DNA of 64,000 bases, taken from assembly GCF_014199395.1 (NCBI RefSeq), contig NZ_JACIJM010000008.1, positions 1 to 64,000 of the forward strand, given 5' to 3'. The stretch is from Yoonia ponticola (GTDB taxonomy: Bacteria; Pseudomonadota; Alphaproteobacteria; Rhodobacterales; Rhodobacteraceae). The notes under the pieces are model-generated. The model made no database searches, was not told the origin of the DNA, and saw only the letters and a program-made list of their open reading frames with translations. The position numbers were made by a program, and so were the translations under genes. Positions 1 to 64,000 of the stretch are shown here, piece by piece (within the stretch, counting starts at the first letter, position 1; each line of letters starts with the position of its first letter).

Positions 1-379
1 CTCCGCGTCTCCGCTTCGTTCCGTCCGCTGCACCGTGTCTGCTTGTCTGCGTCTCCGGTAAAGGGGCTTCTAAGGATAGTACACTGAGGCCGCAACCCCT
101 AAATTGCAGAAAACGTAAGTCTCTGCATTTTGCCTTTAAAACAAGCCAAACACAGGGTTTTTGCTACCGGATTGCACATCCATCTGTAGGCCTACTTCAA
201 GAATTCTCGGCTAATCTGACGGTCTGCAGGCCAATATCGCCAGATTTCCACCCAACCCGACTCGGAATCACGCCACATTTCCACGAACGGCCCTACTGGG
301 TCGTTATCGATTCCCCCGCCCCGACGCAAAACGCGCCATCCTTTCGGACAGCGCGCCTGAATTGTTGTCTATCGCGTGA
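1..379. other. Left-edge stretch without a recognised gene
   Basis: No protein that I recognise is encoded here. One plus-strand frame is open from about base 3 to about base 380, but its translation is rich in Arg, Pro and Cys, has no convincing start and resembles no family I know. The first 70 bases are rich in CTCCG/CGTC steps. They could be the tail of something that starts outside the window. The stretch lies downstream of the RTX nuclease gene, which is transcribed towards it. Confidence 0.4.
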
Positions 380-3300
380 TTAAGCGACTGCGAGTTCGTT
401 GACGAAGTCGATATCGTCCGCATCCCGCACGCCCCAAAGCGTAATTTTGTCGTGACCACCCTCCAAAGTGATCTCAACCGAGAAGAACGTTTCTCGGATA
501 CGTCCGATTTCGGCACCACCGAGATCAATCGCATCTTCATCTGTATCGAAGTCAAAGATTGTGGTCCGGTCGTGCGATCTATCGGTCGCCAAGCTTTCCG
601 AGAATACAAACGTATCCGCGCCCTTGCCGCCGAACACCATGTCGTAGCTACCGTCGCCTGCGCGCACTACGTCATCACCGGAGCCAGCAAAGACAATATC
701 GTTGCCTTGCCCCCCGTCGATGTCGTCTGCCCCGTTGCCACCGTAGATTTTGTCATTCCCAGTCCCGCCAAGGATCACGTCGTCGCCGTTACCAGCAAAG
801 ATGTAGTCGTTGCCTTTCAGGCCTTCGATCTGATCCGCCTCGGACGTTCCCCATAGGAAGTCGCGACGGTTCGTGCCCGCAATCAGGTTCAACGTCGGTA
901 GATCAGGTGTGAAGTCGAAGCTGACGATCACAGGATCATGGTCAGAGTTCCGCGCCGCGCTATCGCCATCGAACCAGCTTGGGTCGCGACCGAAGTCGAG
1001 ATTGTAGTCAAAGGCGTCCGCCTCGTCCGCGTTGATATGCCATTCAGTCACGCCAGTAACCTTGCTGGTTAACGCACCATTCGCCAGCACATAGTCCAAC
1101 GTACCGATCTGGCCATCAAACACATATGAATACGCATTTTCGCCCAGCGCGGCAGTTGCAAGGTCCGTATACCCCGCGTCAGCCAAAACGGTAATTGGAT
1201 CTTCTTTGGCGTAGGCGTTGAAGTCACCCAACAGCAGGGTATTCTCGGACCCCTGCCCTGTCGGATCGCTAGCCAACCAAGCCGCAAGGATAGATGCTGC
1301 TTCGGCGCGGGTGGCGTTGTTGTTGCCCTGACCGTCGCCTTGATCTTCGTCAGCAGCCAATCCGGTCAGCGACCCTTTGGATTTCAGGTGATTGACTGAG
1401 ACGGTGATTGTCTCGCCAGTATCCAAGTCTTGGAACGTCTGCGCAATTGCTGGACGGTTCAACCCGCGACCGGCGCCCAGCGGGTCGATGAAATCGCGGC
1501 CCTCAAAGTTCTCAAGGATCGCCATGTCGCCCATTAAGCCCACACCATCGATCTTGTAGATCAGACCATTCGCAATCGCGTCGCCACCTACAAACTCTTG
1601 GCCGGGGTCAACAAAGCCGTAGATCTCTGCGCCCAGTTCAGCATTCACACGCGACACAATATCTTTGATCGCAAAGTTGTCACCGGCAAAATCGTTTTCG
1701 ATCTCGACCAGCCCCAAGACATCCGCGTCCATGGCGACAATCGCATTCACCAGCTTTTCAGCCTGACGTTCGAATTCTTCGACCGTATCGGCACCACGCG
1801 GATCAGAGCCATTGTCCGTGACCACACCGCTTTCGTCGATGGTAGTAAAGTAGTTCAGCACGTTCAGGCTGGCGACGGTAAAGTTGCCGCCAGTATCTTC
1901 TGGTGCGCTAGGCCGCGGGTTCGCTTGCTCGTAAACACCTTGCGCCGCGTTAATACGGAATTCACTAAACGAATAATTCACGACGCCAGTGATTGACGAG
2001 ATGCTGTCACCCATACGGAAACTGTCGCTAGCCGTCAGGATACCATCGTTCCCGTCGATTACATTCAATTCAGCCGGATTCTGCTGCGGCAAACCATCGT
2101 CCAGCACCAACGTCCGCGCCGCACTATCCTTAAGATGTTGCGCGTAACCAGCAGCATCGGGATCATTGGTCTGCGCATATTGCACAAGGCGACCATCAGA
2201 CGTAACATTATACTGACCGAAACGATCCAGATTAAACATCTCGGACACTGTCATACTTTGTTGGATATTCACCAACATGCCTTCGTAAGCCTCTAGGTTC
2301 GCAACCAGATTGCCCGTGCCATCATCCATAACGCCAGCAGTCGGGAAAATGACCTCAACAGCATCCGGCACGACCTGCTCTGTTGCGACAACAGAGATAT
2401 TCGTCGCCGAAATCTGGGTCTGGCCAAAATATTCGCTGACCGTACCTGTTACCTCGACCAAATCACCGATTTGCACATCCACCAGCGGGTTGGTGCCGTC
2501 GAAGATAAAGATGCCCTCCGAGGTCAAATCGTTGAAGTCGTAATCAATCTCTTCTTCTTGGATATAGAACCCGCTCATATCCCCTTGCGTGCCAAGCAGA
2601 CCCGCCTGGAAATCAGCTGTGACAATCGCTTGTACAGTAACGATTTGACCAACCATCGTGCTTCTATCATCAACGCCGATCACCGCCATGTCTTCGGTGC
2701 CAGCGCTACCCTGAATTTCAGAGATCAACGTGATGACAGTTGGCGGCGCGATAAAGTTGCTCGCCCCCGGTGTCGGCGCTTGGGCCACAAACGCGCCGCT
2801 GCCGTCTGGCTGGCGGGCTAATGCGTCGGTCGCGGGGGTGCCATTAGCGCTTTCGTCGAATTGCGTCGTTAACCCTAACGCGGCCAAAAGGTCGGTATCA
2901 TCCGCATCGCTCGTCCCATAACCGATCGCATCCACGAGATTGACGGTCGTCGGCGCCGTTGGCGGTGTGCCAGTATATAGTGCCACCGCATCCGCGCCAT
3001 TTTGCAGACCATTTGTCGTCCACGCGACATGATCAACGTTCGGTACATCCGCTGACCCAACAACAAAATAACCGTCCGCATTCGTCGTCATCCCATCAAG
3101 GGACACAGTACGATATTCGGTGTCACTGCTTCCATTGAACAGCACAAGCGACAAACCATCCAAAGACGCATTGCCAACACCGCCGTCGTAAATCTCGATG
3201 AACTCAGCGCTGTCGGTGCCGTCCTGATCGGCATCAATTTCGTTAATCACAAATGTCGGGGTCGGGGCGGGTGGCGTTACGCTATCATACGCCGCAAGCG

Positions 3301-3796
3301 GATATGGCGTCGCCGCAGTCGCATTGCTTGCTTGCGAATCAAAGGCATTCGGCCCCGAGAAAGACCAATTGTTAATATCAAAAACGGGATTCGCTGTTGT
3401 TCCCGGTACACGGGTCGCCCACCCGTCCATATATTCCCAAGCTTGACCGGTTCCGTCTACGTTCAGATCACCAAAGGTGTCGATCACGCTGCCATTCTCG
3501 AACAATTCAATCGCATCGTCGCCGTTGATCCCGGCGTTGCCAGTCACATAGTCCGGCGCGAAACCAAAAAACGCGGTAAATCCGTCAGTCTCGCTCGCAA
3601 TATAAAGATAGGTGCCAGCCAATGCCGCCACGGCAGGGAAGGTGAATTCTTCGCCGTCCGTGCCGCCGCCGTTGTTTGCAAACCCCAGACCGTAGATCGA
3701 CATGTCCGCGATGTCAGCCGTCACATAAACTTCGACCCCTTTGGGAATACCGCCAACTAACGGGCCGTCAAAAACACCTGTAATTACCATCGACAT
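380..3796 (-). CDS. ExeM/NucH-type extracellular endonuclease with RTX tail
   Basis: A predicted secreted, calcium-binding DNase of 1138 residues. Residues about 1-170 and 180-290 look like two lamin-tail-type beta domains (the second begins FVINEIDADQDG and contains EFIEIYDGG). About 355-470 resembles the OB-fold region of ExeM proteins. About 635-985 is an endonuclease/exonuclease/phosphatase domain with NVLNYF, VEIEND, NHLKSKG, LLGDFNAY and the terminal SDHDP motif. The C-terminus carries RTX nonapeptides such as GNGDDVILGG and GGTGNDKIYGG, followed by an acidic end. There is no Sec signal peptide, which fits type I secretion, but no transporter genes lie nearby. The start is supported by GGGGAG six bases upstream. 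The family degrades extracellular DNA for biofilm turnover or phosphate supply; that role here is inferred. Confidence 0.88.
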   Translation of the reverse strand: MSMVITGVFDGPLVGGIPKGVEVYVTADIADMSIYGLGFANNGGGTDGEEFTFPAVAALAGTYLYIASETDGFTAFFGFAPDYVTGNAGINGDDAIELFENGSVIDTFGDLNVDGTGQAWEYMDGWATRVPGTTANPVFDINNWSFSGPNAFDSQASNATAATPYPLAAYDSVTPPAPTPTFVINEIDADQDGTDSAEFIEIYDGGVGNASLDGLSLVLFNGSSDTEYRTVSLDGMTTNADGYFVVGSADVPNVDHVAWTTNGLQNGADAVALYTGTPPTAPTTVNLVDAIGYGTSDADDTDLLAALGLTTQFDESANGTPATDALARQPDGSGAFVAQAPTPGASNFIAPPTVITLISEIQGSAGTEDMAVIGVDDRSTMVGQIVTVQAIVTADFQAGLLGTQGDMSGFYIQEEEIDYDFNDLTSEGIFIFDGTNPLVDVQIGDLVEVTGTVSEYFGQTQISATNISVVATEQVVPDAVEVIFPTAGVMDDGTGNLVANLEAYEGMLVNIQQSMTVSEMFNLDRFGQYNVTSDGRLVQYAQTNDPDAAGYAQHLKDSAARTLVLDDGLPQQNPAELNVIDGNDGILTASDSFRMGDSISSITGVVNYSFSEFRINAAQGVYEQANPRPSAPEDTGGNFTVASLNVLNYFTTIDESGVVTDNGSDPRGADTVEEFERQAEKLVNAIVAMDADVLGLVEIENDFAGDNFAIKDIVSRVNAELGAEIYGFVDPGQEFVGGDAIANGLIYKIDGVGLMGDMAILENFEGRDFIDPLGAGRGLNRPAIAQTFQDLDTGETITVSVNHLKSKGSLTGLAADEDQGDGQGNNNATRAEAASILAAWLASDPTGQGSENTLLLGDFNAYAKEDPITVLADAGYTDLATAALGENAYSYVFDGQIGTLDYVLANGALTSKVTGVTEWHINADEADAFDYNLDFGRDPSWFDGDSAARNSDHDPVIVSFDFTPDLPTLNLIAGTNRRDFLWGTSEADQIEGLKGNDYIFAGNGDDVILGGTGNDKIYGGNGADDIDGGQGNDIVFAGSGDDVVRAGDGSYDMVFGGKGADTFVFSESLATDRSHDRTTIFDFDTDEDAIDLGGAEIGRIRETFFSVEITLEGGHDKITLWGVRDADDIDFVNELAVA

Positions 3797-4048
3797 ATCG
3801 TTCTCCCCAAAGATGCAGCAGCCGCAAAAGTGACCACATTCAAATTTTAAAGTGAGAGGATTTCATGACAGCTACATGACAAGTTTATATCAAATTAAAC
3901 TAAACGCGGAATCCAATCCCCAGATCCCGCAGTGTCGCTGTGCCCCCCACAACACCACCATGCAACTGGAAGTGGACTTCAAAAGCAACAAATATCATGG
4001 CTTGTTTGGCAATTTCGGCTGAAACGAGCGCGAGATGCTGGTTTTGGA
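3797..4048. other. Intergenic stretch between nuclease and lipoprotein genes
   Basis: This holds the promoter region of the nuclease gene (minus strand, near 3800-3900). It also contains a short minus-strand open stretch (about 3900-4048) whose translation ends in LRDLGIGFRV. That ending resembles the last strand of an outer-membrane barrel. It has no clear start and could be a decayed gene end or chance. Confidence 0.3.
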
Positions 4049-4480
4049 TCAATCCGTGCAGATATTGGCCTCGGGGTCGAGCTGGACATATTCCTCGGCT
4101 GTAATCCGGTGAATCTCGGTAAACGGGATGTGCTGCCACTTGTCGACAAATTCGCGTTTCACACCGTTCCGTAGGTATTTCGTGATCTGCGGATTGCCGA
4201 CAAAACCCACATTCACATTCGCGCCATGAAACCCAAGCTTCAGCCCCGGAGCAAGGCAAGCATTTGAAAGCGTTGTGAACATCAAGCAGGCGGAGTTGCA
4301 GTAGCCTTCAATCCGCACAGGTCCACCCCATAGTCGTAGAACGGCGCGATCGGTCTCGGCACTGATCAACTGACCACCACCATCGTTGCGAATTATATAG
4401 GTGCCAGTCGTCGGCAGAGGTCTGCGATCATTGCAGCCAACCAGCAGCAAGACGGACGCAAGAGCAAAGCATTTTAGCAT
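4049..4480 (-). CDS. Small lipoprotein with a ClpP/crotonase-like core (COG3904-like)
   Basis: A 143-residue putative lipoprotein. The chosen start gives MLKCFALASVLLLVGCN, a lipobox ending at Cys16; an in-frame start 39 bases upstream would bury this signal. The motif YCNSACLMFTTL followed by LGFHGA matches the Ser-Ala-Cys and Gly-Phe-His signature seen in small periplasmic proteins with a ClpP/crotonase-like fold (COG3904-like). The family is poorly characterised. Whether this copy is a protease is unknown: it is shorter than the typical family member. It stands alone between the acyl-CoA synthetase and nuclease genes. Confidence 0.6.
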   Translation of the reverse strand: MLKCFALASVLLLVGCNDRRPLPTTGTYIIRNDGGGQLISAETDRAVLRLWGGPVRIEGYCNSACLMFTTLSNACLAPGLKLGFHGANVNVGFVGNPQITKYLRNGVKREFVDKWQHIPFTEIHRITAEEYVQLDPEANICTD

Positions 4481-4566
4481 TATTCTACCTACAGAAGGTT
4501 CTTCCGCCAAATCATGCAAAACCCAAAGCGCAATGTCAGTGGGAATTTGCCGCTTCGGCAGCGTTA

Positions 4567-4590
4567 CGCCGTGAAACGCAAAACACGGCG
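4567..4590. terminator. Hairpin downstream of acyl-CoA synthetase gene
   Basis: A 7-bp perfect inverted repeat (CGCCGTG / CACGGCG) with a 10-base loop, about 40 bases past the synthetase stop codon. No T-run follows, so it is at best a weak or Rho-assisted terminator or an mRNA 3' stabiliser. Confidence 0.3.
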
Positions 4591-4628
4591 CCCGAAGGCA
4601 CCGCGCTTGTTAGCAAGTTACAAACGAT

Positions 4629-6563
4629 TTAACCGACCAAATCCCAAGGTGTCGTGAACGCCCCCAACGCCTTGGTGACATCTGCCTCGGTGACCGATCC
4701 GGTCTTGGTAATCTTCGCAACCAAGCCTCGTTTTTTGTCCTCGACGACGCTTTCGATTGTCGTCCCGACACCAGCGTCTGTAAGCGCCGCATTCAAAATA
4801 CGAGTGATCGCACGCTTTCGCAGATCAGGTTTGAAAATTTTACCCACTGCTGTTTTAGGCAGTTCGTCCAAAATTTCCAAATGCTTGGGATATGCTGCGC
4901 GTTCGTGAATGTGCTTTTTCGCATATTCCAGCAACTCTTCCGTTGTGATCGACGCACCGTCAACGAGTTCAACAAAGGCGCAAGGCACCTCGCCCGCATG
5001 AGCATCGGGTTGGCCAATCGCGCCCGCAAACGCGACCGCATCGTGACCGGCCAACGCCTCTTCAATCTCGGCAGGATCGATGTTGTGACCACCGCGAATG
5101 ATCAAATCTTTTGCCCGCCCCGTAATCCAAAGATAACCGTCCGGATCAATACGGCCCAAATCGCCAGTCCGCAGGTATTGCACCTCTTCACCCGCAGGAT
5201 TTTCGGCACCGGGGTAGAACAAGTCGTTGTTTTTAGCAGTTTCTGTGTAGGTTTTACCGTCATAGACGCCTGGCGATGCCACGCAAATCTCGCCGATCTC
5301 ATCTACGCCGCAATCAGTTTGGGTCGACACAGAGACGATACGTACCTTGGTGTAGGGGAACGGCAAGCCGATAGAACCAACACGCTTTTCGCCGTCAGGA
5401 GGGTTGATCGACACTAAGCAAGTCGCTTCGGTCAGCCCGTAGCCTTCGCAGATCGACAACTTGCCCGGTTTGTCCGTGGTCGCGTCATTCACCACTTTTT
5501 CGAACCGTTTATAGAGTTCAAGAGGCAACGGCGCTGACCCGCAGAACGCAATGCGCAGGGTGGAAATGTCACAATTGCCAACGGGACGCTGCATCAATGC
5601 AGACAAGGCCGTCGGGACCGTAATCATAAATGTAACCTTGTGACGTTCGATCAACTTCCAGAAATTGTCGAAAACACCGTCGCCACGATAACCTTGTGGC
5701 GTCGGGAAAACGACATGCGCCCCGGAACCAAGCGATGCACCTAGCGATACGATGGCGGCGAAAACATGGAACAGCGGAAGCGGACAAATCTGTACGTCTT
5801 CTTCGGTAAACAGCAGACGATCGCCGAGCCAAGCATTGTAAATAATGCCTGAATAGCGGTGTTGGGCAACCTTTGGCATCCCCGTCGTGCCACCAGTATG
5901 GAAATACGCTGCGACCCGGTCTTCGGTGCTATCCGCAAAGGCTAGTTCGCGGCCGTGATTTGCCATCTCTTTACGGAAATCAACGATTTTCGCAGAATGC
6001 TTCACCTCGACCTTAGGACGAATCCAAGGCACAATAAATTTCTTTATACCGGTCAGATAGCGCAGCAAATCGACTTCAACGACAGACTTAACGTTTGGGG
6101 CAAGCGCCACCGCGTCGGCTGCTTTTTGGGCAACGTCCGTTTTCGGGAATGCCTTGAGCGTAACGAGCACTTTTGCACCCGTTTCACGTAGAATCGCAGC
6201 GATTTGTTCGGCATCAAGTAGTGGGTTAATCGGGTTCACGATACCCGCAACCTGCCCGCCCAAATACGTCAGAATGGTTTCGGATGTGTTCGGCAATAAG
6301 AACGCGACCACATCTGTTTCCCCAACGCCAAGCGCACGAAACATGTTCGCGGCTTGCGCAACTTGCGCACGTAATTCTGCCCACGACAGCGTATCTGCCG
6401 GTGCACCATCATCAGAAAACATCTGGAATGTCACCGCAGGGCGATTCGGAAAGGCCGCGGCAGTTTTGGTAATTTGTCCAAACGTGGTGACGGGCAAACC
6501 CCGGTCGTCCCACGACATCTCGTTTTCAATCGCGTTGCGATCTGCCATGTTTACATAAGACAT
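4629..6563 (-). CDS. Acyl-CoA synthetase (AMP-forming, FadD-like)
   Basis: A 644-residue member of the ANL adenylating superfamily. It should activate a carboxylic acid with ATP and ligate it to CoA. Visible motifs are the P-loop-like HTGGTTGMPK (about residue 220), YGLTEA, RTGDLGRIDPDGY and the C-terminal catalytic Lys in PKTAVGKIFK. The long form with a distinct N-terminus (WDDRGLPVTTFGQI) is the type found in Roseobacter group genomes next to lipid-degradation genes. Here it stands alone. Substrate chain length cannot be read from the sequence; medium- or long-chain fatty acids and aromatic acids are both possible. A strong GGGAGGAG sequence precedes the start. Confidence 0.85.
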   Translation of the reverse strand: MSYVNMADRNAIENEMSWDDRGLPVTTFGQITKTAAAFPNRPAVTFQMFSDDGAPADTLSWAELRAQVAQAANMFRALGVGETDVVAFLLPNTSETILTYLGGQVAGIVNPINPLLDAEQIAAILRETGAKVLVTLKAFPKTDVAQKAADAVALAPNVKSVVEVDLLRYLTGIKKFIVPWIRPKVEVKHSAKIVDFRKEMANHGRELAFADSTEDRVAAYFHTGGTTGMPKVAQHRYSGIIYNAWLGDRLLFTEEDVQICPLPLFHVFAAIVSLGASLGSGAHVVFPTPQGYRGDGVFDNFWKLIERHKVTFMITVPTALSALMQRPVGNCDISTLRIAFCGSAPLPLELYKRFEKVVNDATTDKPGKLSICEGYGLTEATCLVSINPPDGEKRVGSIGLPFPYTKVRIVSVSTQTDCGVDEIGEICVASPGVYDGKTYTETAKNNDLFYPGAENPAGEEVQYLRTGDLGRIDPDGYLWITGRAKDLIIRGGHNIDPAEIEEALAGHDAVAFAGAIGQPDAHAGEVPCAFVELVDGASITTEELLEYAKKHIHERAAYPKHLEILDELPKTAVGKIFKPDLRKRAITRILNAALTDAGVGTTIESVVEDKKRGLVAKITKTGSVTEADVTKALGAFTTPWDLVG

Positions 6564-6676
6564 TTCCGGTCTCCTCCCGTTAAATTACCCGCAGCTTGTC
6601 GTGCTTTGGGCCTCCCTCGCGACAGGATGTGTGTTTTGCGCATTTCGCGCAAGTCTAACGCCGCGTTTTGAAGGGA

Positions 6677-8470
6677 TTATTCCGCAGCGGCACCTGCTGT
6701 AAATTGCAGACGTGCAAGACGCGCATACAAACCGTCTTGCGCAACAAGACTATCATGCGTCCCTTCGGCAACGATTTTACCCGCATCAAATACGATGATA
6801 CGGTCAGCTTTTTTCACAGTCGCCAAACGGTGCGCCACAATCAATGTGGTTCGCGTGCGCGCCAAATCTTCGACCGCCGCCTGCACTGCACTTTCGCTTT
6901 CCGCATCCAACGCCGATGTCGCTTCGTCCAGCAACAGAATCGGCGCATCCCGCAAAATGGCGCGTGCAATTGCGATCCGCTGTTTTTGACCTCCTGACAA
7001 CATAACACCACGTTCACCAACGTAGCTGTCATAACCATCCGGCAAAGCCGTTAAGAAATCATGAGCAGCAGCGGCTTTTGCAGCACTTTCAACATCAGCA
7101 TCAGTAGCCGTCGGTCGCCCAAAACGAATGTTCTCGCGTGCTGTATCTGCAAAAATGACCGGATCCTGCGGAACAAGCGCCATGTGATGCCGAAATTCAG
7201 CACGTTGCATGTCGCGCAGATCAACGCCACCAACTGTGATCGCCCCTTCGGAAGGGTCGTAAAACCGTTGAATCAGTTGGATAATTGTCGTTTTTCCGGC
7301 CCCCGAAGGACCGACCAACGCAACCGTTTCACCTGGCTTCACAACCAGGTTAATGCCGTCCAATGCAGACACAGTCGGACGCCCTGGATAGCGGAAAACC
7401 ACGTTCTGAAACGCAATTTCACCCTTGTGAAGATCAGGAACGGCAACAACGTCTGCGGGATCGGCAACTGCATCTTCCGCAGTGAGCAATTCGACCAGAC
7501 GTTCGGTGGCCCCTGCGGCGCGCTGCAATTCGCCCCAAACCTCGGTTAACGCCCCAACAGCACCTGCGACCATGACGGCATAAATCACGAATTGGACCAG
7601 TTCGCCGACCGTCATCATGCCTTCGCGCACGTCATGCGCACCGATCCAGAGCACGCCAACAACGCCCGAAAAGATCAGGAAAATAACGATCATCGTCATC
7701 AAAGCACGGGTGCCGATCCGGTTCTTAGCCGAGACAAAGCTCTTTTCCGTCATCCCATCAAAACGCCCGCGACTGATCTCTTCGTGGGTGAACGCTTGGA
7801 CAGCCTGCACTGACAGTAAAGCCTCGGACGCATTGCCCGAACTCGCCGCAATCCAGTCTTGATTTTCGCGGCTCAACTTACGCAAGCGACGCCCAAGCAC
7901 CACGATTGGGATCACGATCGCAGGCACGATAAGCAGCACAAGCCCCGTCAATTTTGCTGAGGTGAACATCAGCAACACCAATCCGCCCAGCAAAATCAAT
8001 ACGTTGCGCAAGGCAACAGACACCGACGACCCGATGACAGACAAGATCAGCGTCGTGTCTGTGGTGATCCGGCTCAATACCTCACCCGTCATGACTTTTT
8101 CGAAAAACGCGGGCGACATCCCTATCATGCGATCGAACACGGCCATCCGGATATCGGCCACGACACGCTCACCCAGCCGCGTGACAAGGTAGTATCGCAT
8201 CGCCGTGCCGACCGCCAATAAAGCCGCGATTAATAGCGCCGCACCAAAATACTGATCTAGGATCGACGTTGCCGCCCCTTCGAAATTATCGACGACGCGC
8301 CGCACTGCCAAAGGTAGGATTAACGAGACCATCGCCGTTAACGTCAATGCCCCAAGTGCCGCGAACATCATGGCGCGGTAAGGTGCCATGAACGGCCAGA
8401 GTTGCCCGAGCACGCCAATCTTTTTCGATGACTTTCGTTCTTCGTCTTTTGGTGGTGGTGCGTCAGCCAT
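6677..8470 (-). CDS. ABC exporter, fused permease-ATPase (MsbA/lipid or drug type)
   Basis: A 597-residue half-transporter expected to work as a homodimer in the inner membrane. Residues about 25-310 hold six membrane helices of the exporter type. About 350-590 form the nucleotide-binding domain, with Walker A GPSGAGKTT, signature LSGGQKQR, Walker B LLLDEATSALD and the H-loop in VAHRL. The substrate is unknown. Similar proteins in Rhodobacteraceae are annotated as lipid or multidrug exporters. It is monocistronic, with tRNA-Gly upstream. Confidence 0.88.
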   Translation of the reverse strand: MADAPPPKDEERKSSKKIGVLGQLWPFMAPYRAMMFAALGALTLTAMVSLILPLAVRRVVDNFEGAATSILDQYFGAALLIAALLAVGTAMRYYLVTRLGERVVADIRMAVFDRMIGMSPAFFEKVMTGEVLSRITTDTTLILSVIGSSVSVALRNVLILLGGLVLLMFTSAKLTGLVLLIVPAIVIPIVVLGRRLRKLSRENQDWIAASSGNASEALLSVQAVQAFTHEEISRGRFDGMTEKSFVSAKNRIGTRALMTMIVIFLIFSGVVGVLWIGAHDVREGMMTVGELVQFVIYAVMVAGAVGALTEVWGELQRAAGATERLVELLTAEDAVADPADVVAVPDLHKGEIAFQNVVFRYPGRPTVSALDGINLVVKPGETVALVGPSGAGKTTIIQLIQRFYDPSEGAITVGGVDLRDMQRAEFRHHMALVPQDPVIFADTARENIRFGRPTATDADVESAAKAAAAHDFLTALPDGYDSYVGERGVMLSGGQKQRIAIARAILRDAPILLLDEATSALDAESESAVQAAVEDLARTRTTLIVAHRLATVKKADRIIVFDAGKIVAEGTHDSLVAQDGLYARLARLQFTAGAAAE

Positions 8471-8559
8471 TGCTCTGTCCCAGCATTGTTTGCCTCGACA
8501 TAATCGTCAGCAGCCTGAACCACAAGTCACGGGAAAATCACTGAAAAGAGGATATTGGA

Positions 8560-8630
8560 GCGGGCGGCGGGAATCGAACCCGCATCTTCAGTTTGGAAAA
8601 CTGAGGTCTTAACCATTACACAACGCCCGC
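8560..8630 (-). tRNA. tRNA-Gly (anticodon TCC)
   Basis: On the minus strand the sequence folds into a standard cloverleaf of 71 bases. The 7-bp acceptor stem begins GCGGGCG, the anticodon loop TTTCCAA carries TCC between TCAGT and ACTGA, and the T-arm contains GGTTCGATTCC. The discriminator base is T, as is usual for this isoacceptor, and the next bases are not CCA. It decodes GGA and GGG. Confidence 0.95.
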
Positions 8631-8740
8631 GCGCTATAGTGGTGGAATAGGCCATGAAACGAATAGCGTCAAGCGCTCACAGTTTTGCCTCATTTGCGCC
8701 CAAATTGGACGACATACCTACTGGGGATCGGGGGATTGAA

Positions 8741-9124
8741 ATGCTCAAAGGGATTCGCGCTATGCCAAGTCTATCAACACTTCTAAAGTCCGCGGCGCTT
8801 GCTAGCGTTACCGCATTTGCGGCGACCTCAGCGCATGCGCAGGATTACACTGTTTATGTCTACGAAAAAGGGTATTTTCCGAACGTTATCTACACTGACG
8901 GGATCACTCGCATCAGATTCGTCAACAAAACAAGATATAGCGTAGGCTTGGACACAGAACAGTCGCGTCAAATTATCGAAAACCGCATCTACTCTGGTAA
9001 TTCCGCCTATGTAGAACTTTCGAAGATTGCAGGACGCACGCTCGCAACGCCATATCTTTATAACGTAGGTCGTTACAATGCTCGCGAGTTGGACTTTGTA
9101 GCAGGCGTCGCACCTGATTCCTAA
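8741..9124 (+). CDS. Small secreted beta-rich protein, cupredoxin-like but without metal ligands
   Basis: A 127-residue protein. The chosen start (ATG at 8741, preceded by GGGGAT) gives a signal peptide ending TSAHAQD; an upstream in-frame ATG at 8654 would add an unlikely extension. The mature chain starts with a beta-rich segment (YTVYVYEKGYFPNVIYTDG, then IRFVNKT) that resembles cupredoxin-like domains. It contains no His, Cys or Met, so a copper site of that type is excluded. I do not recognise a named family. It converges on the SRAP gene with a 4-base overlap. Confidence 0.6.
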   Translation: MLKGIRAMPSLSTLLKSAALASVTAFAATSAHAQDYTVYVYEKGYFPNVIYTDGITRIRFVNKTRYSVGLDTEQSRQIIENRIYSGNSAYVELSKIAGRTLATPYLYNVGRYNARELDFVAGVAPDS

Positions 9125-9783
9125 ACGATCGGATCCAGCAACCCTGCCCCACTGGCTTTGTTACTGTTGACCGCTGTACCGACACGATGAAACGAAAGCG
9201 CGTCTTCGGGCGCGCTTTTCATTAATACAGCTGCGCCCTTTCCAGGTTCACCTAGCCAAAGCGGCCAATCCGGCGCGGTCAAAATAACGGGTATCCGGTG
9301 GTGAATACGCGCCATAGCGAGATTTGCGCCCGTTGTCACAATTGCACAGGTTGTCAGCCGTTCGCCATCACGCTCCCAATCTTGCCAAATGCCAGCCATG
9401 ACGAGCGGCGCGCGATCCGCGCGTTGAATAAACCAAGGCAGCGGTTTGGCGTCACCATCCCGAAACCATTCATAAAACCCCGTGACGGGAATCAAGCACC
9501 GCCGCGCCCGACAAGCGGCGCGAAACGCTGGTTTTTCAGCAAGCGTTTCCGCCCTAGCACTTATCAAAAGCGGCCCGCCGTTCGGCTTTTTGTACCAATC
9601 AGGAATAAAGCCCCATCGCATCGGCCGTAATCGACGCCCTCCGCCGCCTGCAGTCACCACCGAAATTTGAACTGTGGGACAGACGTTGTAATCAGGCACA
9701 GGCGGCAAATCATTCGCAGGCACAGCCTCGAACATCTGCACCATCGCATCATGTGGCAACGTCATCGCTATTCGTCCACACAT
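9121..9783 (-). CDS. SRAP/YedK-type DNA abasic-site crosslinking protein
   Basis: A 220-residue SOS-response-associated peptidase family protein (YedK in E. coli, HMCES in animals). It protects abasic sites in single-stranded DNA by forming a thiazolidine link through its N-terminal Cys. The start MCGRIA places Cys at position 2, as the mechanism requires once Met is removed. TGFYEW provides the conserved Glu and HHRIP the conserved His region. AGGAGG lies close upstream of the ATG. The gene follows the nucleotidase gene on the same strand, across a repeat-bearing gap. Confidence 0.9.
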   Translation of the reverse strand: MCGRIAMTLPHDAMVQMFEAVPANDLPPVPDYNVCPTVQISVVTAGGGGRRLRPMRWGFIPDWYKKPNGGPLLISARAETLAEKPAFRAACRARRCLIPVTGFYEWFRDGDAKPLPWFIQRADRAPLVMAGIWQDWERDGERLTTCAIVTTGANLAMARIHHRIPVILTAPDWPLWLGEPGKGAAVLMKSAPEDALSFHRVGTAVNSNKASGAGLLDPIV

Positions 9784-9801
9784 ATTTATGCGTCCTCCTC
9801 A

Positions 9802-9844
9802 TTCATTTCGCTCACAACAACTCCCCTCGGAGGGTCCACCAAAA
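9802..9844. repeat. Intergenic repeat copy A
   Basis: Plus-strand TTCATTTCGCTCACAACAAC followed by TCCCCTCGGAGG and, after a short gap, ACCAAAA. It closely matches the stretch just after valS (39996-40037) and partly matches the end of ygfZ (45402-45422). In this copy the element sits between the nucleotidase stop and the SRAP start. Confidence 0.6.
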
Positions 9845-9894
9845 GAAAACGCGCCGCAGTTGCCCGCGACGCGCTGTGATTTCCTAAACTCAGC

Positions 9895-11454
9895 TTATTT
9901 TGCTGTGATACGGCCATCCGTGTAAGGCGTATATGCGCCGCCTTCTGCCATGTATTCAGCCATAACTTCCGCAACATCTGGACCGAAATCGTAGGCGTTC
10001 GCGGCGTCTTTGAACATTTCATAACCGTCGCCGCCGTTCCGAACATAGTTGTTCGATACAACGCCGTAGGTCGCAGTCGGATCAATCGGCTCGCCGCCAA
10101 CCATCACATCAGAGACGCGCGATCCAGCTTCGGCCGCCGCATCGAACGCAAAGGACATGCCTGCAACTTGTGGGAAACGACCAGCGCCGTCCTCAACTTG
10201 GCCGACGCCATTTTCAAGCGCCGCAACAATCACGTCACCAGTCACTTGGAACGTGGACAGCGTGTTTTGGAAAGGCAAAACGGTGTAAACTTCACCCATT
10301 GTCACCGGCCCCGCATCAATAGAGGCTCGCACACCACCACCGTTTTGAATAGCGATCTGAATACCTTGGTCTTGGACGCGGTCTAACATCGCATCAGCAA
10401 TCAACGTACCCATCGGACATTCGGCCGCACGGCAAAGATCACGTGAACCAACGATCTCTTCCGCAGTTTCAGCAACAACCTTGGTGCGAATTTCTTCAAG
10501 TGGAACGGCCAGTTCAGCGATACGGGCCAGTACGTCTTCGTTTTCAGCAACTTGACTATCGATCAGAATCGGCTCGCCTGCGGCCTCGGTAATGACCCCC
10601 TCGTCGTCAAAGGTTACATTCAGCTCGCCCAAGAATTTCCCGTAGGCATAGGCCTGAACCACAGCCGTATCGCCAACCATTGTGGGATACGGACCTTCGG
10701 CACTGTCATTTGTATTCGAGAGCAGCGTATTGGTGTGGCCGCCAACGATCACATCAACACCAGTTGTGTTTTCAGCAACGTTGATGTCCGTCGCGTAGCC
10801 AGAGTGGGACAGAACGATAATCTTGTTCACACCTTCGGCTGTGAGTTTATCAACTTCACCCTGCACAGCAGCGATTGGGTCAGAGAAAGTCACGTGGTCG
10901 CCAGGCGACGCCAATTCGGCAGTATCTTCTGGTGTCAGGCCGATCAGGCCGATCTTTTCACCACCACGTTCGATCACAGTGGATTTCGCCAGCTTGTCAG
11001 CAAGCAAAGGCTCTGACGAGACGTCAGCATTTGACATCAGCACAGGAAACTCAACGGCGTCCATAAACCCGGCAAGAACCTCTGGACCGTCATCGAATTC
11101 GTGGTTGCCCACGGTCATCGCATCATACCCAAGCAGGTTCATGAATTCTGCCGTCATGGTCCCTTTATAATACGTATAGAATAACGTACCGTTAAACTGG
11201 TCACCACCATCAACCAAAATTGCGTTGTTCGACCGCGCACGCGCATCGGTCACAGCATTTACAAGGCGCGCCGTACCACCAAAACATTCGCCAGCCGTGT
11301 TATCTTCAGCGCCACATGGACCGTCGTATTTGCTGATCGGCTCATGGCGATCATGATAGTCGTTGGTGTGCAGAATCGTCAGGCTATAGTCAGCTGCGGC
11401 TGCGCCGGCTGTCAGCGCAAACGCGCATGTCGTTGTCAGAATCCGTGAAAGCAT
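9895..11454 (-). CDS. Periplasmic 5'-nucleotidase / 2',3'-cyclic phosphodiesterase family
   Basis: A 519-residue secreted metallophosphoesterase of the UshA/YfkN type, expected to release phosphate and nucleosides from extracellular nucleotides. The start at MLSRIL gives a signal peptide ending GAAAADY and has GGGGGA upstream; an alternative start 57 bases earlier is unlikely. The metallophosphatase domain shows ILHTNDYHDRHEP, DGGDQFNG and GNHEFDDG. The C-terminal substrate-binding domain carries QNGGGVRASIDAG and SNNYVRNGGDGY. It would fit phosphate scavenging in seawater; no Pho box was identified. Confidence 0.9.
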   Translation of the reverse strand: MLSRILTTTCAFALTAGAAAADYSLTILHTNDYHDRHEPISKYDGPCGAEDNTAGECFGGTARLVNAVTDARARSNNAILVDGGDQFNGTLFYTYYKGTMTAEFMNLLGYDAMTVGNHEFDDGPEVLAGFMDAVEFPVLMSNADVSSEPLLADKLAKSTVIERGGEKIGLIGLTPEDTAELASPGDHVTFSDPIAAVQGEVDKLTAEGVNKIIVLSHSGYATDINVAENTTGVDVIVGGHTNTLLSNTNDSAEGPYPTMVGDTAVVQAYAYGKFLGELNVTFDDEGVITEAAGEPILIDSQVAENEDVLARIAELAVPLEEIRTKVVAETAEEIVGSRDLCRAAECPMGTLIADAMLDRVQDQGIQIAIQNGGGVRASIDAGPVTMGEVYTVLPFQNTLSTFQVTGDVIVAALENGVGQVEDGAGRFPQVAGMSFAFDAAAEAGSRVSDVMVGGEPIDPTATYGVVSNNYVRNGGDGYEMFKDAANAYDFGPDVAEVMAEYMAEGGAYTPYTDGRITAK

Positions 11455-11604
11455 TTTGGGTCCCCCAAGTTGAATTAAAGGTATCGTGACCTCGCCAATG
11501 CGCAGAGTCAAATACCGCTTGCACCTCTGCTAGGGGCAATTTGTGACGTATGCATAACATTTGATCGCCTTGACCAATCGCGTGCAAACCGCCAAACGAT
11601 TAGC

Positions 11605-11937
11605 ATGTTGATATACAAAATTTTTCGCGCTCCAGAGTGGGCAGAGTTACAGAAAAACGGCGAAACCGCTGGTGCGCCCATCGACTTGACTGATGGCTAC
11701 ATCCACTTTTCGGGCGCGGACACGGTCGCTAAAACCGCCGCGTTGTACTTTGCTGATGCTGAAAACCTCATTCTGGTTGCAGTTGAATCGGATGGCTTGT
11801 CAGATTTGGTTTGGGAAGAATCGCGGGGCGGTGCATTATTCCCGCATCTATTCCGCAAATTAACCATGTCAGACGTTTCTTGGCATCGGCCGCTTCTCTT
11901 CGTGGACGGCATTCATCAATTTCCGGCAGACCTATGA
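11605..11937 (+). CDS. DUF952 family protein
   Basis: A 110-residue DUF952 protein, recognised by the start [11 protein letters not shown], the central [11 protein letters not shown] and the end [10 protein letters not shown]. The fold resembles ADP-ribosyltransferase-like small domains, but no activity is established for the family. Its TGA overlaps the ATG of pyrD (ATGA), so the two are translationally coupled. This pairing is common in Rhodobacteraceae as far as I recall and does not by itself reveal a function. Confidence 0.85.
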
Positions 11938-12983
11938 ATTTATTAGAAGAATACGGCCTCAAGGCGCTTCACAAGTTAGATCCAGAGGTGGCTCATGGAC
12001 TTGCCATTACTGCGTTAAACGCTGGGCTCGGGCCACGTGGCGGCCCATTTTCATCAGATCGGTTGCGCACCTCGGTAGCGGGCCTCGACATGCCCAATCC
12101 CGTCGGACTTGCCGCTGGTTTTGACAAGAACGCCACTGCACTACATGCTCTGTCCCTTACGGGTTTTGGATTTCTTGAAGTCGGCGCAGCGACGCCTCGC
12201 GCGCAATCCGGTAATCCCAAAAAACGGCTCTTTCGGTTGACCGAAGATCAAGCCGCGATCAACCGCTTTGGCTTTAACAACGAAGGCATGTACGCGATTG
12301 AGCCACGCTTGGCGCAGCGTCCTGCAGGCATCATCGGCCTCAACCTAGGCGCGAACAAAGACAGCGATGACCGCGCCGAAGATTTTGCCCGCGTGCTAAC
12401 GCATTGCGGCCCGCGTCTTGATTTCGCAACGGTTAACGTGTCGTCGCCCAACACCGAAAAGCTGCGCGACCTGCAAGGCAAAGAGGCGCTGGCAGCACTG
12501 TTATCTGGCGTCATGGAGGCGAACGATAAGCTCGACAGATCCATACCGATTTTCCTGAAAATCGCACCAGATTTGACGCCCGCTGATATCGAAGACGTCG
12601 CTGAAGTCGCGACGCAAGCACAGCTCTCCGCGATTATCGCAACGAACACCACGTTGGACCGCGAAGGTTTGAAAAGTGCAAATGCGAACGAGAAAGGTGG
12701 GCTTTCTGGGCAACCGCTGTTCGAAAAGTCCACACGTGCGCTAGCCCAACTTAGCGGCCTGACACCCCTGCCGATCATTGGCGTTGGGGGCGTTGGAACC
12801 GCTGAACAAGCCTACCAGAAAATTCGCGCTGGTGCCTGCGCGGTACAACTATACACCGCGCTTGTGTATGGTGGAATTTCGCTCGTTGACGACATCACAC
12901 GCGGGCTTGACCAGTTGCTGCTGCGTGATGGCTTTGCCAACGTCATTGACGCGGTCGGTGCGGGACGGTCTGATTGGACTTAA
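11934..12983 (+). CDS. Dihydroorotate dehydrogenase, quinone-dependent (class 2)
   Basis: A 349-residue membrane-associated flavoenzyme that oxidises dihydroorotate to orotate with ubiquinone in pyrimidine synthesis. The N-terminal helix ([22 protein letters not shown]) is the membrane/quinone-tunnel extension of class 2 enzymes. [30 protein letters not shown], the catalytic-Ser region [12 protein letters not shown] and [13 protein letters not shown] (FMN phosphate site) are all present. The start overlaps the DUF952 stop, which sets the 5' end at 11934 rather than further upstream. Confidence 0.95.
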
Positions 12984-12999
12984 ACCGCAAAATGCACGC

Positions 13000-13698
13000 C
13001 TAAAGTGTATCAAGCCAAGCGGGAAGCTCTGCAATCGATTTAAGAATGACATCCGCATGCGGTGAAAGAACTCTACGCGAAGCTGGGCCCGTCAGCACAC
13101 CAACACAACGCATTCCAGCGGCCCTACCAGCATGTAAATCATGCAAACTGTCGCCGATCATGACGCATTGCTGAGGTTTTAGTTTAAGTTGTTCACAAAA
13201 TCCAAGCAGCTGACCAGCGGCAGGTTTCGCGCCAAAGCCGCTATCGAAGCCGGCAATAAAATCAAACACCTCAGTGACGCCTGCCGCAGTCAAATTTGCA
13301 CGCGCCGGACCTTCGGCATCATTAGTCGCGATCCCTAAGGCGAACCCTGACGCCTTCAATTCGTCGAAAAACGTTTTCAAGTCAGTAACTTGCACTTGTG
13401 GAGTACTAGCGGTCGCGGCAGTCATCCTATCCATGAGCGCCGACAGATCGCGATCAATGGTATAAGGTAAAATGGCTTCGGCCACCTGATGGGAGGTTGA
13501 CGCAATCACAATACTCTCAGGGAAGAACACCGATTTTTTCATATCGAAACCAAGGACTTGCGCTAATTTATCGCGAAGCGCTGGATCATGTGCACTTTCT
13601 GTTTCAATCAGCGTTTTTGTGATCACGCCCCATGTTTTGTCGAAATCAAAAAGAGTGCCGTCCTTGTCAAAAATCAGCCCCGCAACCTTCACGTCCAA
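13000..13698 (-). CDS. HAD-family phosphatase (phosphoglycolate phosphatase-like)
   Basis: A 232-residue haloacid-dehalogenase hydrolase. Motif I is IFDKDGTLFDFD near residue 10, motif II is IATND, and motifs III/IV are in FGAKPAAG and MIGDSLHDLHAG. The helical cap between motifs I and II is of the Gph/PGP type, so a small phosphate ester is the likely substrate. Its start overlaps the end of the DUF3572 gene by 10 bases, so the two are co-transcribed. It converges on pyrD with a 16-base gap. Confidence 0.8.
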   Translation of the reverse strand: MDVKVAGLIFDKDGTLFDFDKTWGVITKTLIETESAHDPALRDKLAQVLGFDMKKSVFFPESIVIASTSHQVAEAILPYTIDRDLSALMDRMTAATASTPQVQVTDLKTFFDELKASGFALGIATNDAEGPARANLTAAGVTEVFDFIAGFDSGFGAKPAAGQLLGFCEQLKLKPQQCVMIGDSLHDLHAGRAAGMRCVGVLTGPASRRVLSPHADVILKSIAELPAWLDTL

Positions 13699-13967
13699 TG
13701 CACGGCCTCCGCACCAGGCAACGCATACCGCGCCATAAGCGGTTGATCATATGGGATATTAACTGTGTCACAAAATGCCATGACCCACGCATCATCCATC
13801 GTGATGAATTCCAAAACCGACGCCTGAAACGCGGGGTCAGTCGCACGTGCACGCAGATCATCGACTGAACTGCCCGTGGCACCTAAAAATGTCGGGCACA
13901 AATCGTCATTTCCCACCAGCCAACCAAGGGCCTGTAGTGCAATCGTTTCAGCATGTTCTGGACTCAT
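13689..13967 (-). CDS. DUF3572 family protein
   Basis: A 92-residue helical protein of the DUF3572 family (MSPEHAETIALQALGWLVGN...DLCPTFLGATG). The family is found in alphaproteobacteria and has no established function. The start at 13967 is supported by GAGGTG upstream; a start 27 bases earlier is possible. It is transcribed ahead of, and overlaps, the HAD phosphatase gene. The opposite-strand pleD-like gene starts about 100 bases away, so divergent promoters lie in 13968-14064. Confidence 0.8.
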   Translation of the reverse strand: MSPEHAETIALQALGWLVGNDDLCPTFLGATGSSVDDLRARATDPAFQASVLEFITMDDAWVMAFCDTVNIPYDQPLMARYALPGAEAVHWT

Positions 13968-14064
13968 TCGTGTCACCTCGTTCGTTAGAAACAATATCTT
14001 AACGTTTCCACGTCAAGTTGAACACAGGGGCCGGGTGGAACAAGCCCTCTTAGAAGGAAATACG

Positions 14065-15456
14065 ATGTCAGGTAGAATACTGATTATCGATGCGGTCGCG
14101 ACAAATCGTATCGTCATGAAGGTGAAACTCCTTTCGGCTCAATATGATGCCGTTGCATGCGCAACGCAAAGCGAAGCACTTGCAACGTTTTCCGAACAGC
14201 GACCTGATCTCATCGTGGTGAATTTGAGCGATCAAACCGAAGATCATCATGCGTTTTGTCGTAATTTAAAAGACGATCCCGCAACAGCCAGCATTTCAAT
14301 TGTTGGGACCGGTATCGCAGACACATCACGGGCGCGTTTTGCAGCATTAGATGCTGGGGCGGATGACGTCCTAACAAATCCAGTCAACGATGTGCTGCTG
14401 CATGCACGCATCCGAAGCCTACTGCGGACGCGTCATACGCCATCTGAACTATGGATGCGTGAAGGCACGCAAAGGGCGCTTGGCTTCGAAGAATCGCCCA
14501 CTGGCTTTGAACGCCCCTCACGCATTACGTTGCTCACCGCAAATTCGGTCCTGAGCACAGGTTTGATCGCGCGCTTAAACCGGATCAACCCGCTGGGAGT
14601 AGCCGTTGTTGGGTTCGATGCGGTGCTCAAGGAACGGTCTGACATGGAACAGCCGGACATTTTTGTGATCGACAGCAACACGATGCTCAATCCAAGAGAA
14701 GACCTCTTTCGACTCGTTGCAGATTTGCGTTCACGGGCGCAGACTAAACATATTTCGCAACTTGTTAGCCTACCGGCCGATGCGGTTGAAACTGCGGCAA
14801 TGGCATTGGATCTTGGCGCGGACGATGTCGTCACATCACAAATCGCCTCAGATGAGCTTTGCATTCGATGCACCGCCCTCACACGACGCAAACGTCAACA
14901 AGAACGACTGCGCACAACCGTACGAGATGGCCTGCAAGCGGCGGTAACAGACCCACTAACCGGCCTTTATAACCGGAGATACGCGACGCCCTATCTTATG
15001 GAAATTGCAAAGCAATCTAAAAAGACCGGACAAGAGTTCGCGGTCATGATGATCGACATCGACCATTTCAAGCGCATCAACGATACACACGGGCATGCAG
15101 CCGGCGACGCTGTCTTGATTGAGCTTGCACATCGTCTACGCGGCAATTTACGTGCAATTGACCTGATCGCCCGTGTCGGCGGCGAGGAATTTCTTGTCGC
15201 CCTCCCACATAGCACAGCAGAACAGGCGCAGGCTGCGGCCAACCGTTTGTGCCGCCTTGTAAATCAAAAACACTTTGATATCGGCAACAAATCACGACCG
15301 CTGCATGTCACGATCTCTGTTGGTGTCGCCGTGGGCTGTGCGGAAAGCACGGAAATGATTTGTGCTGACGATATGTGCCACCAAGCAGACGACGCACTTT
15401 ACGTTGCAAAATCGGCAGGACGTGACCGTGTTTCATTCGCCCATTCAGCCGCCTGA
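14065..15456 (+). CDS. PleD-like response regulator / diguanylate cyclase with degenerate REC1
   Basis: A 463-residue protein with the PleD order REC-REC-GGDEF. The GGDEF domain (about 295-460) has the intact active site VGGEEF and, just upstream, RAID, the c-di-GMP inhibitory site. It should therefore make c-di-GMP from two GTP with product feedback. The first receiver is altered: the acidic pair is D9-A10, the phospho-acceptor position 53 is Asn (DLIVVN), and the conserved switch Lys is Asn (TNPVND). The second receiver keeps an Asp (DIFVID). The start at 14065 follows AGAAGGA; a longer in-frame extension is not credible. Confidence 0.88.
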   Translation: MSGRILIIDAVATNRIVMKVKLLSAQYDAVACATQSEALATFSEQRPDLIVVNLSDQTEDHHAFCRNLKDDPATASISIVGTGIADTSRARFAALDAGADDVLTNPVNDVLLHARIRSLLRTRHTPSELWMREGTQRALGFEESPTGFERPSRITLLTANSVLSTGLIARLNRINPLGVAVVGFDAVLKERSDMEQPDIFVIDSNTMLNPREDLFRLVADLRSRAQTKHISQLVSLPADAVETAAMALDLGADDVVTSQIASDELCIRCTALTRRKRQQERLRTTVRDGLQAAVTDPLTGLYNRRYATPYLMEIAKQSKKTGQEFAVMMIDIDHFKRINDTHGHAAGDAVLIELAHRLRGNLRAIDLIARVGGEEFLVALPHSTAEQAQAAANRLCRLVNQKHFDIGNKSRPLHVTISVGVAVGCAESTEMICADDMCHQADDALYVAKSAGRDRVSFAHSAA

Positions 15457-15957
15457 ATTGACCTCGTCCGGCGGCGGACGGCGATCGTTTCGTTCGTCCC
15501 GCCGCGCAACGCCGTCACGCAAGCGCTTGGCAAACGCAGACCTTTCTTCCGCGGACATTTCCGTCACATGGGAAACGAAGACCCCCAGTGCGCGTTCCTG
15601 CAACACTGTCTGCTGATTTTGTTGCTCACGGATGACCAGCGCAAGCGCTTCGGGATCAAAAGGTTGCATCTTCACCGTTTCCACCAAGCTTTCGAAAGCT
15701 GCGCGGCGATCACGGTGGGTTTGCCCCCGCTGTTCCATGCCTTGCCGCAACTGTTCACCAATAGCGCGACGGTCCTTGGTAGACAGCGCAGACGTCAACG
15801 CGCCCAGTTGCACATCAAACCCACGGGGTGGCCCGCCGCCGTCTCGCAAATATGCGCCGCCAGCAACGCCAATCATCAGAAGGTTAACCGCGAGCGATGT
15901 CACCAAAACAATACGCCAAATTCTACGTGGTTTAGTCTGTTGCATCACTTCAACCAT
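15445..15957 (-). CDS. Periplasmic heavy-metal sensor/resistance-like protein (CnrX/Spy type)
   Basis: About 170 residues: one N-terminal membrane anchor (IVLVTSLAVNLLMIGVAGG), then a long charged helical region with Gln- and Arg-rich stretches. This resembles the periplasmic heavy-metal resistance or CpxP/Spy-like group. The start is uncertain: ATGs at 15966, 15957 and 15945 are all in frame and the first two overlap the preceding gene. It is the last gene of the EF-hand / ECF sigma operon and overlaps the end of the opposite-strand pleD-like gene by 12 bases. A role in sensing envelope stress or metals for the sigma factor is inferred from context. Confidence 0.6.
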   Translation of the reverse strand: MVEVMQQTKPRRIWRIVLVTSLAVNLLMIGVAGGAYLRDGGGPPRGFDVQLGALTSALSTKDRRAIGEQLRQGMEQRGQTHRDRRAAFESLVETVKMQPFDPEALALVIREQQNQQTVLQERALGVFVSHVTEMSAEERSAFAKRLRDGVARRDERNDRRPPPDEVNSGG

Positions 15958-16306
15958 CCAATCCATCTGCAAAATTTCCCAGCATATCGCCGCCGAACAA
16001 GTCTACCGTTTGGGTTGAGCCTAATACTGTAGTCGCCATAGATTCGAGCCCAACAGGAGGTGCGACACCAATCCAAAGCCCGGCCACGCCTGCCAAAGCA
16101 AGCCCGCCAACACCTGGCCAGCCGCCGATAATATCCAAAACTGACGACCAAATGCTGCGTTTCGTCACGTCGTTTAAATGCGGCTGCACTTGTTCAGCGT
16201 CAATCATTACCCGCGCCATCAAATCCTGCGGCACGACCGGTTTCATCAGCGCGGTTTGCGCGAGTAGATTATCAAGTTCAATTTGATCTCGATCAGTCAT
16301 CGTCAT
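15950..16306 (-). CDS. Small membrane protein, putative partner (anti-sigma) of the ECF factor
   Basis: A 118-residue protein with a soluble N-terminal half (LDNLLAQTALMKPVVPQDLMARV) and one hydrophobic segment near residues 60-80 (GGWPGVGGLALAGVAGLWIG). It overlaps the sigma factor gene by 14 bases and the periplasmic protein gene by about 8 bases. A cytoplasmic helical domain joined to one membrane span and co-translated with an ECF sigma is the usual arrangement of an anti-sigma factor. No zinc-binding HxxxCxxC motif is present, so this would not be a ZAS-type anti-sigma. The function is inferred. Confidence 0.55.
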   Translation of the reverse strand: MTMTDRDQIELDNLLAQTALMKPVVPQDLMARVMIDAEQVQPHLNDVTKRSIWSSVLDIIGGWPGVGGLALAGVAGLWIGVAPPVGLESMATTVLGSTQTVDLFGGDMLGNFADGLDG

Positions 16307-16880
16307 ATCCCAGTGTTGCGCGGCGTCCGGCTAAAAGATTGGCCAGCGCCCGCTTTCCACGTGCCGTTAAACTTTCCACGGACCGCACGCTAATGTCCAT
16401 GATCTCTGCTATTTCAGGGTTCGCGAGCCCTTCGAGGTGGCGCAATGACACAGCCTGCGCCTGCCGTTCTGGCAATTGGCCCAACGCATCGGACAATGCC
16501 GTCATCCGCGCGTTCGTCTGCATCTGTTCGGCGACGCCCGGCGTTGGATCAGCAGGCTCAGCAATCTGATCCATGCCAACAGACCCTGCACGTTGTCGCT
16601 TTCGCAACCTATCCGTGCATAAATTTGCGACCACACGGTAAAGCCACGTCGAAATTTGGGCTTCCCCGTCTCGCCAATCTGGCGCAATCTTCCAAAGCCG
16701 CATCATCGCATCCTGCGCGACATCTTCGGCTTCGATGCGATCCGTTAACATACGCGTCGCCTGCCCTAACACGCCCGGTAACAACCGTGCAGCTAAGGTT
16801 TGCGCCGCGCCGGAATCGCCTGCGGCATAAGCCGCAAGCAAAGCCGCGTCGGACGTCGAGGGGTCAATCGCATCTGTCAT
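16293..16880 (-). CDS. RNA polymerase sigma factor, ECF family
   Basis: A 195-residue ECF sigma factor. Region 2 includes EAEDVAQDAMMRLWKIAPDW and WLYRVVANLCTDRLRKR; region 4 includes LPERQAQAVSLRHLEGLANPEIAEI and SVRSVESLTARGKRAL. The start at 16880 is chosen by family length; a TTG 33 bases upstream is also in frame. It lies between the EF-hand gene and its putative membrane partner in one operon, so it probably controls this operon among other targets. The inducing signal may involve calcium or metals, given the neighbours; this is inference. Confidence 0.88.
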   Translation of the reverse strand: MTDAIDPSTSDAALLAAYAAGDSGAAQTLAARLLPGVLGQATRMLTDRIEAEDVAQDAMMRLWKIAPDWRDGEAQISTWLYRVVANLCTDRLRKRQRAGSVGMDQIAEPADPTPGVAEQMQTNARMTALSDALGQLPERQAQAVSLRHLEGLANPEIAEIMDISVRSVESLTARGKRALANLLAGRRATLGYDDD

Positions 16881-16934
16881 CTGCTGTGAAGCCACATCAT
16901 TTTCTAAGCACAAACAACCCCTCTTCGCATCTAT

Positions 16935-17426
16935 TCAGCCGCGATCGCCACGTGCTTCACGACCTTCGCCGCGCTTGTCGCCGTGTTCACCGCGACGTCC
17001 ACCGCGTTCGTGATCTGCAGCGGCCTCGAACTCTTCGGCGCTCAGAACACCGTCGTCGTTGGCATCAGCCCGCTCGAACATCCGTTCGCCACGGTCGCTG
17101 TCGCGTTCTGGCATTTCGCTTTGTTGGATCTCGCCATCGCCGTTTTCGTCGAGTTTTTCCATCATGCGTTCGACCATTTTCGCAGCACGGTCCTCAGCGC
17201 GCTCTGACGCTTGGGCCAAAAGCTCTGCTTCAGACAACGCGCCGTTGCCATCCGTGTCGGCGGTCGCAAAGCGCTGTTCGCCTTGTGCTTGCAACTCGGT
17301 GATTGAGATTGCGCCATCGCCGTTAGTATCCAAGGTTGCGAAATCTGGGCGCTCTTGCGCCACAGCGCCGGTCGCGACCAACCCAAAACCTGCGACGATT
17401 GCTGCCATCAATACTTGAGTTTTCAT
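16935..17426 (-). CDS. Secreted EF-hand calcium-binding protein
   Basis: A 163-residue exported protein. Its signal peptide is MKTQVLMAAIVAGFGLVATG, with cleavage likely at AVAQE. Four canonical EF-hand loops follow: DTNGDGAISITE, DTDGNGALSEAE, DENGDGEIQQSE and DANDDGVLSAEE. All keep the acidic residues at positions 1, 3, 5 and 12. The C-terminus is a charged Gly/Arg/Asp/Glu tail. It is the first gene of the ECF sigma operon, 54 bases ahead of the sigma gene. A periplasmic calcium-binding or buffering role is likely from the motifs; any link to sigma activity is inferred. Confidence 0.85.
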   Translation of the reverse strand: MKTQVLMAAIVAGFGLVATGAVAQERPDFATLDTNGDGAISITELQAQGEQRFATADTDGNGALSEAELLAQASERAEDRAAKMVERMMEKLDENGDGEIQQSEMPERDSDRGERMFERADANDDGVLSAEEFEAAADHERGGRRGEHGDKRGEGREARGDRG

Positions 17427-17611
17427 AGTCTTTCCTTTTCAGTCATTGCCGGATTATCACCGGAACTGCTTATCAAACGGATGACTGGAAAACTTCCGTC
17501 GCAATTTTTTACATTATTTTCATCTACCCGAGACATGCTGCCGCATCTCTTATGCGAAACCTTTTCATTTTTGCGGAAAACCCGCATGTAGGTTACGAGA
17601 AGGATATTCAT

Positions 17612-18007
17612 ATGACTGACACCGCCCAAATCTTTGTTTCTGAGGAACGGCCAATCAAACCAGCCATGTGGCGCGGTTTGCGTCGCAAGTGCCCTAATTG
17701 CGGCGAAGGACATATGTTCGACGGGTATTTGAAGGTCGCCGATAGCTGTCCTGTTTGTAACGAAAACCTGTCGCATCATCGTGCCGACGATGGCCCCGCG
17801 TATCTCACTATTCTAATTGTGGCGCACATTTTGGGCTTTGGCATTCACTTTGCTTGGTCATGGTTCCGTCCGGAACCTATGGTTATGGCGACAATCTTTA
17901 CCGTCGGTAGCGTCGCGTTATCATTGTTTTTGTTGCCCCGTCTCAAAGGGATGATCGTTGCAATCCAATGGGCGAAACGGATGCACGGATTCGGAAATTC
18001 CAACTAA
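17612..18007 (+). CDS. DUF983 family membrane protein with zinc ribbon
   Basis: A 131-residue protein. Two CxxC pairs near the N-terminus (CPNCGEG and CPVCNEN) form a probable zinc ribbon. Two membrane helices follow (ILIVAHILGFGIHFAW and IFTVGSVALSLFLLP). This is the DUF983 family, whose function is unknown. The start at 17612 follows GAGAAGGA. The stop is immediately followed by the ATG of the NUDIX gene, so the two form an operon, a pairing that I recall as usual in Rhodobacteraceae. Confidence 0.85.
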   Translation: MTDTAQIFVSEERPIKPAMWRGLRRKCPNCGEGHMFDGYLKVADSCPVCNENLSHHRADDGPAYLTILIVAHILGFGIHFAWSWFRPEPMVMATIFTVGSVALSLFLLPRLKGMIVAIQWAKRMHGFGNSN

Positions 18008-18679
18008 ATGATCAACAAAGCCGCCCTTCGAGATGCTGCGACCGTGATCGTTTTACGAGATCGTTCGTCCGTCTTGATGGGCCAACGCGGCAAATCAGCG
18101 GCGTTCATGCCGGGGAAATTTGTATTCCCCGGGGGCGCGGTTGATCCACAAGACGCCGCCGTGACCATGCCGCCGATGAACCCACGTTGTGCCAACAGAT
18201 TACGGTCCGAATCTCGCATACCCAACGCGGCCCTGACTGCGGCGGCCATTCGCGAACTGTGGGAAGAAACTGGGCAGATTTTGGGAACTCCCGGCCAGTG
18301 GGACCAGCCAGCACCCGGTTGGGAAGAGTTTGCAGCGTCTGGATTTTATCCCGACCCTTCTGCGCTTTCGTTCTTTTTCCGTGCGGTGACGCCTATCGGG
18401 AGACCGCGTAGATTTGATGCGCGGTTCTTTTTAGTCGATGCGAGTAACCTCGCCACTGATTTGGATGATTTTTCGAACGCTGAGGACGAATTATCCCACC
18501 TGCAATGGGTGCCGTTAAAAGACACGCGGCGCTTTGACCTGCCGTTTATTACCAAGGTCGTTTTGTCTGAGTTAATCGCGCATATCGCGCGCGATACGCC
18601 AATCAGCTCTGTTCCATTTTTTCGCAATAATGACGAAGCGCATTTGATTTCGCGTCTTGGTGGTACTGACGCGCTTTAG
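18008..18679 (+). CDS. NUDIX hydrolase
   Basis: A 223-residue NUDIX protein. The box is split: PGGAVDPQDAA, then an insert of about 25 residues, then AAIRELWEETGQIL, which supplies the REUxEExG core. The insert and length resemble the CoA/8-oxo-dGTP-type NUDT group with a long loop. The substrate is not predictable. The ATG abuts the DUF983 stop codon with no gap. It converges on the EamA transporter gene with a 4-base overlap. Confidence 0.82.
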   Translation: MINKAALRDAATVIVLRDRSSVLMGQRGKSAAFMPGKFVFPGGAVDPQDAAVTMPPMNPRCANRLRSESRIPNAALTAAAIRELWEETGQILGTPGQWDQPAPGWEEFAASGFYPDPSALSFFFRAVTPIGRPRRFDARFFLVDASNLATDLDDFSNAEDELSHLQWVPLKDTRRFDLPFITKVVLSELIAHIARDTPISSVPFFRNNDEAHLISRLGGTDAL

Positions 18680-19581
18680 GCGACGAGAACCAGCATCACG
18701 ATGCTCGCAGTGAGCATCGTTAGCCCCTGCCATTCGCGCACAGAGATTTTCTCACCAAATACCAGCATCCCAATCCCGATCGAAAATAGCAGTTCGATCT
18801 GGCCAACGGCGTTCACGTAGCCTGCTGATTGCAATGTAAAGGCCGAGAACCAACAGATCGTGCCAATCATACTCGTCAGGCCGACCAGACTGACACCGCG
18901 CCACGCACGCAACACCGCTGTAATTTGTCCGACTTCTCGCCATTTTAGCCAGACACACATCGTAGCAAATTGAAAAACCACAACAAAAGCCATAGCAACA
19001 ATGGCGCGATAGAACGTGTCGCCCTCTTCTATCGACAAGGACGCGCCCCGATAGTTAACGCCGGACAGCCCGAAAAACAGACCAGAGGATAATCCCAATA
19101 GCACCGCTTTGTTCAGAATACGTTTGTGCCAAGGTCCGGTCGCTTGCGGTGGATCGGCCAACAGCAACACACCGCCTAACCCGACAAGCATCGCAATCAA
19201 CGCCGGCATTGTGATCACGTCACCCAGTATGATGAAGCCGATAAACACGCTCAGTAAGACTTCTGTCTTTTTAAAGGTGATCCCGGCTGCAAAGTTTCGC
19301 ATAGAAAACAACGCGACAACGCACATTGTGGCCAAGATTTGAGACATACCGCCAACTACAACGTAGCCCCAAAACACATTCGGTAACGACGGAAGGCCGT
19401 ACCCCGACGACATGCCATATCTGATAGCAATCACGACCACAAAAGGTGCGGCAAAGAAAAATCGCGCAAACGTCGCCCCAGCCGTCGAAAGTCCGGATGC
19501 GGTGAGTTGCTTTTGAAACATAAACCGCAATGCTTGGGCAAACGCGGCGAGGCATGTGATTAAAACCCAAGGTGCGATCAA
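18676..19581 (-). CDS. EamA/DMT-family transporter
   Basis: A 301-residue protein with about ten hydrophobic helices arranged as two EamA repeats, as in the drug/metabolite transporter superfamily. The conserved repeat ends are recognisable (GGVLLLADPPQ after repeat 1, VFGEKISVREWQGLTMLTAS in repeat 2). Substrates of this family range from amino acids to metabolites and cannot be inferred here. It lies just downstream of the carnitine operon on the same strand, separated by 38 bases, so co-transcription is possible but unproven. Confidence 0.8.
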   Translation of the reverse strand: MIAPWVLITCLAAFAQALRFMFQKQLTASGLSTAGATFARFFFAAPFVVVIAIRYGMSSGYGLPSLPNVFWGYVVVGGMSQILATMCVVALFSMRNFAAGITFKKTEVLLSVFIGFIILGDVITMPALIAMLVGLGGVLLLADPPQATGPWHKRILNKAVLLGLSSGLFFGLSGVNYRGASLSIEEGDTFYRAIVAMAFVVVFQFATMCVWLKWREVGQITAVLRAWRGVSLVGLTSMIGTICWFSAFTLQSAGYVNAVGQIELLFSIGIGMLVFGEKISVREWQGLTMLTASIVMLVLVA

Positions 19582-19619
19582 GGTGACACACCGGTCAATC
19601 GAAACAGCTTAACCATGAT

Positions 19620-21083
19620 TTAACGCACCCCGACTGCAGCCCCTACCCCATCAGGACGCGGCAAAGCGGCATGTGCCTTTGCCAACTTTTGAAGCGGGAT
19701 GGCGACACGCTCGTCTGGCACGCATGCTTTGCGCGTTTCCAGACTAACATGGATCAGCATATGTTCGCCCGTCGCGATTAACCGATCACCTTCCAGCATT
19801 CTATGGAACAGATGTAGCTTTTTGCCTTCGCCAGCAATGACTTGCGTCACGACCTTAATCTTTGCTCCTGCGAGAACTTCGTCGATGTGGCGGATGTGCG
19901 TCTCGGCGGTGAAATAGCTGACGCCCGATGCAATGTAATCGGCATCACAGCCGATGATCTTCATCAGGTGATCCGTTCCGTCGCCAAAAGCCTGCAAATA
20001 GCGGGCCTCGTTCATGTGACCGTTATAGTCGGTCCAATCCAGCGGAACTGCGCGGTGAACCGTCACAACCTCAGTCCCGAAATCAGCAATATCATCAAGG
20101 GCTTGCGGAAGTAAGTTCATCTGCTTGTCTTGTGACACCAGCAACTTGCCTGCGCCATAATCCTGCGCCTTTAATCCGCGCAAAATCGTGACAAGATTGT
20201 TGTCTCTGATCCGCTCAAGATCACGGATCGAATGATGTCCGGATTGCGCATCGGACTGATCAGCGATCAGGTCAATCAACTCTTCCGTCAACTCAGGAAC
20301 ATCCATCAGTTTGGTCCAAGGCCAAGACAAACAAGGTCCGAATTGCTCAATAAAGTGACGCATACCGGCCTCTCCGCCGGCAATTCTGTAGGTTTCGAAC
20401 AACCCCATTTGCGCCCAGCGCAGACCAAAGCCGTAACGAATGGCGTCATCAATCTCTTCAGTCGTCGCAATGCCGTCTTTGATCATCCACAGCGCCTCGC
20501 GCCACACCGCTTCGAGAAACCGATCTGCGATATGCGCATCAATTTCGGCGCGTACATGCAACGGGTACATGCCGACGGAGGTCAGGATATTCTTGGCCTT
20601 TTCAATGACATCTGCGGTGTTTTCAGCAGAAGGCACGAGTTCGATTAGAGGCAGAAGGTACACGGGATTAAAGGGGTGCGTAACCACGATTTGCGCAGGA
20701 CTCAGCGCACCTTGCTGTAGCTCTGACGGTTTAAATCCGCTCGTAGAGGACCCGATGATCGCACCTTTTTCGCAATGCTCTTGAAGCGTTTTGTAGACCT
20801 TGTGCTTCAATTCCAACCGCTCTGGAACACTTTCCTGAATCCAGTCAGCACCCGCGACGGTTTCCGCGATTGTCTCGTGATAGGTCAGCGTTCCCTCATC
20901 CGGCAAGGCCACGTCGGACAAGCCTGGCAAAGATCGCCTTGCGTTATCAAGGACTTCACTTACTTTACGTTCAGCCTCTGGATCAGGATCGAACACGCGC
21001 ACGTCCCATCCCATCAATAGGAAACGAGCGACCCAACCGCCGCCGATAACACCACCACCGATAATTGCTGCGATTTGCGTCAT
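19620..21083 (-). CDS. L-carnitine 3-dehydrogenase fused to betainyl-CoA thioesterase
   Basis: A 487-residue two-domain protein. Residues 1 to about 320 are an NAD-binding 3-hydroxyacyl-CoA-dehydrogenase-like unit (GGGVIGGGWVARF near the start; THPFNPVYLLPLIELVPS). About 338-487 is a hotdog thioesterase (LDWTDYNGHMNEARYLQAF). The fusion is typical of carnitine dehydrogenases from rhizobia and roseobacters. The first domain oxidises L-carnitine to 3-dehydrocarnitine; the second can hydrolyse betainyl-CoA to glycine betaine. It is coupled by ATGA to the lipocalin gene, and the BKACE gene upstream would supply the intermediate cleavage step. Confidence 0.85.
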   Translation of the reverse strand: MTQIAAIIGGGVIGGGWVARFLLMGWDVRVFDPDPEAERKVSEVLDNARRSLPGLSDVALPDEGTLTYHETIAETVAGADWIQESVPERLELKHKVYKTLQEHCEKGAIIGSSTSGFKPSELQQGALSPAQIVVTHPFNPVYLLPLIELVPSAENTADVIEKAKNILTSVGMYPLHVRAEIDAHIADRFLEAVWREALWMIKDGIATTEEIDDAIRYGFGLRWAQMGLFETYRIAGGEAGMRHFIEQFGPCLSWPWTKLMDVPELTEELIDLIADQSDAQSGHHSIRDLERIRDNNLVTILRGLKAQDYGAGKLLVSQDKQMNLLPQALDDIADFGTEVVTVHRAVPLDWTDYNGHMNEARYLQAFGDGTDHLMKIIGCDADYIASGVSYFTAETHIRHIDEVLAGAKIKVVTQVIAGEGKKLHLFHRMLEGDRLIATGEHMLIHVSLETRKACVPDERVAIPLQKLAKAHAALPRPDGVGAAVGVR

Positions 21084-21637
21084 TGCGCACCTCCTTGCGG
21101 CACATTGACGAGCCGCGTTAGATCATATCCATTAAAATCAAGGACTTCTCGTGCCGCCTTCAACCGATCCTGCGGGATCGTAGGGTCGCGATTCAAAATC
21201 CAACCAGATCGCCCATCGGGCGCCCCAACGACCGCTGTGCGATACGCATCATCAGTCCACAAAACCCAGTAGTCCGACGCACCGAATGGTAGCGTCGGAA
21301 ACGTCACAGCAAGTCTGCCCGGCCCCACGACTTCGGCAAATCCGTTGATGGTCGACCTAACCGTGCCATCCAGATTTCGGCAGGTGTTCAGGACAGTGAT
21401 TTGTCCTGCGTCACCTTGCCCATACTCTGCCATTACCCCTGCGCATCCGCGTTCAAATGGCACCGGAAACCGTGCGATTTCGTACCATGTGCCCAAATAT
21501 TTTTCCGGCTCGAACAATGCCTTGGATGCAATCTGAACATCCGTATCGCGGTAAACGTCGAACAGTGAACCCACTGGTTCGTCCGGCAAAGGTGCCGCAC
21601 AACCAGCTAAAAGTAACGCGAGAACAAACCGCTTCAT
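21080..21637 (-). CDS. Lipocalin (Blc-like lipoprotein)
   Basis: A 185-residue bacterial lipocalin. A short lipoprotein signal (MKRFVLALLLAGCAAP) places it in the outer membrane or periplasm. The signature YLGTWYEIARFPVPFERGC is intact, and later strands include DYWVLWTDDAYRTAVVG and GWILNRDP. Blc-type lipocalins bind lysophospholipids or fatty acids. The gene lies inside the carnitine-degradation operon: it overlaps the BKACE stop and the carnitine dehydrogenase start by 4 bases each. It may bind acyl-carnitine or carnitine-derived lipids, but that is speculation. Confidence 0.88.
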   Translation of the reverse strand: MKRFVLALLLAGCAAPLPDEPVGSLFDVYRDTDVQIASKALFEPEKYLGTWYEIARFPVPFERGCAGVMAEYGQGDAGQITVLNTCRNLDGTVRSTINGFAEVVGPGRLAVTFPTLPFGASDYWVLWTDDAYRTAVVGAPDGRSGWILNRDPTIPQDRLKAAREVLDFNGYDLTRLVNVPQGGAQ

Positions 21638-22545
21638 CCGCGTGGGGCCTGCTTTACAAGTCCCAACTTTGCACGCACCTCGGCAGGTCCAATCACCTTT
21701 GCACCCAGGTTTTCGACGATCCCAGCGGCACGTTCGACGAGCTGCGCATTCGTCGCTAATACACCGCGATCCAGCATCAGGTTGTCTTCGAGCCCAACGC
21801 GCACATTGCCACCTGCCAACACCGATGCCGCCACGTATGGCATCTGCGAACGGCCCAAACCAAACGCGGAAAACGTCCAGCTGTCTGGCACGTTATTGAC
21901 CATCGCCATAAACGTATTCAGATCGTCAGGGGCGCCCCACGGCACGCCCATGCAAAGCTGCACAAGTGCGCCAGGTTCAAGAACACCGTCTTTAACCAAT
22001 TGTTTTGCATACCACAAATGCCCCGTGTCAAAGGCTTCGACCTCGGGTTTCACGCGCAATTCGGTCATCATGCGCCCCATCGCCGTCAGCATTCCGGGCG
22101 TGTTGGTCATGACGTAATCGGCTTCGGCGAAATTCATTGTGCCGCAATCAAGCGTGCAAATCTCTGGCAGACATTCCGCGACATGCGCCACACGTTCGGC
22201 AGCACCAACCATATCGGTCCCATCCACAGTCGGAAGCGGTGAATCCACACCGCCAAAGACCATGTCACCGCCCATGCCCGCCGTCAGGTTCAAAACTACA
22301 TCAACATCGGCGTCGCGAATGCGATCGGTCAACTCGCGATACAACTCTAACTTGCGCGATGGTGCCCCGGTTTCAGGATCGCGGACATGGCAATGCACAA
22401 CGGCAGCACCAGCCTTGGCGGCGTCAATCGCGCTTTCCGCAATCTGTTGCGGCGACCGTGGAACATGCGGACTGCGGTCCTGTGTCGATCCAGATCCGGT
22501 TACGGCACAGGTGATAAACACCTCTCGGTTCATCTCTAACGGCAT
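21634..22545 (-). CDS. BKACE enzyme, probable 3-dehydrocarnitine cleavage enzyme
   Basis: A 303-residue beta-keto acid cleavage enzyme (formerly DUF849/Kce). These zinc enzymes condense a beta-keto acid with acetyl-CoA to give acetoacetate and a new CoA ester. The metal site is visible as HCHVRDPETG, with further conserved stretches DCGTMNFAE and GLEDNLML. Because it is co-transcribed with a carnitine dehydrogenase-thioesterase, the likely reaction is 3-dehydrocarnitine plus acetyl-CoA to betainyl-CoA plus acetoacetate. It is the first gene of the three-gene operon. The family is certain; the substrate rests on context. Confidence 0.85.
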   Translation of the reverse strand: MPLEMNREVFITCAVTGSGSTQDRSPHVPRSPQQIAESAIDAAKAGAAVVHCHVRDPETGAPSRKLELYRELTDRIRDADVDVVLNLTAGMGGDMVFGGVDSPLPTVDGTDMVGAAERVAHVAECLPEICTLDCGTMNFAEADYVMTNTPGMLTAMGRMMTELRVKPEVEAFDTGHLWYAKQLVKDGVLEPGALVQLCMGVPWGAPDDLNTFMAMVNNVPDSWTFSAFGLGRSQMPYVAASVLAGGNVRVGLEDNLMLDRGVLATNAQLVERAAGIVENLGAKVIGPAEVRAKLGLVKQAPRG

Positions 22546-22626
22546 GTTCTCACTCCTTTATCGCTTTTCCGAACCGTGTTCGATTCCCCACGGCGTGACA
22601 AGCGCGAAACCGACAGCGTTCAGCCA

Positions 22627-22668
22627 ATCCAAAGATCTCGTGCCTGCCCGAGGCAGGCTCATTTGGAT
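22627..22668. terminator. Nested hairpin after the aldo-keto reductase gene
   Basis: Two nested perfect inverted repeats: outer ATCCAAA / TTTGGAT and inner GCCTGCC / GGCAGGC with a CGA loop. It lies about 10 bases past the aldo-keto reductase stop and ahead of the carnitine operon. No T-run follows on the minus strand. It may be a factor-dependent terminator or an mRNA processing/stability element. Confidence 0.4.
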
Positions 22669-22677
22669 CAGAGCAGT

Positions 22678-23727
22678 TTAATAGGGCATGGGGTTGGCTT
22701 TGTTCGCGAGATTGATCTGTTCGCAGATCTTGTCGGACAGCGTCACATCTTTGCCTGCCAACAGATGTTCTAACTGCGCGGTGGTCGTCGCCCCAAAAAT
22801 CGCTGAAACGGGGAATGGGCGGGTGCGCTGCCATGCCATCGCCATATGCACCGGATCAAGCCCGTGCTTCGCGGCCAGATCAAGGTAAACTTGCGCAACG
22901 GGCAATGTCCGCTCTGTCATGCGTCCGCCCATTTCGGGGTTCAGCGACATGCGGCTGGCATCCGGAACAGCGCCGCCTTGGTATTTGCCCGTCAGTAATC
23001 CACAGGCCAAAGGCGAGAACGACAGCAGTGTCACGTCTTCGTTCACCGCCATTTCGGCCATGTCCGTGTCGTAAAGCCTGCACATTAAAGAGTATTCATT
23101 CTGCACCGACGCCATGCGCGGCAATCCGTTTTCATCTGCCAAGCGCATCCACTGCGTCATGCCCCATGCGGATTCGTTCGACATGCCGATAGCGCGGACT
23201 TTTCCGGCTTTCACCATGTCATCTAATGCCGTGAGCACGTCCATCATGTGATCCATCGTCTGCGCACGGTTCTGCCCAGAGGGATCGAACGTCCAATTTT
23301 GCCGGAACATATATGATCCACGATCCGGCCAGTGCATCTGGTACAGGTCAATCACATCAGTCTGCAGCCGCTTGAGAGAGCCATCCACGGCCTCGCGAAT
23401 AATATCACCGTCGTATCCGCGTCCATCGCGTATCCATCCGGGGTTATTTCCGGACACTTTGGTCGCCACGACAACGTCATCACGGCGACCACGGGATTTT
23501 AGCCAATTCCCCACAATTTCTTCAGACCGACCAACGGTTTCGGCGCTGATCGGGTTTACAGGATAGGCCTCAGCCGTATCAATAAAGTTAATTCCCGCAT
23601 CAATCGCCATATCGAGCTGACGATGCGCGTCAGTTTGCGGTGTTTGATTGCCGTAGGTCATCGTACCAAGGCACCAATCGGTCACTTGAATGTCGGTCCG
23701 GCCGAGCGAAAGCATCTTCATTGTCAC
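22678..23727 (-). CDS. Aldo/keto reductase (Tas/YghZ-like)
   Basis: A 349-residue NADPH-dependent aldo-keto reductase. The catalytic tetrad can be placed in DTAEAY (Asp, Tyr), VATKVSG (Lys) and YQMHWPD (His). The C-terminal cofactor region is present (FPVSAIFGATTTAQLEHL). The long insert after the His (RGSYMFRQNWTF) matches the Tas subgroup. The substrate is unknown. The first Met, Met3 and Met5 are all possible starts. It precedes the carnitine operon on the same strand but a hairpin separates them. Confidence 0.85.
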   Translation of the reverse strand: MTMKMLSLGRTDIQVTDWCLGTMTYGNQTPQTDAHRQLDMAIDAGINFIDTAEAYPVNPISAETVGRSEEIVGNWLKSRGRRDDVVVATKVSGNNPGWIRDGRGYDGDIIREAVDGSLKRLQTDVIDLYQMHWPDRGSYMFRQNWTFDPSGQNRAQTMDHMMDVLTALDDMVKAGKVRAIGMSNESAWGMTQWMRLADENGLPRMASVQNEYSLMCRLYDTDMAEMAVNEDVTLLSFSPLACGLLTGKYQGGAVPDASRMSLNPEMGGRMTERTLPVAQVYLDLAAKHGLDPVHMAMAWQRTRPFPVSAIFGATTTAQLEHLLAGKDVTLSDKICEQINLANKANPMPY

Positions 23728-23755
23728 AATATTCCTGTCTGAAATGGGGCTGGTT

Positions 23756-24223
23756 TTAGAATTTATACAGCACCGACAGGCGCGTCGTCGTCACGTTCGT
23801 TTCAAAGTCACCACCAACAAAATCGCGCATGAATTCAAGGCGACCGTCAAGCATGCTCGTCACTGGCATCTGTGCGCCAAGACCGTAGGTTTCGCCATCA
23901 TACACTGTGCTGCCACGCTTGTACTGAACGCCGCCGACGCTCGCGATCCCCGTAATTTGCCCGAAATCATAGGTCACGAGCCCACGCACACGGGATGTTT
24001 CGCGGTCGTCACCTTCGCTTAACTGCACACCGATATCGCCTTCAATACCAACGCCAATCGGGCCTACATCAAAAATCACACCAGCAATAAATGACCCGAA
24101 AGTCTCGCTATCGCCAGAGTGCGGATAACCATAATCAAGCCCACCCCCAATGTACAAATCCTGTGCAACAACAGGTGCGGCGAACGTCATGGCGAGGGCG
24201 GTCAATGTAGCGGTCAATTTCAT
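23756..24223 (-). CDS. Small outer-membrane beta-barrel protein
   Basis: A 155-residue exported protein with signal peptide MKLTATLTALAMTFAAPVVA followed by alternating beta strands of about 8-10 residues (LYIGGGLDYGYP, FIAGVIFDVGPIGVGIEGD). It ends with a C-terminal Phe (TRLSVLYKF), the usual recognition signal for barrel assembly. An eight-strand barrel of the OmpA/OmpW size class is likely. No binding or transport function can be inferred. Confidence 0.75.
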   Translation of the reverse strand: MKLTATLTALAMTFAAPVVAQDLYIGGGLDYGYPHSGDSETFGSFIAGVIFDVGPIGVGIEGDIGVQLSEGDDRETSRVRGLVTYDFGQITGIASVGGVQYKRGSTVYDGETYGLGAQMPVTSMLDGRLEFMRDFVGGDFETNVTTTRLSVLYKF

Positions 24224-24364
24224 CAGGTGTCTCCTGCAAAGTGGTTTAGCGCCTTATAATCCCGCCCGCTTGCAAATGGAAAGCGCCATGGAACGCACAT
24301 GTGTATCTGGCATCTAACGGCAGGTCCGGCTAGAAGACCCTTAAGACCTTAAAGGACACGTATT

Positions 24365-26077
24365 ATGGCCCGTCATCTGATCACTTCTGCAATTCCCTAC
24401 ATCAACGGGATCAAGCATCTCGGGAACCTAGTTGGCAGCCAACTGCCCGCCGACCTGTTTGCCCGCTACCTGCGCAGCCGTGGCCACGAGGTGCTGTTTC
24501 TGTGCGCAACGGATGAGCACGGCACACCAGCCGAACTTGCTGCGGCAAAAGCAGGCAAGCCTGTTGCCGAATATTGCACAGAAATGCACGACGTTCAGGC
24601 CAATATCGCTGACGGGTTCCGCCTGTCGTTTGATCACTTTGGACGCTCGTCTTCGCCGCAGAACCATGCCCTGACCCAAGCCTTTGCTGGACGTCTCGCC
24701 GAAATGGGACTGATCCGCGAAGTCATTGAAGAACAGGTGTTTTCCGTCGCTGACGGACGCTTCTTACCCGACCGCTATATCGAGGGCACCTGCCCGAACT
24801 GCGGCTTTGATTCTGCACGCGGGGACCAATGTGACAACTGCACAAAGCAGCTTGATCCGACTGATTTAATCAACGCACACTCTACGATTTCAGGCTCTAC
24901 CGATCTCGAAGTCCGCACGACTAAGCACTTGTATTTGCGTCAATCCGAACTCAAAGGCGCGCTTGCTGATTGGATCGAAAGCAAAAACGACTGGCCAATC
25001 CTGACAACATCGATTGCGAAAAAATGGCTGAACGACGGCGACGGGTTGCAAGACCGCGGCATCACCCGCGATCTTGATTGGGGTATCCCGGTCAAAAATG
25101 GCACCGAAGACTGGCCCGGCATGGAAGGCAAAGTGTTTTACGTCTGGTTCGACGCCCCGATTGAATACATCGCGAGCGCCCAAGAATGGGTCGACGAAGG
25201 CAAAGGCACCGATTGGGAAAGCTGGTGGCGCACCGACAAAGGCGCCGACGACGTGACCTACACCCAATTCATGGGCAAGGATAATGTCCCCTTCCACACA
25301 TTGTCGTTCCCAGCCACAATCATGGGAACCCAAGAGCCCTGGAAGTTGGTCGACTACATTAAATCGTTCAACTACTTGAACTACGACGGCGGCCAATTTT
25401 CGACGTCCCGAGGGCGCGGCGTTTTCATGGATCAAGCGCTTGAATTGCTGCCTTCCGACTACTGGCGCTGGTGGCTTTTGTCCCACGCACCGGAAACCTC
25501 AGACGCCGAATTCACGTGGGAACAATTCCAGACCGACACGAACAAAGACCTCGCCGACGTGCTTGGCAACTTTGTCAGCCGGATCACCAAATTCTGCCGG
25601 TCGAAGTTCTCTGAAGCCGTCCCGGAAGGCGTGCCATTTGGTGCATCCGAAGAGCAACTTATCGCTGATCTTACGACGCGCGTCGCAGCGTTTGAAGGCT
25701 ACATGGACGCGATCGAGGTCCGCAAAGCCGCGGCAGAACTGCGCAGCATTTGGGTGTTGGGCAACGAATATTTGCAAGCAAACGCACCATGGACAACGTT
25801 CAAAACCGATCCCGATACTGCGGCAATGCAAGTCCGCGCAGGTCTAAATCTGATCCGCATCTATGCGATCCTGTCGGCACCGTTCATCCCAGACGCCAGC
25901 GCCACAATGCTCGCCGCGATGAAGACCGAAGACACAGCATGGCCGACCGACATGAAAACCGCGCTGAACGCGCTGCCCTCGGGCCATGCTTTCGAAGTCC
26001 CAGAAAACCTGTTCCGCAAAATCACCGACGACGAACGCGCAGAATGGGCTGAACGCTTTGCGGGAACGCGCGATTAA
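24365..26077 (+). CDS. Methionine--tRNA ligase
   Basis: A 570-residue class I aminoacyl-tRNA synthetase that charges tRNA-Met. The ATP-binding HIGH-type motif is HLGN near residue 20. A zinc knuckle [17 protein letters not shown] lies about residues 143-160. The KMSKS-type loop appears as FSTSRGRG near residue 345, the variant usual in this MetRS group. The anticodon-binding helical domain follows. There is no C-terminal tRNA-binding (EMAP) extension. It stands ahead of the transglycosylase gene, with a hairpin between them. Confidence 0.95.
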
Positions 26078-26128
26078 CCGCTATTGCGTGGGAAAGCCTG
26101 ATTGGCACCCTGCCCGAACATGATAGAC

Positions 26129-26154
26129 TTCCCCAACTTTACAGAGTTGGGGAA
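26129..26154 (+). promoter_or_regulatory. Perfect 10-bp hairpin covering the ribosome-binding site
   Basis: TTCCCCAACT and AGTTGGGGAA form a perfect 10-bp stem with a 6-base loop (TTACAG). The 3' arm contains GGGGAA, the only Shine-Dalgarno-like sequence for the ATG at 26163, eight bases further on. The fold would sequester the ribosome-binding site. It could also contribute to ending metG transcripts, but no T-run follows. Confidence 0.5.
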
Positions 26155-26162
26155 CGATACTT

Positions 26163-26963
26163 ATGTTAAAGACACTCACCACAGCCATCGGCGTATCGCT
26201 GCTGGCGACAACGACGGTAGCTGCAACATGTGGCAATGACGCGAGCGGCTTTGCGGCTTGGAAACAAGCCTTTGCTGCCGAAGCTGCTGCAAACGGGGTT
26301 GGTCAGAACGGCCTACAAGCCCTTGCAAATGCATCATATTCCACGTCCACAATCTCAGCCGACCGCAACCAACGCGGCGTGCGCTATGAACTCGACGAGT
26401 TTATCCGCATCCGCCTTGGATCGCTGGACAGCTTCGCGGGACAGGCTCGCAATGTCAAAAACCAGAACCCTTCGTTTTACGCGTCGCTAGAGCAGGTTTA
26501 CGGCGTCCCTGCCGGCATCCTGCTTGCGATTCACGGCATGGAAACCGGATTCGGCCGGAACCTGGGCAGCACGCCCGTGATCGATTCTATCACAACAGTA
26601 GCCTATGATTGCAGACGCGCTGCGTTCTTCACACCACACGCAATTGCGGCGCTTAAACTTGTTGATCAGGGCGGCCTCGCTGCAGGTCAACGCGGCGCAG
26701 CACACGGCGAAATGGGTCACACCCAGTTTTTACCCGGCAATGCGTTAACATATGGTGTCGATGCCGACAGAAACGGACGCGTCGATCTATATTCTGTATC
26801 TGATTCACTGGCGTCGACTGCGAATTTTCTTCGCCAAAAGGGCTGGCAGCCGGGCCAACCCTATCAAGAAGGCACGCAGAATTTCCGCGTGTTGAATGAA
26901 TGGAACGCAGCTACGGTTTATCAAAAAGCCATCGCATTATCCGCCGTTCGGATTGACGGATAA
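26163..26963 (+). CDS. Lytic murein transglycosylase (MltB-like)
   Basis: A 266-residue exported enzyme that cleaves peptidoglycan between MurNAc and GlcNAc to form 1,6-anhydro ends. The signal peptide ends near TTTVAATC. The slt/MltB core shows AIHGMETGFGRNLG, whose Glu is the catalytic acid, and AAHGEMGHTQFLP, a counterpart of the second lysozyme-like motif. It lacks the C-terminal peptidoglycan-binding domain found in many MltB paralogues. Translation may be limited by the hairpin just upstream. Confidence 0.85.
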   Translation: MLKTLTTAIGVSLLATTTVAATCGNDASGFAAWKQAFAAEAAANGVGQNGLQALANASYSTSTISADRNQRGVRYELDEFIRIRLGSLDSFAGQARNVKNQNPSFYASLEQVYGVPAGILLAIHGMETGFGRNLGSTPVIDSITTVAYDCRRAAFFTPHAIAALKLVDQGGLAAGQRGAAHGEMGHTQFLPGNALTYGVDADRNGRVDLYSVSDSLASTANFLRQKGWQPGQPYQEGTQNFRVLNEWNAATVYQKAIALSAVRIDG

Positions 26964-27085
26964 CTTTCAAATTTCCAATCTGGAGCGGCGCAAAACGATT
27001 AAACTGTCGCTCTGGATTTCACATTTCGAACAACGTCGCAAATTTAGACGTTACATTATCCACACATTCAAAATTTTGGAAAACG

Positions 27086-27171
27086 TGGTACCCGCGGCCG
27101 GACTCGAACCGGCACGGCCTTGCGGCCAAGAGATTTTAAGTCTCTGATGTCTACCATTCCACCACGCGGGC
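27086..27171 (-). tRNA. tRNA-Leu (anticodon TAA)
   Basis: The minus strand gives a type II tRNA. The acceptor stem is GCCCGCG paired with CGCGGGT, the anticodon loop CTTAAAA carries TAA between AGAGA and TCTCT, a long variable arm TGGCCGCAAGGCCG follows, and the T-arm contains GGTTCGAGTCC. The 3' CCA is encoded (27086-27088). It decodes TTA and TTG. Confidence 0.95.
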
Positions 27172-27320
27172 ACGTGTTGAGGTAGTATTTGTCTATGCGG
27201 TCATCAGCGCAGGGGCAAGGGTCACAATTTAGATTTTCGCACCATGTAGAATTGGACGGGAACACAACTGGCGAGCATCACGCGCTTGACCTCGCCCACA
27301 GCTTCGCAGAACGTCTGAAT

Positions 27321-28064
27321 ATGTTTCCAATTCGCGATCACAACCCGTCTCAATCCACGCCGTACGTGACCAATATGTTGATAGCGATCAACATCGCCGT
27401 CTATATCTATGGCTTAATTGCCTTAGGGAATGAAACCGCAATCAGTCGCTACTATTATGACTACGCGATGATCCCAGCCCGCCTTTCGGCAGGCGAAAAC
27501 TACCCGTCTCTGGTCACGTCGCTGTTTATCCACGCAGGTTTCATGCATCTGGCGGCTAACATGCTGTTCTTATGGATTTTCGGCGACAACATGGAGGAAG
27601 AAATGGGCGCGATCCCGTTTTTAGCCTTCTACCTTATTTCCGGTGTTGGAGCTGACCTTGCGCAGTTCTGGTCTGGACCAAATTCCCAAGTCGCAACGGT
27701 TGGCGCATCAGGTGCAATCGCAGGCGTCATGGGGGGATATTTACTGATGTTCCCCAAAGCCAAAGTCGACATCCTAGTAATTTTCATCATATTTTTCAAA
27801 GTATTCCCAGTACCATCATGGATCACGCTGGGGCTTTGGTTTGTAATCCAACTATTCGGTGGCGTCGGCGCTGATCCGAACGGCGGTGGCGTTGCGTATT
27901 GGGCGCACGCGGGCGGTTTTATCATTGGCTTAATCATCACGTTACCGCTGTGGATCAAGCGTGGGGCGGCGGATTATTGGACCGTCACAGACGGCCATCC
28001 CCCGCACCCAGATGCTAAGTATAAGTTCCAGAAATCATCAATACCGGCGGTCAAAAGGCGCTGA
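27321..28064 (+). CDS. Rhomboid-family intramembrane serine protease
   Basis: A 247-residue polytopic membrane protein. The catalytic Ser lies in GASGAIAGVMGGY and the catalytic His in WAHAGGFIIGL, with the conserved HAGFMHLAANMLFLWIFG early in the core. Six hydrophobic helices can be counted. It should cleave membrane-anchored substrates within the bilayer; the targets are unknown. The start at 27321 is chosen because the protein N-terminus MFPIRDHN fits the family; in-frame ATGs further upstream would add about 44 unsupported residues. It ends one base before the convergent suhB gene. Confidence 0.88.
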   Translation: MFPIRDHNPSQSTPYVTNMLIAINIAVYIYGLIALGNETAISRYYYDYAMIPARLSAGENYPSLVTSLFIHAGFMHLAANMLFLWIFGDNMEEEMGAIPFLAFYLISGVGADLAQFWSGPNSQVATVGASGAIAGVMGGYLLMFPKAKVDILVIFIIFFKVFPVPSWITLGLWFVIQLFGGVGADPNGGGVAYWAHAGGFIIGLIITLPLWIKRGAADYWTVTDGHPPHPDAKYKFQKSSIPAVKRR

Positions 28065-28853
28065 TTATTTATTGCGAATTACCTTGGCGAACGTCGCAAA
28101 AATAGCTTCGTTTGCACAGATCAACGCGCCGTCGACCAACGGATCGCCCTCTGGGTTCATCGGCTCAAGCAGTCCACCCGCTTCTTTCACGATGATGATG
28201 CCCGCAGCGATGTCCCACACCTTGAGGCGGCGTTCCCAGAAGCCATCGTAGCGACCAGCGGCAACATAGGCGAGGTCGAGCGATGCAGCCCCAAAACGGC
28301 GCACGCCGGACGTGGCGGGCAAAACACGTGCCAAATCTTGCAACGTTTCCGGCAAATCACTGCGGCCAGCCCACGGAAGACCCGTCGCAAATACGCAATC
28401 GGTCATCCGGTGACGACCAGACACACGCATCCGGCTTTCGTTCACAAAGGCACCTTGGCCTTTTTCGGCATAAAACATCTCATCTTTCACCGGATCGTAG
28501 ATCACGCCCGCGACGATAGTGCCCTTATGTTCCAAGGCGATTGAAACAGCCCAATGCGGCAGTCCATGCAAGAAGTTCGTGGTGCCATCCAGCGGGTCCA
28601 CAATCCAACGACGCGTCGGATCTTCGCCTTCGATGTTGGACCCTTCTTCGCCCAGAAACCCGTAAGTTGGACGAGCTTCCATCAAATCTTCGCGAATCGT
28701 TTCTTCGGCTTGACGATCAGCGCGGGTCACAAAGTCGCCGGGGCCTTTCGTGCTCACCTGAAGTTGTTCAACTTCTGTGAAGTCTTTCAACAAAGTACGC
28801 CCCACTTTGCGAGCGGTTTTCATCATCACGTTGAGATTCGCACTGCCTGACAT
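28065..28853 (-). CDS. Inositol monophosphatase family protein (SuhB)
   Basis: A 262-residue Mg-dependent phosphatase. The metal sites are visible in LGEEGS, WIVDPLDGTTNFLHG and VWDIAAGI, in the expected order and spacing. Members hydrolyse inositol-1-phosphate and, as SuhB, also take part in rRNA transcription complexes. Which role applies here is not determinable. It abuts the rhomboid gene convergently. Confidence 0.88.
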   Translation of the reverse strand: MSGSANLNVMMKTARKVGRTLLKDFTEVEQLQVSTKGPGDFVTRADRQAEETIREDLMEARPTYGFLGEEGSNIEGEDPTRRWIVDPLDGTTNFLHGLPHWAVSIALEHKGTIVAGVIYDPVKDEMFYAEKGQGAFVNESRMRVSGRHRMTDCVFATGLPWAGRSDLPETLQDLARVLPATSGVRRFGAASLDLAYVAAGRYDGFWERRLKVWDIAAGIIIVKEAGGLLEPMNPEGDPLVDGALICANEAIFATFAKVIRNK

Positions 28854-28940
28854 AGGGGCCTCCGATTGCAGGATAAGACGGCGCTATAGGCCGCAACGGA
28901 TTGCGGAACAAGGGCTACGATTGATTTTGTTGGTCGAGCC

Positions 28941-28955
28941 TTAACTCATTATTGA
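28941..28955. promoter_or_regulatory. CtrA-like site upstream of the GGDEF-EAL gene
   Basis: TTAA-N7-TTGA, one mismatch from the CtrA consensus TTAA-N7-TTAA, centred about 43 bases before the proposed start of the GGDEF-EAL gene. In Rhodobacterales CtrA controls motility, gene-transfer-agent and c-di-GMP genes, so a site here is plausible. The match is short. Confidence 0.35.
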
Positions 28956-28990
28956 GAGCTTTGTGGTGTGTTGACGGAAAATCTGTCGGA

Positions 28991-30979
28991 ATGCTCATGT
29001 CATTATCACTTGTCGACCACTTCAAATACCAAACGCGAGTCGCAGTTCATGTAACCAATCGGGATGCGCTAAAACGGCTCATCGCAGCGTTGATGATCAT
29101 GCTCATTTGTTGGCAGTTCGGGTATCGCAACGTCGCTATTTTCTGGTCGGCAATCATCGTTACATCCGAAGTCATAGCGCGGATGATTAACCGACGGATT
29201 TCCCTAACCGGTCCGCAACTCTCGTTTGGGGCATGTTTTGCACTTTGGACCGTCAACTGGCTGGGGATTTGGCCCATGCTCGCCCCCGCGATCATTCTTG
29301 CTGCTCATGGCTCGGATGCGCTGCTCGTCGTGGGATTACTTTGGCTCTTTGGTGTTCACGTCCACATCTCGAATTCTTACGCCGCACTCCCTTTCTTTTA
29401 CTGGAGCTTGATCGCCTCCCTCTTCGCCATGACAACGCTCATGTTCTGGCAAGGATTTATGGCGCCAACGCTTCAATCAACATTGCTCGAATGGTGCGCG
29501 GCCGTCGCCATGCTCGTGGCCTACGCAGTCAACGCTTTGCAAACGATGTCGGCGCAAAAAGACACATTAACAAAACTGGCAGAGGCTCGAAAAGACGCCG
29601 ACAAGCGCCTGACCGAACTCGAATTTCTAACCCGTCACGACCATCTGACAGGTCTCATGAATCGCCGTGCATTCGAGGAAGCAGCAACATTGCTCTTACC
29701 ACGACGCAGCAACCGTGATCGCAGTCAACTTGGATACTTTTTGATTGATTTGGACGGGTTTAAACCGATTAACGACAGTTACAGCCACAAAGCGGGCGAT
29801 GCCGTTCTCGTCGCCGTGGCCGAACGCCTGTCGAAATTTGTGGGCAGTAGTGGTGTGGTTGCACGATTAGGGGGCGATGAATTTGCGACGGCAATCTCTG
29901 GCGTTCAAAACTCTGCTCAAGCACTGCGGTTGGCGACAGAGATCGCGAATGTCATCAAACAACCGATTATCGTCGATCATAAGCAACTTGAAGTTGGTGC
30001 AAGCGTTGGTGTCGCGCTCACTAGCTCTTCTCAGGATACACTCGCAGGCATTGCGTCGGGCGCGGATCAGGCCATGTACAAAGCCAAAAATGATCCTGGC
30101 CAAAGTGCGTTTGTCTATGATCGCAACAACTTCCCGATCCGCGCCTCGCTGGACGACCGTGTCACAATTCTTCGGGCGATGCAGAAACAGAACATCGCGC
30201 CCTATTACCAACCGAAAATCAATCTCGAAACAGGGTTTATTGAGGGATTCGAGGCACTTTCACGCTGGCGACATCCTACACGTGGCTTACTACTCCCCGG
30301 AAAATTTCTGCCATACATTGATGAACTGGGGCTCCAATCGGAATTCTTGATGAGAACGACAGGTCTTGTCCTCCAGCAAATTGAAGACTGGCAAAAAGAA
30401 GGGTTCGATCCCGGTGAGGTGTCCGTCAACTTACCAGAGGTCACTCTGGCGACCTTATCGGGTCGCGCATCCGTGATGGAATTGATTGAAAAATTCCCGC
30501 AGGCTCGATCGAAGCTTACATTTGAAGTTACAGAAGACGTCTTCATTGCGCGCTCTGGCAATCTGATCCAAGAATCTATCGCTGCATTTCGCAAAGCGGG
30601 CATTCGCATTTCTCTCGATGATTTTGGCACCGGCTTTGCGTCTTTCAAGCATCTACGAGAGTTGGAATTTGATGAACTCAAACTCGACACGGGGTTTGTG
30701 CGTGGCCTCGGTCATGACAAAGCCGCAGAAGTTTTGGTCGAAGGATTTTTGGGAATAGGCAAGGGATTGGGTGTCAAAGTGATTGCAGAGGGCGTCGAAA
30801 CCGAAACCCAACGTACCCTTCTTCGTAAAATGGGCTGCACAATTTGTCAGGGTTTTTATTACAGCCCCGCGATGCCGCACAATGAAGCACGTGATGCACT
30901 TTGGCGGCAACATCATCTCGGCGTTCCATTCACAAAAACCCGCGCGACCGAAACAACAGAAGCCGAAGATGCCGCTTAA
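28991..30979 (+). CDS. Membrane-bound GGDEF-EAL protein (c-di-GMP turnover)
   Basis: About 662 residues. The N-terminal 200 residues contain roughly five membrane helices, followed by a short coiled segment. The GGDEF domain has RLGGDEF near residue 293; the EAL domain begins EGFEALSRW near 420. The EAL catalytic set appears complete: EAL, VSVNLPE, EVTED, DDFGTG, LKLD, AEGVET and QGFYYS. Both synthesis and hydrolysis of c-di-GMP are therefore possible. There is no RxxD inhibitory site directly before GGDEF. The start is uncertain: ATGs at 28991 and 28997 fit better than the first in-frame start at 28952. It converges on metR with a 4-base overlap. Confidence 0.87.
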   Translation: MLMSLSLVDHFKYQTRVAVHVTNRDALKRLIAALMIMLICWQFGYRNVAIFWSAIIVTSEVIARMINRRISLTGPQLSFGACFALWTVNWLGIWPMLAPAIILAAHGSDALLVVGLLWLFGVHVHISNSYAALPFFYWSLIASLFAMTTLMFWQGFMAPTLQSTLLEWCAAVAMLVAYAVNALQTMSAQKDTLTKLAEARKDADKRLTELEFLTRHDHLTGLMNRRAFEEAATLLLPRRSNRDRSQLGYFLIDLDGFKPINDSYSHKAGDAVLVAVAERLSKFVGSSGVVARLGGDEFATAISGVQNSAQALRLATEIANVIKQPIIVDHKQLEVGASVGVALTSSSQDTLAGIASGADQAMYKAKNDPGQSAFVYDRNNFPIRASLDDRVTILRAMQKQNIAPYYQPKINLETGFIEGFEALSRWRHPTRGLLLPGKFLPYIDELGLQSEFLMRTTGLVLQQIEDWQKEGFDPGEVSVNLPEVTLATLSGRASVMELIEKFPQARSKLTFEVTEDVFIARSGNLIQESIAAFRKAGIRISLDDFGTGFASFKHLRELEFDELKLDTGFVRGLGHDKAAEVLVEGFLGIGKGLGVKVIAEGVETETQRTLLRKMGCTICQGFYYSPAMPHNEARDALWRQHHLGVPFTKTRATETTEAEDAA

Positions 30980-31881
30980 GTGCGTTGCAATTTAACAGCT
31001 TCTTGACGGGCAAGGCGAATAAGATGCGCCATAAACGGAAGGTTGGTCTCATCATCTCTCGTCGCAGCGTACAATCGGCGGGTTATCCCGTTTTTGGTTA
31101 ACGGCAGCGTGACGTAGTCCGAATTGTAACGGACTTGCCGCACGACCCAATCGGGTAAAACGGCGACCCCGCGATTGGATGCCACCAAAAGCAGGATCAT
31201 CGCAGTCAGTTCAACCTGCCGGATAGACTTTGGCTCAATATGACTTGGTATCAAAAGTTGACTAAAGACGTCCAACCTTTCGCGGTCAACTGGGTAAGTA
31301 ATCAGAGTTTCCCCGATGAAATCTTCCGCATCGATATATTTTTTTTGCGCTAACGGATGGTTCGCCGAAGCGACAAAAACTGGCTCATAGTCAAACAAAG
31401 GCGTGAAATCAGTCCCCGGTAAATCTTCTGGATCGGACGAGACAACTAGATCGACTTCTTCTTTGCGCAATGCAGGCAAGGCGTCGAACGCGAGACCCGG
31501 TCTGATATCCACGTCCACATCTGGCCATGCCTTGCGGAACCCTTCGAGGACAGGAAAAAGCCATTCGAAACAGGCGTGACACTCGATTGCGATGTGAAGG
31601 CGCCCCGACTTTCCTGCGATTAATCCTTCAAATTCCAACTCAAGTGCTGCGACTTGCGGCAGAATATTTTCAGCCGCCACCAATAGTCGCATCCCCGCCG
31701 CAGATAACTTTAACGGTTTGGACCGACGGACAAACAATTCGACGCCGGCTTGATCTTCGATGCCTTTGATCTGATGTGACAACGCCGATTGCGTTATGTT
31801 CAACTGATCTGCCGCGCGCGCAAGCCCTCCGGAATCGTGAATCGCCTTGATCGTCCGCAGGTGCCGAAACTCAATGTGCAT
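30976..31881 (-). CDS. LysR-type regulator MetR
   Basis: A 301-residue LysR-family regulator. The helix-turn-helix is ARAADQLNITQSALSHQIKG. The effector domain carries the MetR hallmark IAIECHACFEWLFPVLEGF, very close to E. coli MetR, plus FDYEPVFVASANHPLA. It lies divergent from metF with a 93-base spacer containing two palindromes, the classical metR arrangement. It should control methionine-cycle genes in response to homocysteine; that is family knowledge. Confidence 0.9.
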   Translation of the reverse strand: MHIEFRHLRTIKAIHDSGGLARAADQLNITQSALSHQIKGIEDQAGVELFVRRSKPLKLSAAGMRLLVAAENILPQVAALELEFEGLIAGKSGRLHIAIECHACFEWLFPVLEGFRKAWPDVDVDIRPGLAFDALPALRKEEVDLVVSSDPEDLPGTDFTPLFDYEPVFVASANHPLAQKKYIDAEDFIGETLITYPVDRERLDVFSQLLIPSHIEPKSIRQVELTAMILLLVASNRGVAVLPDWVVRQVRYNSDYVTLPLTKNGITRRLYAATRDDETNLPFMAHLIRLARQEAVKLQRT

Positions 31882-31883
31882 TG

Positions 31884-31947
31884 TGAGTACAACTCATCAT
31901 CTTGGTGAAAGTTATGAAATTGTCTCATGTCCCGTGAAATGAGACAA
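31884..31947. promoter_or_regulatory. Palindromic operators in the metR-metF divergent region
   Basis: Two perfect inverted repeats lie between the divergent starts. TGAGT-ACA-ACTCA spans 31884-31896, next to the metR start. TTGTCTCAT and ATGAGACAA with a 10-base spacer span 31920-31947, ending 27 bases before metF. The classical MetR box TGAA-N5-TTCA is not matched exactly. The second repeat could be a regulator site or fold as an mRNA leader hairpin. Confidence 0.5.
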
Positions 31948-31974
31948 GCGGATAACCCTGATAGGAAACGTCAA

Positions 31975-32841
31975 ATGTCTTTGCCCAATGTATCGTTCGA
32001 GTTTTTCCCGCCTAAATCGCTTGCTGGTTCATTCCGCCTTTGGGATTGCGTGAACACGCTCGCGCCGCTTGATCCAACATTTGTTTCGGTAACCTATGGC
32101 GCAGGCGGGACGACGCGGCAGTTGACCCATGATGCTGTGACAACGATCCACCGCACAAGTGGGCTAAACGTAGCGGCGCATCTGACCTGTGTGAATGCGA
32201 CCAAAGCTGAAACTCTTGAGATCGCTCAATCTTATGCGGACAACGGCGTCACTGAAATCGTCGCATTGCGCGGCGATGCACCCCAAGGTGAGACAACGTT
32301 CTCAGCACATCCCGACGGCTTTGCCTCTTCTGTTGATCTGATCGCAGGTCTTGCAGAAACGGGACAGTTCAACATTCGCGTCGGTGCATACCCAGAAAAA
32401 CACCCCGAAGCACGTGATCAAGCCGCTGATATCGCATTCCTAAAACGCAAAATAGACGCCGGTGCATCATCTGCCATCACACAGTTTTTCTTTGAAGCCG
32501 ACACATTTTTCCGCTTCCGCGACGCTTGCGTCAAAGCCGGTATCGACGCGCCGATCATTCCAGGCATTTTACCGATCGAAAACTGGACTGGCGCAGAAAA
32601 ATTCGCAAACCGCTGTGGCACATCGATCCCGCAGGTGGTGCGCGACGCATTCACGAATGCTACCCGCGACGGCACAACGGACCTTCTCGCAACCGCCTTG
32701 GCGACGGAACTTTGCGACGAATTGTTGACTGGCGGCGTCAACGACCTGCATTTTTACACATTGAACCGCCCTGAATTGACCCGCGATGTTTGCCATGCGC
32801 TTGGCATTACGCCAAAGACGCAATTGCAAAACGTCGCCTGA
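31975..32841 (+). CDS. Methylenetetrahydrofolate reductase
   Basis: A 288-residue flavoprotein that reduces 5,10-methylene-THF to 5-methyl-THF for methionine synthesis. Family signatures include VSFEFFPPKS at the N-terminus, the FAD-binding VALRGDAP, GAYPEKHPEA, and AITQFFFEADTFFRF. The start at 31975 follows AGGAA and gives the standard family N-terminus; an in-frame start at 31927 would run through the palindrome. It is divergent from metR. Confidence 0.95.
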   Translation: MSLPNVSFEFFPPKSLAGSFRLWDCVNTLAPLDPTFVSVTYGAGGTTRQLTHDAVTTIHRTSGLNVAAHLTCVNATKAETLEIAQSYADNGVTEIVALRGDAPQGETTFSAHPDGFASSVDLIAGLAETGQFNIRVGAYPEKHPEARDQAADIAFLKRKIDAGASSAITQFFFEADTFFRFRDACVKAGIDAPIIPGILPIENWTGAEKFANRCGTSIPQVVRDAFTNATRDGTTDLLATALATELCDELLTGGVNDLHFYTLNRPELTRDVCHALGITPKTQLQNVA

Positions 32842-32874
32842 CCGGACAAAATGCGGGAAACAATCGGAGCCCGC

Positions 32875-33357
32875 ATGTTCACAGCTAAAACACCAGATGA
32901 CCTCCCGACACGGGCGCAAACGTTGTCCATGTCGGGGCTTCAATTTATGCAAGGCGTCGTCGCAGGCACTGTTGCCAGACCTCCGATCTCGGCGATCTTG
33001 AATTACACGCTGGATCACGTCGAAGATGGCAAAGTCATCTTTCGTGGCACCCCCGAATTTGACCACACTAATCCGATGGGGACAGTGCACGGCGGTTGGT
33101 ACGGGACGTTATTGGATAGCTGCATGGCATGCGCGGTCATGACGAAAGTTCCCAAGGGATCAATCTACACCACCTTGGAATACAAAATAAATTTGACGCG
33201 CAACATCCCGCTGGGCACCGAAATTACGGCAACAGGCTGGATTGATCACGCAGGTCGGACAACTGGTGTCGCCAGCGGTGAAATCCGCGGAGTAATCGAT
33301 GGCAAACTCTATGCGACAGGATCAACGACCTGTCTGATTATGAAGATTGCGGAGTGA
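32875..33357 (+). CDS. PaaI-family hotdog thioesterase
   Basis: A 160-residue acyl-CoA thioesterase-like protein of the PaaI/YbgC hotdog group. The core motif GTVHGGWYGTLLDSCMACAV is present, with the conserved helix and Gly. The start at 32875 follows CGGAG with good spacing; the upstream ATG at 32851 is less well placed. It lies 33 bases after metF and may be co-transcribed. It overlaps the end of the opposite DUF2235 gene by 20 bases. The substrate is unknown. Confidence 0.82.
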   Translation: MFTAKTPDDLPTRAQTLSMSGLQFMQGVVAGTVARPPISAILNYTLDHVEDGKVIFRGTPEFDHTNPMGTVHGGWYGTLLDSCMACAVMTKVPKGSIYTTLEYKINLTRNIPLGTEITATGWIDHAGRTTGVASGEIRGVIDGKLYATGSTTCLIMKIAE

Positions 33358-34432
33358 CCTGATCTGAACGGGCCTGCTGAAAGTCGCGAACAAAAGCTTT
33401 GCGATACCGCGCCGGATCAACTGTAATATGCAGTCTTTCGGATGCATCCATTCCGACCAACCGACGCCTGCGACCCCAAAACACTTTTCCCCATCTGCGC
33501 CATGATCCGCAGGATGGCGCATTGACGTCCGTCTCGAACCGGCTCTCCCAGTGATCGGGTAACGGAACACCGCACATTTCCAATCGCTCTAACATCCAGA
33601 CAAGCGAGATATTCGCCAAGGGCCGTGCCGCAGGCAAGCTTGTGATTTGCCCACCGACGTCGCTATGCGATCCGCGAAACCAGACCTGTTCCATATTTCC
33701 AGTCCAGCCAGTTGGTGACGTCCACAGCACCGGCGCATAAGCTTCGCGCGTTTCATCCAAGGCAAGCGCGTGGAAGCCGTTGCGAACCTGTGGCCCGAGC
33801 GTGTGGTTATGAAACGGTTGCGCTGGATCTAGCCAACGCCAGAGAATCGGCACGCGCAGCCCCAGCGCCTTCACAGTGTCCCAAACGGCCACCGCTTCAA
33901 TCGCTGTGTCGGCCCTAGAATGACAGTGTTGCGCCCGAAACTGTTTGGCAAATTTGCTGCGACCGCCCGTCCGGTAATGACGGTATGCTGTCCGGATCGT
34001 GCGCACGGTGGCACAATCATGTTTGACCAGACCGACGATTTCGATCACGCCAGCCAAAGACCGAACCGCGTAGGCACCACGAGAATATCCAATTAAAACA
34101 ATCTTGTCGCCAGGCCTATAACGCGATGCGAGCACACCATATGCCCGCTCGATTTGCTTGTTAATTCCCTTACCAGTGATCACATCCCACGTGCCACGCC
34201 AATCGCGCCATTGGATGCCTGCCTCGTAATGAACCGTCAGGTTAGCCGAATGACCGACCTCGTTCAGCAGTTTATAGGTCATACCGGCATGTGTTTCGCG
34301 CCCGGATACGAGCGACGATGCAGTCCCGTCCAGAATTATCACATGCGTTGCTTGCCCGCGTGCACGCGGTTGCCCTTCGGCGGTTCTAGCTTTGGCCCCA
34401 AAAAGCCCAAATATCCAATCACGTAACTGCAC
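33338..34432 (-). CDS. DUF2235 hydrolase (Tle1-like alpha/beta fold)
   Basis: About 364 residues. An N-terminal VIILDGTASSL and the nucleophile elbow IGYSRGAYAVRSLAG (GxSxG) identify DUF2235, the family that includes type VI phospholipase effectors of the Tle1 group as well as many non-effector hydrolases. No T6SS genes are present. A GTG start at 34432 is proposed because it gives [12 protein letters not shown] and has AAAGG upstream; it overlaps the preceding molybdopterin-enzyme gene by 14 bases, so the two are probably translationally coupled. Confidence 0.75.
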   Translation of the reverse strand: MQLRDWIFGLFGAKARTAEGQPRARGQATHVIILDGTASSLVSGRETHAGMTYKLLNEVGHSANLTVHYEAGIQWRDWRGTWDVITGKGINKQIERAYGVLASRYRPGDKIVLIGYSRGAYAVRSLAGVIEIVGLVKHDCATVRTIRTAYRHYRTGGRSKFAKQFRAQHCHSRADTAIEAVAVWDTVKALGLRVPILWRWLDPAQPFHNHTLGPQVRNGFHALALDETREAYAPVLWTSPTGWTGNMEQVWFRGSHSDVGGQITSLPAARPLANISLVWMLERLEMCGVPLPDHWESRFETDVNAPSCGSWRRWGKVFWGRRRRLVGMDASERLHITVDPARYRKAFVRDFQQARSDQVTPQSS

Positions 34433-36719
34433 GATTAACCTTTGCCTTTTGCAACATCGACCACACCCGATGAGGCGTAAACGGCATCGCGGCATCTCTT
34501 ACGCCATGGTCCCACAACGCATCCACAACCGCATTTGTCACAGCCGCTAACGCGCCAACGGTTCCCGCCTCACCACAGCCTTTCATGCCCATGGGATTAT
34601 AGTGTGACGGCGTCCCTTGGGTTGCAAAATTAACCATTGGAACATCATCGGCGCGTGGCACGCCATAATCCATAAAACTTGCCGTGAGCAGCTGACCGTA
34701 TTCATCAAAAACAACCCGCTCCGTAATGGCCTGACCGATACCCTGCGCAACGCCGCCATGCACCTGCCCTGCAACCAACATAGGATTAATAAGGTTACCA
34801 AAGTCATCAACGACGCTGTATTTTTTCACCTCTACGACACCAGTTTCGGGATCGACTTCGACTTCGGCCACATGTGCACCATTCGGAAAGCTGCGATTTT
34901 CCAGTGTGATCGTCGCAGTGTGCGTTAACAAATCGTCACGCCCAGCGTCACGCGCCAGTTCTGCCACGTCCAACATCGTGGGCGATAAATTGGAGTCAGG
35001 GATGCGAAACCGCTCGTCGTCAAAGGAAATGTCAGCGGCGGACACCCCTGCGACCTCTGCTAAGAACGCCGTGAAAACGTCAGTGATTTTCGCGACCGTT
35101 GCCAATGTCGCTGTATTTTGCACAGTCACAGAACGCGATCCGCCCGTGCCACCGCCCGTTGGGATCAGGTCGCTGTCACCCTGAACGACATGCACTTTAT
35201 CGGCGGGGATGCCCGTTTGATCCGCGAGAAACTGGGCATAAACTGTTTCGTGCCCCTGCCCGCCAGATTGCGTACCGACATATATCAGCGCACCATCTTC
35301 AACAAAATCCACCCGCGATGTTTCTGTCGGAGCGCCAAGAATGCTTTCGATATAATAACATAGCCCGTGACCGCGCAGCTTTCCCTGCTCGGCTGATGCT
35401 GATTTACGCCGCGCGAAGCCGTCAACATCCGCCTCGGTGCCCGCCCGCGTGAGCAGGTTTGAGAACTCGCCAACATCATAGGTGACGCCCGTCGCGGTGG
35501 TGTAGGGAAACTGATCCGGCGCGATAAAGTTCTTGCGACGCAAGTCCCACGCATCGACCCCAAGTTGCCGCGCGGCCTCGTCCATTGCTCGTTCCAAGAC
35601 AAAGATCGCCTCTGGTCGTCCGGCCCCACGGTACGCATCCACGGGCGTTGTGTTCGTGTAAACGCCCACGGTTTTCATGAACGCAGCTTGCACATCATAC
35701 GTGCCCATCAGCACCTTGGAAAATAAGTCAGTTTGGATGAATTGGGCATAACCCGAGTTATACGCACCCAAATTACACACGGAATCAATGGAATAGCCCG
35801 TGATCTTAAAGTCGGCATCAAACGCCAGTGTCGCTGTGGTCACCAAATCGCGGCCCGCATTGTCAGTCAACATTGCCTCAGTTCGCTCCGACATCCAGCG
35901 CACAGGGCGACCCAAAACACGCGTGGCATGTGCAACAGCGATTGTTTCGGGATAGCCCATCGCCTTCATCCCAAAGCCGCCGCCAGTGTCGGGGTTTGTG
36001 ACGCGAATATCGGATTTCTCCATGCCCAAATGATAGGCCAGATCAGCCTTTGGCCCCCAAACACCCTGCCCATTCACCGCGACATGCAGCCGTCCGTCGG
36101 TCATTTCGGCAAAGCAACCGCGCGGCTCCATTGATGCGGCGATGACGCGATTATCGGGCACTTGGACCGTTACCAAATGCGCAGCCTCAGCCAGTGCGGC
36201 TTTGGTGTCTGCCGCGTTGCCGCAGCCATAAGTCAGCGCAAGGTTTTCCGCTGCCTCCGCATGGATCGCCTCGCCGCCGACGGAAAGATCCAGATGCACT
36301 GGCAACTCTTCCAGCTCAAAAGTGACCGCTTCTGCCGCATCTTTGGCAGCGTTCAAACTATCGGCCACGATTAGCGCAATCGCTTCGCCAACATAGCGCA
36401 CCCGATCCTGCGCTAATAACGGGCGCAACGGGTCAGCCGCAGTTGAGCCGTCGATGTTTTTGATAATCGACGCCTTCATTCTAAGTTGCACACCGCCAGC
36501 CTTCAAATCCTGCGCAGTCAACACCAGTGCCACGCCGGGCATGTCTCGCGCAGCGGTGACATCCAGTTCAACGATCTGCGCGTGAGCCATATTGGACCGC
36601 AGAAAGTATGCAAACAGCGCCCCCTCTGGCGCGATATCGTCAACATATTGCCCGCCGCCCGATAGGAACCGAAGATCCTCGGTCCGCGTCACAGATTGGC
36701 TGCGCCCAAATTTTTCCAT
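34419..36719 (-). CDS. Molybdopterin-binding large subunit, xanthine/CO dehydrogenase family (CoxL form II type)
   Basis: A 766-residue protein of the molybdenum hydroxylase large-subunit family. It contains [10 protein letters not shown] (about 247-256), the active-site loop AYRGAGR at 362-368 and the catalytic Glu in [10 protein letters not shown] near the C-terminus. AYRGAGR is the form II signature; the true aerobic CO dehydrogenase loop (with Cys in AYxCSFR) is absent. So CO oxidation is not supported and another aldehyde or N-heterocycle is likely. No FAD-binding medium or 2Fe-2S small subunit gene is adjacent, which is unusual. The start at 36719 gives [12 protein letters not shown]. 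Confidence 0.85.
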
Positions 36720-36859
36720 GTCGCGGTCCCCTTTGGCTCGCAAGAATGATGGCCTACTGCGCCAAATCTCACAATGCCCGTTTCGCAGCTGCCCCTTTTC
36801 CCTTTTCGCGCCACGCCCCATTGGGTAAGACGGACCCAACTGAAAAGGACGGCACAATC

Positions 36860-39800
36860 ATGGCGATGGACAAGACATTCGACGCAAGCGCAGCTGAAAA
36901 ACGCATCTACGACGCATGGGAAGCATCAGACGCATTCAAAGCCGGGGCAAACAAGTCTCGCGATGAAACCTTTACCATCATGATCCCGCCGCCGAACGTC
37001 ACTGGCGTGCTGCACGTCGGTCACGCCTTTAACAACACTTTGCAAGACATCCTTGTGCGCTGGAAACGGATGCAAGGCTACGACACGCTATGGCAACCGG
37101 GGCAGGATCACGCCGGTATTGCGACCCAATTGATGGTTGAGAAAAAGCTCGCCGCGGATGGTTTGCCGAAACGTGCTGAAATGGGCCGCGATGCGTTCCT
37201 GGAAAAAGTTTGGGAATGGAAAGCCGAAAGCGGCGGCACGATTATTGAGCAGCTCAAGCGTCTTGGCGCGTCCTGCGATTGGTCACGCAACGCCTTTACC
37301 ATGTCCGGTGCGCCAAATGCGCCCGAAGGTGAAGAAGGTAATTTCCATGATGCCGTGATCAAAGTCTTCGTCAAGATGTATGAAGACGGCCTGATTTATC
37401 GCGGTAAACGTCTGGTGAACTGGGACCCCCATTTTGAGACAGCCATTTCCGATCTCGAAGTAGAAAACATCGAAGTCGACGGCCATATGTGGCATTTCAA
37501 ATACCCCCTCGCGAACGGGGCGACTTATACCTACATCGAAAAAGATGAAGACGGAGTTACTATTCTGGAAGAAGAGCGCGATTATATTTCCATCGCGACC
37601 ACGCGCCCTGAAACCATGCTGGGGGATGGTGCCGTCGCCGTGCATCCGTCGGATGAGCGTTATGCGTCAATCGTCGGAAAGCTATGCGAAATTCCGGTTG
37701 GGCCAAAGGCGCAGCGCCGCTTGATCCCGATTATCACCGACGAATACCCCGACAAGGATTTCGGCTCTGGTGCCGTGAAAATCACGGGCGCGCATGATTT
37801 CAACGACTACCAAGTCGCGAAACGTGGCGGCATTCCGATGTATGCGCTGATGGATACCAAAGGTGCGATGCGCGCTGACGGGCGGCCCTATGCGGAAGAG
37901 GCCGCAACCGCGCAAGCCATTGTAAACGGTGAAGAAACCTTTGACGAAGCCAAGATCGCCGCGATGAACCTTGTGCCCGAAGAATACCGTGGCCTTGATC
38001 GTTTCGACGCCCGCACAAGGGTGATCGCCGACATCACCGACGAGGGCCTTGCCGTGATGCATGACGTCACGCGGGTTGAGAAAAACGACGACGGCGAAAA
38101 GGTCGAAGTGACCGAGACCGTGCCTTATGTCGAGGCCAAGAAAATCATGCAACCGTTTGGCGACCGGTCCAAGGTTGTGATCGAACCTGCGCTGACCGAC
38201 CAATGGTTCGTGGACACCGATAAAATCGTCGGGCCTGCGCTGGACGCTGTGAAGAACGGCGACGTCACGATCATGCCAGAGAGCGGCGAAAAGGTGTTTT
38301 ACCACTGGCTTGAGAACATCGAGCCATGGTGCATCTCGCGGCAATTGTGGTGGGGGCATCAGATTCCGGTTTGGTATGGCCTCGATCTAGCATCTCACGG
38401 GTTTACTGATGACGAAGGCGACGGCGCGCTTGATATCGTTGAAATGATGGGACTTTTGTCGCGCCAAACCTTGCTGGACGGTAACGAACAGCACCATGCA
38501 GCATCGACTTTCGATGACGTCAAAGATCAATTCTCGAACGTCATGGCAAAGCTGCCCATCCCGCTCAGCAACGCCCGCGTGGTTGAGGTCGCAGACAAAG
38601 CCACCGCTGCGCACACGCTCGCCGAGTGCCTCGCGCAATATGCGATGGATCAGGACCCAACCAAGTTAGTCTACCCCGTTTGGCGCGATGCTGACGTCCT
38701 CGACACATGGTTCTCGTCTGGCCTCTGGCCTTTCGGCACGCTCGGCTGGCCGGAACAGACGCCGGAACTCGACAAATACTTCCCCGGCGATGTGTTGATC
38801 ACCGGCCAAGACATCCTGTTTTTCTGGGTCGCCCGCATGATGATGATGTCCCAAGCGGTTGAGGGCGAAAACCCGTTCCACACTGTCTACCTGCACCAAC
38901 TCGTCCGCGATGAGAAGGGCGAGAAGATGTCGAAAACCAAAGGCAACGTCGTGGACCCGCTTGTGGTAGTGGACGAATTTGGTGCTGACGCGCTGCGCTT
39001 TACCATGGCGCAAATGGCAGCGCTGGGCGGCGTGTTAAAGCTGTCCGAGGACCGGATCAAAGGCTACCGTAATTTTGGGACAAAGCTTTGGAATGCCTTT
39101 AGTTTTGCCGAACATTACGAAATCCCTAATCCGGGTGATACGTCAATGCCTGTGGTCTCTCAGACGCTGAATAAATGGATCATCGGCGAGACTGCAAAAG
39201 TGCGCGAAACGGTTGACCACGCACTCACTGACTACCGCTTTAACGATGCGGCCAACGCGCTTTACGCTTTCACGTGGGGCAAGGTCTGCGACTGGTATCT
39301 AGAGTTTTCCAAACCGATTTTGCAAGGCGATGATGCGGCAGCAAAGGACGAGACGCAAAAGACACTGCGCTGGGTATTGGACCAATGTCTGATCCTGCTG
39401 CACCCGATCAAACCCTTCATCACCGAAGAGTTGTGGGGCCTTGCGGACAGTCGCGCAAAAATGCTCGTCCACGCTGACTGGCCAACCTACACGGCGGCTG
39501 GTCTTGTCGATGCAGAGGCTGATCGCGAGATGAATTGGGTGATTAACCTCATCGAATCCGTGCGCTCGAACCGCGCTCAAACCCACGTGCCTGCTGGGGC
39601 GAAAGTGCCACTGTTGGTGCAAAGCCTTGACGCAAAAGGGCAATCTGCGTGGGATAATAACCACGTCTTGATCCAACGCCTCGCGCGGATCGAATCCTTG
39701 GAAAATGTCACCGACTTTCCAAAGGGTTGCGTGACAATTCCTATGGACGGCGGCACCTTCGGTATCCCGCTTGAAGGTCTGATCGACGTGCCCGAAGAAA

Positions 39801-39994
39801 TCGCACGTCTTGAAAAGTCGCTTGGTAAATTGGCCAAGGAACTCGGTGGATTGCGCGGTCGCTTGAAGAACCCGAAATTCGTCGAATCTGCCCCTGAAGA
39901 GGTGATCGCCGAGACTCGTGAAAACTTGCGTCTACGCGAAGACGAAGAAGCCCAAATCAAAGCTGCCATCGCGCGCCTTCAAGAGCTGGGTTAA
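36860..39994 (+). CDS. Valine--tRNA ligase
   Basis: A 1044-residue class I synthetase. The HIGH motif is in [14 protein letters not shown] near residue 45, and KMSKS is in [14 protein letters not shown]. The long editing (CP1) domain contains [20 protein letters not shown]-terminal coiled coil ends the protein ([17 protein letters not shown]). The start at 36860 follows AAAAGGA. In many alphaproteobacteria valS lies next to a popZ-tolC-pcm block; here that block is about 8 kb away on the other strand. Confidence 0.95.
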
Positions 39995-39995
39995 C

Positions 39996-40037
39996 TTCAT
40001 TTCGCCAACAACAACTCCCGCCGGAGGCATACCAAAA
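39996..40037. repeat. Intergenic repeat copy B
   Basis: Plus-strand TTCATTTCGCCAACAACAAC then TCCCGCCGGAGG, followed shortly by ACCAAAA. It begins one base after the valS stop codon. It matches the stretch at 9802-9844 closely and the end of ygfZ (45402-45422) in its first part. Confidence 0.6.
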
Positions 40038-40050
40038 CATGCCTCCGGCG
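40019..40050. terminator. Hairpin between valS and the micro-protein gene
   Basis: A 12-bp perfect stem (CGCCGGAGGCAT / ATGCCTCCGGCG) with an 8-base loop. It lies 25 bases after valS and 12 bases after the stop of the convergent small gene, so it can serve both. There is no clear T-run. Confidence 0.55.
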
Positions 40051-40061
40051 AAACAGAGTCG

Positions 40062-40217
40062 TTATGGGACAATACGTTCCACAGCACGCATCATCCCCAG
40101 CGCTTTATCATAAACGAGCGTCAGCACCCGCCGTCCCGACGTGCGACTGACCACAGGAACAATCCGTGTCGCCGCCGTGGCACCCGCGCTGATGATAAAA
40201 CTGCGTCGATTAAGCAT
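40062..40217 (-). CDS. 51-residue twin-arginine micro-protein
   Basis: An open frame of 51 codons that starts MLNRRSFIISAGATAATRIV and ends KALGMMRAVERIVP. The NRRSFI segment followed by a hydrophobic/Ala stretch has the form of a twin-arginine (Tat) signal. An ATG 12 bases upstream (40229) is also in frame. The mature part would be only about 25-30 residues and has no cofactor motif. It lies convergent to valS, with a shared hairpin, and divergent from the aminotransferase gene. I do not recognise a characterised family; coding potential is judged from the signal-like N-terminus only. Confidence 0.5.
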   Translation of the reverse strand: MLNRRSFIISAGATAATRIVPVVSRTSGRRVLTLVYDKALGMMRAVERIVP

Positions 40218-40311
40218 AATTACGTCCATCTGTTAACTTGCTGCGAACCAATCCGAGGTAGTGGTGCAAAAGGCGATTGCAAGGACTGGCTTTGCTCGCT
40301 TAAATCACGGC

Positions 40312-41436
40312 ATGAAAAATGACACGCGCCTCACCGCCCTCGCCGCCAGCCTTCCCGCAACTGTACCCTTCGTGGGACCAGAGGCGCAGGAACGCGCACG
40401 TGGTGCTGCATTCACGGCCCGTCTTGGGGCGAACGAAAATGGCTTTGGCCCCTCGCCCACGGCGATTGATGCCATGGCAAACGCCGCGTCGGAGGCGTGG
40501 ATGTATGCCGATCCGGAAAGCCACGATCTGCGAGAGGCGATTGCCGATCATCATGGCATTGATCCCCAACACATTATGGTTGGTGAAGGTATCGACACGC
40601 TGCTCGGCCTCGTCGTCCGCCTGTTTGTCGGGCAGGACGATCCCGTCGTCACCTCTGCGGGGGCTTACCCGACATTTAACTATCACGTCGCCGGTTTCGG
40701 CGGCGCTTTGCACACCATTCCCTATACAGGCGACTTTGAAGACCCCGACCGTTTGATCGCGAAAGCAACAGAAGTAGGCGCTAAGCTGATCTATATCTCG
40801 AACCCCGACAACCCAATGGGCAGTTGCCATGACGGCAAAACCATCAAACGCATGGTGCGAGCCGTGCCAGAGGGTGCGTTACTTATTTTGGACGAAGCTT
40901 ATATCGAACTGGCGCCGGAAACTGCGGTCGCGGACATTGACCCGAATGACCCGCGCGTGGTGCGTATGCGCACGTTTTCAAAAGCTTACGGCATGGCTGG
41001 TGCTCGCGTCGGTTATGCCATCGGCCACCCTGATGTGATCTCTGCCTTTAACAAAGTGCGCAATCATTTTGGCATGTCGCGCATTGGCCAAGCCGGTGCG
41101 CTTGCCGCGCTTGCGGACACGGATTGGATCGCCACCATCCGCGAAAAGATCGCGGATTCGCGCGCCGAGATCAGTGCAATCGCCTTAGATAACGGATTGA
41201 TCCCACTTCAGTCCGCCACGAATTTCGTGACAATTGATTGCGGTCGGGATGGGGTTTTCGCGAAAGCACTGCTCGATGCTTTGGTTGATCGCGGTATTTT
41301 CGTTCGGATGCCATCCATTGCGCCACAAAACCGGTGCATTCGTGTCAGCTGCGGCCCCATCGCCGATATGCGTGCCTTTGCAGCCGCCCTACCCGACGCG
41401 TTGCTAGAGGCGGAAGCCGCGTTCACGCATGAATAG
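40312..41436 (+). CDS. PLP-dependent aminotransferase, histidinol-phosphate aminotransferase-like
   Basis: A 374-residue fold-type I class II aminotransferase. LGANENGFGPSP, IYISNPDNPMGS, LDEAYIEL and the PLP-Lys motif TFSKAYGMAGARVGY are all present in the order seen in HisC proteins. Several HisC paralogues in alphaproteobacteria act on other amino acids (aromatic, or in biosynthetic pathways), and no his genes are adjacent, so the substrate is left open. The start at 40312 gives MKNDTRLTALAASLP. It overlaps the next small gene by 8 bases. Confidence 0.85.
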   Translation: MKNDTRLTALAASLPATVPFVGPEAQERARGAAFTARLGANENGFGPSPTAIDAMANAASEAWMYADPESHDLREAIADHHGIDPQHIMVGEGIDTLLGLVVRLFVGQDDPVVTSAGAYPTFNYHVAGFGGALHTIPYTGDFEDPDRLIAKATEVGAKLIYISNPDNPMGSCHDGKTIKRMVRAVPEGALLILDEAYIELAPETAVADIDPNDPRVVRMRTFSKAYGMAGARVGYAIGHPDVISAFNKVRNHFGMSRIGQAGALAALADTDWIATIREKIADSRAEISAIALDNGLIPLQSATNFVTIDCGRDGVFAKALLDALVDRGIFVRMPSIAPQNRCIRVSCGPIADMRAFAAALPDALLEAEAAFTHE

Positions 41437-41611
41437 CCAACGCCCCACCGGACGTGTCGAAAACTTCACGAACGCGTTTCTCGTGAGCTTTGGTGTGTTG
41501 GTTTTTATCTTGCTTTGGACAATCAACATCGTGTTCGGGTTCTTGTGGGCGATTGGGTCGGCCTATGCCTGTAACATAGGCCTTTCCCGTTTTACGCCGC
41601 GCCGCGAGTAG
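41429..41611 (+). CDS. Small membrane protein
   Basis: A 60-residue protein with one long hydrophobic segment (LVSFGVLVFILLWTINIVFG) continuing into a second short one. The ATG overlaps the aminotransferase stop (ATGAATAG), which supports translation as the second gene of an operon. The 3' end overlaps the convergent aminotransferase V gene by 20 bases. The family is unknown. Confidence 0.6.
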   Translation: MNSQRPTGRVENFTNAFLVSFGVLVFILLWTINIVFGFLWAIGSAYACNIGLSRFTPRRE

Positions 41612-42782
41612 CGTTCGCGATCACCATCACCGCAGCAGCAAGTCCGCCGTCACCGTGGGGAATATCGAGCGCCTTCAAGCCCGCTTCCATCGTCCCAAGC
41701 ACGCCCATAATCATATGCGCGTTCACGTGTCCCATGTGCCCGATCCGGAAATACGCATCGGACGGCGACCGCCCTAACCCGATGCCCAGCGTCAGCCCCG
41801 CTTGATGCTCGCACCACTGGCGCAATCTGTCCCCATCTGGCGATGTAGCGACACAAGACGTCACCGCGTGTGACCGATTTTCCGGCTTCGCAATATTCAG
41901 CGCAATCCCCCCCGGAACCGACCATTTATCAAACGCCGCCCAAACGGCATTTGCCAAAATCGCATGGCGATCCCAAACGGATTCCACCCCTTCCGCGAGG
42001 ATCAAATCCAACGCAACGCGCAATCCATACAGATGATGCGTCGGAGCGGTCCCATAAAAATACATGAAATAGACTTCAGGATTGATCCGCTTGCGCCAAT
42101 CCCAATACGCTGTCACGCAGTCACCTTGGGCTGCATTTGCTTTGTCGTTGAAGTAGACAAAACTAATCCCTGCGGGCGTCATGAGCCCCTTTTGACAGGC
42201 TGTCACCATGACATCCACGCCCCACGCGTCCATCTCGAAGCGGTCGCAGCCGAAAGACGCAATGCAATCAACCATCAACAAAGCAGGGTGTTTCACCTCG
42301 TCCAAAACGCGGCGCATCCCTGGCACGTCGTTCTTAACGCTAGTCGATGTATCCACATGCACAGCCAAGATCGCTTTGATTTTGTGGTCGGTGTCGGCCT
42401 TTAGAACAGCGGCCAATTGGTCCAGATCAACAGGCTCTGTATTGCCATAGTCGATGGTCTGGACATTCACGCCGAGCCCCTTAGCGACCTCGCCCCAGCC
42501 GACGCAAAACAGGCCCGTTGCAAGCACCAGAACCGTATCATCACGCGACAAAACGTTGGATAACGCGGCTTCCCATGCGGCATGGCCATTGCCGATATAG
42601 ATCGCCACATTATGTTCTGTCCGTGCGATCGTCTTCAAATCAGGGATTAACGAACGGGTCAGGTCGTGCAATTCGCCTTCGTAAATGTTCGGAGATGCGC
42701 GGTTCATCGCCTGCAAAACGGCGTCAGGCATGACAGAAGGACCAGGGATCGCCAAATAGGCACGACCATTTGCTAGTGACAT
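41592..42782 (-). CDS. Class V aminotransferase (alanine/serine--glyoxylate aminotransferase type)
   Basis: A 396-residue PLP enzyme of fold-type I class V. IPGPSVMP near the start, IGNGHAAWEAALSNV, VDCIASFGCDRFEMD and the PLP-Lys stretch TACQKGLMTPAG place it in the alanine--glyoxylate / serine--glyoxylate aminotransferase group. The exact amino donor is unknown. The start at 42782 (MSLANGRAYLAIPG) has GAAAG upstream; an ATG 30 bases earlier is possible. It stands alone on its strand. Confidence 0.85.
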   Translation of the reverse strand: MSLANGRAYLAIPGPSVMPDAVLQAMNRASPNIYEGELHDLTRSLIPDLKTIARTEHNVAIYIGNGHAAWEAALSNVLSRDDTVLVLATGLFCVGWGEVAKGLGVNVQTIDYGNTEPVDLDQLAAVLKADTDHKIKAILAVHVDTSTSVKNDVPGMRRVLDEVKHPALLMVDCIASFGCDRFEMDAWGVDVMVTACQKGLMTPAGISFVYFNDKANAAQGDCVTAYWDWRKRINPEVYFMYFYGTAPTHHLYGLRVALDLILAEGVESVWDRHAILANAVWAAFDKWSVPGGIALNIAKPENRSHAVTSCVATSPDGDRLRQWCEHQAGLTLGIGLGRSPSDAYFRIGHMGHVNAHMIMGVLGTMEAGLKALDIPHGDGGLAAAVMVIANATRGAA

Positions 42783-42907
42783 TGAAAATCTTTCAAAAGT
42801 TTGGTGTTGCATAGAACCCTACGCCCCCAACCAATGAGGTCAAGCAGTTGCCTTGCCCCATGTCCTGATCCAGCTTAGATCAGATAAGTAACTACAGGAA
42901 TTTAGAC

Positions 42908-44662
42908 GTGTCAGAGACCTCAGCTACCCGACTTTTTGCATGGCTTTGGCGCGATTATCTGCGCCCTTACAAAGCTTTGTTCTTTGGTGCGTTATTTTTG
43001 ATGGCGATCGAAGGATCGATGCTGGGGTTCCTCAGTTGGATGATTCAGCCAATGTTCGATGACGTTTTCGTACAAGGCGAAGTCAGTGCGTTATGGTGGG
43101 TCGGCATCGGGATCATGACGATCTTTTGCGTGCGTGCGGTCAGTGGTACTGGCCAGAAGATCTTGATGGCCAAGCTGACACAATTGTCCGCGGCCGCCAT
43201 GCGCAACCATCTTTTGCGGCACATTATGGAACTGGACAGCAGCTATCATCAAGCAAATCCACCGGGTCAATTGATCGAACGTGTGCAAGGTGATGTCACA
43301 GCTGTGAACCAAATCTGGTCCTCACTTGCGACGGCGTTCGGGCGCGACCTAATTGCGCTTATCACCTTGTTTTCAGTTGCTATTTCCGTCGATTGGAAAT
43401 GGACGTTGATCGCATTGGTCGGCCTACCGTTTCTTGTTCTCCCCACCTTTGCGGCACAAGCCTACGTACGCAAAAGGTCAGGTGTCGCCCGCGAATTGGC
43501 TGGTCGCATGTCCACTCGCCTCGACGAGGTTTTCCACGGTATCAATCCGATCAAGCTCAACGCACTCGAAAGCTATCAGTCCAACCAATACGCTGCCCTC
43601 CAGACCCAGCGGGTCAAGGCAGAGGTCAAATCCGCAACGGGCAAAGCCGCTGTTCCGGGCCTGATTGACGTGATGACGGGCATTGGTTTCTTGGGCGTAT
43701 TGGTCTTTGGCGGGTCCGAAATTATCGCTGGCGAAAAGTCGGTTGGTCAGTTCATGTCGTTCTTCACGGCGATGTCGCTGACGTTCGAACCCTTGCGGCG
43801 CCTCGGTGCGATGAGCGGCCAATGGCAGACCGCTGCCGCCTCAATCGACCGGATCAAAGAGATTTTGAACGCACGTCCGACTTTAACTTCCCCTGCGACG
43901 CCCAAACCGCGCCCAACTGGCGCCCCTGCGATCACATTCACAGATGTTTCCTTGGATTACGGTGACTTACCTGTCTTGCGCGGCACGACGTTCACGGCCG
44001 AAGCAGGCAAGACAACTGCACTTGTGGGCGCTTCTGGCGCGGGAAAAAGCACGATATTCAACGTGCTAACGCGCCTGATCGACCCCAGAGAAGGCATCGT
44101 CACGATCGGCGGCACGGCAACGTCAGAACTTGCGCTCGGCGATCTGCGCGGGCTATTTTCGGTAGTCGCGCAGGACGCGGCACTCTTCGACGAAAGCGTG
44201 CGGGATAATATCCTGCTCGGCCGACACGATATCGCGGACGACACATTGCAAGAGGTACTGGATGCAGCACACGTTAGCGATTTCTTAGCAAAAATGCCCG
44301 ATGGTCTTGATAGCCCCGCTGGCCCGCGTGGCTCGAACCTATCTGGCGGACAACGCCAACGTGTTGCAATTGCGCGTGCATTGCTGCGCGATACGCCGAT
44401 CTTGTTGCTTGACGAAGCAACCAGTGCGCTCGACACAAAATCTGAAGCCGTGGTCCAAGCGGCTTTGGAACGGCTGTCTGTTGGCCGGACAACACTTGTG
44501 ATCGCACACCGGCTCTCGACCGTCCGGAACGCAGACAGCATTATTGTGATGGACCACGGCAAGGTCGTCGATCACGGAACACACGACGCACTCCTTGAAC
44601 GCGGCGGGATCTATGCCGATCTTTATAACCTTCAGTTCGCACAATCGCAGGCCAAAATATGA
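42908..44662 (+). CDS. ABC exporter, fused permease-ATPase (MsbA-like)
   Basis: A 584-residue half-transporter with a GTG start preceded by AGGAA. Six membrane helices lie in residues about 20-305. The ATPase domain has GASGAGKST, LSGGQRQRVAIARALL, LLLDEATSALD and VIAHRLS. It is the second such exporter in the window (the other at 6677-8470) and closer in length to MsbA lipid flippases. It is coupled to ygfZ by ATGA. Confidence 0.88.
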   Translation: MSETSATRLFAWLWRDYLRPYKALFFGALFLMAIEGSMLGFLSWMIQPMFDDVFVQGEVSALWWVGIGIMTIFCVRAVSGTGQKILMAKLTQLSAAAMRNHLLRHIMELDSSYHQANPPGQLIERVQGDVTAVNQIWSSLATAFGRDLIALITLFSVAISVDWKWTLIALVGLPFLVLPTFAAQAYVRKRSGVARELAGRMSTRLDEVFHGINPIKLNALESYQSNQYAALQTQRVKAEVKSATGKAAVPGLIDVMTGIGFLGVLVFGGSEIIAGEKSVGQFMSFFTAMSLTFEPLRRLGAMSGQWQTAAASIDRIKEILNARPTLTSPATPKPRPTGAPAITFTDVSLDYGDLPVLRGTTFTAEAGKTTALVGASGAGKSTIFNVLTRLIDPREGIVTIGGTATSELALGDLRGLFSVVAQDAALFDESVRDNILLGRHDIADDTLQEVLDAAHVSDFLAKMPDGLDSPAGPRGSNLSGGQRQRVAIARALLRDTPILLLDEATSALDTKSEAVVQAALERLSVGRTTLVIAHRLSTVRNADSIIVMDHGKVVDHGTHDALLERGGIYADLYNLQFAQSQAKI

Positions 44663-45426
44663 CTAAGACACGCACCGTATTATCAATCACAGGCAACGAC
44701 CGTGTCTCGTTCCTACAAGGGCTCGTGACCAACGACGTTGAAAAAGCAAAAGACGGTATCGTCTACGCGGCACTGCTGACCCCACAAGGTAAATTCATCG
44801 CGGACTTCTTTATTATTGGCCGCGCCGATGACTTGCTTATTGATGTCGCCACCAGCCATGCCGCGCAGCTTGCACAACGTCTGAATATGTATCGTTTACG
44901 TGCAGACGTGCAGATAACCGAGACGGATTTGATCGCGTCAAAAGGAACCGGCGCAGCACCAAAAGATGCCCTGCCCGATTCACGTCACCACGACCTTGGC
45001 TGGCGGGCATATGGCGACACCGATATCAACGATAACACCGATTGGGTGGCGATGCATGTTGATTTGATGGTCCCGGAAACTGGTGTAGAATTAACACCTG
45101 ACAGTTACATCCTTGAGCTTGGTTTCGAGCGCTTAAACGGCATTGATTTTCGCAAAGGCTGCTACGTCGGTCAGGAAATCGCCGCGCGGATGAAACATAA
45201 AACCGAACTCAAAAAAGGTCTCGCGCAGGTCAAGATCGTTGGCACTGCGCAGTCTGGCGACGAGATCACGACTAACGGAAAACCGGCGGGAACCTTACAC
45301 AGCGTTGCGGGTGAAACTGGTCTGGCTTATCTGCGTTTTGACCGCGCGACAGACATGCAAACCGCAAATGCCGCGTTAACTTTGATCACCACCGCTCCAG
45401 CTTCATTTCGCCAAAACAACTCATAA
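44659..45426 (+). CDS. YgfZ/GcvT-domain folate-binding protein
   Basis: A 255-residue protein of the YgfZ (IBA57-type) family, which uses tetrahydrofolate and supports maturation or repair of some iron-sulfur enzymes. The hallmark KGCYVGQE is present in RKGCYVGQEIAARMKHKTE. The N-terminal part shows DRVSFLQGLVTNDV. It overlaps the exporter gene by 4 bases. The last seven codons coincide with part of a repeat found elsewhere in the window. A terminator hairpin follows. Confidence 0.9.
   Translation: MTKTRTVLSITGNDRVSFLQGLVTNDVEKAKDGIVYAALLTPQGKFIADFFIIGRADDLLIDVATSHAAQLAQRLNMYRLRADVQITETDLIASKGTGAAPKDALPDSRHHDLGWRAYGDTDINDNTDWVAMHVDLMVPETGVELTPDSYILELGFERLNGIDFRKGCYVGQEIAARMKHKTELKKGLAQVKIVGTAQSGDEITTNGKPAGTLHSVAGETGLAYLRFDRATDMQTANAALTLITTAPASFRQNNS
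45402..45422. repeat. Partial repeat copy C at the 3' end of ygfZ
   Basis: TTCATTTCGCCAAAACAACT, shared with repeat copies A (9802) and B (39996) apart from a 3-base gap. Here it forms the last codons of ygfZ. Confidence 0.45.
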
Positions 45427-45440
45427 CCCGAGCAGACACA

Positions 45441-45470
45441 AAAAAGCCGGCCCCAAATGGACCGGCTTTT
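45441..45470. terminator. Bidirectional terminator between ygfZ and efp
   Basis: The stem AAAAGCCGG / CCGGCTTTT, with A-run before and T-run after, can terminate both convergent transcripts. Confidence 0.8.
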
Positions 45471-45487
45471 CACCTATTCTCAATTAA

Positions 45488-46051
45488 TTAAGCGCGCTCG
45501 ACGTATTCCAGCGTTTCGGTGCTCACGACGATATCTTCGTCCTGCCCCACGAATGGTGGGATCATAACACGCACACCATTATCCAGCGTCGCGGGCTTAA
45601 AGCTGTTCGCCGCAGTCTGGCCTTTTACCACAGGTTCGGTTTCAGCAACCTTGCAAATCACGCGATTAGGCAGCGTTACATTCAACGCTTCTTCCTCGTG
45701 GTATTCAATCTTCACAACCATGCCGTCCTGCAAAAACGGGCGCAGATCGCCCAGAATATCCGCAGGTAATGCAATTTGGTCGTAGGTTTCGCTATCCATG
45801 AACGTCAGCATATCGTCTGCTTCGAACAGGAATTGCTGGTCTTTTTGTTCCAGCCGCACCCGTTCTACTTTGTCGGCAGACCGAAAGCGTTCGTTCAGTT
45901 TGCGCCCGTCGCGTAGGTTCTTGAGTTCAACCTGCGCAAACGCGCCGCCTTTGCCCGGTTTAACGTGATCAACCTTAACGGCGGCCCAAAGCCCACCGTC
46001 ATGTTCCAAAACGTTGCTTGGACGAATTTCATTTCCGTTAATTTTTGGCAT
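45488..46051 (-). CDS. Elongation factor P
   Basis: A 187-residue EF-P, which helps ribosomes through polyproline stretches. Three beta-barrel domains are inferred from family length. The N-terminal KOW-like domain has [17 protein letters not shown], in which the Lys of PGKGGAF is the position modified in many bacteria. The C-terminus has YEPVVKGQ-like text ([17 protein letters not shown]). No epmA/epmB genes are adjacent. It converges on ygfZ across a terminator. Confidence 0.95.
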
Positions 46052-46204
46052 GAGTCACTTTGTGTCAGAATTGCGGCAAAAGGTTGAGGAACCCCTGCTC
46101 AACTCTATATATTGGTGAACAGACCCTTGCAAGAAGACTAAATAAGCCATTTGGACTGTTTCCGCTATGCAGTAAGTGCATAACTGCCATTCCAAAAGAG
46201 ACCA

Positions 46205-46225
46205 CCCGAATCGGATACATTCGGG
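46205..46225. promoter_or_regulatory. Palindrome upstream of the DUF6280-like gene
   Basis: A perfect 7-bp inverted repeat (CCCGAAT / ATTCGGG) with a 7-base spacer, 52 bases before the start codon at 46278. It could be an operator or a leader hairpin. The rest of the 226-base divergent gap with efp shows nothing else I can name. Confidence 0.3.
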
Positions 46226-46277
46226 CATAAGCGGTCAGACGCGAGAACTACAAGACCAAAAACCAAAAGGATGCACG

Positions 46278-46601
46278 ATGCGTGATTTTGTCGACGGAAC
46301 AGCTTTTAACAATGAACAGGGCAACCGCGCCCGCAAGTTATTCGCTGCAGTCGTCCTAGCCGCTTTGGATGATGCGATCGCGGATGATAAGAAATACGGC
46401 AACGGCCCCGAGCAAATCGCACGTTGGGCACGGTCCCGCGATGGCCGCGAAGTATTATCTTGCGCAGGCATCGACCCGAACGAACGTGTGGTCGGTGGCT
46501 TGATGGAATTTGTTGGCAAAGGTGTACGTACATCAGTTGCTCTTTCCCGCGAAGAAAGCGAACGCCGTAACGCAGCAGAGCAAGAAGCTCGCGCCGCGTA
46601 A
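46278..46601 (+). CDS. Conserved Rhodobacterales protein (DUF6280-like)
   Basis: A 107-residue helical protein (MRDFVDGTAFNNEQGNRARK...). It resembles a conserved Rhodobacterales family that I associate, tentatively, with DUF6280. The start at 46278 follows AAAGG; another ATG seven bases upstream is out of frame. The middle (GPEQIARWARSRDGREVLSCAGIDP) is the most family-like part. The function is unknown. It is monocistronic and ends at a strong terminator. Confidence 0.65.
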   Translation: MRDFVDGTAFNNEQGNRARKLFAAVVLAALDDAIADDKKYGNGPEQIARWARSRDGREVLSCAGIDPNERVVGGLMEFVGKGVRTSVALSREESERRNAAEQEARAA

Positions 46602-46645
46602 ACGACCGCTCAAAAGTTATGTTGGCCCTGCCAGGCCGACTTTTC

Positions 46646-46678
46646 AAAACGCCGCCCTCTGCTCGGGGCGGCGTTTTT
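46646..46678 (+). terminator. Rho-independent terminator
   Basis: The stem AAAACGCCGCCC / GGGCGGCGTTTT followed by a T-run, 44 bases after the DUF6280-like stop codon. Confidence 0.85.
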
Positions 46679-46802
46679 ATTGGGTGATCTTCACTTCGGA
46701 CTGAAGCTGCCGACGTCATCGACGACCTTTCATGAGGCAATTGCATTCAAACCCTTTCGCAGTCCGCCAACTGCTTTTACACACGTGGCGCAGGGGGACG
46801 CG

Positions 46803-48254
46803 ATGACCAAAGCGATCATGATCCAAGGGGCCGGCTCGAACGTCGGCAAATCGATGTTGGTCGCGGGGCTCGCCCGCGCGGCAACCCGTCGGGGGATGTC
46901 CGTCGCGCCGTTTAAACCTCAAAATATGTCGAACAACGCCGCTGTAACCAGCGACGGCGGCGAAATCGGTCGCGCGCAAGCGTTACAAGCACGTGCCTGC
47001 GGATTGGCTCCGCATACAGATATGAACCCCGTCTTGTTGAAACCGGAATCCGAGGTCGGCGCACAGGTCGTGGTTCACGGCAAACGAATGACGACCATGA
47101 AAGCCCGCGACTACGGCAAGATGAAATCGACGCTAATGCCTGCCGTATTGGAAAGTTTTAACAGGCTGAAATCTCAAGCCGATTTGATCATCGTCGAAGG
47201 AGCAGGTAGTCCTGCCGAAGTAAACCTTCGCGCCGGCGACATCGCCAACATGGGCTTTGCTTCGGCGGCTGGCGTCCCTGTTGCGCTGATTGGTGACATT
47301 GATCGTGGCGGCGTCATTGCCCAACTGGTGGGCACCCACGCCGTCTTACCCGACGCGGACTGTGCTCTGATCAAAGCCTTTGCAATCAACAAGTTCCGAG
47401 GCGACACGACGCTTTTCGCAGAGGGCATGGACATCATCGCAGCAAAAACCGACTGGACCCCCTGCGGCATCATTCCTTGGTTCGCCGATGCGTGGCGCCT
47501 GCCCGCCGAGGACGTCATGGACATCGCGTCGCGCAAAGGTGGTCCGATCAAGATCGCGGTGCCGAAACTGAACCGGATTGCGAATTTCGACGACCTTGAT
47601 CCGCTGTCGGCCACGCCAGACGTCAGTGTCGAGATTATCCAACCCGGACAGCCTCTGCCAGGAGATGCGGACCTTATCCTGATCCCCGGTTCGAAATCGA
47701 CCATCGCTGATCTTGCCCACTTTCGCGCCCAAGGATGGGATATCGACCTGCAAGCCCATGTTCGGCGCGGCGGCCGCGTTTTGGGAATTTGCGGTGGGTA
47801 TCAGATGCTTGGCACGCAAATTATAGATGATGCCGGGATCGAAGGGCCGCCGTGCCGTGTTGCGGGCCTAGGTCTGTTGGATGTTGTGACTGTCATGACT
47901 GAGGAAAAACGCCTTACAGAAATCACCGCCACCCACCGCGAAACTGGCGCTGTGGTTCGAGGCTACGAAATCCACATTGGCGTCACGACTGGCCCCGATA
48001 CACATCGCGCATGGCTTGAACTTGATGGCCGTGGCGAAGGTGCCGCGTCTGCGGATGGTCGCATTCAAGGGTGTTATATGCACGGGCTTTTTAGCGCGGA
48101 TGCGTTTCGGTCCGTCTATTTGACTGCATTGGGTGCCGCACCGACGACCTACAACTACGACGATAGCGTCGACACAACGCTGGACGCGCTGGCCGATCAT
48201 CTAGAGACACACATGGACGTTGATACGATTTTGGCGTTGGCCGCAGAGGTCTGA
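46803..48254 (+). CDS. Cobyric acid synthase
   Basis: A 483-residue glutamine-dependent amidase that amidates the b, d, e and g carboxylates of adenosylcobyrinic acid a,c-diamide in B12 synthesis. The N-terminal synthetase domain starts [14 protein letters not shown] and has [12 protein letters not shown]. The C-terminal glutaminase domain has the nucleophile in [10 protein letters not shown]. The start at 46803 follows AGGGGGA. No other cobalamin gene is in the window, and I saw no B12 riboswitch in the 120 bases between the upstream terminator and the start. Confidence 0.95.
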
Positions 48255-49130
48255 TCAGACGTCTTGTTCGGTGATCACGCGGTTGATTTCGCGACGGACA
48301 AGATTGCGGACGTTGCGCGTAATGCGTTCGCCCATTTCGCCTTGCAGTTCTGTGCGGATCATCTCGCTGACCATCAGGCGTAGTGCGTCTTGATCGACCA
48401 AATGCGTATTTCCGTAAGTCGCAACCGCACCAAGTGGTGGATCGACGTCAGGCGCAAGATCGTCACCAAACACATCGCCCGGCTCTTTTTCTGCGGCATC
48501 AGCAGTCGCTTCAGCGACCGGATCATAGACTTCGTCAAACCGGGTGTGGCTGAACGTGACCTTATCCGCGTCGTCTTCGACGATTTCCGCCTCGCTTTCG
48601 TCGACTTCAGGATCAGCCTCTTTGGCGGGCATACCGCGTGCGATTTCATCAGCAATCGTCTCGGCGATGTGATCTGTCACAGCTTCGGTGACGGCGGCTT
48701 CGGGGCTTTTTGCCTGACGTGCATCAAGTTTGTGCAGGAACGCAGACGTAACACTGCTTTCCAACGGACCTTCGCTGCCGTCTGGCTCCCAGTCATCAGA
48801 GGTATGTGTGACGGCGGCTTCGAGTTCGGCAATGGTCGTTTCCAATGCCCCCTGCTCTACCGATTCCTTTGTCGACGCCTTGGGCGTTTCCGTCGTCCCT
48901 GCGAAATCAGGTGGCATTTTTAACAAGTCTGGCTTTGGCGATTCGGTTGGGGCCGGCGCATCGAGCACCCGAAATGCTGGCGTCAGGACAAGACGATCAG
49001 GCGATGTCGGCACCGAACGAAGCGCTTTTTCAGGCGTTTCGGGCTTTGTGACATGGTTTCCCTGCGCCACAAGTCTGCGGATCGAGGACAAAACGTCCTC
49101 AATATCATGATTACTAACCGGATCCGACAT
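48255..49130 (-). CDS. PopZ-like protein (DUF2497-type architecture)
   Basis: A 291-residue acidic protein. A short N-terminal helix (HDIEDVLSSIRRLVAQ) is followed by about 220 residues rich in Asp, Glu, Pro and Ala. A C-terminal helical block of about 40 residues ends ERITRNVRNLVRREINRV. This mirrors the polar organiser PopZ: N-terminal binding helix, disordered acidic linker and C-terminal oligomerisation helices. It also lies directly after tolC and pcm, the neighbourhood of popZ/DUF2497 in many alphaproteobacteria as I recall it. Similarity is in architecture rather than close sequence, so the call is provisional. Confidence 0.6.
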   Translation of the reverse strand: MSDPVSNHDIEDVLSSIRRLVAQGNHVTKPETPEKALRSVPTSPDRLVLTPAFRVLDAPAPTESPKPDLLKMPPDFAGTTETPKASTKESVEQGALETTIAELEAAVTHTSDDWEPDGSEGPLESSVTSAFLHKLDARQAKSPEAAVTEAVTDHIAETIADEIARGMPAKEADPEVDESEAEIVEDDADKVTFSHTRFDEVYDPVAEATADAAEKEPGDVFGDDLAPDVDPPLGAVATYGNTHLVDQDALRLMVSEMIRTELQGEMGERITRNVRNLVRREINRVITEQDV

Positions 49131-49207
49131 TGATAATTCCTGTGATCGCCTCTGGGACAGTGTAGCCGTTCACGTCCCATCAAACAACATCTTGTGCCTA
49201 TTTGTGC

Positions 49208-50569
49208 TTAATCGCCGATTGCACGCAATACGCGATCCAATGCGGCGCCCTGATCAGACGTCGATGTTGGCGCGTCTTTCACAAGATTATAGTAGGCGGA
49301 CGGATCATATTGCTGCACCGGCAAACGCAGATGTTCAGCGGTCAAAAGACCCGTTGCAGACAACATCGTGTAGGACGCGACGACCTCATCGGCTTGCGCC
49401 GAAATCTGGTTCGCCCGCGCGCTTAGCAATTCCTGCTCGGCGTTCAAAACGTCCAATGTTGTACGTGCGCCCAATGTCGCCTCTTCACGCACACCGCGGA
49501 ATGCGACGGTCGATGCGCGAATTTGTTCTTCGGACGCCTGACGCGATGCACGCGCTACTTCGAGGAAAGAGTAAGCATTGCCAACCTGTTGCTCGATGCC
49601 GTGACTTGTAATGTGCAAGCCTGCTCGCGCCGCATCACGACGCGCCATGAACTGACGCACAGCGCTCGACAGGCGTCCACCTTGGTAAATCGGGCCGGAA
49701 ACGGTCACACCAACTTGGCGGCCAAAATCAAACTCGTCGTTAAAGCCCAGACTTGCGTCCAAGCTCACGGAAGGATTGTTTGCAGCTTCGGCACGGCGGA
49801 TGTTCAGCTCTGCGGCTGAAACGCTATGCTGAGCTTCGCGCATGCTCGGGTGGTTGCGCACGGCGAACGCCTTGGCATCGTCGATTGTGCGGGCGACTGG
49901 CGCAGGCGACACAGGATCAAGACGACCCGGCGCACGACCAACAGCGGCACGGAATTCTTCGGCAGATTGCGTCAAGTTACCCTGCGCAGATGCCAACAAA
50001 CTACGCGCTTCAGCCAAACGAGCCTCGGCAAGCGATACATCTGTCCGCGTCACTTCACCAACTTCAAATCGATCATTCGCGGCCCGAAGTTCTTGGTTAA
50101 TGACGTTCACGTTGCTTTGACGCAGCGCCACAAATTCCGAGTTCCGGCGCACGTTCATGTAGGCTTCAATCGCCCGCAAAAGCACTTGCTGCTCGATATT
50201 GATCAGTGATTGACGCGTCCCAAGAACCAGCTCTTTTTGAGCATCAATCGCCAGTTGGTTTGCACCGGAATCGTAGATCGTCAGGCTGGCAGAGATGCTA
50301 GCGTTCGCGGATATCAAGTCGGCGCCCGTCGTGCGCGGTGCAGACGATGTAGCGGTCGCAGCCCAGTTGATCACAGGCAACGTTGACGCGACAGATTGTG
50401 CCACATCTTCATCAGCAGCCCGCAAAAGCGCGCGGTTTTGATCAATCAAACCAGAGTGATCGTAAGCATACGTCAACGCATCTGCTAGGGTTTCCGCAGA
50501 CGCCGCAGGCGCAAACGTCACAAAGCAGACGGCGGCAATCGTCTTAAGCTGCACTGCAAATTTCTTCAT
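49208..50569 (-). CDS. TolC-family outer membrane efflux protein
   Basis: A 453-residue exported outer-membrane channel for type I secretion and RND efflux. The signal peptide ends PAASAETLAD. Two TolC repeats of long helices plus strands can be seen (RTDVSLAEARLAEARSLLAS in the first, RTTLDVLNAEQELLSARANQ in the second). The start at 50569 follows GAGGAG; an upstream in-frame start is less likely. It follows the pcm-like gene by about 60 bases and precedes the PopZ-like gene. It could serve secretion of the RTX nuclease encoded in this window. Confidence 0.92.
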   Translation of the reverse strand: MKKFAVQLKTIAAVCFVTFAPAASAETLADALTYAYDHSGLIDQNRALLRAADEDVAQSVASTLPVINWAATATSSAPRTTGADLISANASISASLTIYDSGANQLAIDAQKELVLGTRQSLINIEQQVLLRAIEAYMNVRRNSEFVALRQSNVNVINQELRAANDRFEVGEVTRTDVSLAEARLAEARSLLASAQGNLTQSAEEFRAAVGRAPGRLDPVSPAPVARTIDDAKAFAVRNHPSMREAQHSVSAAELNIRRAEAANNPSVSLDASLGFNDEFDFGRQVGVTVSGPIYQGGRLSSAVRQFMARRDAARAGLHITSHGIEQQVGNAYSFLEVARASRQASEEQIRASTVAFRGVREEATLGARTTLDVLNAEQELLSARANQISAQADEVVASYTMLSATGLLTAEHLRLPVQQYDPSAYYNLVKDAPTSTSDQGAALDRVLRAIGD

Positions 50570-50629
50570 CTCTGATCGCTCCTCTGCGCAGTTCGCGCTG
50601 TCCACTTTTGCAGCGGACTTCATCTACAT

Positions 50630-51283
50630 TCAAAGAGTGAATGCAGCTTCTTTTTTAAACCCAGCCAGCGTCGGCGCGGTCGCATTAAACGCAAAACGCC
50701 AGCTCATTTCGCCATTCAGCTTATGACCTATACGCACGACGCCCGAAGTTCCGTCGACGAAAATGCAACCGATACGGCCGCCTTCACGCAGCTGATCTAA
50801 GATCGCGGCAGGCAGTTCTTCAACGGCACCTTCGGTGATGATAATGTCGTAAGGGCCGGATTTGCCAGCGCCCTCAGTCAACGCGCCAGCCAAAACAGCT
50901 GCGTTATCAACACCGTTTTCGGACAGGTTTGTCTGGGCTTCGTTCGCCAGATCTTCGTCGTCTTCGACGCCAGCAACAAAATCAGCCAAGCGTGCCAGAA
51001 CGGCGGTCGAATAGCCCAGACCACAACCCAGATCCAAAACACTGTGGCTCGGTTGGATATCCAGAACATCGATCATCTTGGCGAAAGTGCGCGGATCAAG
51101 AACAACACGGTCAGCCCCAAGCGTCACATGTTCGCCCATATAAGCCGCCTCGCGCATGTTATCCGGCACGTACATCTCGCGCGGCACAGACAGCATGGCC
51201 TCAATAATGGGGAATTTCGTTACGTCTGACGGGCGGACTTGGGTGTCGACCATCATCGTGCGGCGGGTGCTATAGTCTACCAC
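50630..51283 (-). CDS. Protein-L-isoaspartate O-methyltransferase family protein
   Basis: A 217-residue SAM-dependent methyltransferase. Motif I is VLDLGCGLGYSTAVLARL, preceded by YVPDNMREAAYMGEHV, where canonical Pcm has a different substrate loop. This alphaproteobacterial subgroup precedes tolC almost invariably, as I recall, but its substrate has not, to my knowledge, been shown to be isoaspartate. A GTG start at 51283 (VVDYSTRRTMMVDTQVRP) fits the family; the TTG 78 bases upstream does not. It starts the pcm-tolC-PopZ block. Confidence 0.82.
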   Translation of the reverse strand: MVDYSTRRTMMVDTQVRPSDVTKFPIIEAMLSVPREMYVPDNMREAAYMGEHVTLGADRVVLDPRTFAKMIDVLDIQPSHSVLDLGCGLGYSTAVLARLADFVAGVEDDEDLANEAQTNLSENGVDNAAVLAGALTEGAGKSGPYDIIITEGAVEELPAAILDQLREGGRIGCIFVDGTSGVVRIGHKLNGEMSWRFAFNATAPTLAGFKKEAAFTL

Positions 51284-51374
51284 GGGAACACTCTTCTTTT
51301 GAAATATGTCACTTTTGGTGATGCCACACCGCAGCACTGGCGGCAATGTCTGATCAAGCAAACATAGGCGTCAA

Positions 51375-52799
51375 TCATCCACCCAGTTGCCGCAAGAGCG
51401 CAATTCTATCCACCTTTGAAGCATGTCGTTTGTCCATCGGGATAGCAGGGACGTGGCGTACCTGTGTGATTCCCAGCGCTGCGGCGTTGGTTTTCCATTG
51501 ATTTTGCATCGCGATATCCCCCGCAATCACGAGTAACGGATCATTTTTCAAGCTCACAAATGCGCAAGACGTCACGCCGGACCACTGACGCACGGCGACC
51601 TCGATTGAGAACGGATAAGTACGCTGCCCGTTAAGGTTTACCTCAGTCCCGACGCGCCCCAGCAACCAGAGGCGGTTTTCCTCGTCTAATCGTCCAGCGT
51701 CGCCGGTCCGGTGCCAGATAATGCCATCATGGTTAACCTTATTGTCGGCATCATGTGTCGGGTCGAGATAGCCGCGATTGACATGATCGCCCGTGACTTG
51801 GATTTCGTGGTCCACAATACACACACGGGTTGTTGGCGTCGCCCGCCCCACCAATAGCCCCTGCCCGTCCCGCATCGCATCAAAATCCGATTGTGAAATG
51901 TCGTCGGCGTCTAGATGCGCGATAGGCTCTGCCTCGGTCGATCCATAAACACAGGTCACATTTAAGGTCGGATGCGTGTCTTGCATTGCGACCAACATAT
52001 CGGGGAAAATCGGCCCGCCGCCGGTGAAAACCTGTTTGAGGCTGGTTAACGCTTCTGTCTGAGCGAGCGTTTGACACAACGCAGGCGGCAGCAACGCGCG
52101 AGTAACACCCTGATCGGTGATCCATTTGGCAAGTTGTGCTGCGGGCAATTTCGCGATGCGCGACATTTTCCAGTTCGGAAGCACTGACGTGCGCCCGCTC
52201 GCCAAATTGATCAAAGCGAACACGGGGAATGCGACAAGGTCACGTTCAGGTTGCGCACTGTCCAGCAATGGCGCGACCGCGTTGTGCTGCGCCATGAGAA
52301 ACGCGTGACTACGCGGGATCGCTTTGGGCGCACCTGTCGTGCCAGAGGTGAATGAAATCAATGCGATATCATCCAGATCAGTTCGGCGAAGGTCACCGAT
52401 TTGCTTACTCTCAACCATCTTTAAACGCGGTTTTAGCCACAACTCGGGAACGACCAGCTTCAATGCCCGAAACGCACCAGTTGCACAAAACGAACTTACG
52501 TTGGTGGTTTTCACCGCATGACGTAATCCAGCCAAACCCAATGCAGGCTCCGGCAAAACGACGGTTGCGCCAAGCGACCAAAGCGCCGCCAGACTGGCGT
52601 AAAGATCGCTGCTGATCCCCATCGCCAGCAACACACGGTCACCGCGCGCCACCCCCGCTCGCGACCATGTCGCCGCAAGACCATTCGCCCGCGCCTGCAG
52701 TGTGGCAAAGCTGATCGTTTCCCCGTTCGGATTCACAATCGCTGCTTGATCAGGAAACCGAGCAACAGTCTGCGCAAACTGACTGAGAAGATCAGCCAT
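51375..52799 (-). CDS. AMP-forming acid ligase, last gene of the HMGR-UbiA operon
   Basis: A 474-residue member of the ANL superfamily. SFTSGTTGAPKAIPRSH (about 152-168), VYGSTEAEPIAHL and HRTGDAGRLDEENRLWLLGR are present. The C-terminal domain is short and ends KRHASKVDRIALL, with a Lys near the expected position. The YGSTEAEPIA motif resembles the OleC/beta-lactone-synthetase side of the superfamily more than ordinary fatty acyl-CoA ligases. The start overlaps the GNAT gene stop by 8 bases. It probably activates a carboxyl group of the pathway intermediate or of a fatty acid donor; this is inference. Confidence 0.8.
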   Translation of the reverse strand: MADLLSQFAQTVARFPDQAAIVNPNGETISFATLQARANGLAATWSRAGVARGDRVLLAMGISSDLYASLAALWSLGATVVLPEPALGLAGLRHAVKTTNVSSFCATGAFRALKLVVPELWLKPRLKMVESKQIGDLRRTDLDDIALISFTSGTTGAPKAIPRSHAFLMAQHNAVAPLLDSAQPERDLVAFPVFALINLASGRTSVLPNWKMSRIAKLPAAQLAKWITDQGVTRALLPPALCQTLAQTEALTSLKQVFTGGGPIFPDMLVAMQDTHPTLNVTCVYGSTEAEPIAHLDADDISQSDFDAMRDGQGLLVGRATPTTRVCIVDHEIQVTGDHVNRGYLDPTHDADNKVNHDGIIWHRTGDAGRLDEENRLWLLGRVGTEVNLNGQRTYPFSIEVAVRQWSGVTSCAFVSLKNDPLLVIAGDIAMQNQWKTNAAALGITQVRHVPAIPMDKRHASKVDRIALLRQLGG

Positions 52800-53640
52800 C
52801 CAATTTCAATCCAAACAACGCATATCTGCGGAAAATCTCGGCACCCTCAGCCGCGCTTCGAAGTGCAGAAAGGTTGTCATCATGGATCAAGGCGTGAATC
52901 GCGGTCTCGTAACCCAATTCGCGCGCGGTCGTGTGAAATGCGTAGGCTAACAATTGGCCCGCGCCTTTTTGCAAGCTCGCGTAGGTCTTGAGGATCGCGG
53001 TCTTGGACGTAGGGCCATCGTTGTAGTTCGGGATCGCAAACAAGAAACCCGCCAATTTGCCGTCAGTCGTTCGCGCAAAGAAGACGAGTTCCTTTTTCAA
53101 TAGCGGCACGATGGGCATATACATCTTTAAAAAGTCATTAAAAGAAATGGGTTTGAAGAACGCATTCTTTTGAAAAGCGGCGACCGACAGGTCATAGACC
53201 TGCTTGAACAACCCCTCCGGGTTAGCGCCATCCCACGTCTCAATTCTTAAATTCGGGCTGTCTGGCGGCACAAATTGTCCGGTTTCGGTCAACGGAACCC
53301 GCGCCGAAAAGTATCGGCTGATCGGCGTAAACCCTGCATGTCTAAAAACGTCGGTTGCAACGTTTGTGTTGCTCGGCTCAAGCATGAATGCGGGGCTGCC
53401 GTCGGTCTCGGTCACAAAGCGGTAGCCATGCCATGTGTCGCCATCCATTGGGCCGATGATCCCTTTGATGCCTTTAGTTTTCACAAAATCAATGGCTTGC
53501 CCTATAACAGCGGTTCCAGCGTCAAAGCTTTTGCACGAAAACTGACCAAGAGCTGCTGCCGTGTCTTGGGACCAATTTGGCGCATCGAGATAGACCGTGA
53601 CTTTTGCGTCATCCAATTTGAAATGCGTCTGGGTCATCAC
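52792..53640 (-). CDS. GNAT-fold acyltransferase-like protein
   Basis: A 282-residue protein. Text such as GPMDGDTWHGYRFVTE, a central LRIETWDG and the acetyl-CoA-site-like QKGAGQLLAYAFHTTAREL suggest a GNAT-fold acyltransferase of the long, two-lobed type. It is longer than ordinary N-acetyltransferases. Related folds perform N-acylation in amino-lipid synthesis (OlsB is one), which would suit its place next to a BtaA-like gene. It overlaps both neighbours (ATGA upstream; 8 bases downstream). The substrate is unknown. Confidence 0.6.
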   Translation of the reverse strand: MMTQTHFKLDDAKVTVYLDAPNWSQDTAAALGQFSCKSFDAGTAVIGQAIDFVKTKGIKGIIGPMDGDTWHGYRFVTETDGSPAFMLEPSNTNVATDVFRHAGFTPISRYFSARVPLTETGQFVPPDSPNLRIETWDGANPEGLFKQVYDLSVAAFQKNAFFKPISFNDFLKMYMPIVPLLKKELVFFARTTDGKLAGFLFAIPNYNDGPTSKTAILKTYASLQKGAGQLLAYAFHTTARELGYETAIHALIHDDNLSALRSAAEGAEIFRRYALFGLKLDG

Positions 53641-54962
53641 AACAACCCTTCAAAGTTTGTTGAAATACAATAGCTTGCTAGCGGGGTAAGGAGTGACATC
53701 GCGATCAATTTTGTTACGCGAAAACGCCTGAATAGATGTGGGGCTGTCAGGGTCGTCATCGAAATTAGGGACAAGTTAATGAAAGCGACACTCCACATCG
53801 GGCCGCTCCAATTTCGCACACCATCATTCAAGTTCAAACTGATATATCGTAGTAAACATAAGCCGAGAATGACGCCGATAGCCCCCAAAATACGCGCGGG
53901 CAGCGGTTTGACCCCGAGCGCAATTCCGCAAAACCCCATCGACAGACCCATCGCCGTTATCCCGTAAAACGAGACTGCATTCCAACCCGTCGCATTACCA
54001 AGTGTGAGCCAGAACAAGCTTAACAAAACGACGCCCGCGACGATATCTAGGTCAGGAAATGCGCTATCGCCGGGGTTGATTGTCCGGCTCCAAGCGTGCG
54101 CGAGAAATACGGATATGGGCAACATCGCGTTATGGAATGATGTTACCGCTAAAAGCAAAAAGACGGTGGTGACATAAACCCGACCCGCGTGATTTGTTAA
54201 CCCGATAATCGGTGAAATTGTCCGGAACCCGATCAACGTAGCCGCAAACAATGCTGCAAGTGCGACCAAGTCTTGAACCTCGCGACCACCGTGACTGGCA
54301 AGAAATACCAAAATTCCCAATGGTAAGAACAAGTTATCAAAGCCGCGCCAACTGACGGCCTCGACCAAAGTGCCAAACCCCGCGACCATCAACGACAACA
54401 GAATTATGTTTACTGGATCGAAAGTCGTCATCACCATTAAGCAAAGCATCGACAGTACGAGTGTCACCGCGAAGAAAACGACGCACCCTTCGAGGCTTTT
54501 CTGCCCGTCTTCAACCTTGAAAAACCTGCTGCCATAAGTTGTGCCAGCCAGTGCCGCCGCCGCATCTGCCAAGGTCAAAACCGCAATCGGAAGAACGTAA
54601 AGATATAGCTGATCGTCCGCCAAAAACAGACAAAGTCCAACTGCAATCGCCAAGAACATGTCGCCGTAAGATTGTCGGTCGACTCCATGTAATGTCGATC
54701 CAATTCCCGTTGATGACACCTTGGGCAAGCGTAAGACCAGCATGACCAACAAGGTTAACCCGACGAGCATGTAGACTGGCCAGCGATCTGGGAAAAGCCA
54801 TGGTAACGTCAGTGCGTATAATCCGGTGCCTATGTGGACGAGTTTGCGCTGCAGTTCTGCGCTGATACTGTGTTTGCGGGCAACGCGTTGCACGACTGTC
54901 ATTAACCCTAACAGGACAACTACCGACCCAAAGGCCAAGAAAATTTGCAGCGCAATCGTCAC
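53637..54962 (-). CDS. Phytol/dolichol-kinase-like membrane protein with extra C-terminal membrane half
   Basis: A 441-residue protein with about 12 membrane helices. The first 215 residues match the CTP-dependent lipid-alcohol kinase group (phytol kinase VTE5, dolichol kinase Sec59): LQRKLVHIGTGLY, LADAAAALAGTTYGSRFF, GQKSLEGCVVFF and SWRGFDNLFLPL. Residues about 225-441 form a further set of membrane helices that I cannot assign. The GTG start overlaps the DUF3419 stop (GTGA). It probably phosphorylates a polyprenol or other lipid alcohol with CTP. Confidence 0.7.
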   Translation of the reverse strand: MTIALQIFLAFGSVVVLLGLMTVVQRVARKHSISAELQRKLVHIGTGLYALTLPWLFPDRWPVYMLVGLTLLVMLVLRLPKVSSTGIGSTLHGVDRQSYGDMFLAIAVGLCLFLADDQLYLYVLPIAVLTLADAAAALAGTTYGSRFFKVEDGQKSLEGCVVFFAVTLVLSMLCLMVMTTFDPVNIILLSLMVAGFGTLVEAVSWRGFDNLFLPLGILVFLASHGGREVQDLVALAALFAATLIGFRTISPIIGLTNHAGRVYVTTVFLLLAVTSFHNAMLPISVFLAHAWSRTINPGDSAFPDLDIVAGVVLLSLFWLTLGNATGWNAVSFYGITAMGLSMGFCGIALGVKPLPARILGAIGVILGLCLLRYISLNLNDGVRNWSGPMWSVAFINLSLISMTTLTAPHLFRRFRVTKLIAMSLLTPLASYCISTNFEGLL

Positions 54963-56062
54963 GAAATAACTTCTTCCACGACAAAATCAGAATAGAAAAA
55001 CGCTTTATCTTTCGATTTTTGAGCGTTCTCGACATCTGTTAATGTTTGGACACGATGCTGCAGGTGTTGCGGCACGCGGCGCGGCGCCATCATATTCCAA
55101 TAAACCAAACGGGCATTTGGCGCCGAGGCTTCAAGAATGCTTTCATAGACCTGCGCGAACACGTCCGGTGACATGTATTCAAAAATGTCCGAAAGATTAA
55201 AACCATCCGCCTTTTCGCCAGTCGAGACAAACGCCTCTAGCGAACCGGGCCGAATATCCAGCCGATCAAGCCGCGATTTGATCGTTTCAAAGTATTCGGC
55301 GCGCCATGTCATAGGCAAGGCATCACCATGTGTCCCTTTAAGAATCCAATGTAAATAAGGGTTATCAGCAGGATCACAGGCCACCGCGGCATGATGAATA
55401 CGACGTGCGACATGCTGCGCCGGGCTTCCGTCAACATGGTCGAAAAACGCCTTGTCCCGTCCCATTCGTCCCATCACGAAACGTGAAAAAAACACATTAA
55501 GCAGAATTTTCCAACGCCAAGTATTGAACCGCGTGTCGAGAAACACCTGTCGTTCTGGCTGGGAACGCGAGATAAACGTATCGTCTAGAGTGCGGCGGGA
55601 GTGAACAAAGGGCAGCAGCTTTGTGCGAAAAATGCGAAAGTAGCGTTCAAATTTACCGACGCCGCCCGCGCCATAAAGGTTAACCTCTTCGTCCAAATCG
55701 CGCCAAAACTGCTGTAATTCAGGCGTTAGGTCGACAATGGCTTTGGTTAACAATTCGGATCGCTGTGTGCTTGGTCGTGCGCCCATCAATTCCAGAAACT
55801 CAGGATGCGTGAGGTGACGAAACGCCCCAATTCGCAAATGCAAACAGGCAATTTGTGCTGGTGATAAATCAACGACGACAACTTTGGCAGGATCGAGCGT
55901 CAACATGGCTAACGCGTTGTCTCCAGCCGAACAGATCGACACCAAAGTACCGCCTGCACAGGGGCCAAGCGCCGTGGTTAACACGTCAGCATCTTCCCAT
56001 AATTGCGCGTATCGGATGTGGTCGAATGCCGCTTTGCCAGCAATTTCAGAGCTATTCGTCAT
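54959..56062 (-). CDS. DUF3419 protein, BtaA-like 3-amino-3-carboxypropyl transferase
   Basis: A 367-residue SAM-dependent enzyme of the DUF3419 family. BtaA, the best-known member, transfers the 3-amino-3-carboxypropyl group of SAM to diacylglycerol to start betaine lipid (DGTS) synthesis. The N-terminal SAM site reads VSICSAGDNALAMLTL and VVVDLSPAQIACLHLR; the family hallmark FNLSDIFEYMS is near residue 300. No BtaB N-methyltransferase gene follows, so a DGTS end product is not indicated. The start at 56062 overlaps the upstream gene by 11 bases. Confidence 0.8.
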   Translation of the reverse strand: MTNSSEIAGKAAFDHIRYAQLWEDADVLTTALGPCAGGTLVSICSAGDNALAMLTLDPAKVVVVDLSPAQIACLHLRIGAFRHLTHPEFLELMGARPSTQRSELLTKAIVDLTPELQQFWRDLDEEVNLYGAGGVGKFERYFRIFRTKLLPFVHSRRTLDDTFISRSQPERQVFLDTRFNTWRWKILLNVFFSRFVMGRMGRDKAFFDHVDGSPAQHVARRIHHAAVACDPADNPYLHWILKGTHGDALPMTWRAEYFETIKSRLDRLDIRPGSLEAFVSTGEKADGFNLSDIFEYMSPDVFAQVYESILEASAPNARLVYWNMMAPRRVPQHLQHRVQTLTDVENAQKSKDKAFFYSDFVVEEVIS

Positions 56063-58472
56063 GCTTTTCAACCTTACCCGTCGCGCCATTAACCGTGATC
56101 AGTTGACCATCAGCAATCCAGTCGGTCGCATCCTTTAGACCAACGACGCACGGAATTCCAAGCTCACGCGCAACAATCGCAGAATGAGATAGCAACGATC
56201 CCCGCTCGACGACGATAGCAGACGCCTGCGAGAACACCGCGATCCAACCAGGATCAGTGTGGCGCGCAATTAGAATTTCGCCGGGCGCCAGACTTTGGCT
56301 GCGCGGATCACGGATCACCCGCGCTGTGGCGGTGACGGTGCCAGCCGCACAACCCGTTCCACTTTGTGACATTTCCGCATTGGTTTCAGTGACTTCTCCG
56401 ATGTGCCAATGAGGCGCAATCGCGGGGCCGCGCAGCGCAATACGTTCAGGCGGATCAGGACGAAGCACCGCGGCATCGTCTTCAGTTTTGCGCATGGCGA
56501 TAATGGCTTTCAGATCATGAGAAACGCCCGAACCCTCGACCGCGCCGAGAATTTCATCTTTTGTCAGCAGGAATATATCGCGCTGGTTTGCGATCAATCC
56601 GCGCGTGGAAAATTCGCGCCCCAAAGCCAGAAAAACCCGCCGCGCGTAACCGAAAATTCGTGTTCGCTCAAAACGCAAGTTCTCGCGATCGCGGACCCGC
56701 GCCTTTGTCCAACCAATTACCCATTTAGCAACCGCACGTTTCACCGGCCTACCTGCAAATAACGTGTCCCAGTCGGGTGTCTTCGCAGATCCATATGGCC
56801 TTTCAGGCTGCGCTGCCTGTGCCACAATCGCGATCAAAAGCGATGTCGGATCATCGGTTAACGGGATGCTTTCCAGCTTCAACTCTTCGGTGCATCTATC
56901 ACCAAATTTCGCCAGATAGGCGTCGATTTCTAGAGCTATCTCAGGGTGACGCATCAGTTGATCAAGATCGGTCACCCCAAGTTTTCGCGCCATCGCGCCC
57001 ATTTTTGCAATGCGTTGCGCGGGCTCTGCCGAAACGATGTCACCCTGCCCAATCATCACATCGTTGTGCAGCAGCAACCCCGGATCACCCAACCAATTCT
57101 GCATCAAATTCCGAGACGCGCCAAACGCGATCATGCAGAAAAAGTCGTTAACTAATGGCGCATCCCATTGATCTAAAAGTGTACTTTCAATCTGCCTATA
57201 TTGTTTAGCAAGCGCCGTCGGTGTGGCAGTGTTGACGTCAAGATCAGTATCCAAGGTTGCATTTAACCGGTCGTAAAAGCGACGCCGTGTCGAGGGCAAA
57301 CGCGCTGCCTGCCACAAAAGACCACCAGCGACCCGTGCGAGTTTCAAATATTCGGTAACGCGCGCCACGCCTGTTGCAGGCGGCGGTCCGATCGCGTCTG
57401 TGATCTCTGTCGGCAATGGCTCTGACACGCCCATCATGGTTTCCATGTAGGCCCGATTTAACGAAAAACCTGGTAACAACGCCAACGCGCGATACCAATT
57501 CGCAAGGTTATAGTAGACGCGCCCATCGACGCGCCCCAGCATGTTGGCGAACACGGCTGTGTTGGCGTGGATTGTGGTTTCGGGTACGCCCAAAAGGTCC
57601 ACGAATGCGCGGTAAACGCGGTCGTAAACATGGACCGCGAACGAATAGGTTAACGGACTGACCATGCCCGGATAGCTTTCGACGATATTTGAATTGTCAA
57701 AGATCGTCAGCGCCGTGTCGGGCATGGGTTTCGGCAACAATGCGGTCGTGATCGGCCGAGATTGTAGGATGTGCAAACCCGCCTCATCTATCGCCCACTC
57801 GATGTCCTGCGGGTGTTCAAACGCAACTTCAGCACGACGGGCAAGTGTGGCAATCGCTTGTGCTTGGACCTCGGTCAAGACCTTTGATGTTGGGCGGTTC
57901 ACAACGTTATTACCCCCATCAATTAACCAATCTTCGCCATCAACTTCGCCCGCAACAAGAGCCTCGCCCAGCCCTGCAACCGCAGAGATCACGACACGTT
58001 CCCGCAACCCACTTACAGGATCGGCAGAGAATGCGACCCCTGCCGCAACCGCGTCAATCATCCGCTGAACGATGATCGCTGGCGCCTCAGGTGCTTCGCC
58101 TGATGTGGCCGCGAGATACGTTGTGATTGTGTTGGAGAAACCCGATTTCCAAACCTGTTGCGCGGCGACGATCACGTCTGCTGCGGCCACATTTAGCACA
58201 GTGTCGAATTGCCCCGCGTGGCTATGCGCATTGCCGTCTTCAGCCCTGCCGGAACTACGTACAGCGAAAGGACCAGCACCAAGCGCTGCCAAAGCCGCAC
58301 TGAGCTCCGCCTCTAATTCCGGAACTGGCGTCCCGTCTTGGAACGCATTCGAGGTAATCACGAAAAACGCTGGCGGCTCAAACCCGCCGCGAGATAGCGC
58401 GTTAAGTGACGCCGCTTTTCCGCCCACCATATCGGCATCAACACATTGATCTTGTGAAATAATATAACTCAT
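56052..58472 (-). CDS. Rifampin-phosphotransferase-like dikinase (not PEP synthase)
   Basis: An 806-residue protein with an N-terminal PEP/pyruvate-type ATP-grasp domain (GGKAASLNAL; FAVRSSGRAEDG; GVAFSADPVSG; DIEWAIDE...LHILQSRP; residues 1 to about 255). A central helical region of about 450 residues follows. A C-terminal swivelling His domain has the catalytic His near 763 in LLSHSAIVAREL. The protein ends right after this domain. The PEP-binding barrel of PpsA/PPDK is missing, and the order ATP-middle-His is that of rifampin phosphotransferase. It should transfer the ATP beta-phosphate to an alcohol. The start at 58472 forms ATGA with the UbiA stop. Confidence 0.8.
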   Translation of the reverse strand: MSYIISQDQCVDADMVGGKAASLNALSRGGFEPPAFFVITSNAFQDGTPVPELEAELSAALAALGAGPFAVRSSGRAEDGNAHSHAGQFDTVLNVAAADVIVAAQQVWKSGFSNTITTYLAATSGEAPEAPAIIVQRMIDAVAAGVAFSADPVSGLRERVVISAVAGLGEALVAGEVDGEDWLIDGGNNVVNRPTSKVLTEVQAQAIATLARRAEVAFEHPQDIEWAIDEAGLHILQSRPITTALLPKPMPDTALTIFDNSNIVESYPGMVSPLTYSFAVHVYDRVYRAFVDLLGVPETTIHANTAVFANMLGRVDGRVYYNLANWYRALALLPGFSLNRAYMETMMGVSEPLPTEITDAIGPPPATGVARVTEYLKLARVAGGLLWQAARLPSTRRRFYDRLNATLDTDLDVNTATPTALAKQYRQIESTLLDQWDAPLVNDFFCMIAFGASRNLMQNWLGDPGLLLHNDVMIGQGDIVSAEPAQRIAKMGAMARKLGVTDLDQLMRHPEIALEIDAYLAKFGDRCTEELKLESIPLTDDPTSLLIAIVAQAAQPERPYGSAKTPDWDTLFAGRPVKRAVAKWVIGWTKARVRDRENLRFERTRIFGYARRVFLALGREFSTRGLIANQRDIFLLTKDEILGAVEGSGVSHDLKAIIAMRKTEDDAAVLRPDPPERIALRGPAIAPHWHIGEVTETNAEMSQSGTGCAAGTVTATARVIRDPRSQSLAPGEILIARHTDPGWIAVFSQASAIVVERGSLLSHSAIVARELGIPCVVGLKDATDWIADGQLITVNGATGKVEKHDE

Positions 58473-59383
58473 AAAGCCCTCAAAACAACAGGCACAAAAC
58501 CTGCGATAGCGTAACATACAAATACCCAAAGTCCGGCAATCGTATCCATGTCGGCTTGTGCCTTTGGTGTAGGGTGGCTGCGGTAATGCAGCACACGTAG
58601 GATGCAGACCGCTCCTGCGATCAACCCAAGCGGTCCTACAATCCAAAGCGTCCGCGTCACAGCGCCGATCCCACACAATAGGCCGAATGACACCACTAAA
58701 CACAGCATCCAAATCAGGCTGGCTTTGCGTACCCCCCAAAGCCCCGAATAGGTTTCGACGCCCGTGATTTCATTCTCTGGTGCCCATAACTTTCGGCCGA
58801 TTTCCAATACGCACCCGTTGACGAATGATAGCGCAATGAACATCCAGAGATGTGGCGATGCGCCACCGCCTGGCACCCATTCGATCCCCGTCAGCAGCAA
58901 GTCAATCAATGGCATGATCGCCATGTGGCTTGCTAAGTACAGCACCGGACGGGCCTTAAGGAGTGCGGGTACACCGAACTCAAACGTCATCGCCGTTAAC
59001 CATAGCCAGACAAGAAAAAGCAGCCACAAGACGGGTGCATGCCATGCCCAGACGGCGATGATCGCAGGCGGTATCGTCAGTAGTCCAAAACGCACGACGC
59101 CCTGCAGCGACACCAGCCCACGCGGAATTGGTCGTTCCGGTCGAAAATTGAGATCGTCGTCGTAGTCTTTAATTTCGTCACACACCCGCACCTGGAAAAA
59201 CAATGCCATGGCCACGATAAATCCGGTGATAAACGCATCGATACTGGGAATATCTCGGCCGCTTAATGTGGCAGACGCGCAAATGCTGGCCGCCGAAAAG
59301 ACAGCCAATAGCGGGGCGGTCTTTTTCAGTGGAAAACGTTCAGATTGATACGTCCAGATTCGAGATGCGCGTGATACAGTCAT
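58469..59383 (-). CDS. UbiA-family prenyltransferase
   Basis: A 304-residue integral membrane protein with about 8-9 helices. The first Asp-rich prenyl-diphosphate motif is DEIKDYDDDLNFRPERPIP near residue 70. The second, normally DxxxD, appears altered as EIGRKLWAPENE near 190. It transfers a prenyl group from its diphosphate to an acceptor such as an aromatic ring, glycerol phosphate or another lipid. It is linked by ATGA overlaps to HMG-CoA reductase upstream and the dikinase downstream. No quinone or chlorophyll gene is adjacent, so the acceptor is unknown. Confidence 0.82.
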   Translation of the reverse strand: MTVSRASRIWTYQSERFPLKKTAPLLAVFSAASICASATLSGRDIPSIDAFITGFIVAMALFFQVRVCDEIKDYDDDLNFRPERPIPRGLVSLQGVVRFGLLTIPPAIIAVWAWHAPVLWLLFLVWLWLTAMTFEFGVPALLKARPVLYLASHMAIMPLIDLLLTGIEWVPGGGASPHLWMFIALSFVNGCVLEIGRKLWAPENEITGVETYSGLWGVRKASLIWMLCLVVSFGLLCGIGAVTRTLWIVGPLGLIAGAVCILRVLHYRSHPTPKAQADMDTIAGLWVFVCYAIAGFVPVVLRAL

Positions 59384-60657
59384 CGATGACGCGCCAATTT
59401 TTCGTGCGCCCGCGTGAAATCACCTGCTGCGATGGCCGCAACAATCGAGATTTCGCCACACAGACACGTCGCTGCGACGACTTCGGCAAGTGCCGCGGCC
59501 TTTCCTTCGCCCTTCAGGCCCAAAATATTCAGGCCAGCCGATTGGCTAGGTAAACCGGTACCGCCACCAACGGAGCCGACCAATATGTTCGGCATCGTGA
59601 CGCTACAAAACAAATCTTCGCCTCGCGCTTCCATCCGCGTGATGCCCATCGCGCTTTCCGCGACGCAAGCCGCATCCTGTCCGGTCGCGATGTAAACAGC
59701 GGCAAGCCCGTTGGCGAAATGGGCCTGCGCGCCCAATTGACCCGATAAATGCGACCCAAGGTTGGCGACTTGGCCGTAAGCCAACATGTCAGAAACCGTC
59801 GTGCCCAGCGTGCGTTCGACCACAGCGGCGGGTAATGTGACGGACGCGCTAACCTTACGTCCGCGCCCTGTGACAAGCCCGAGGAACGACGCCTTTTTAT
59901 CGCCGGAAAAGTTGCCTTCGATGTACCAATTTTGGATCGGGACCGTGCATTCCCCGGCTATTTCACGGCACAGCGCATCTGTGGCAATCGTGACCATATT
60001 CTGGCCAGCTGCGTCACCTGTCGTATAGCGGCAGACTAAAAATACCACATTGTTGTCGATCATAGGCTCAACAGAAATCAACTTACCATATCCGGTAGTC
60101 GCCTCTGCTGCTTTTTCCAAACGATCAACATGCGACACGATCCACTCCACAAACCGTCCCGCGTCCAGCAAGGATTCGAGGACAAACGCAGGGGTGCGAA
60201 TAACGCCTTCGTAAAGCATCGCCGTGCTGATACCGCCTGCTTTGCTCGCCGCATAAGCGCCCCGCGCATAGGACGCGACGAGGGCCGCTTCGGTCGTCGC
60301 CATTGGCACGTGATAGTCGCCATGGGCGTGTAATCCGTTGATCCGCAATGGACCGATGATCCCAACCGGAACTTTAACCGTCCCGATGAAGTTTTCGATG
60401 TTGCCATTGAACACCTCTGGATTGGTGACGTCATCGGTCAACGCCACGCGATCTTCTTCAGAGGCCGTGCTGGCGGACATTAACCGCGCCCAATATTTTG
60501 CGATCGAACCCGCGCTGGCTTTGCGAACCGGTCGTAGCGTCGTGAAATCGCTATCGTTCGGCAGCATCCGGTCCTGCAGCGGTTCCAATGCGAACTTGTC
60601 ACGGATCGACTGCAGCATTGTTCTGACGTGTTTTGGAATTGTCACCGCAGACTCCAT
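59380..60657 (-). CDS. HMG-CoA reductase, class I
   Basis: A 425-residue soluble NADPH-dependent HMG-CoA reductase that makes mevalonate. Catalytic residues of class I enzymes are all visible: Glu in MATTEAALVAS, Lys in SGDKKASF, Asp in GQDAACVAES, and the C-terminal His in TRAHEKLARH. There is no membrane anchor. No HMG-CoA synthase, mevalonate kinase or decarboxylase gene is in the window, and this bacterial group normally makes isoprenoids by the MEP pathway. It is the first gene of the seven-gene operon; the ribosome-binding site at 60657 is weak. Confidence 0.9.
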   Translation of the reverse strand: MESAVTIPKHVRTMLQSIRDKFALEPLQDRMLPNDSDFTTLRPVRKASAGSIAKYWARLMSASTASEEDRVALTDDVTNPEVFNGNIENFIGTVKVPVGIIGPLRINGLHAHGDYHVPMATTEAALVASYARGAYAASKAGGISTAMLYEGVIRTPAFVLESLLDAGRFVEWIVSHVDRLEKAAEATTGYGKLISVEPMIDNNVVFLVCRYTTGDAAGQNMVTIATDALCREIAGECTVPIQNWYIEGNFSGDKKASFLGLVTGRGRKVSASVTLPAAVVERTLGTTVSDMLAYGQVANLGSHLSGQLGAQAHFANGLAAVYIATGQDAACVAESAMGITRMEARGEDLFCSVTMPNILVGSVGGGTGLPSQSAGLNILGLKGEGKAAALAEVVAATCLCGEISIVAAIAAGDFTRAHEKLARHR

Positions 60658-60908
60658 ATTTTCGAGACAGTTTAGTGACTTAGCGCCTGATGTCTAAGCA
60701 TAGTTTCATTATCGACCATCATGGCGGCGCGGCTGTGTTTCTGTGCACCCAATGTGAACCTGAGGCCCAGTTGTATGTTCATGCCCGCCATTTTCTTGAC
60801 AATGCGCTGGCCCCGCTTCAAGTGGTTATGGACATCCGCGACAACAGTGACGGCAGACAGGCCATTGAACGGTCTCTGCCAAACGATCGCACTGACAGGG
60901 AGGGCATG
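60658..60908. other. Divergent promoter region between HMG-CoA reductase and trpA genes
   Basis: A 251-base gap that must hold the promoters of the HMGR operon and of trpA. A plus-strand open frame continuing into trpA from 60690 has no similarity I recognise and is probably not translated. I found no palindrome or riboswitch-like fold that I could support. Confidence 0.4.
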
Positions 60909-61697
60909 ATGACCCGTATTGATGACAAATTCGCGACGCTGCAAGCCGCTGGAAAAAAAGCCTTTGTGACTTACATCATGGCAGGCGACACCGATTATGA
61001 CACCTCGCTTGAGGTCATGCGTGGCCTGCCCGCCGCTGGCGTGGACGTGATCGAGTTGGGCTTGCCCTTTACCGATCCCGTCGCCGACGGCCAAACGATC
61101 CAACTCGCTGGGCAACGCGCGCTGGACGCAGGTCAAACGCTCAAGAAAACGCTCGCAATGGCGAAGACCTTCCGCGAAGATGATACCACGACGCCCATCG
61201 TCATCATGGGCTATTACAACCCGATCTACTCAATGGGTGTTGATAAATTCCTAACCGCCGCTGTCGATGCAGGCGTTGACGGGTTGATCATCGTTGATTT
61301 ACCGCCCGAGGAGGACGCAGAATTGTGCCTTCCGGCCAAAGAAGTCGGTATTAACTTTATCCGTCTCGCGACCCCAACGACGGATGCAAAACGCCTGCCA
61401 AAGGTGATCGAAAACACCTCTGGTTTCATCTATTACGTGTCGATGAACGGCATCACAGGGACCGCGACGGCACAGGTCAACGCAGTCGCGCCCGAGGTCA
61501 CCCGCATCAAGCAAGCCACTGATTTACCTGTCGTCATCGGCTTTGGCGTCAAGACACCAGAGGCGGCCAAGACATTTGCGGATCTGGGTGACGGCGTCGT
61601 GGTTGGCTCTGCTATCGTTGAACGGATTGGGCGTGGCGATGCGCCTGCTGACGTTCTCGCTTTCGTGAAAACCCTCGCTGACGCGGCCCATAGCTAA
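60909..61697 (+). CDS. Tryptophan synthase alpha subunit
   Basis: A 262-residue TIM-barrel subunit that cleaves indole-glycerol phosphate to indole and glyceraldehyde-3-phosphate. The catalytic Glu and Asp are in [14 protein letters not shown]; phosphate-binding loops appear in SMNGITGTA and [18 protein letters not shown] lies five bases before the ATG at 60909, which favours it over the ATG at 60906. It is 12 bases ahead of trpB; this alpha-before-beta order reverses the usual trpB-trpA arrangement. Confidence 0.95.
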
Positions 61698-61709
61698 AGG
61701 ATTGCTACA

Positions 61710-62939
61710 ATGAATGATCTTTTCAACAGCTTCATGACTGGCCCTGACGAAAATGGCCGCTTTGGCGATTTTGGTGGTCGGTTTGTGTCGGAAACACTGA
61801 TGCCGCTGATCCTCGCGCTGGAGGAACAATACGAACACGCCAAAACGGACGAAACGTTCTGGGCCGAAATGCACGATCTGTGGACCCATTATGTGGGCCG
61901 CCCGTCGCCGCTGTATCATGCGGAACGGCTGACCGAGAAACTTGGCGGTGCCAAGATTTATCTGAAACGCGACGAGTTGAACCACACCGGTGCCCACAAG
62001 ATTAACAACGTGCTCGGCCAGATTATTCTCGCACGGCGCATGGGCAAGACCCGCATTATTGCGGAAACTGGCGCTGGTCAGCACGGTGTTGCGACGGCCA
62101 CTGTTTGCGCGAAATTCGGTTTAAAATGCGTGGTTTACATGGGTGCGCATGACGTTGAACGTCAGGCCCCTAACGTGTTCCGCATGAAACTGCTGGGCGC
62201 TGAAGTCATCCCTGTGACCTCTGGTCGAGGTACGTTGAAAGATGCGATGAACGATGCGCTGCGTGACTGGGTGACCAATGTGGACGACACGTTCTATTGC
62301 ATCGGCACGGTCGCGGGGCCGCACCCCTACCCCGCCATGGTTCGCGATTTCCAGTCGATCATCGGCAAGGAAGCTAAAGAGCAAATGATGGCTGCAGAAG
62401 GCCGCCTGCCCGACACGCTGATCGCTGCGATTGGTGGCGGATCAAACGCGATGGGCCTGTTTTTCCCGTTCCTTGACGACAAAGACGTGAACATCATCGG
62501 CGTTGAGGCTGGCGGTAAAGGCGTGAACGCCAAGATGGAACATTGCGCGTCCCTGACTGGCGGCCGCCCCGGCGTGCTGCACGGGAACCGGACGTATTTG
62601 TTGCAAGACGACGATGGACAGATCCTAGAAGGGTTCTCGATCTCGGCGGGTCTCGACTATCCGGGCATCGGGCCGGAACACGCTTGGCTGCACGAGATTG
62701 GCCGCGCGCAATACGTGTCGATCACGGACGTTGAGGCGCTAGAAGCGTTCCAACTGTGCTGCGACATGGAAGGCATCATCCCCGCGCTAGAACCATCCCA
62801 CGCGCTGGCGCATGTCATCAAAATCGCGCCGACCTTGCCAAAGGATCACCTGATCATCATGAACATGTGTGGGCGTGGGGATAAGGATATCTTTACGGTG
62901 GCGAAGGCGCTTGGGTTTGAGATGGGCGATTTCGCTTAA
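61710..62939 (+). CDS. Tryptophan synthase beta subunit
   Basis: A 409-residue PLP enzyme that condenses indole with serine. The PLP-Lys lies in [13 protein letters not shown], with the phosphate-binding GGGSNAMG and [12 protein letters not shown] also present. The length and N-terminus ([17 protein letters not shown]) fit TrpB1, the partner of TrpA. Co-transcribed with trpA and ended by a strong hairpin. trpF, often upstream of trpB, is not here. Confidence 0.96.
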
Positions 62940-62963
62940 ACCAATTCATTCTTGAATTACCGT

Positions 62964-62990
62964 AAGGCCCTGCGAAAGCGGGGCCTTTTT
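62964..62990 (+). terminator. Rho-independent terminator after trpB
   Basis: AAGGCCCTGC / GCGGGGCCTT around a GAAA tetraloop, one G-T pair, followed by a T-run; 24 bases after the trpB stop. Confidence 0.88.
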
Positions 62991-63062
62991 ATTTACAACA
63001 CCACTTAAAAACGGCAAATTTACCGCATTTGCGAACATTTCAATTGGTAAGGTGCGATACAT

Positions 63063-63476
63063 ATGTTTGGAAGATTTTTTTCGAAGCTTAAATCTAAGAA
63101 AAGCAATGATTTCGCCGCTGAGAAATGGGTTGGCTGGAATGTCTGCGGCTATACGCGCGTAGTCGGCGTGACATCCTATCGGACTCATGCAGAACGTACA
63201 GCACTGCAATGTAAGAAAGACGTAGTGCTTACATTACGGCGAGATCCAACCAACGCCCATGACTCAAATGCAATCGAAGTTCTACATGGCAGAAACCTCG
63301 TCGGCTACATTGCTCGTGAGACTGCACTCGCATTGAATGAAAAATTTGAAGCTGACATGCCAATCCGAGCGCTATTCAAAGACGGATACGTAGGCGAATC
63401 CGGAGCGATATCGATTGATATCCTTCCACAAATGCCTAGCGCTCCGGAGCGTAAAGCCAACGGCTGGCAGAAATAG
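63063..63476 (+). CDS. HIRAN-domain protein
   Basis: A 137-residue protein, mostly one HIRAN domain (residues about 28-120: VVGVTSYRTHAER, LRRDPTNAHDSNAIEVLHG, LVGYIARETAL). HIRAN domains bind 3' single-stranded DNA ends when attached to helicases such as HLTF; standalone bacterial versions have no known role. The first 20 residues are basic (RFFSKLKSKKS). AAGG precedes the ATG. It is isolated between trpB and atpC and lies in sequence with somewhat lower GC than its neighbours. Confidence 0.8.
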   Translation: MFGRFFSKLKSKKSNDFAAEKWVGWNVCGYTRVVGVTSYRTHAERTALQCKKDVVLTLRRDPTNAHDSNAIEVLHGRNLVGYIARETALALNEKFEADMPIRALFKDGYVGESGAISIDILPQMPSAPERKANGWQK

Positions 63477-63603
63477 AGCACTAGGAGATTTACCAATTGG
63501 CAGATGCGACTACTAAAAGTGCAATCCGATCAGCAACTCAAACTTAGCACTGGCCGCTCAACTCCAAGGTATTATTGAGCCCCACCATTCCTGATCAATT
63601 TAA

Positions 63604-63635
63604 AAAGGCCCCGCATCACTGCGAGGCCTTTCTTA
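63604..63635 (-). terminator. Rho-independent terminator of the ATP synthase operon
   Basis: Read on the minus strand, AAAGGCC...GGCCTTT forms a stem with CGC/GCG pairs inside and is followed by a T-run, about 20 bases after the atpC stop. It probably ends the atp operon. Confidence 0.8.
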
Positions 63636-63653
63636 ATTCCAATAACCGCTCAC

Positions 63654-64000
63654 TTAGTTGCTAGCTGTCAGGCCGATGTGGCCCCCGATTGCAACCATGT
63701 CTGAGATCAACTTGGCCGCGTCGTCGACGGGGCCTGGCTCGTTTTTAAAGATCTCTTGCGCCGTGGCATGGGCTTCTTTTGCCTCTGCCATCAGGCCGTC
63801 GTACATCTCTTGTGTGACCTCTGCTTTTGGCAAAGCACGCTCTGCCAAAACAGACACGCCTGTCTGTGTGATCTCAGCAAAACCGCCGATGACGATATAG
63901 TCATCAACGCCGCCGCTGTGTGTCACCGACAAAACGCCAGGGCGCAGTGTCGTGATTGTGGGCGCGTGGTCAGCCATTGCCGTCAGGTCGCCGTCAGCGC
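63654..64000 (-). CDS. ATP synthase F1 epsilon subunit (5' end outside the window)
   Basis: The C-terminal part of AtpC. Residues [20 protein letters not shown] are continuous with the window edge, showing that the frame runs on beyond base 64000 and that the internal Met at 63977 is not the start. The beta-sandwich part with PGVLSVTH and [10 protein letters not shown] is followed by a short helical C-terminus. It would be the last gene of atpHAGDC, lying outside to the right. Confidence 0.93.

What the first reader, a model, noticed from the sequence alone, without database searches (positions are those of the whole stretch)
51375..60657. Seven-gene, fully overlapping operon combining HMG-CoA reductase, UbiA, a dikinase, DUF3419, a lipid-alcohol kinase, GNAT and an acid ligase
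Seen: seven minus-strand genes with every junction overlapping by 4-11 bases (ATGA or GTGA at four of six), so one co-translated unit. Family knowledge: class I HMGR, UbiA prenyltransferase, ATP-grasp/His dikinase, BtaA-like aminocarboxypropyl transferase, VTE5/Sec59-like CTP kinase, GNAT acyltransferase and ANL ligase. Inference: a pathway making an isoprenoid-containing lipid, perhaps with an amino-acid head group that is N-acylated. I know of no described product for this set.
Basis: partly seen in the sequence, partly recalled or inferred. Interest (0 to 1): 0.88.

Follow-up and report, generated by a model that had tools for sequence, protein, structure and literature searches.

The report
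Conserved HMGR-UbiA-DUF3419 lipid pathway operon
A seven-gene bacterial operon, kept together in distantly related bacteria, probably makes an undescribed membrane lipid and includes a relative of the cholesterol-pathway enzyme HMG-CoA reductase that appears to have been given a different job.

Summary
Confirmed and extended. Seven minus-strand genes (60657-51375) overlap at every junction. All seven are clustered in 14 of 15 family relatives fetched, 25 of 28 named Alpha-/Gammaproteobacteria loci (the other 3 stop at contig ends), one Chitinophagaceae locus and 7 of 8 further genomes of its phylum. Flanking genes are shared only with the 95%-identical relative among 43 loci, so the block behaves as one unit. 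Variant sets occur in two more phylum-level groups.

The HMGR is probably not a mevalonate enzyme. Catalytic residues are intact, but in every readable cluster copy HMG-contacting Ser684 is Glu/Asp and carboxylate-binding Lys735 is replaced. The 11 family genomes tested have Dxr and no detected HMGS or MVD. Of cluster-HMGR genomes tested, 6 of 7 with MVD have a second HMGR match, 0 of 5 without it do.

Best reading: acid activation (ANL), reduction to an alcohol (HMGR-like), phosphorylation (prenol-kinase-like, RPH-like), UbiA condensation, aminocarboxypropyl transfer (DUF3419), N-acylation (GNAT). Reactions, order and product are inferred. No matching pathway turned up in limited open-access searches.

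The parts
59380..60657 (-). HMGR-family reductase (425 aa), class I-like; catalytic Glu123/Lys254/Asp328/His418 kept; Ser684 position is Glu247, Lys735 position is Ala298 (human numbering)
   Evidence: PF00368 369 bits; best PDB relatives are class I enzymes; residue survey; tree
58469..59383 (-). UbiA-family membrane prenyl/alkyl transferase (304 aa)
   Evidence: PF01040 43 bits; profile vs PDB: DGGGP synthase 6m31 E 2.8e-7; invariant R66, D69, E70, K72, D73, D77, E194, R197, K198 in 18 rows
56052..58472 (-). ATP-grasp + phosphohistidine swivel dikinase of RPH layout (806 aa), presumed catalytic His763
   Evidence: PF01326 + PF00391; best PDB hits 5fbs, 5hv2, 5hv1, matched at both ends; 5FBS and 5HV1 are called RPH in PMC12167813 passages
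54959..56062 (-). DUF3419 (BtaA-like) SAM-dependent transferase homologue (367 aa)
   Evidence: PF11899 185 bits; 22% identical to the second, stronger DUF3419 copy of G063 (L096)
53637..54962 (-). KIN: membrane protein whose N-terminal half has prenol-kinase-like motifs (RKxxH), with a C-terminal extension (441 aa)
   Evidence: alignment A1, 26 rows; RKxxH spacing as in the PMC10849223 passage; no Pfam hit
52792..53640 (-). Probable GNAT-fold acyltransferase (282 aa)
   Evidence: PF00583 below cut-off in the window copy; matched by 10 of 25 members at E<=1, best 1.3e-5
51375..52799 (-). ANL acid-activating ligase, nearest the PRK09274/OleC-like branch (474 aa)
   Evidence: PF00501 133 bits; NF006754 267.5 bits, below its cut-off 478; alignment A6

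Best explanation
The operon encodes a self-contained pathway for an undescribed amphiphilic lipid. Most likely working order: the ANL ligase activates a carboxylic acid as a CoA/AMP derivative; the HMGR homologue, no longer a mevalonate enzyme, reduces a thioester by four electrons to a primary alcohol; the prenol-kinase-like membrane protein (CTP) and the RPH-type dikinase (ATP, via phosphohistidine) put phosphate on the alcohol or its acceptor; UbiA, in the membrane, joins the phosphate-activated prenyl/alkyl chain to an alcohol acceptor; DUF3419 transfers the 3-amino-3-carboxypropyl group of SAM (an ether-linked homoserine, as BtaA does); GNAT acylates the amine. Shown here: the genes, their families, their co-inheritance, the altered HMGR substrate residues, and that MVD was not found and Dxr was found in the family hosts tested. 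Inferred: every reaction, their order and the product.
For: All seven genes clustered in 14/15 family relatives and 25/28 named loci and 7/8 further genomes of the L082 phylum. Ser684 position: Glu in 46 of 46 cluster loci with a readable cis loop, acidic in 15 of 15 cluster rows and 18 of 18 (these sets share genomes); Lys at 735 in 0 of 15 and 0 of 18; the non-cluster class I copies L048 and L049 keep Ser and Lys. PMC9500038 (passage) names Lys735 as the salt bridge to the HMG carboxylate and Ser684 as a polar contact. Dxr present, MVD and HMGS not found in 11/11 family genomes tested. Of cluster-HMGR genomes tested, 6 of 7 with an MVD match have a second HMGR match (one partial) and 0 of 5 without it do; in G1246, G1240 and G297 the second copy lies within about 3 kb of MVD. 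Possible swaps: 5 of the 32 loci without HMGR have an acyl-reductase-type NAD_binding_4 protein (Pfam-confirmed in L128 and L201) and no locus has both. Three of three long HMGR ORFs scanned are fused to an APH/EcKL kinase. Some loci add a CDP-alcohol phosphotransferase and a CTP_transf_1 protein, MMPL, or ABC/FtsX genes. UbiA profile best match in PDB is DGGGP synthase. RKxxH invariant in 26/26 KIN rows.
Against: No biochemistry and no product. Kinase identity is motif-only: the profile comparison with CdsA was not significant (probability 0.4%), and the RKxxH clamp itself comes from a modelled structure. The HMGS search is a weak test: it also missed HMGS in 5 of 6 genomes that have MVD over cut-off. 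G301 has MVD and only the cluster HMGR. 27 of 32 loci without HMGR have no FAR either; the 5 FAR loci include 4 from one group, and the pattern is not corrected for relatedness. DUF3419 is only 22% identical to the stronger copy L096 and sits beside a SAM decarboxylase gene elsewhere, so the transferred group could differ. Many variant clusters lack HMGR, KIN or GNAT, so those steps are not needed for every product. The GNAT profile matched only the own genome and one GNAT without the cluster among 398 phylum genomes: the full set is rare.
Confidence: 0.5

Rival explanations
1. Mevalonate as a building block: HMGR makes mevalonate from leucine-derived HMG-CoA; ANL activates it and GNAT transfers mevalonyl to an amine, as fungal SidI/SidF do in fusarinine siderophores (recalled, not tested).
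For: HMGR catalytic residues and Arg590 kept; HMG-CoA lyase over cut-off in 12 of 18 hosts, so HMG-CoA may exist; GNAT and ANL are neighbours in the Rhodobacteraceae-type loci.
Against: Ser684 acidic and Lys735 replaced in the cluster copies. G006 and G248 (99-100% complete) have no HMG-CoA lyase over cut-off (best 46 bits) and no HMGS found, but the HMGS search is unreliable, so I raised this rival slightly on checking (0.13 to 0.15). Ten of the 32 HMGR-less loci have ANL without GNAT.
Confidence: 0.15
2. Isoprenoid supply: HMGR is part of a mevalonate route feeding IPP to UbiA.
For: HMGR is beside a prenyltransferase-family gene; class I-like. In G301 the cluster HMGR is the only HMGR found and MVD is present.
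Against: MVD not found and Dxr present in 11/11 family genomes; 6 of 7 MVD-positive cluster-HMGR genomes have a second HMGR match. An unusual mevalonate route without a recognisable MVD is not excluded.
Confidence: 0.05
3. An archaeal-type isoprenoid glycerol ether lipid: UbiA as a DGGGP-synthase-like enzyme, with CdsA/CDP-alcohol steps downstream, and the DUF3419 group as head group.
For: UbiA profile best hit is DGGGP synthase 6m31; L084 carries CDP-OH_P_transf and a CTP_transf_1 protein; KIN has the prenol-kinase RKxxH motif.
Against: No GGGP-synthase-type gene noticed among the neighbours that were annotated (no genome-wide search for it was run); it does not explain HMGR, the dikinase or ANL.
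Confidence: 0.2
4. HMGR is a self-resistance copy protecting against a statin-like product of the operon.
For: Resistance-gene-guided mining for HMGR inhibitors is described for fungal clusters (PMC10734572, title and start of abstract in a search listing).
Against: No mevalonate pathway was found in the 11 family hosts, so there is nothing evident to protect; three HMGRs are fused to a kinase.
Confidence: 0.02

Closest known systems
Betaine lipid pathway (BtaA/BtaB)
   Same: DUF3419 family; possibly an ether-linked aminocarboxypropyl group
   Different: No BtaB among the seven genes; DUF3419 22% identical to the stronger DUF3419 copy of a family genome; six other enzymes
Class I HMG-CoA reductase (mevalonate pathway)
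   Same: Family, catalytic Glu/Lys/Asp/His, Arg590, Asn755
   Different: Ser684 is Glu/Asp, Lys735 replaced; MVD not found in the family hosts tested
Rifampin phosphotransferase (RPH) and HpeHI/CreHI/PpsAB phenolic kinases
   Same: ATP-grasp plus swivel His domain; small-molecule dikinases (PMC12167813 passages)
   Different: Middle region little matched; substrate unknown; relation by sequence only
Archaeal DGGGP synthase (UbiA family)
   Same: Best PDB match of the UbiA profile
   Different: Distant match (E 2.8e-7); different gene company
VTE5/FolK/PolK prenol kinases
   Same: RKxxH spacing; hydrophobic membrane protein
   Different: No Pfam hit; a C-terminal half of about 205 residues, detected in 32 loci against 41 for the N-terminal half
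GNAT + ANL amide-lipid modules (bacterial ceramide synthase, OlsB)
   Same: GNAT-like acyltransferase beside an ANL ligase (recalled parallel)
   Different: Not compared by sequence; no paper found for it

Membership tests
Class I HMGR acting in the mevalonate pathway | Catalytic Glu559, Lys691, Asp767, His866 | tested here: met
   E123, K254, D328, H418 in the window; kept in all cluster rows except where L080 is cut by its contig end
Class I HMGR acting in the mevalonate pathway | HMG-contacting Ser684 and carboxylate-binding Lys735 | tested here: not met
   Glu/Asp and A/S/G/I in all cluster rows; contact roles from PMC9500038 passage; columns depend on the alignment
Class I HMGR acting in the mevalonate pathway | MVD (and HMGS) in the same genome | tested here: not met
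   0 of 11 family genomes; in other groups MVD is present in some hosts (13 of 29 genomes at E<=1e-3 in all, 10 over cut-off). HMGS search insensitive (found in 1 of 6 genomes with MVD over cut-off)
Betaine lipid (btaAB) operon | DUF3419 protein | tested here: met
   PF11899 185 bits
Betaine lipid (btaAB) operon | BtaB N-methyltransferase in the operon | tested here: not met
   None among the seven. The next gene downstream (50630-51361) looks like a protein-isoaspartate methyltransferase by eye; it was not scanned
RPH-type small-molecule dikinase | ATP-grasp domain first, His swivel domain last | tested here: met
   PF01326 N-terminal, PF00391 at 729-799 of 806; PDB 5fbs aligned at both ends
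RPH-type small-molecule dikinase | Phosphotransfer to a hydroxyl | not testable with these tools
   needs an enzyme assay
VTE5/FolK/dolichol kinase | Family profile match | tested here: not met
   0 of 26 members matched PF01148 at E<=1; CdsA comparison not significant
VTE5/FolK/dolichol kinase | RKxxH clamp in a membrane protein | tested here: met
   R39, K40, H43 invariant in 26/26; nine hydrophobic segments by a simple hydropathy script; clamp from a modelled structure
UbiA prenyltransferase | Asp-rich first motif and membrane helices | tested here: met
   RxxDExKDxxxD invariant in 18/18; PF01040 over cut-off; hydrophobic segments
GNAT acyltransferase | Acetyltransferase profile | tested here: inconclusive
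   10 of 25 members at E<=1, best 1.3e-5; window copy below cut-off
OleC beta-lactone synthetase | NCBIfam equivalog cut-off | tested here: not met
   140.8 bits vs 900

The most novel reading that the evidence does not exclude
An ancient, modular lipid pathway shared by Pseudomonadota and Bacteroidota, with variant forms in two further phylum-level groups, makes an unknown class of amino-acid-headed, N-acylated isoprenoid or alkyl ether lipid; in it an HMGR subfamily (acidic residue at 684, no Lys735) has left the mevalonate pathway to become an acyl-thioester-to-alcohol reductase, interchangeable with fatty-acyl-reductase-type enzymes and sometimes fused to its own alcohol kinase.
Probability: 0.4. 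Interest if true: 0.92.

Novelty: categorically new. Interest (0 to 1): 0.82.

Why it matters
HMG-CoA reductase is among the best-studied enzymes in biology. A bacterial branch with its substrate-contact residues systematically changed, working in a pathway without mevalonate, would be (to my knowledge, recalled) a first case of the family reducing something else. The operon also points to an unseen class of membrane lipid in named, cultivated strains (Loktanella salsilacus DSM 16199, Thalassococcus halodurans DSM 26915, Yoonia maritima DSM 101533, Roseicyclus mahoneyensis DSM 16097), so it can be tested directly by knockout and lipidomics.

Tried and rejected
Mevalonate supply was set aside on gene content, with the caveat that the HMGS profile missed 5 of 6 genomes with MVD over cut-off. 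Chance adjacency was rejected on conservation. Self-resistance was set aside because no target pathway was found in the family hosts. KIN as a CdsA homologue: the hhalign comparison was not significant although the D/K/EG signature fell in register; an internal duplication of KIN was not supported. A GNAT profile over 398 phylum genomes, of whose first-look candidates at most 6 per listed genome were scored, found only the own genome plus one GNAT without the cluster. PDB searches with KIN, DUF3419 and GNAT gave nothing useful. Promoter/terminator scan: no more than shuffles. The HMGR tree did not decide whether cluster HMGRs are one clade against the three non-cluster class I rows (2 changes needed; one clade in 6% of bootstrap trees; long branches flagged). 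Reading the other 12 rows of that tree as class II-like rests on the split alone; no class-specific model was run on them. One search showed four non-operon HMGRs of the family, of two kinds.

Counts and dropped rows: 87 loci were examined; L088-L094 and 4 others (L192-L194, L211) had no dikinase of 600 bits or more and were left out, giving 76. Presence there means anywhere in the fetched stretch: for L065 and L075 the ANL counted is an unrelated 24-25% match, so ANL is overcounted by at least 2; many stretches are cut by contig ends, so absences are uncertain. FAR and DAGK were sought with one sequence each (phmmer E 1e-8). L148 was printed but is not in the 87. L034/L054 and L032/L058 lie on contigs of identical length and are probably the same records, so locus counts are not independent genomes. 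Flank genes were named by eye, without a family search.
Full report
Observation. The seven genes are real and lie where stated: HMGR 60657-59380, UbiA 59383-58469, dikinase 58472-56052, DUF3419 56062-54959, membrane protein KIN 54962-53637, GNAT 53640-52792, ANL ligase 52799-51375, all on the minus strand, with overlaps of 4, 4, 11, 4, 4 and 8 bases (the KIN/GNAT overlap is 1 base if GNAT starts at its second codon, as its relatives suggest). Pfam supports five of the seven above cut-off; GNAT is below cut-off and KIN has no hit.

Conservation. In the family, 16 of 295 genomes including the own one have an HMGR at 66% identity or more, while the other genome of the same genus searched has no match. 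I fetched 20 stretches. Of the 15 from these relatives, 14 carry all seven genes in the same order and the fifteenth is a 5.5-kb contig with the first four; the five others, around more distant HMGRs, carry none of the other six genes. A scan of named genomes with the dikinase gave 43 loci. Of the 28 loci L052-L079, 25 have all seven genes in the same order and three are cut by contig ends; they include Loktanella, Yoonia, Thalassococcus, Paracoccus, Thioclava, Lentibacter, Roseicyclus, Roseinatronobacter, Pseudorhodobacter, Marinicaulis and a Coxiellaceae bacterium whose KIN is in pieces. A Chitinophagaceae locus (L082) has all seven at 27-44% identity; L084, L080 and L087 have six, four and three, each stretch stopping at a contig end. 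The remaining loci L081, L083, L085 and L086 are variants, and L088-L094 have the dikinase match alone. In the phylum of L082, 9 of 296 genomes have the dikinase at E<=1e-60; of the 8 new ones 7 have all seven genes, four of them in another order (GNAT-ANL-HMGR-UbiA-dikinase-DUF3419-KIN). By contrast the GNAT profile matched only the own genome and one unrelated GNAT among 398 genomes of the own phylum: the set is rare and patchy. The flanking genes of the window occur beside the cluster only in the 95%-identical relative L052 among 43 loci checked, and in Roseinatronobacter sp. S2 six of the seven genes lie on a 137-kb plasmid, the stretch ending before the place where HMGR would be. The block therefore behaves as a unit of inheritance.

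Variants. In the phyla of G298 (locus L081) and G303 (locus L086) the dikinase profile matches 76 of 235 and 21 of 58 genomes at E<=1e-60, many of them weakly. I fetched 37 stretches there, of which 36 entered the survey. They show combinations of the same families plus MMPL, DAGK lipid kinase, NAD_binding_4 (fatty-acyl-reductase-type, 'FAR') and PS decarboxylase. Over 87 loci examined, 76 have a dikinase of 600 bits or more; of these UbiA is in 67, ANL 62 (at least 2 unrelated), DUF3419 60, GNAT 48, HMGR 44, KIN 38, MMPL 15, FAR 5, DAGK 4, PSD 2. HMGR and FAR never share a locus, nor do KIN and DAGK. This fits replacement of a reductase by a reductase and of a lipid kinase by a lipid kinase, but 27 of the 32 HMGR-less loci have no FAR, four of the five FAR loci are from one group, and nothing was corrected for relatedness. 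L128 shows both replacements plus a PS decarboxylase. In L199, L205 and L208, the three long HMGR ORFs scanned, HMGR is fused to an APH/EcKL kinase, as expected if its alcohol product is phosphorylated. L084 adds a CDP-alcohol phosphotransferase and a CTP_transf_1 protein, L082 an SRPBCC-like protein below cut-off, L083 and L085 MMPL proteins and L086 an ABC ATPase.

HMGR. The catalytic residues and Arg590 are kept, but the Ser684 position is Glu in 46 of 46 cluster loci with a readable cis loop (55 loci examined, 6 without HMGR in the stretch, 3 non-cluster with Ser), and Glu or Asp in 15 of 15 and 18 of 18 cluster rows, which share genomes. Lys735 is Ala, Ser, Gly or Ile in all of those 15 and 18 rows. 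The columns are placed by alignment with solved class I enzymes and within the family. [quoted passage not shown] Non-cluster class I HMGRs of the same family (L048, L049) have Ser and Lys; L047 has Ser without Lys.

Gene content. Among 21 genomes tested Dxr is found in 16 and HMG-CoA synthase in 1. The 11 family genomes all have Dxr, and neither synthase nor mevalonate-diphosphate decarboxylase (MVD) was found in them; MVD was found in 13 of 29 genomes overall, 10 over cut-off. The synthase search is weak evidence: of the 6 genomes in it with MVD over cut-off it found the synthase in 1. HMG-CoA lyase is over cut-off in 12 of 18 hosts and absent at that level from G006 and G248. For 12 genomes with a cluster HMGR both MVD and all HMGRs were searched: of the 7 with an MVD match (G844, G750, G1258, G1246, G1240, G297, G301) 6 have at least one further HMGR match (partial in G1258), G301 being the exception; of the 5 without (G964, G702, G296, G304, and G299, whose 22-bit match I count as none) none has. 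In G1246, G1240 and G297 the further copy lies within about 3 kb of MVD. In the tree the 12 rows that include these further copies are set apart from the 23 class I-like rows with 100/100 support; whether the 20 cluster HMGRs form one clade is unresolved.

Other enzymes. The UbiA profile's best solved relative is DGGGP synthase (E 2.8e-7), then chlorophyll synthase (0.009). The dikinase's best relatives in the PDB are 5fbs, 5hv2 and 5hv1, deposited as PEP synthase; PMC12167813 (passages) calls 5FBS and 5HV1 RPH and describes related dikinases that phosphorylate phenolic substrates. KIN has an invariant R39-K40-x-x-H43 (26 of 26), the spacing of the charged clamp that PMC10849223 (passages) proposes from a model of a malaria prenol kinase; its other motifs recall VTE5/Sec59 from memory, and a profile test against CdsA was not significant. 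The ANL ligase keeps H459, S461 and K462 in 10 of 10 rows. DUF3419 rows keep G47 and D65, which I read as SAM-site residues, in 14 of 14, two distant non-operon rows included.

Interpretation. These parts fit a lipid pathway: acid activation, four-electron reduction, phosphorylation, UbiA condensation, aminocarboxypropyl transfer, N-acylation, and in some variants export by MMPL or ABC systems. None of the reactions is shown. The order is my inference; ANL could instead serve the GNAT step. Searches of the open-access library for DUF3419 with UbiA, for HMG-CoA reductase with Rhodobacteraceae and UbiA, for HMG-CoA reductase with prenyltransferase, betaine lipid and BtaA, and for DUF3419 with gene cluster gave 0 papers each; a broader HMGR cluster search held 95 papers, of which I saw the 10 listed (titles and starts of abstracts), none about this set. 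Subscription papers and preprints were not covered, so 'undescribed' is provisional, and so is the rating 'categorically new', which refers to the gene set as a pathway and not to its enzyme families. On checking, one probability was changed: the mevalonate-building-block rival from 0.13 to 0.15, because of the insensitive synthase search.

Noticed in passing
L096 (G063:C34:168300-169415): A second, much stronger DUF3419 (357 bits, perhaps true BtaA) about 37 kb from the operon copy in G063; of the 21 genomes searched only G063 has two matches over the cut-off.
   Followed up: partly
L109 5273-7502 (Deefgea piscis plasmid NZ_CP054144.1): DUF3419 beside an iron-containing redox enzyme and a SAM decarboxylase (speD), suggesting a different DUF3419 use.
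   Followed up: no
L108 (Roseinatronobacter sp. S2 plasmid NZ_CP121116.1): UbiA, dikinase, DUF3419, two hypothetical proteins and an AMP-binding protein annotated in operon order on a 137-kb plasmid; the stretch ends at the record end, where HMGR would lie.
   Followed up: partly
L047 (G005:C7): A class I-like HMGR with Ser at 684 but no Lys735 and none of the six partner genes: a possible third kind of HMGR.
   Followed up: no
L086 7588-9912: ANL ligase and UbiA fused in one 775-aa ORF in a 'Betaproteobacteria' MAG whose phylum group holds only 58 genomes, so the label may be wrong.
   Followed up: partly
L128 5738-14635: Variant cluster with NAD_binding_4 reductase, DAGK, UbiA, dikinase, GNAT-like protein, PS decarboxylase and DUF3419.
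   Followed up: partly
L046 / G013:C1:2551296-2552557: HMGR split over two overlapping frames in an otherwise complete operon: frameshift or assembly error.
   Followed up: no
window 60690-60905: The divergent ORF 60690-61697, a tryptophan synthase alpha chain by eye, has a roughly 70-codon extension upstream of its likely start, facing the operon's 5' end.
   Followed up: no
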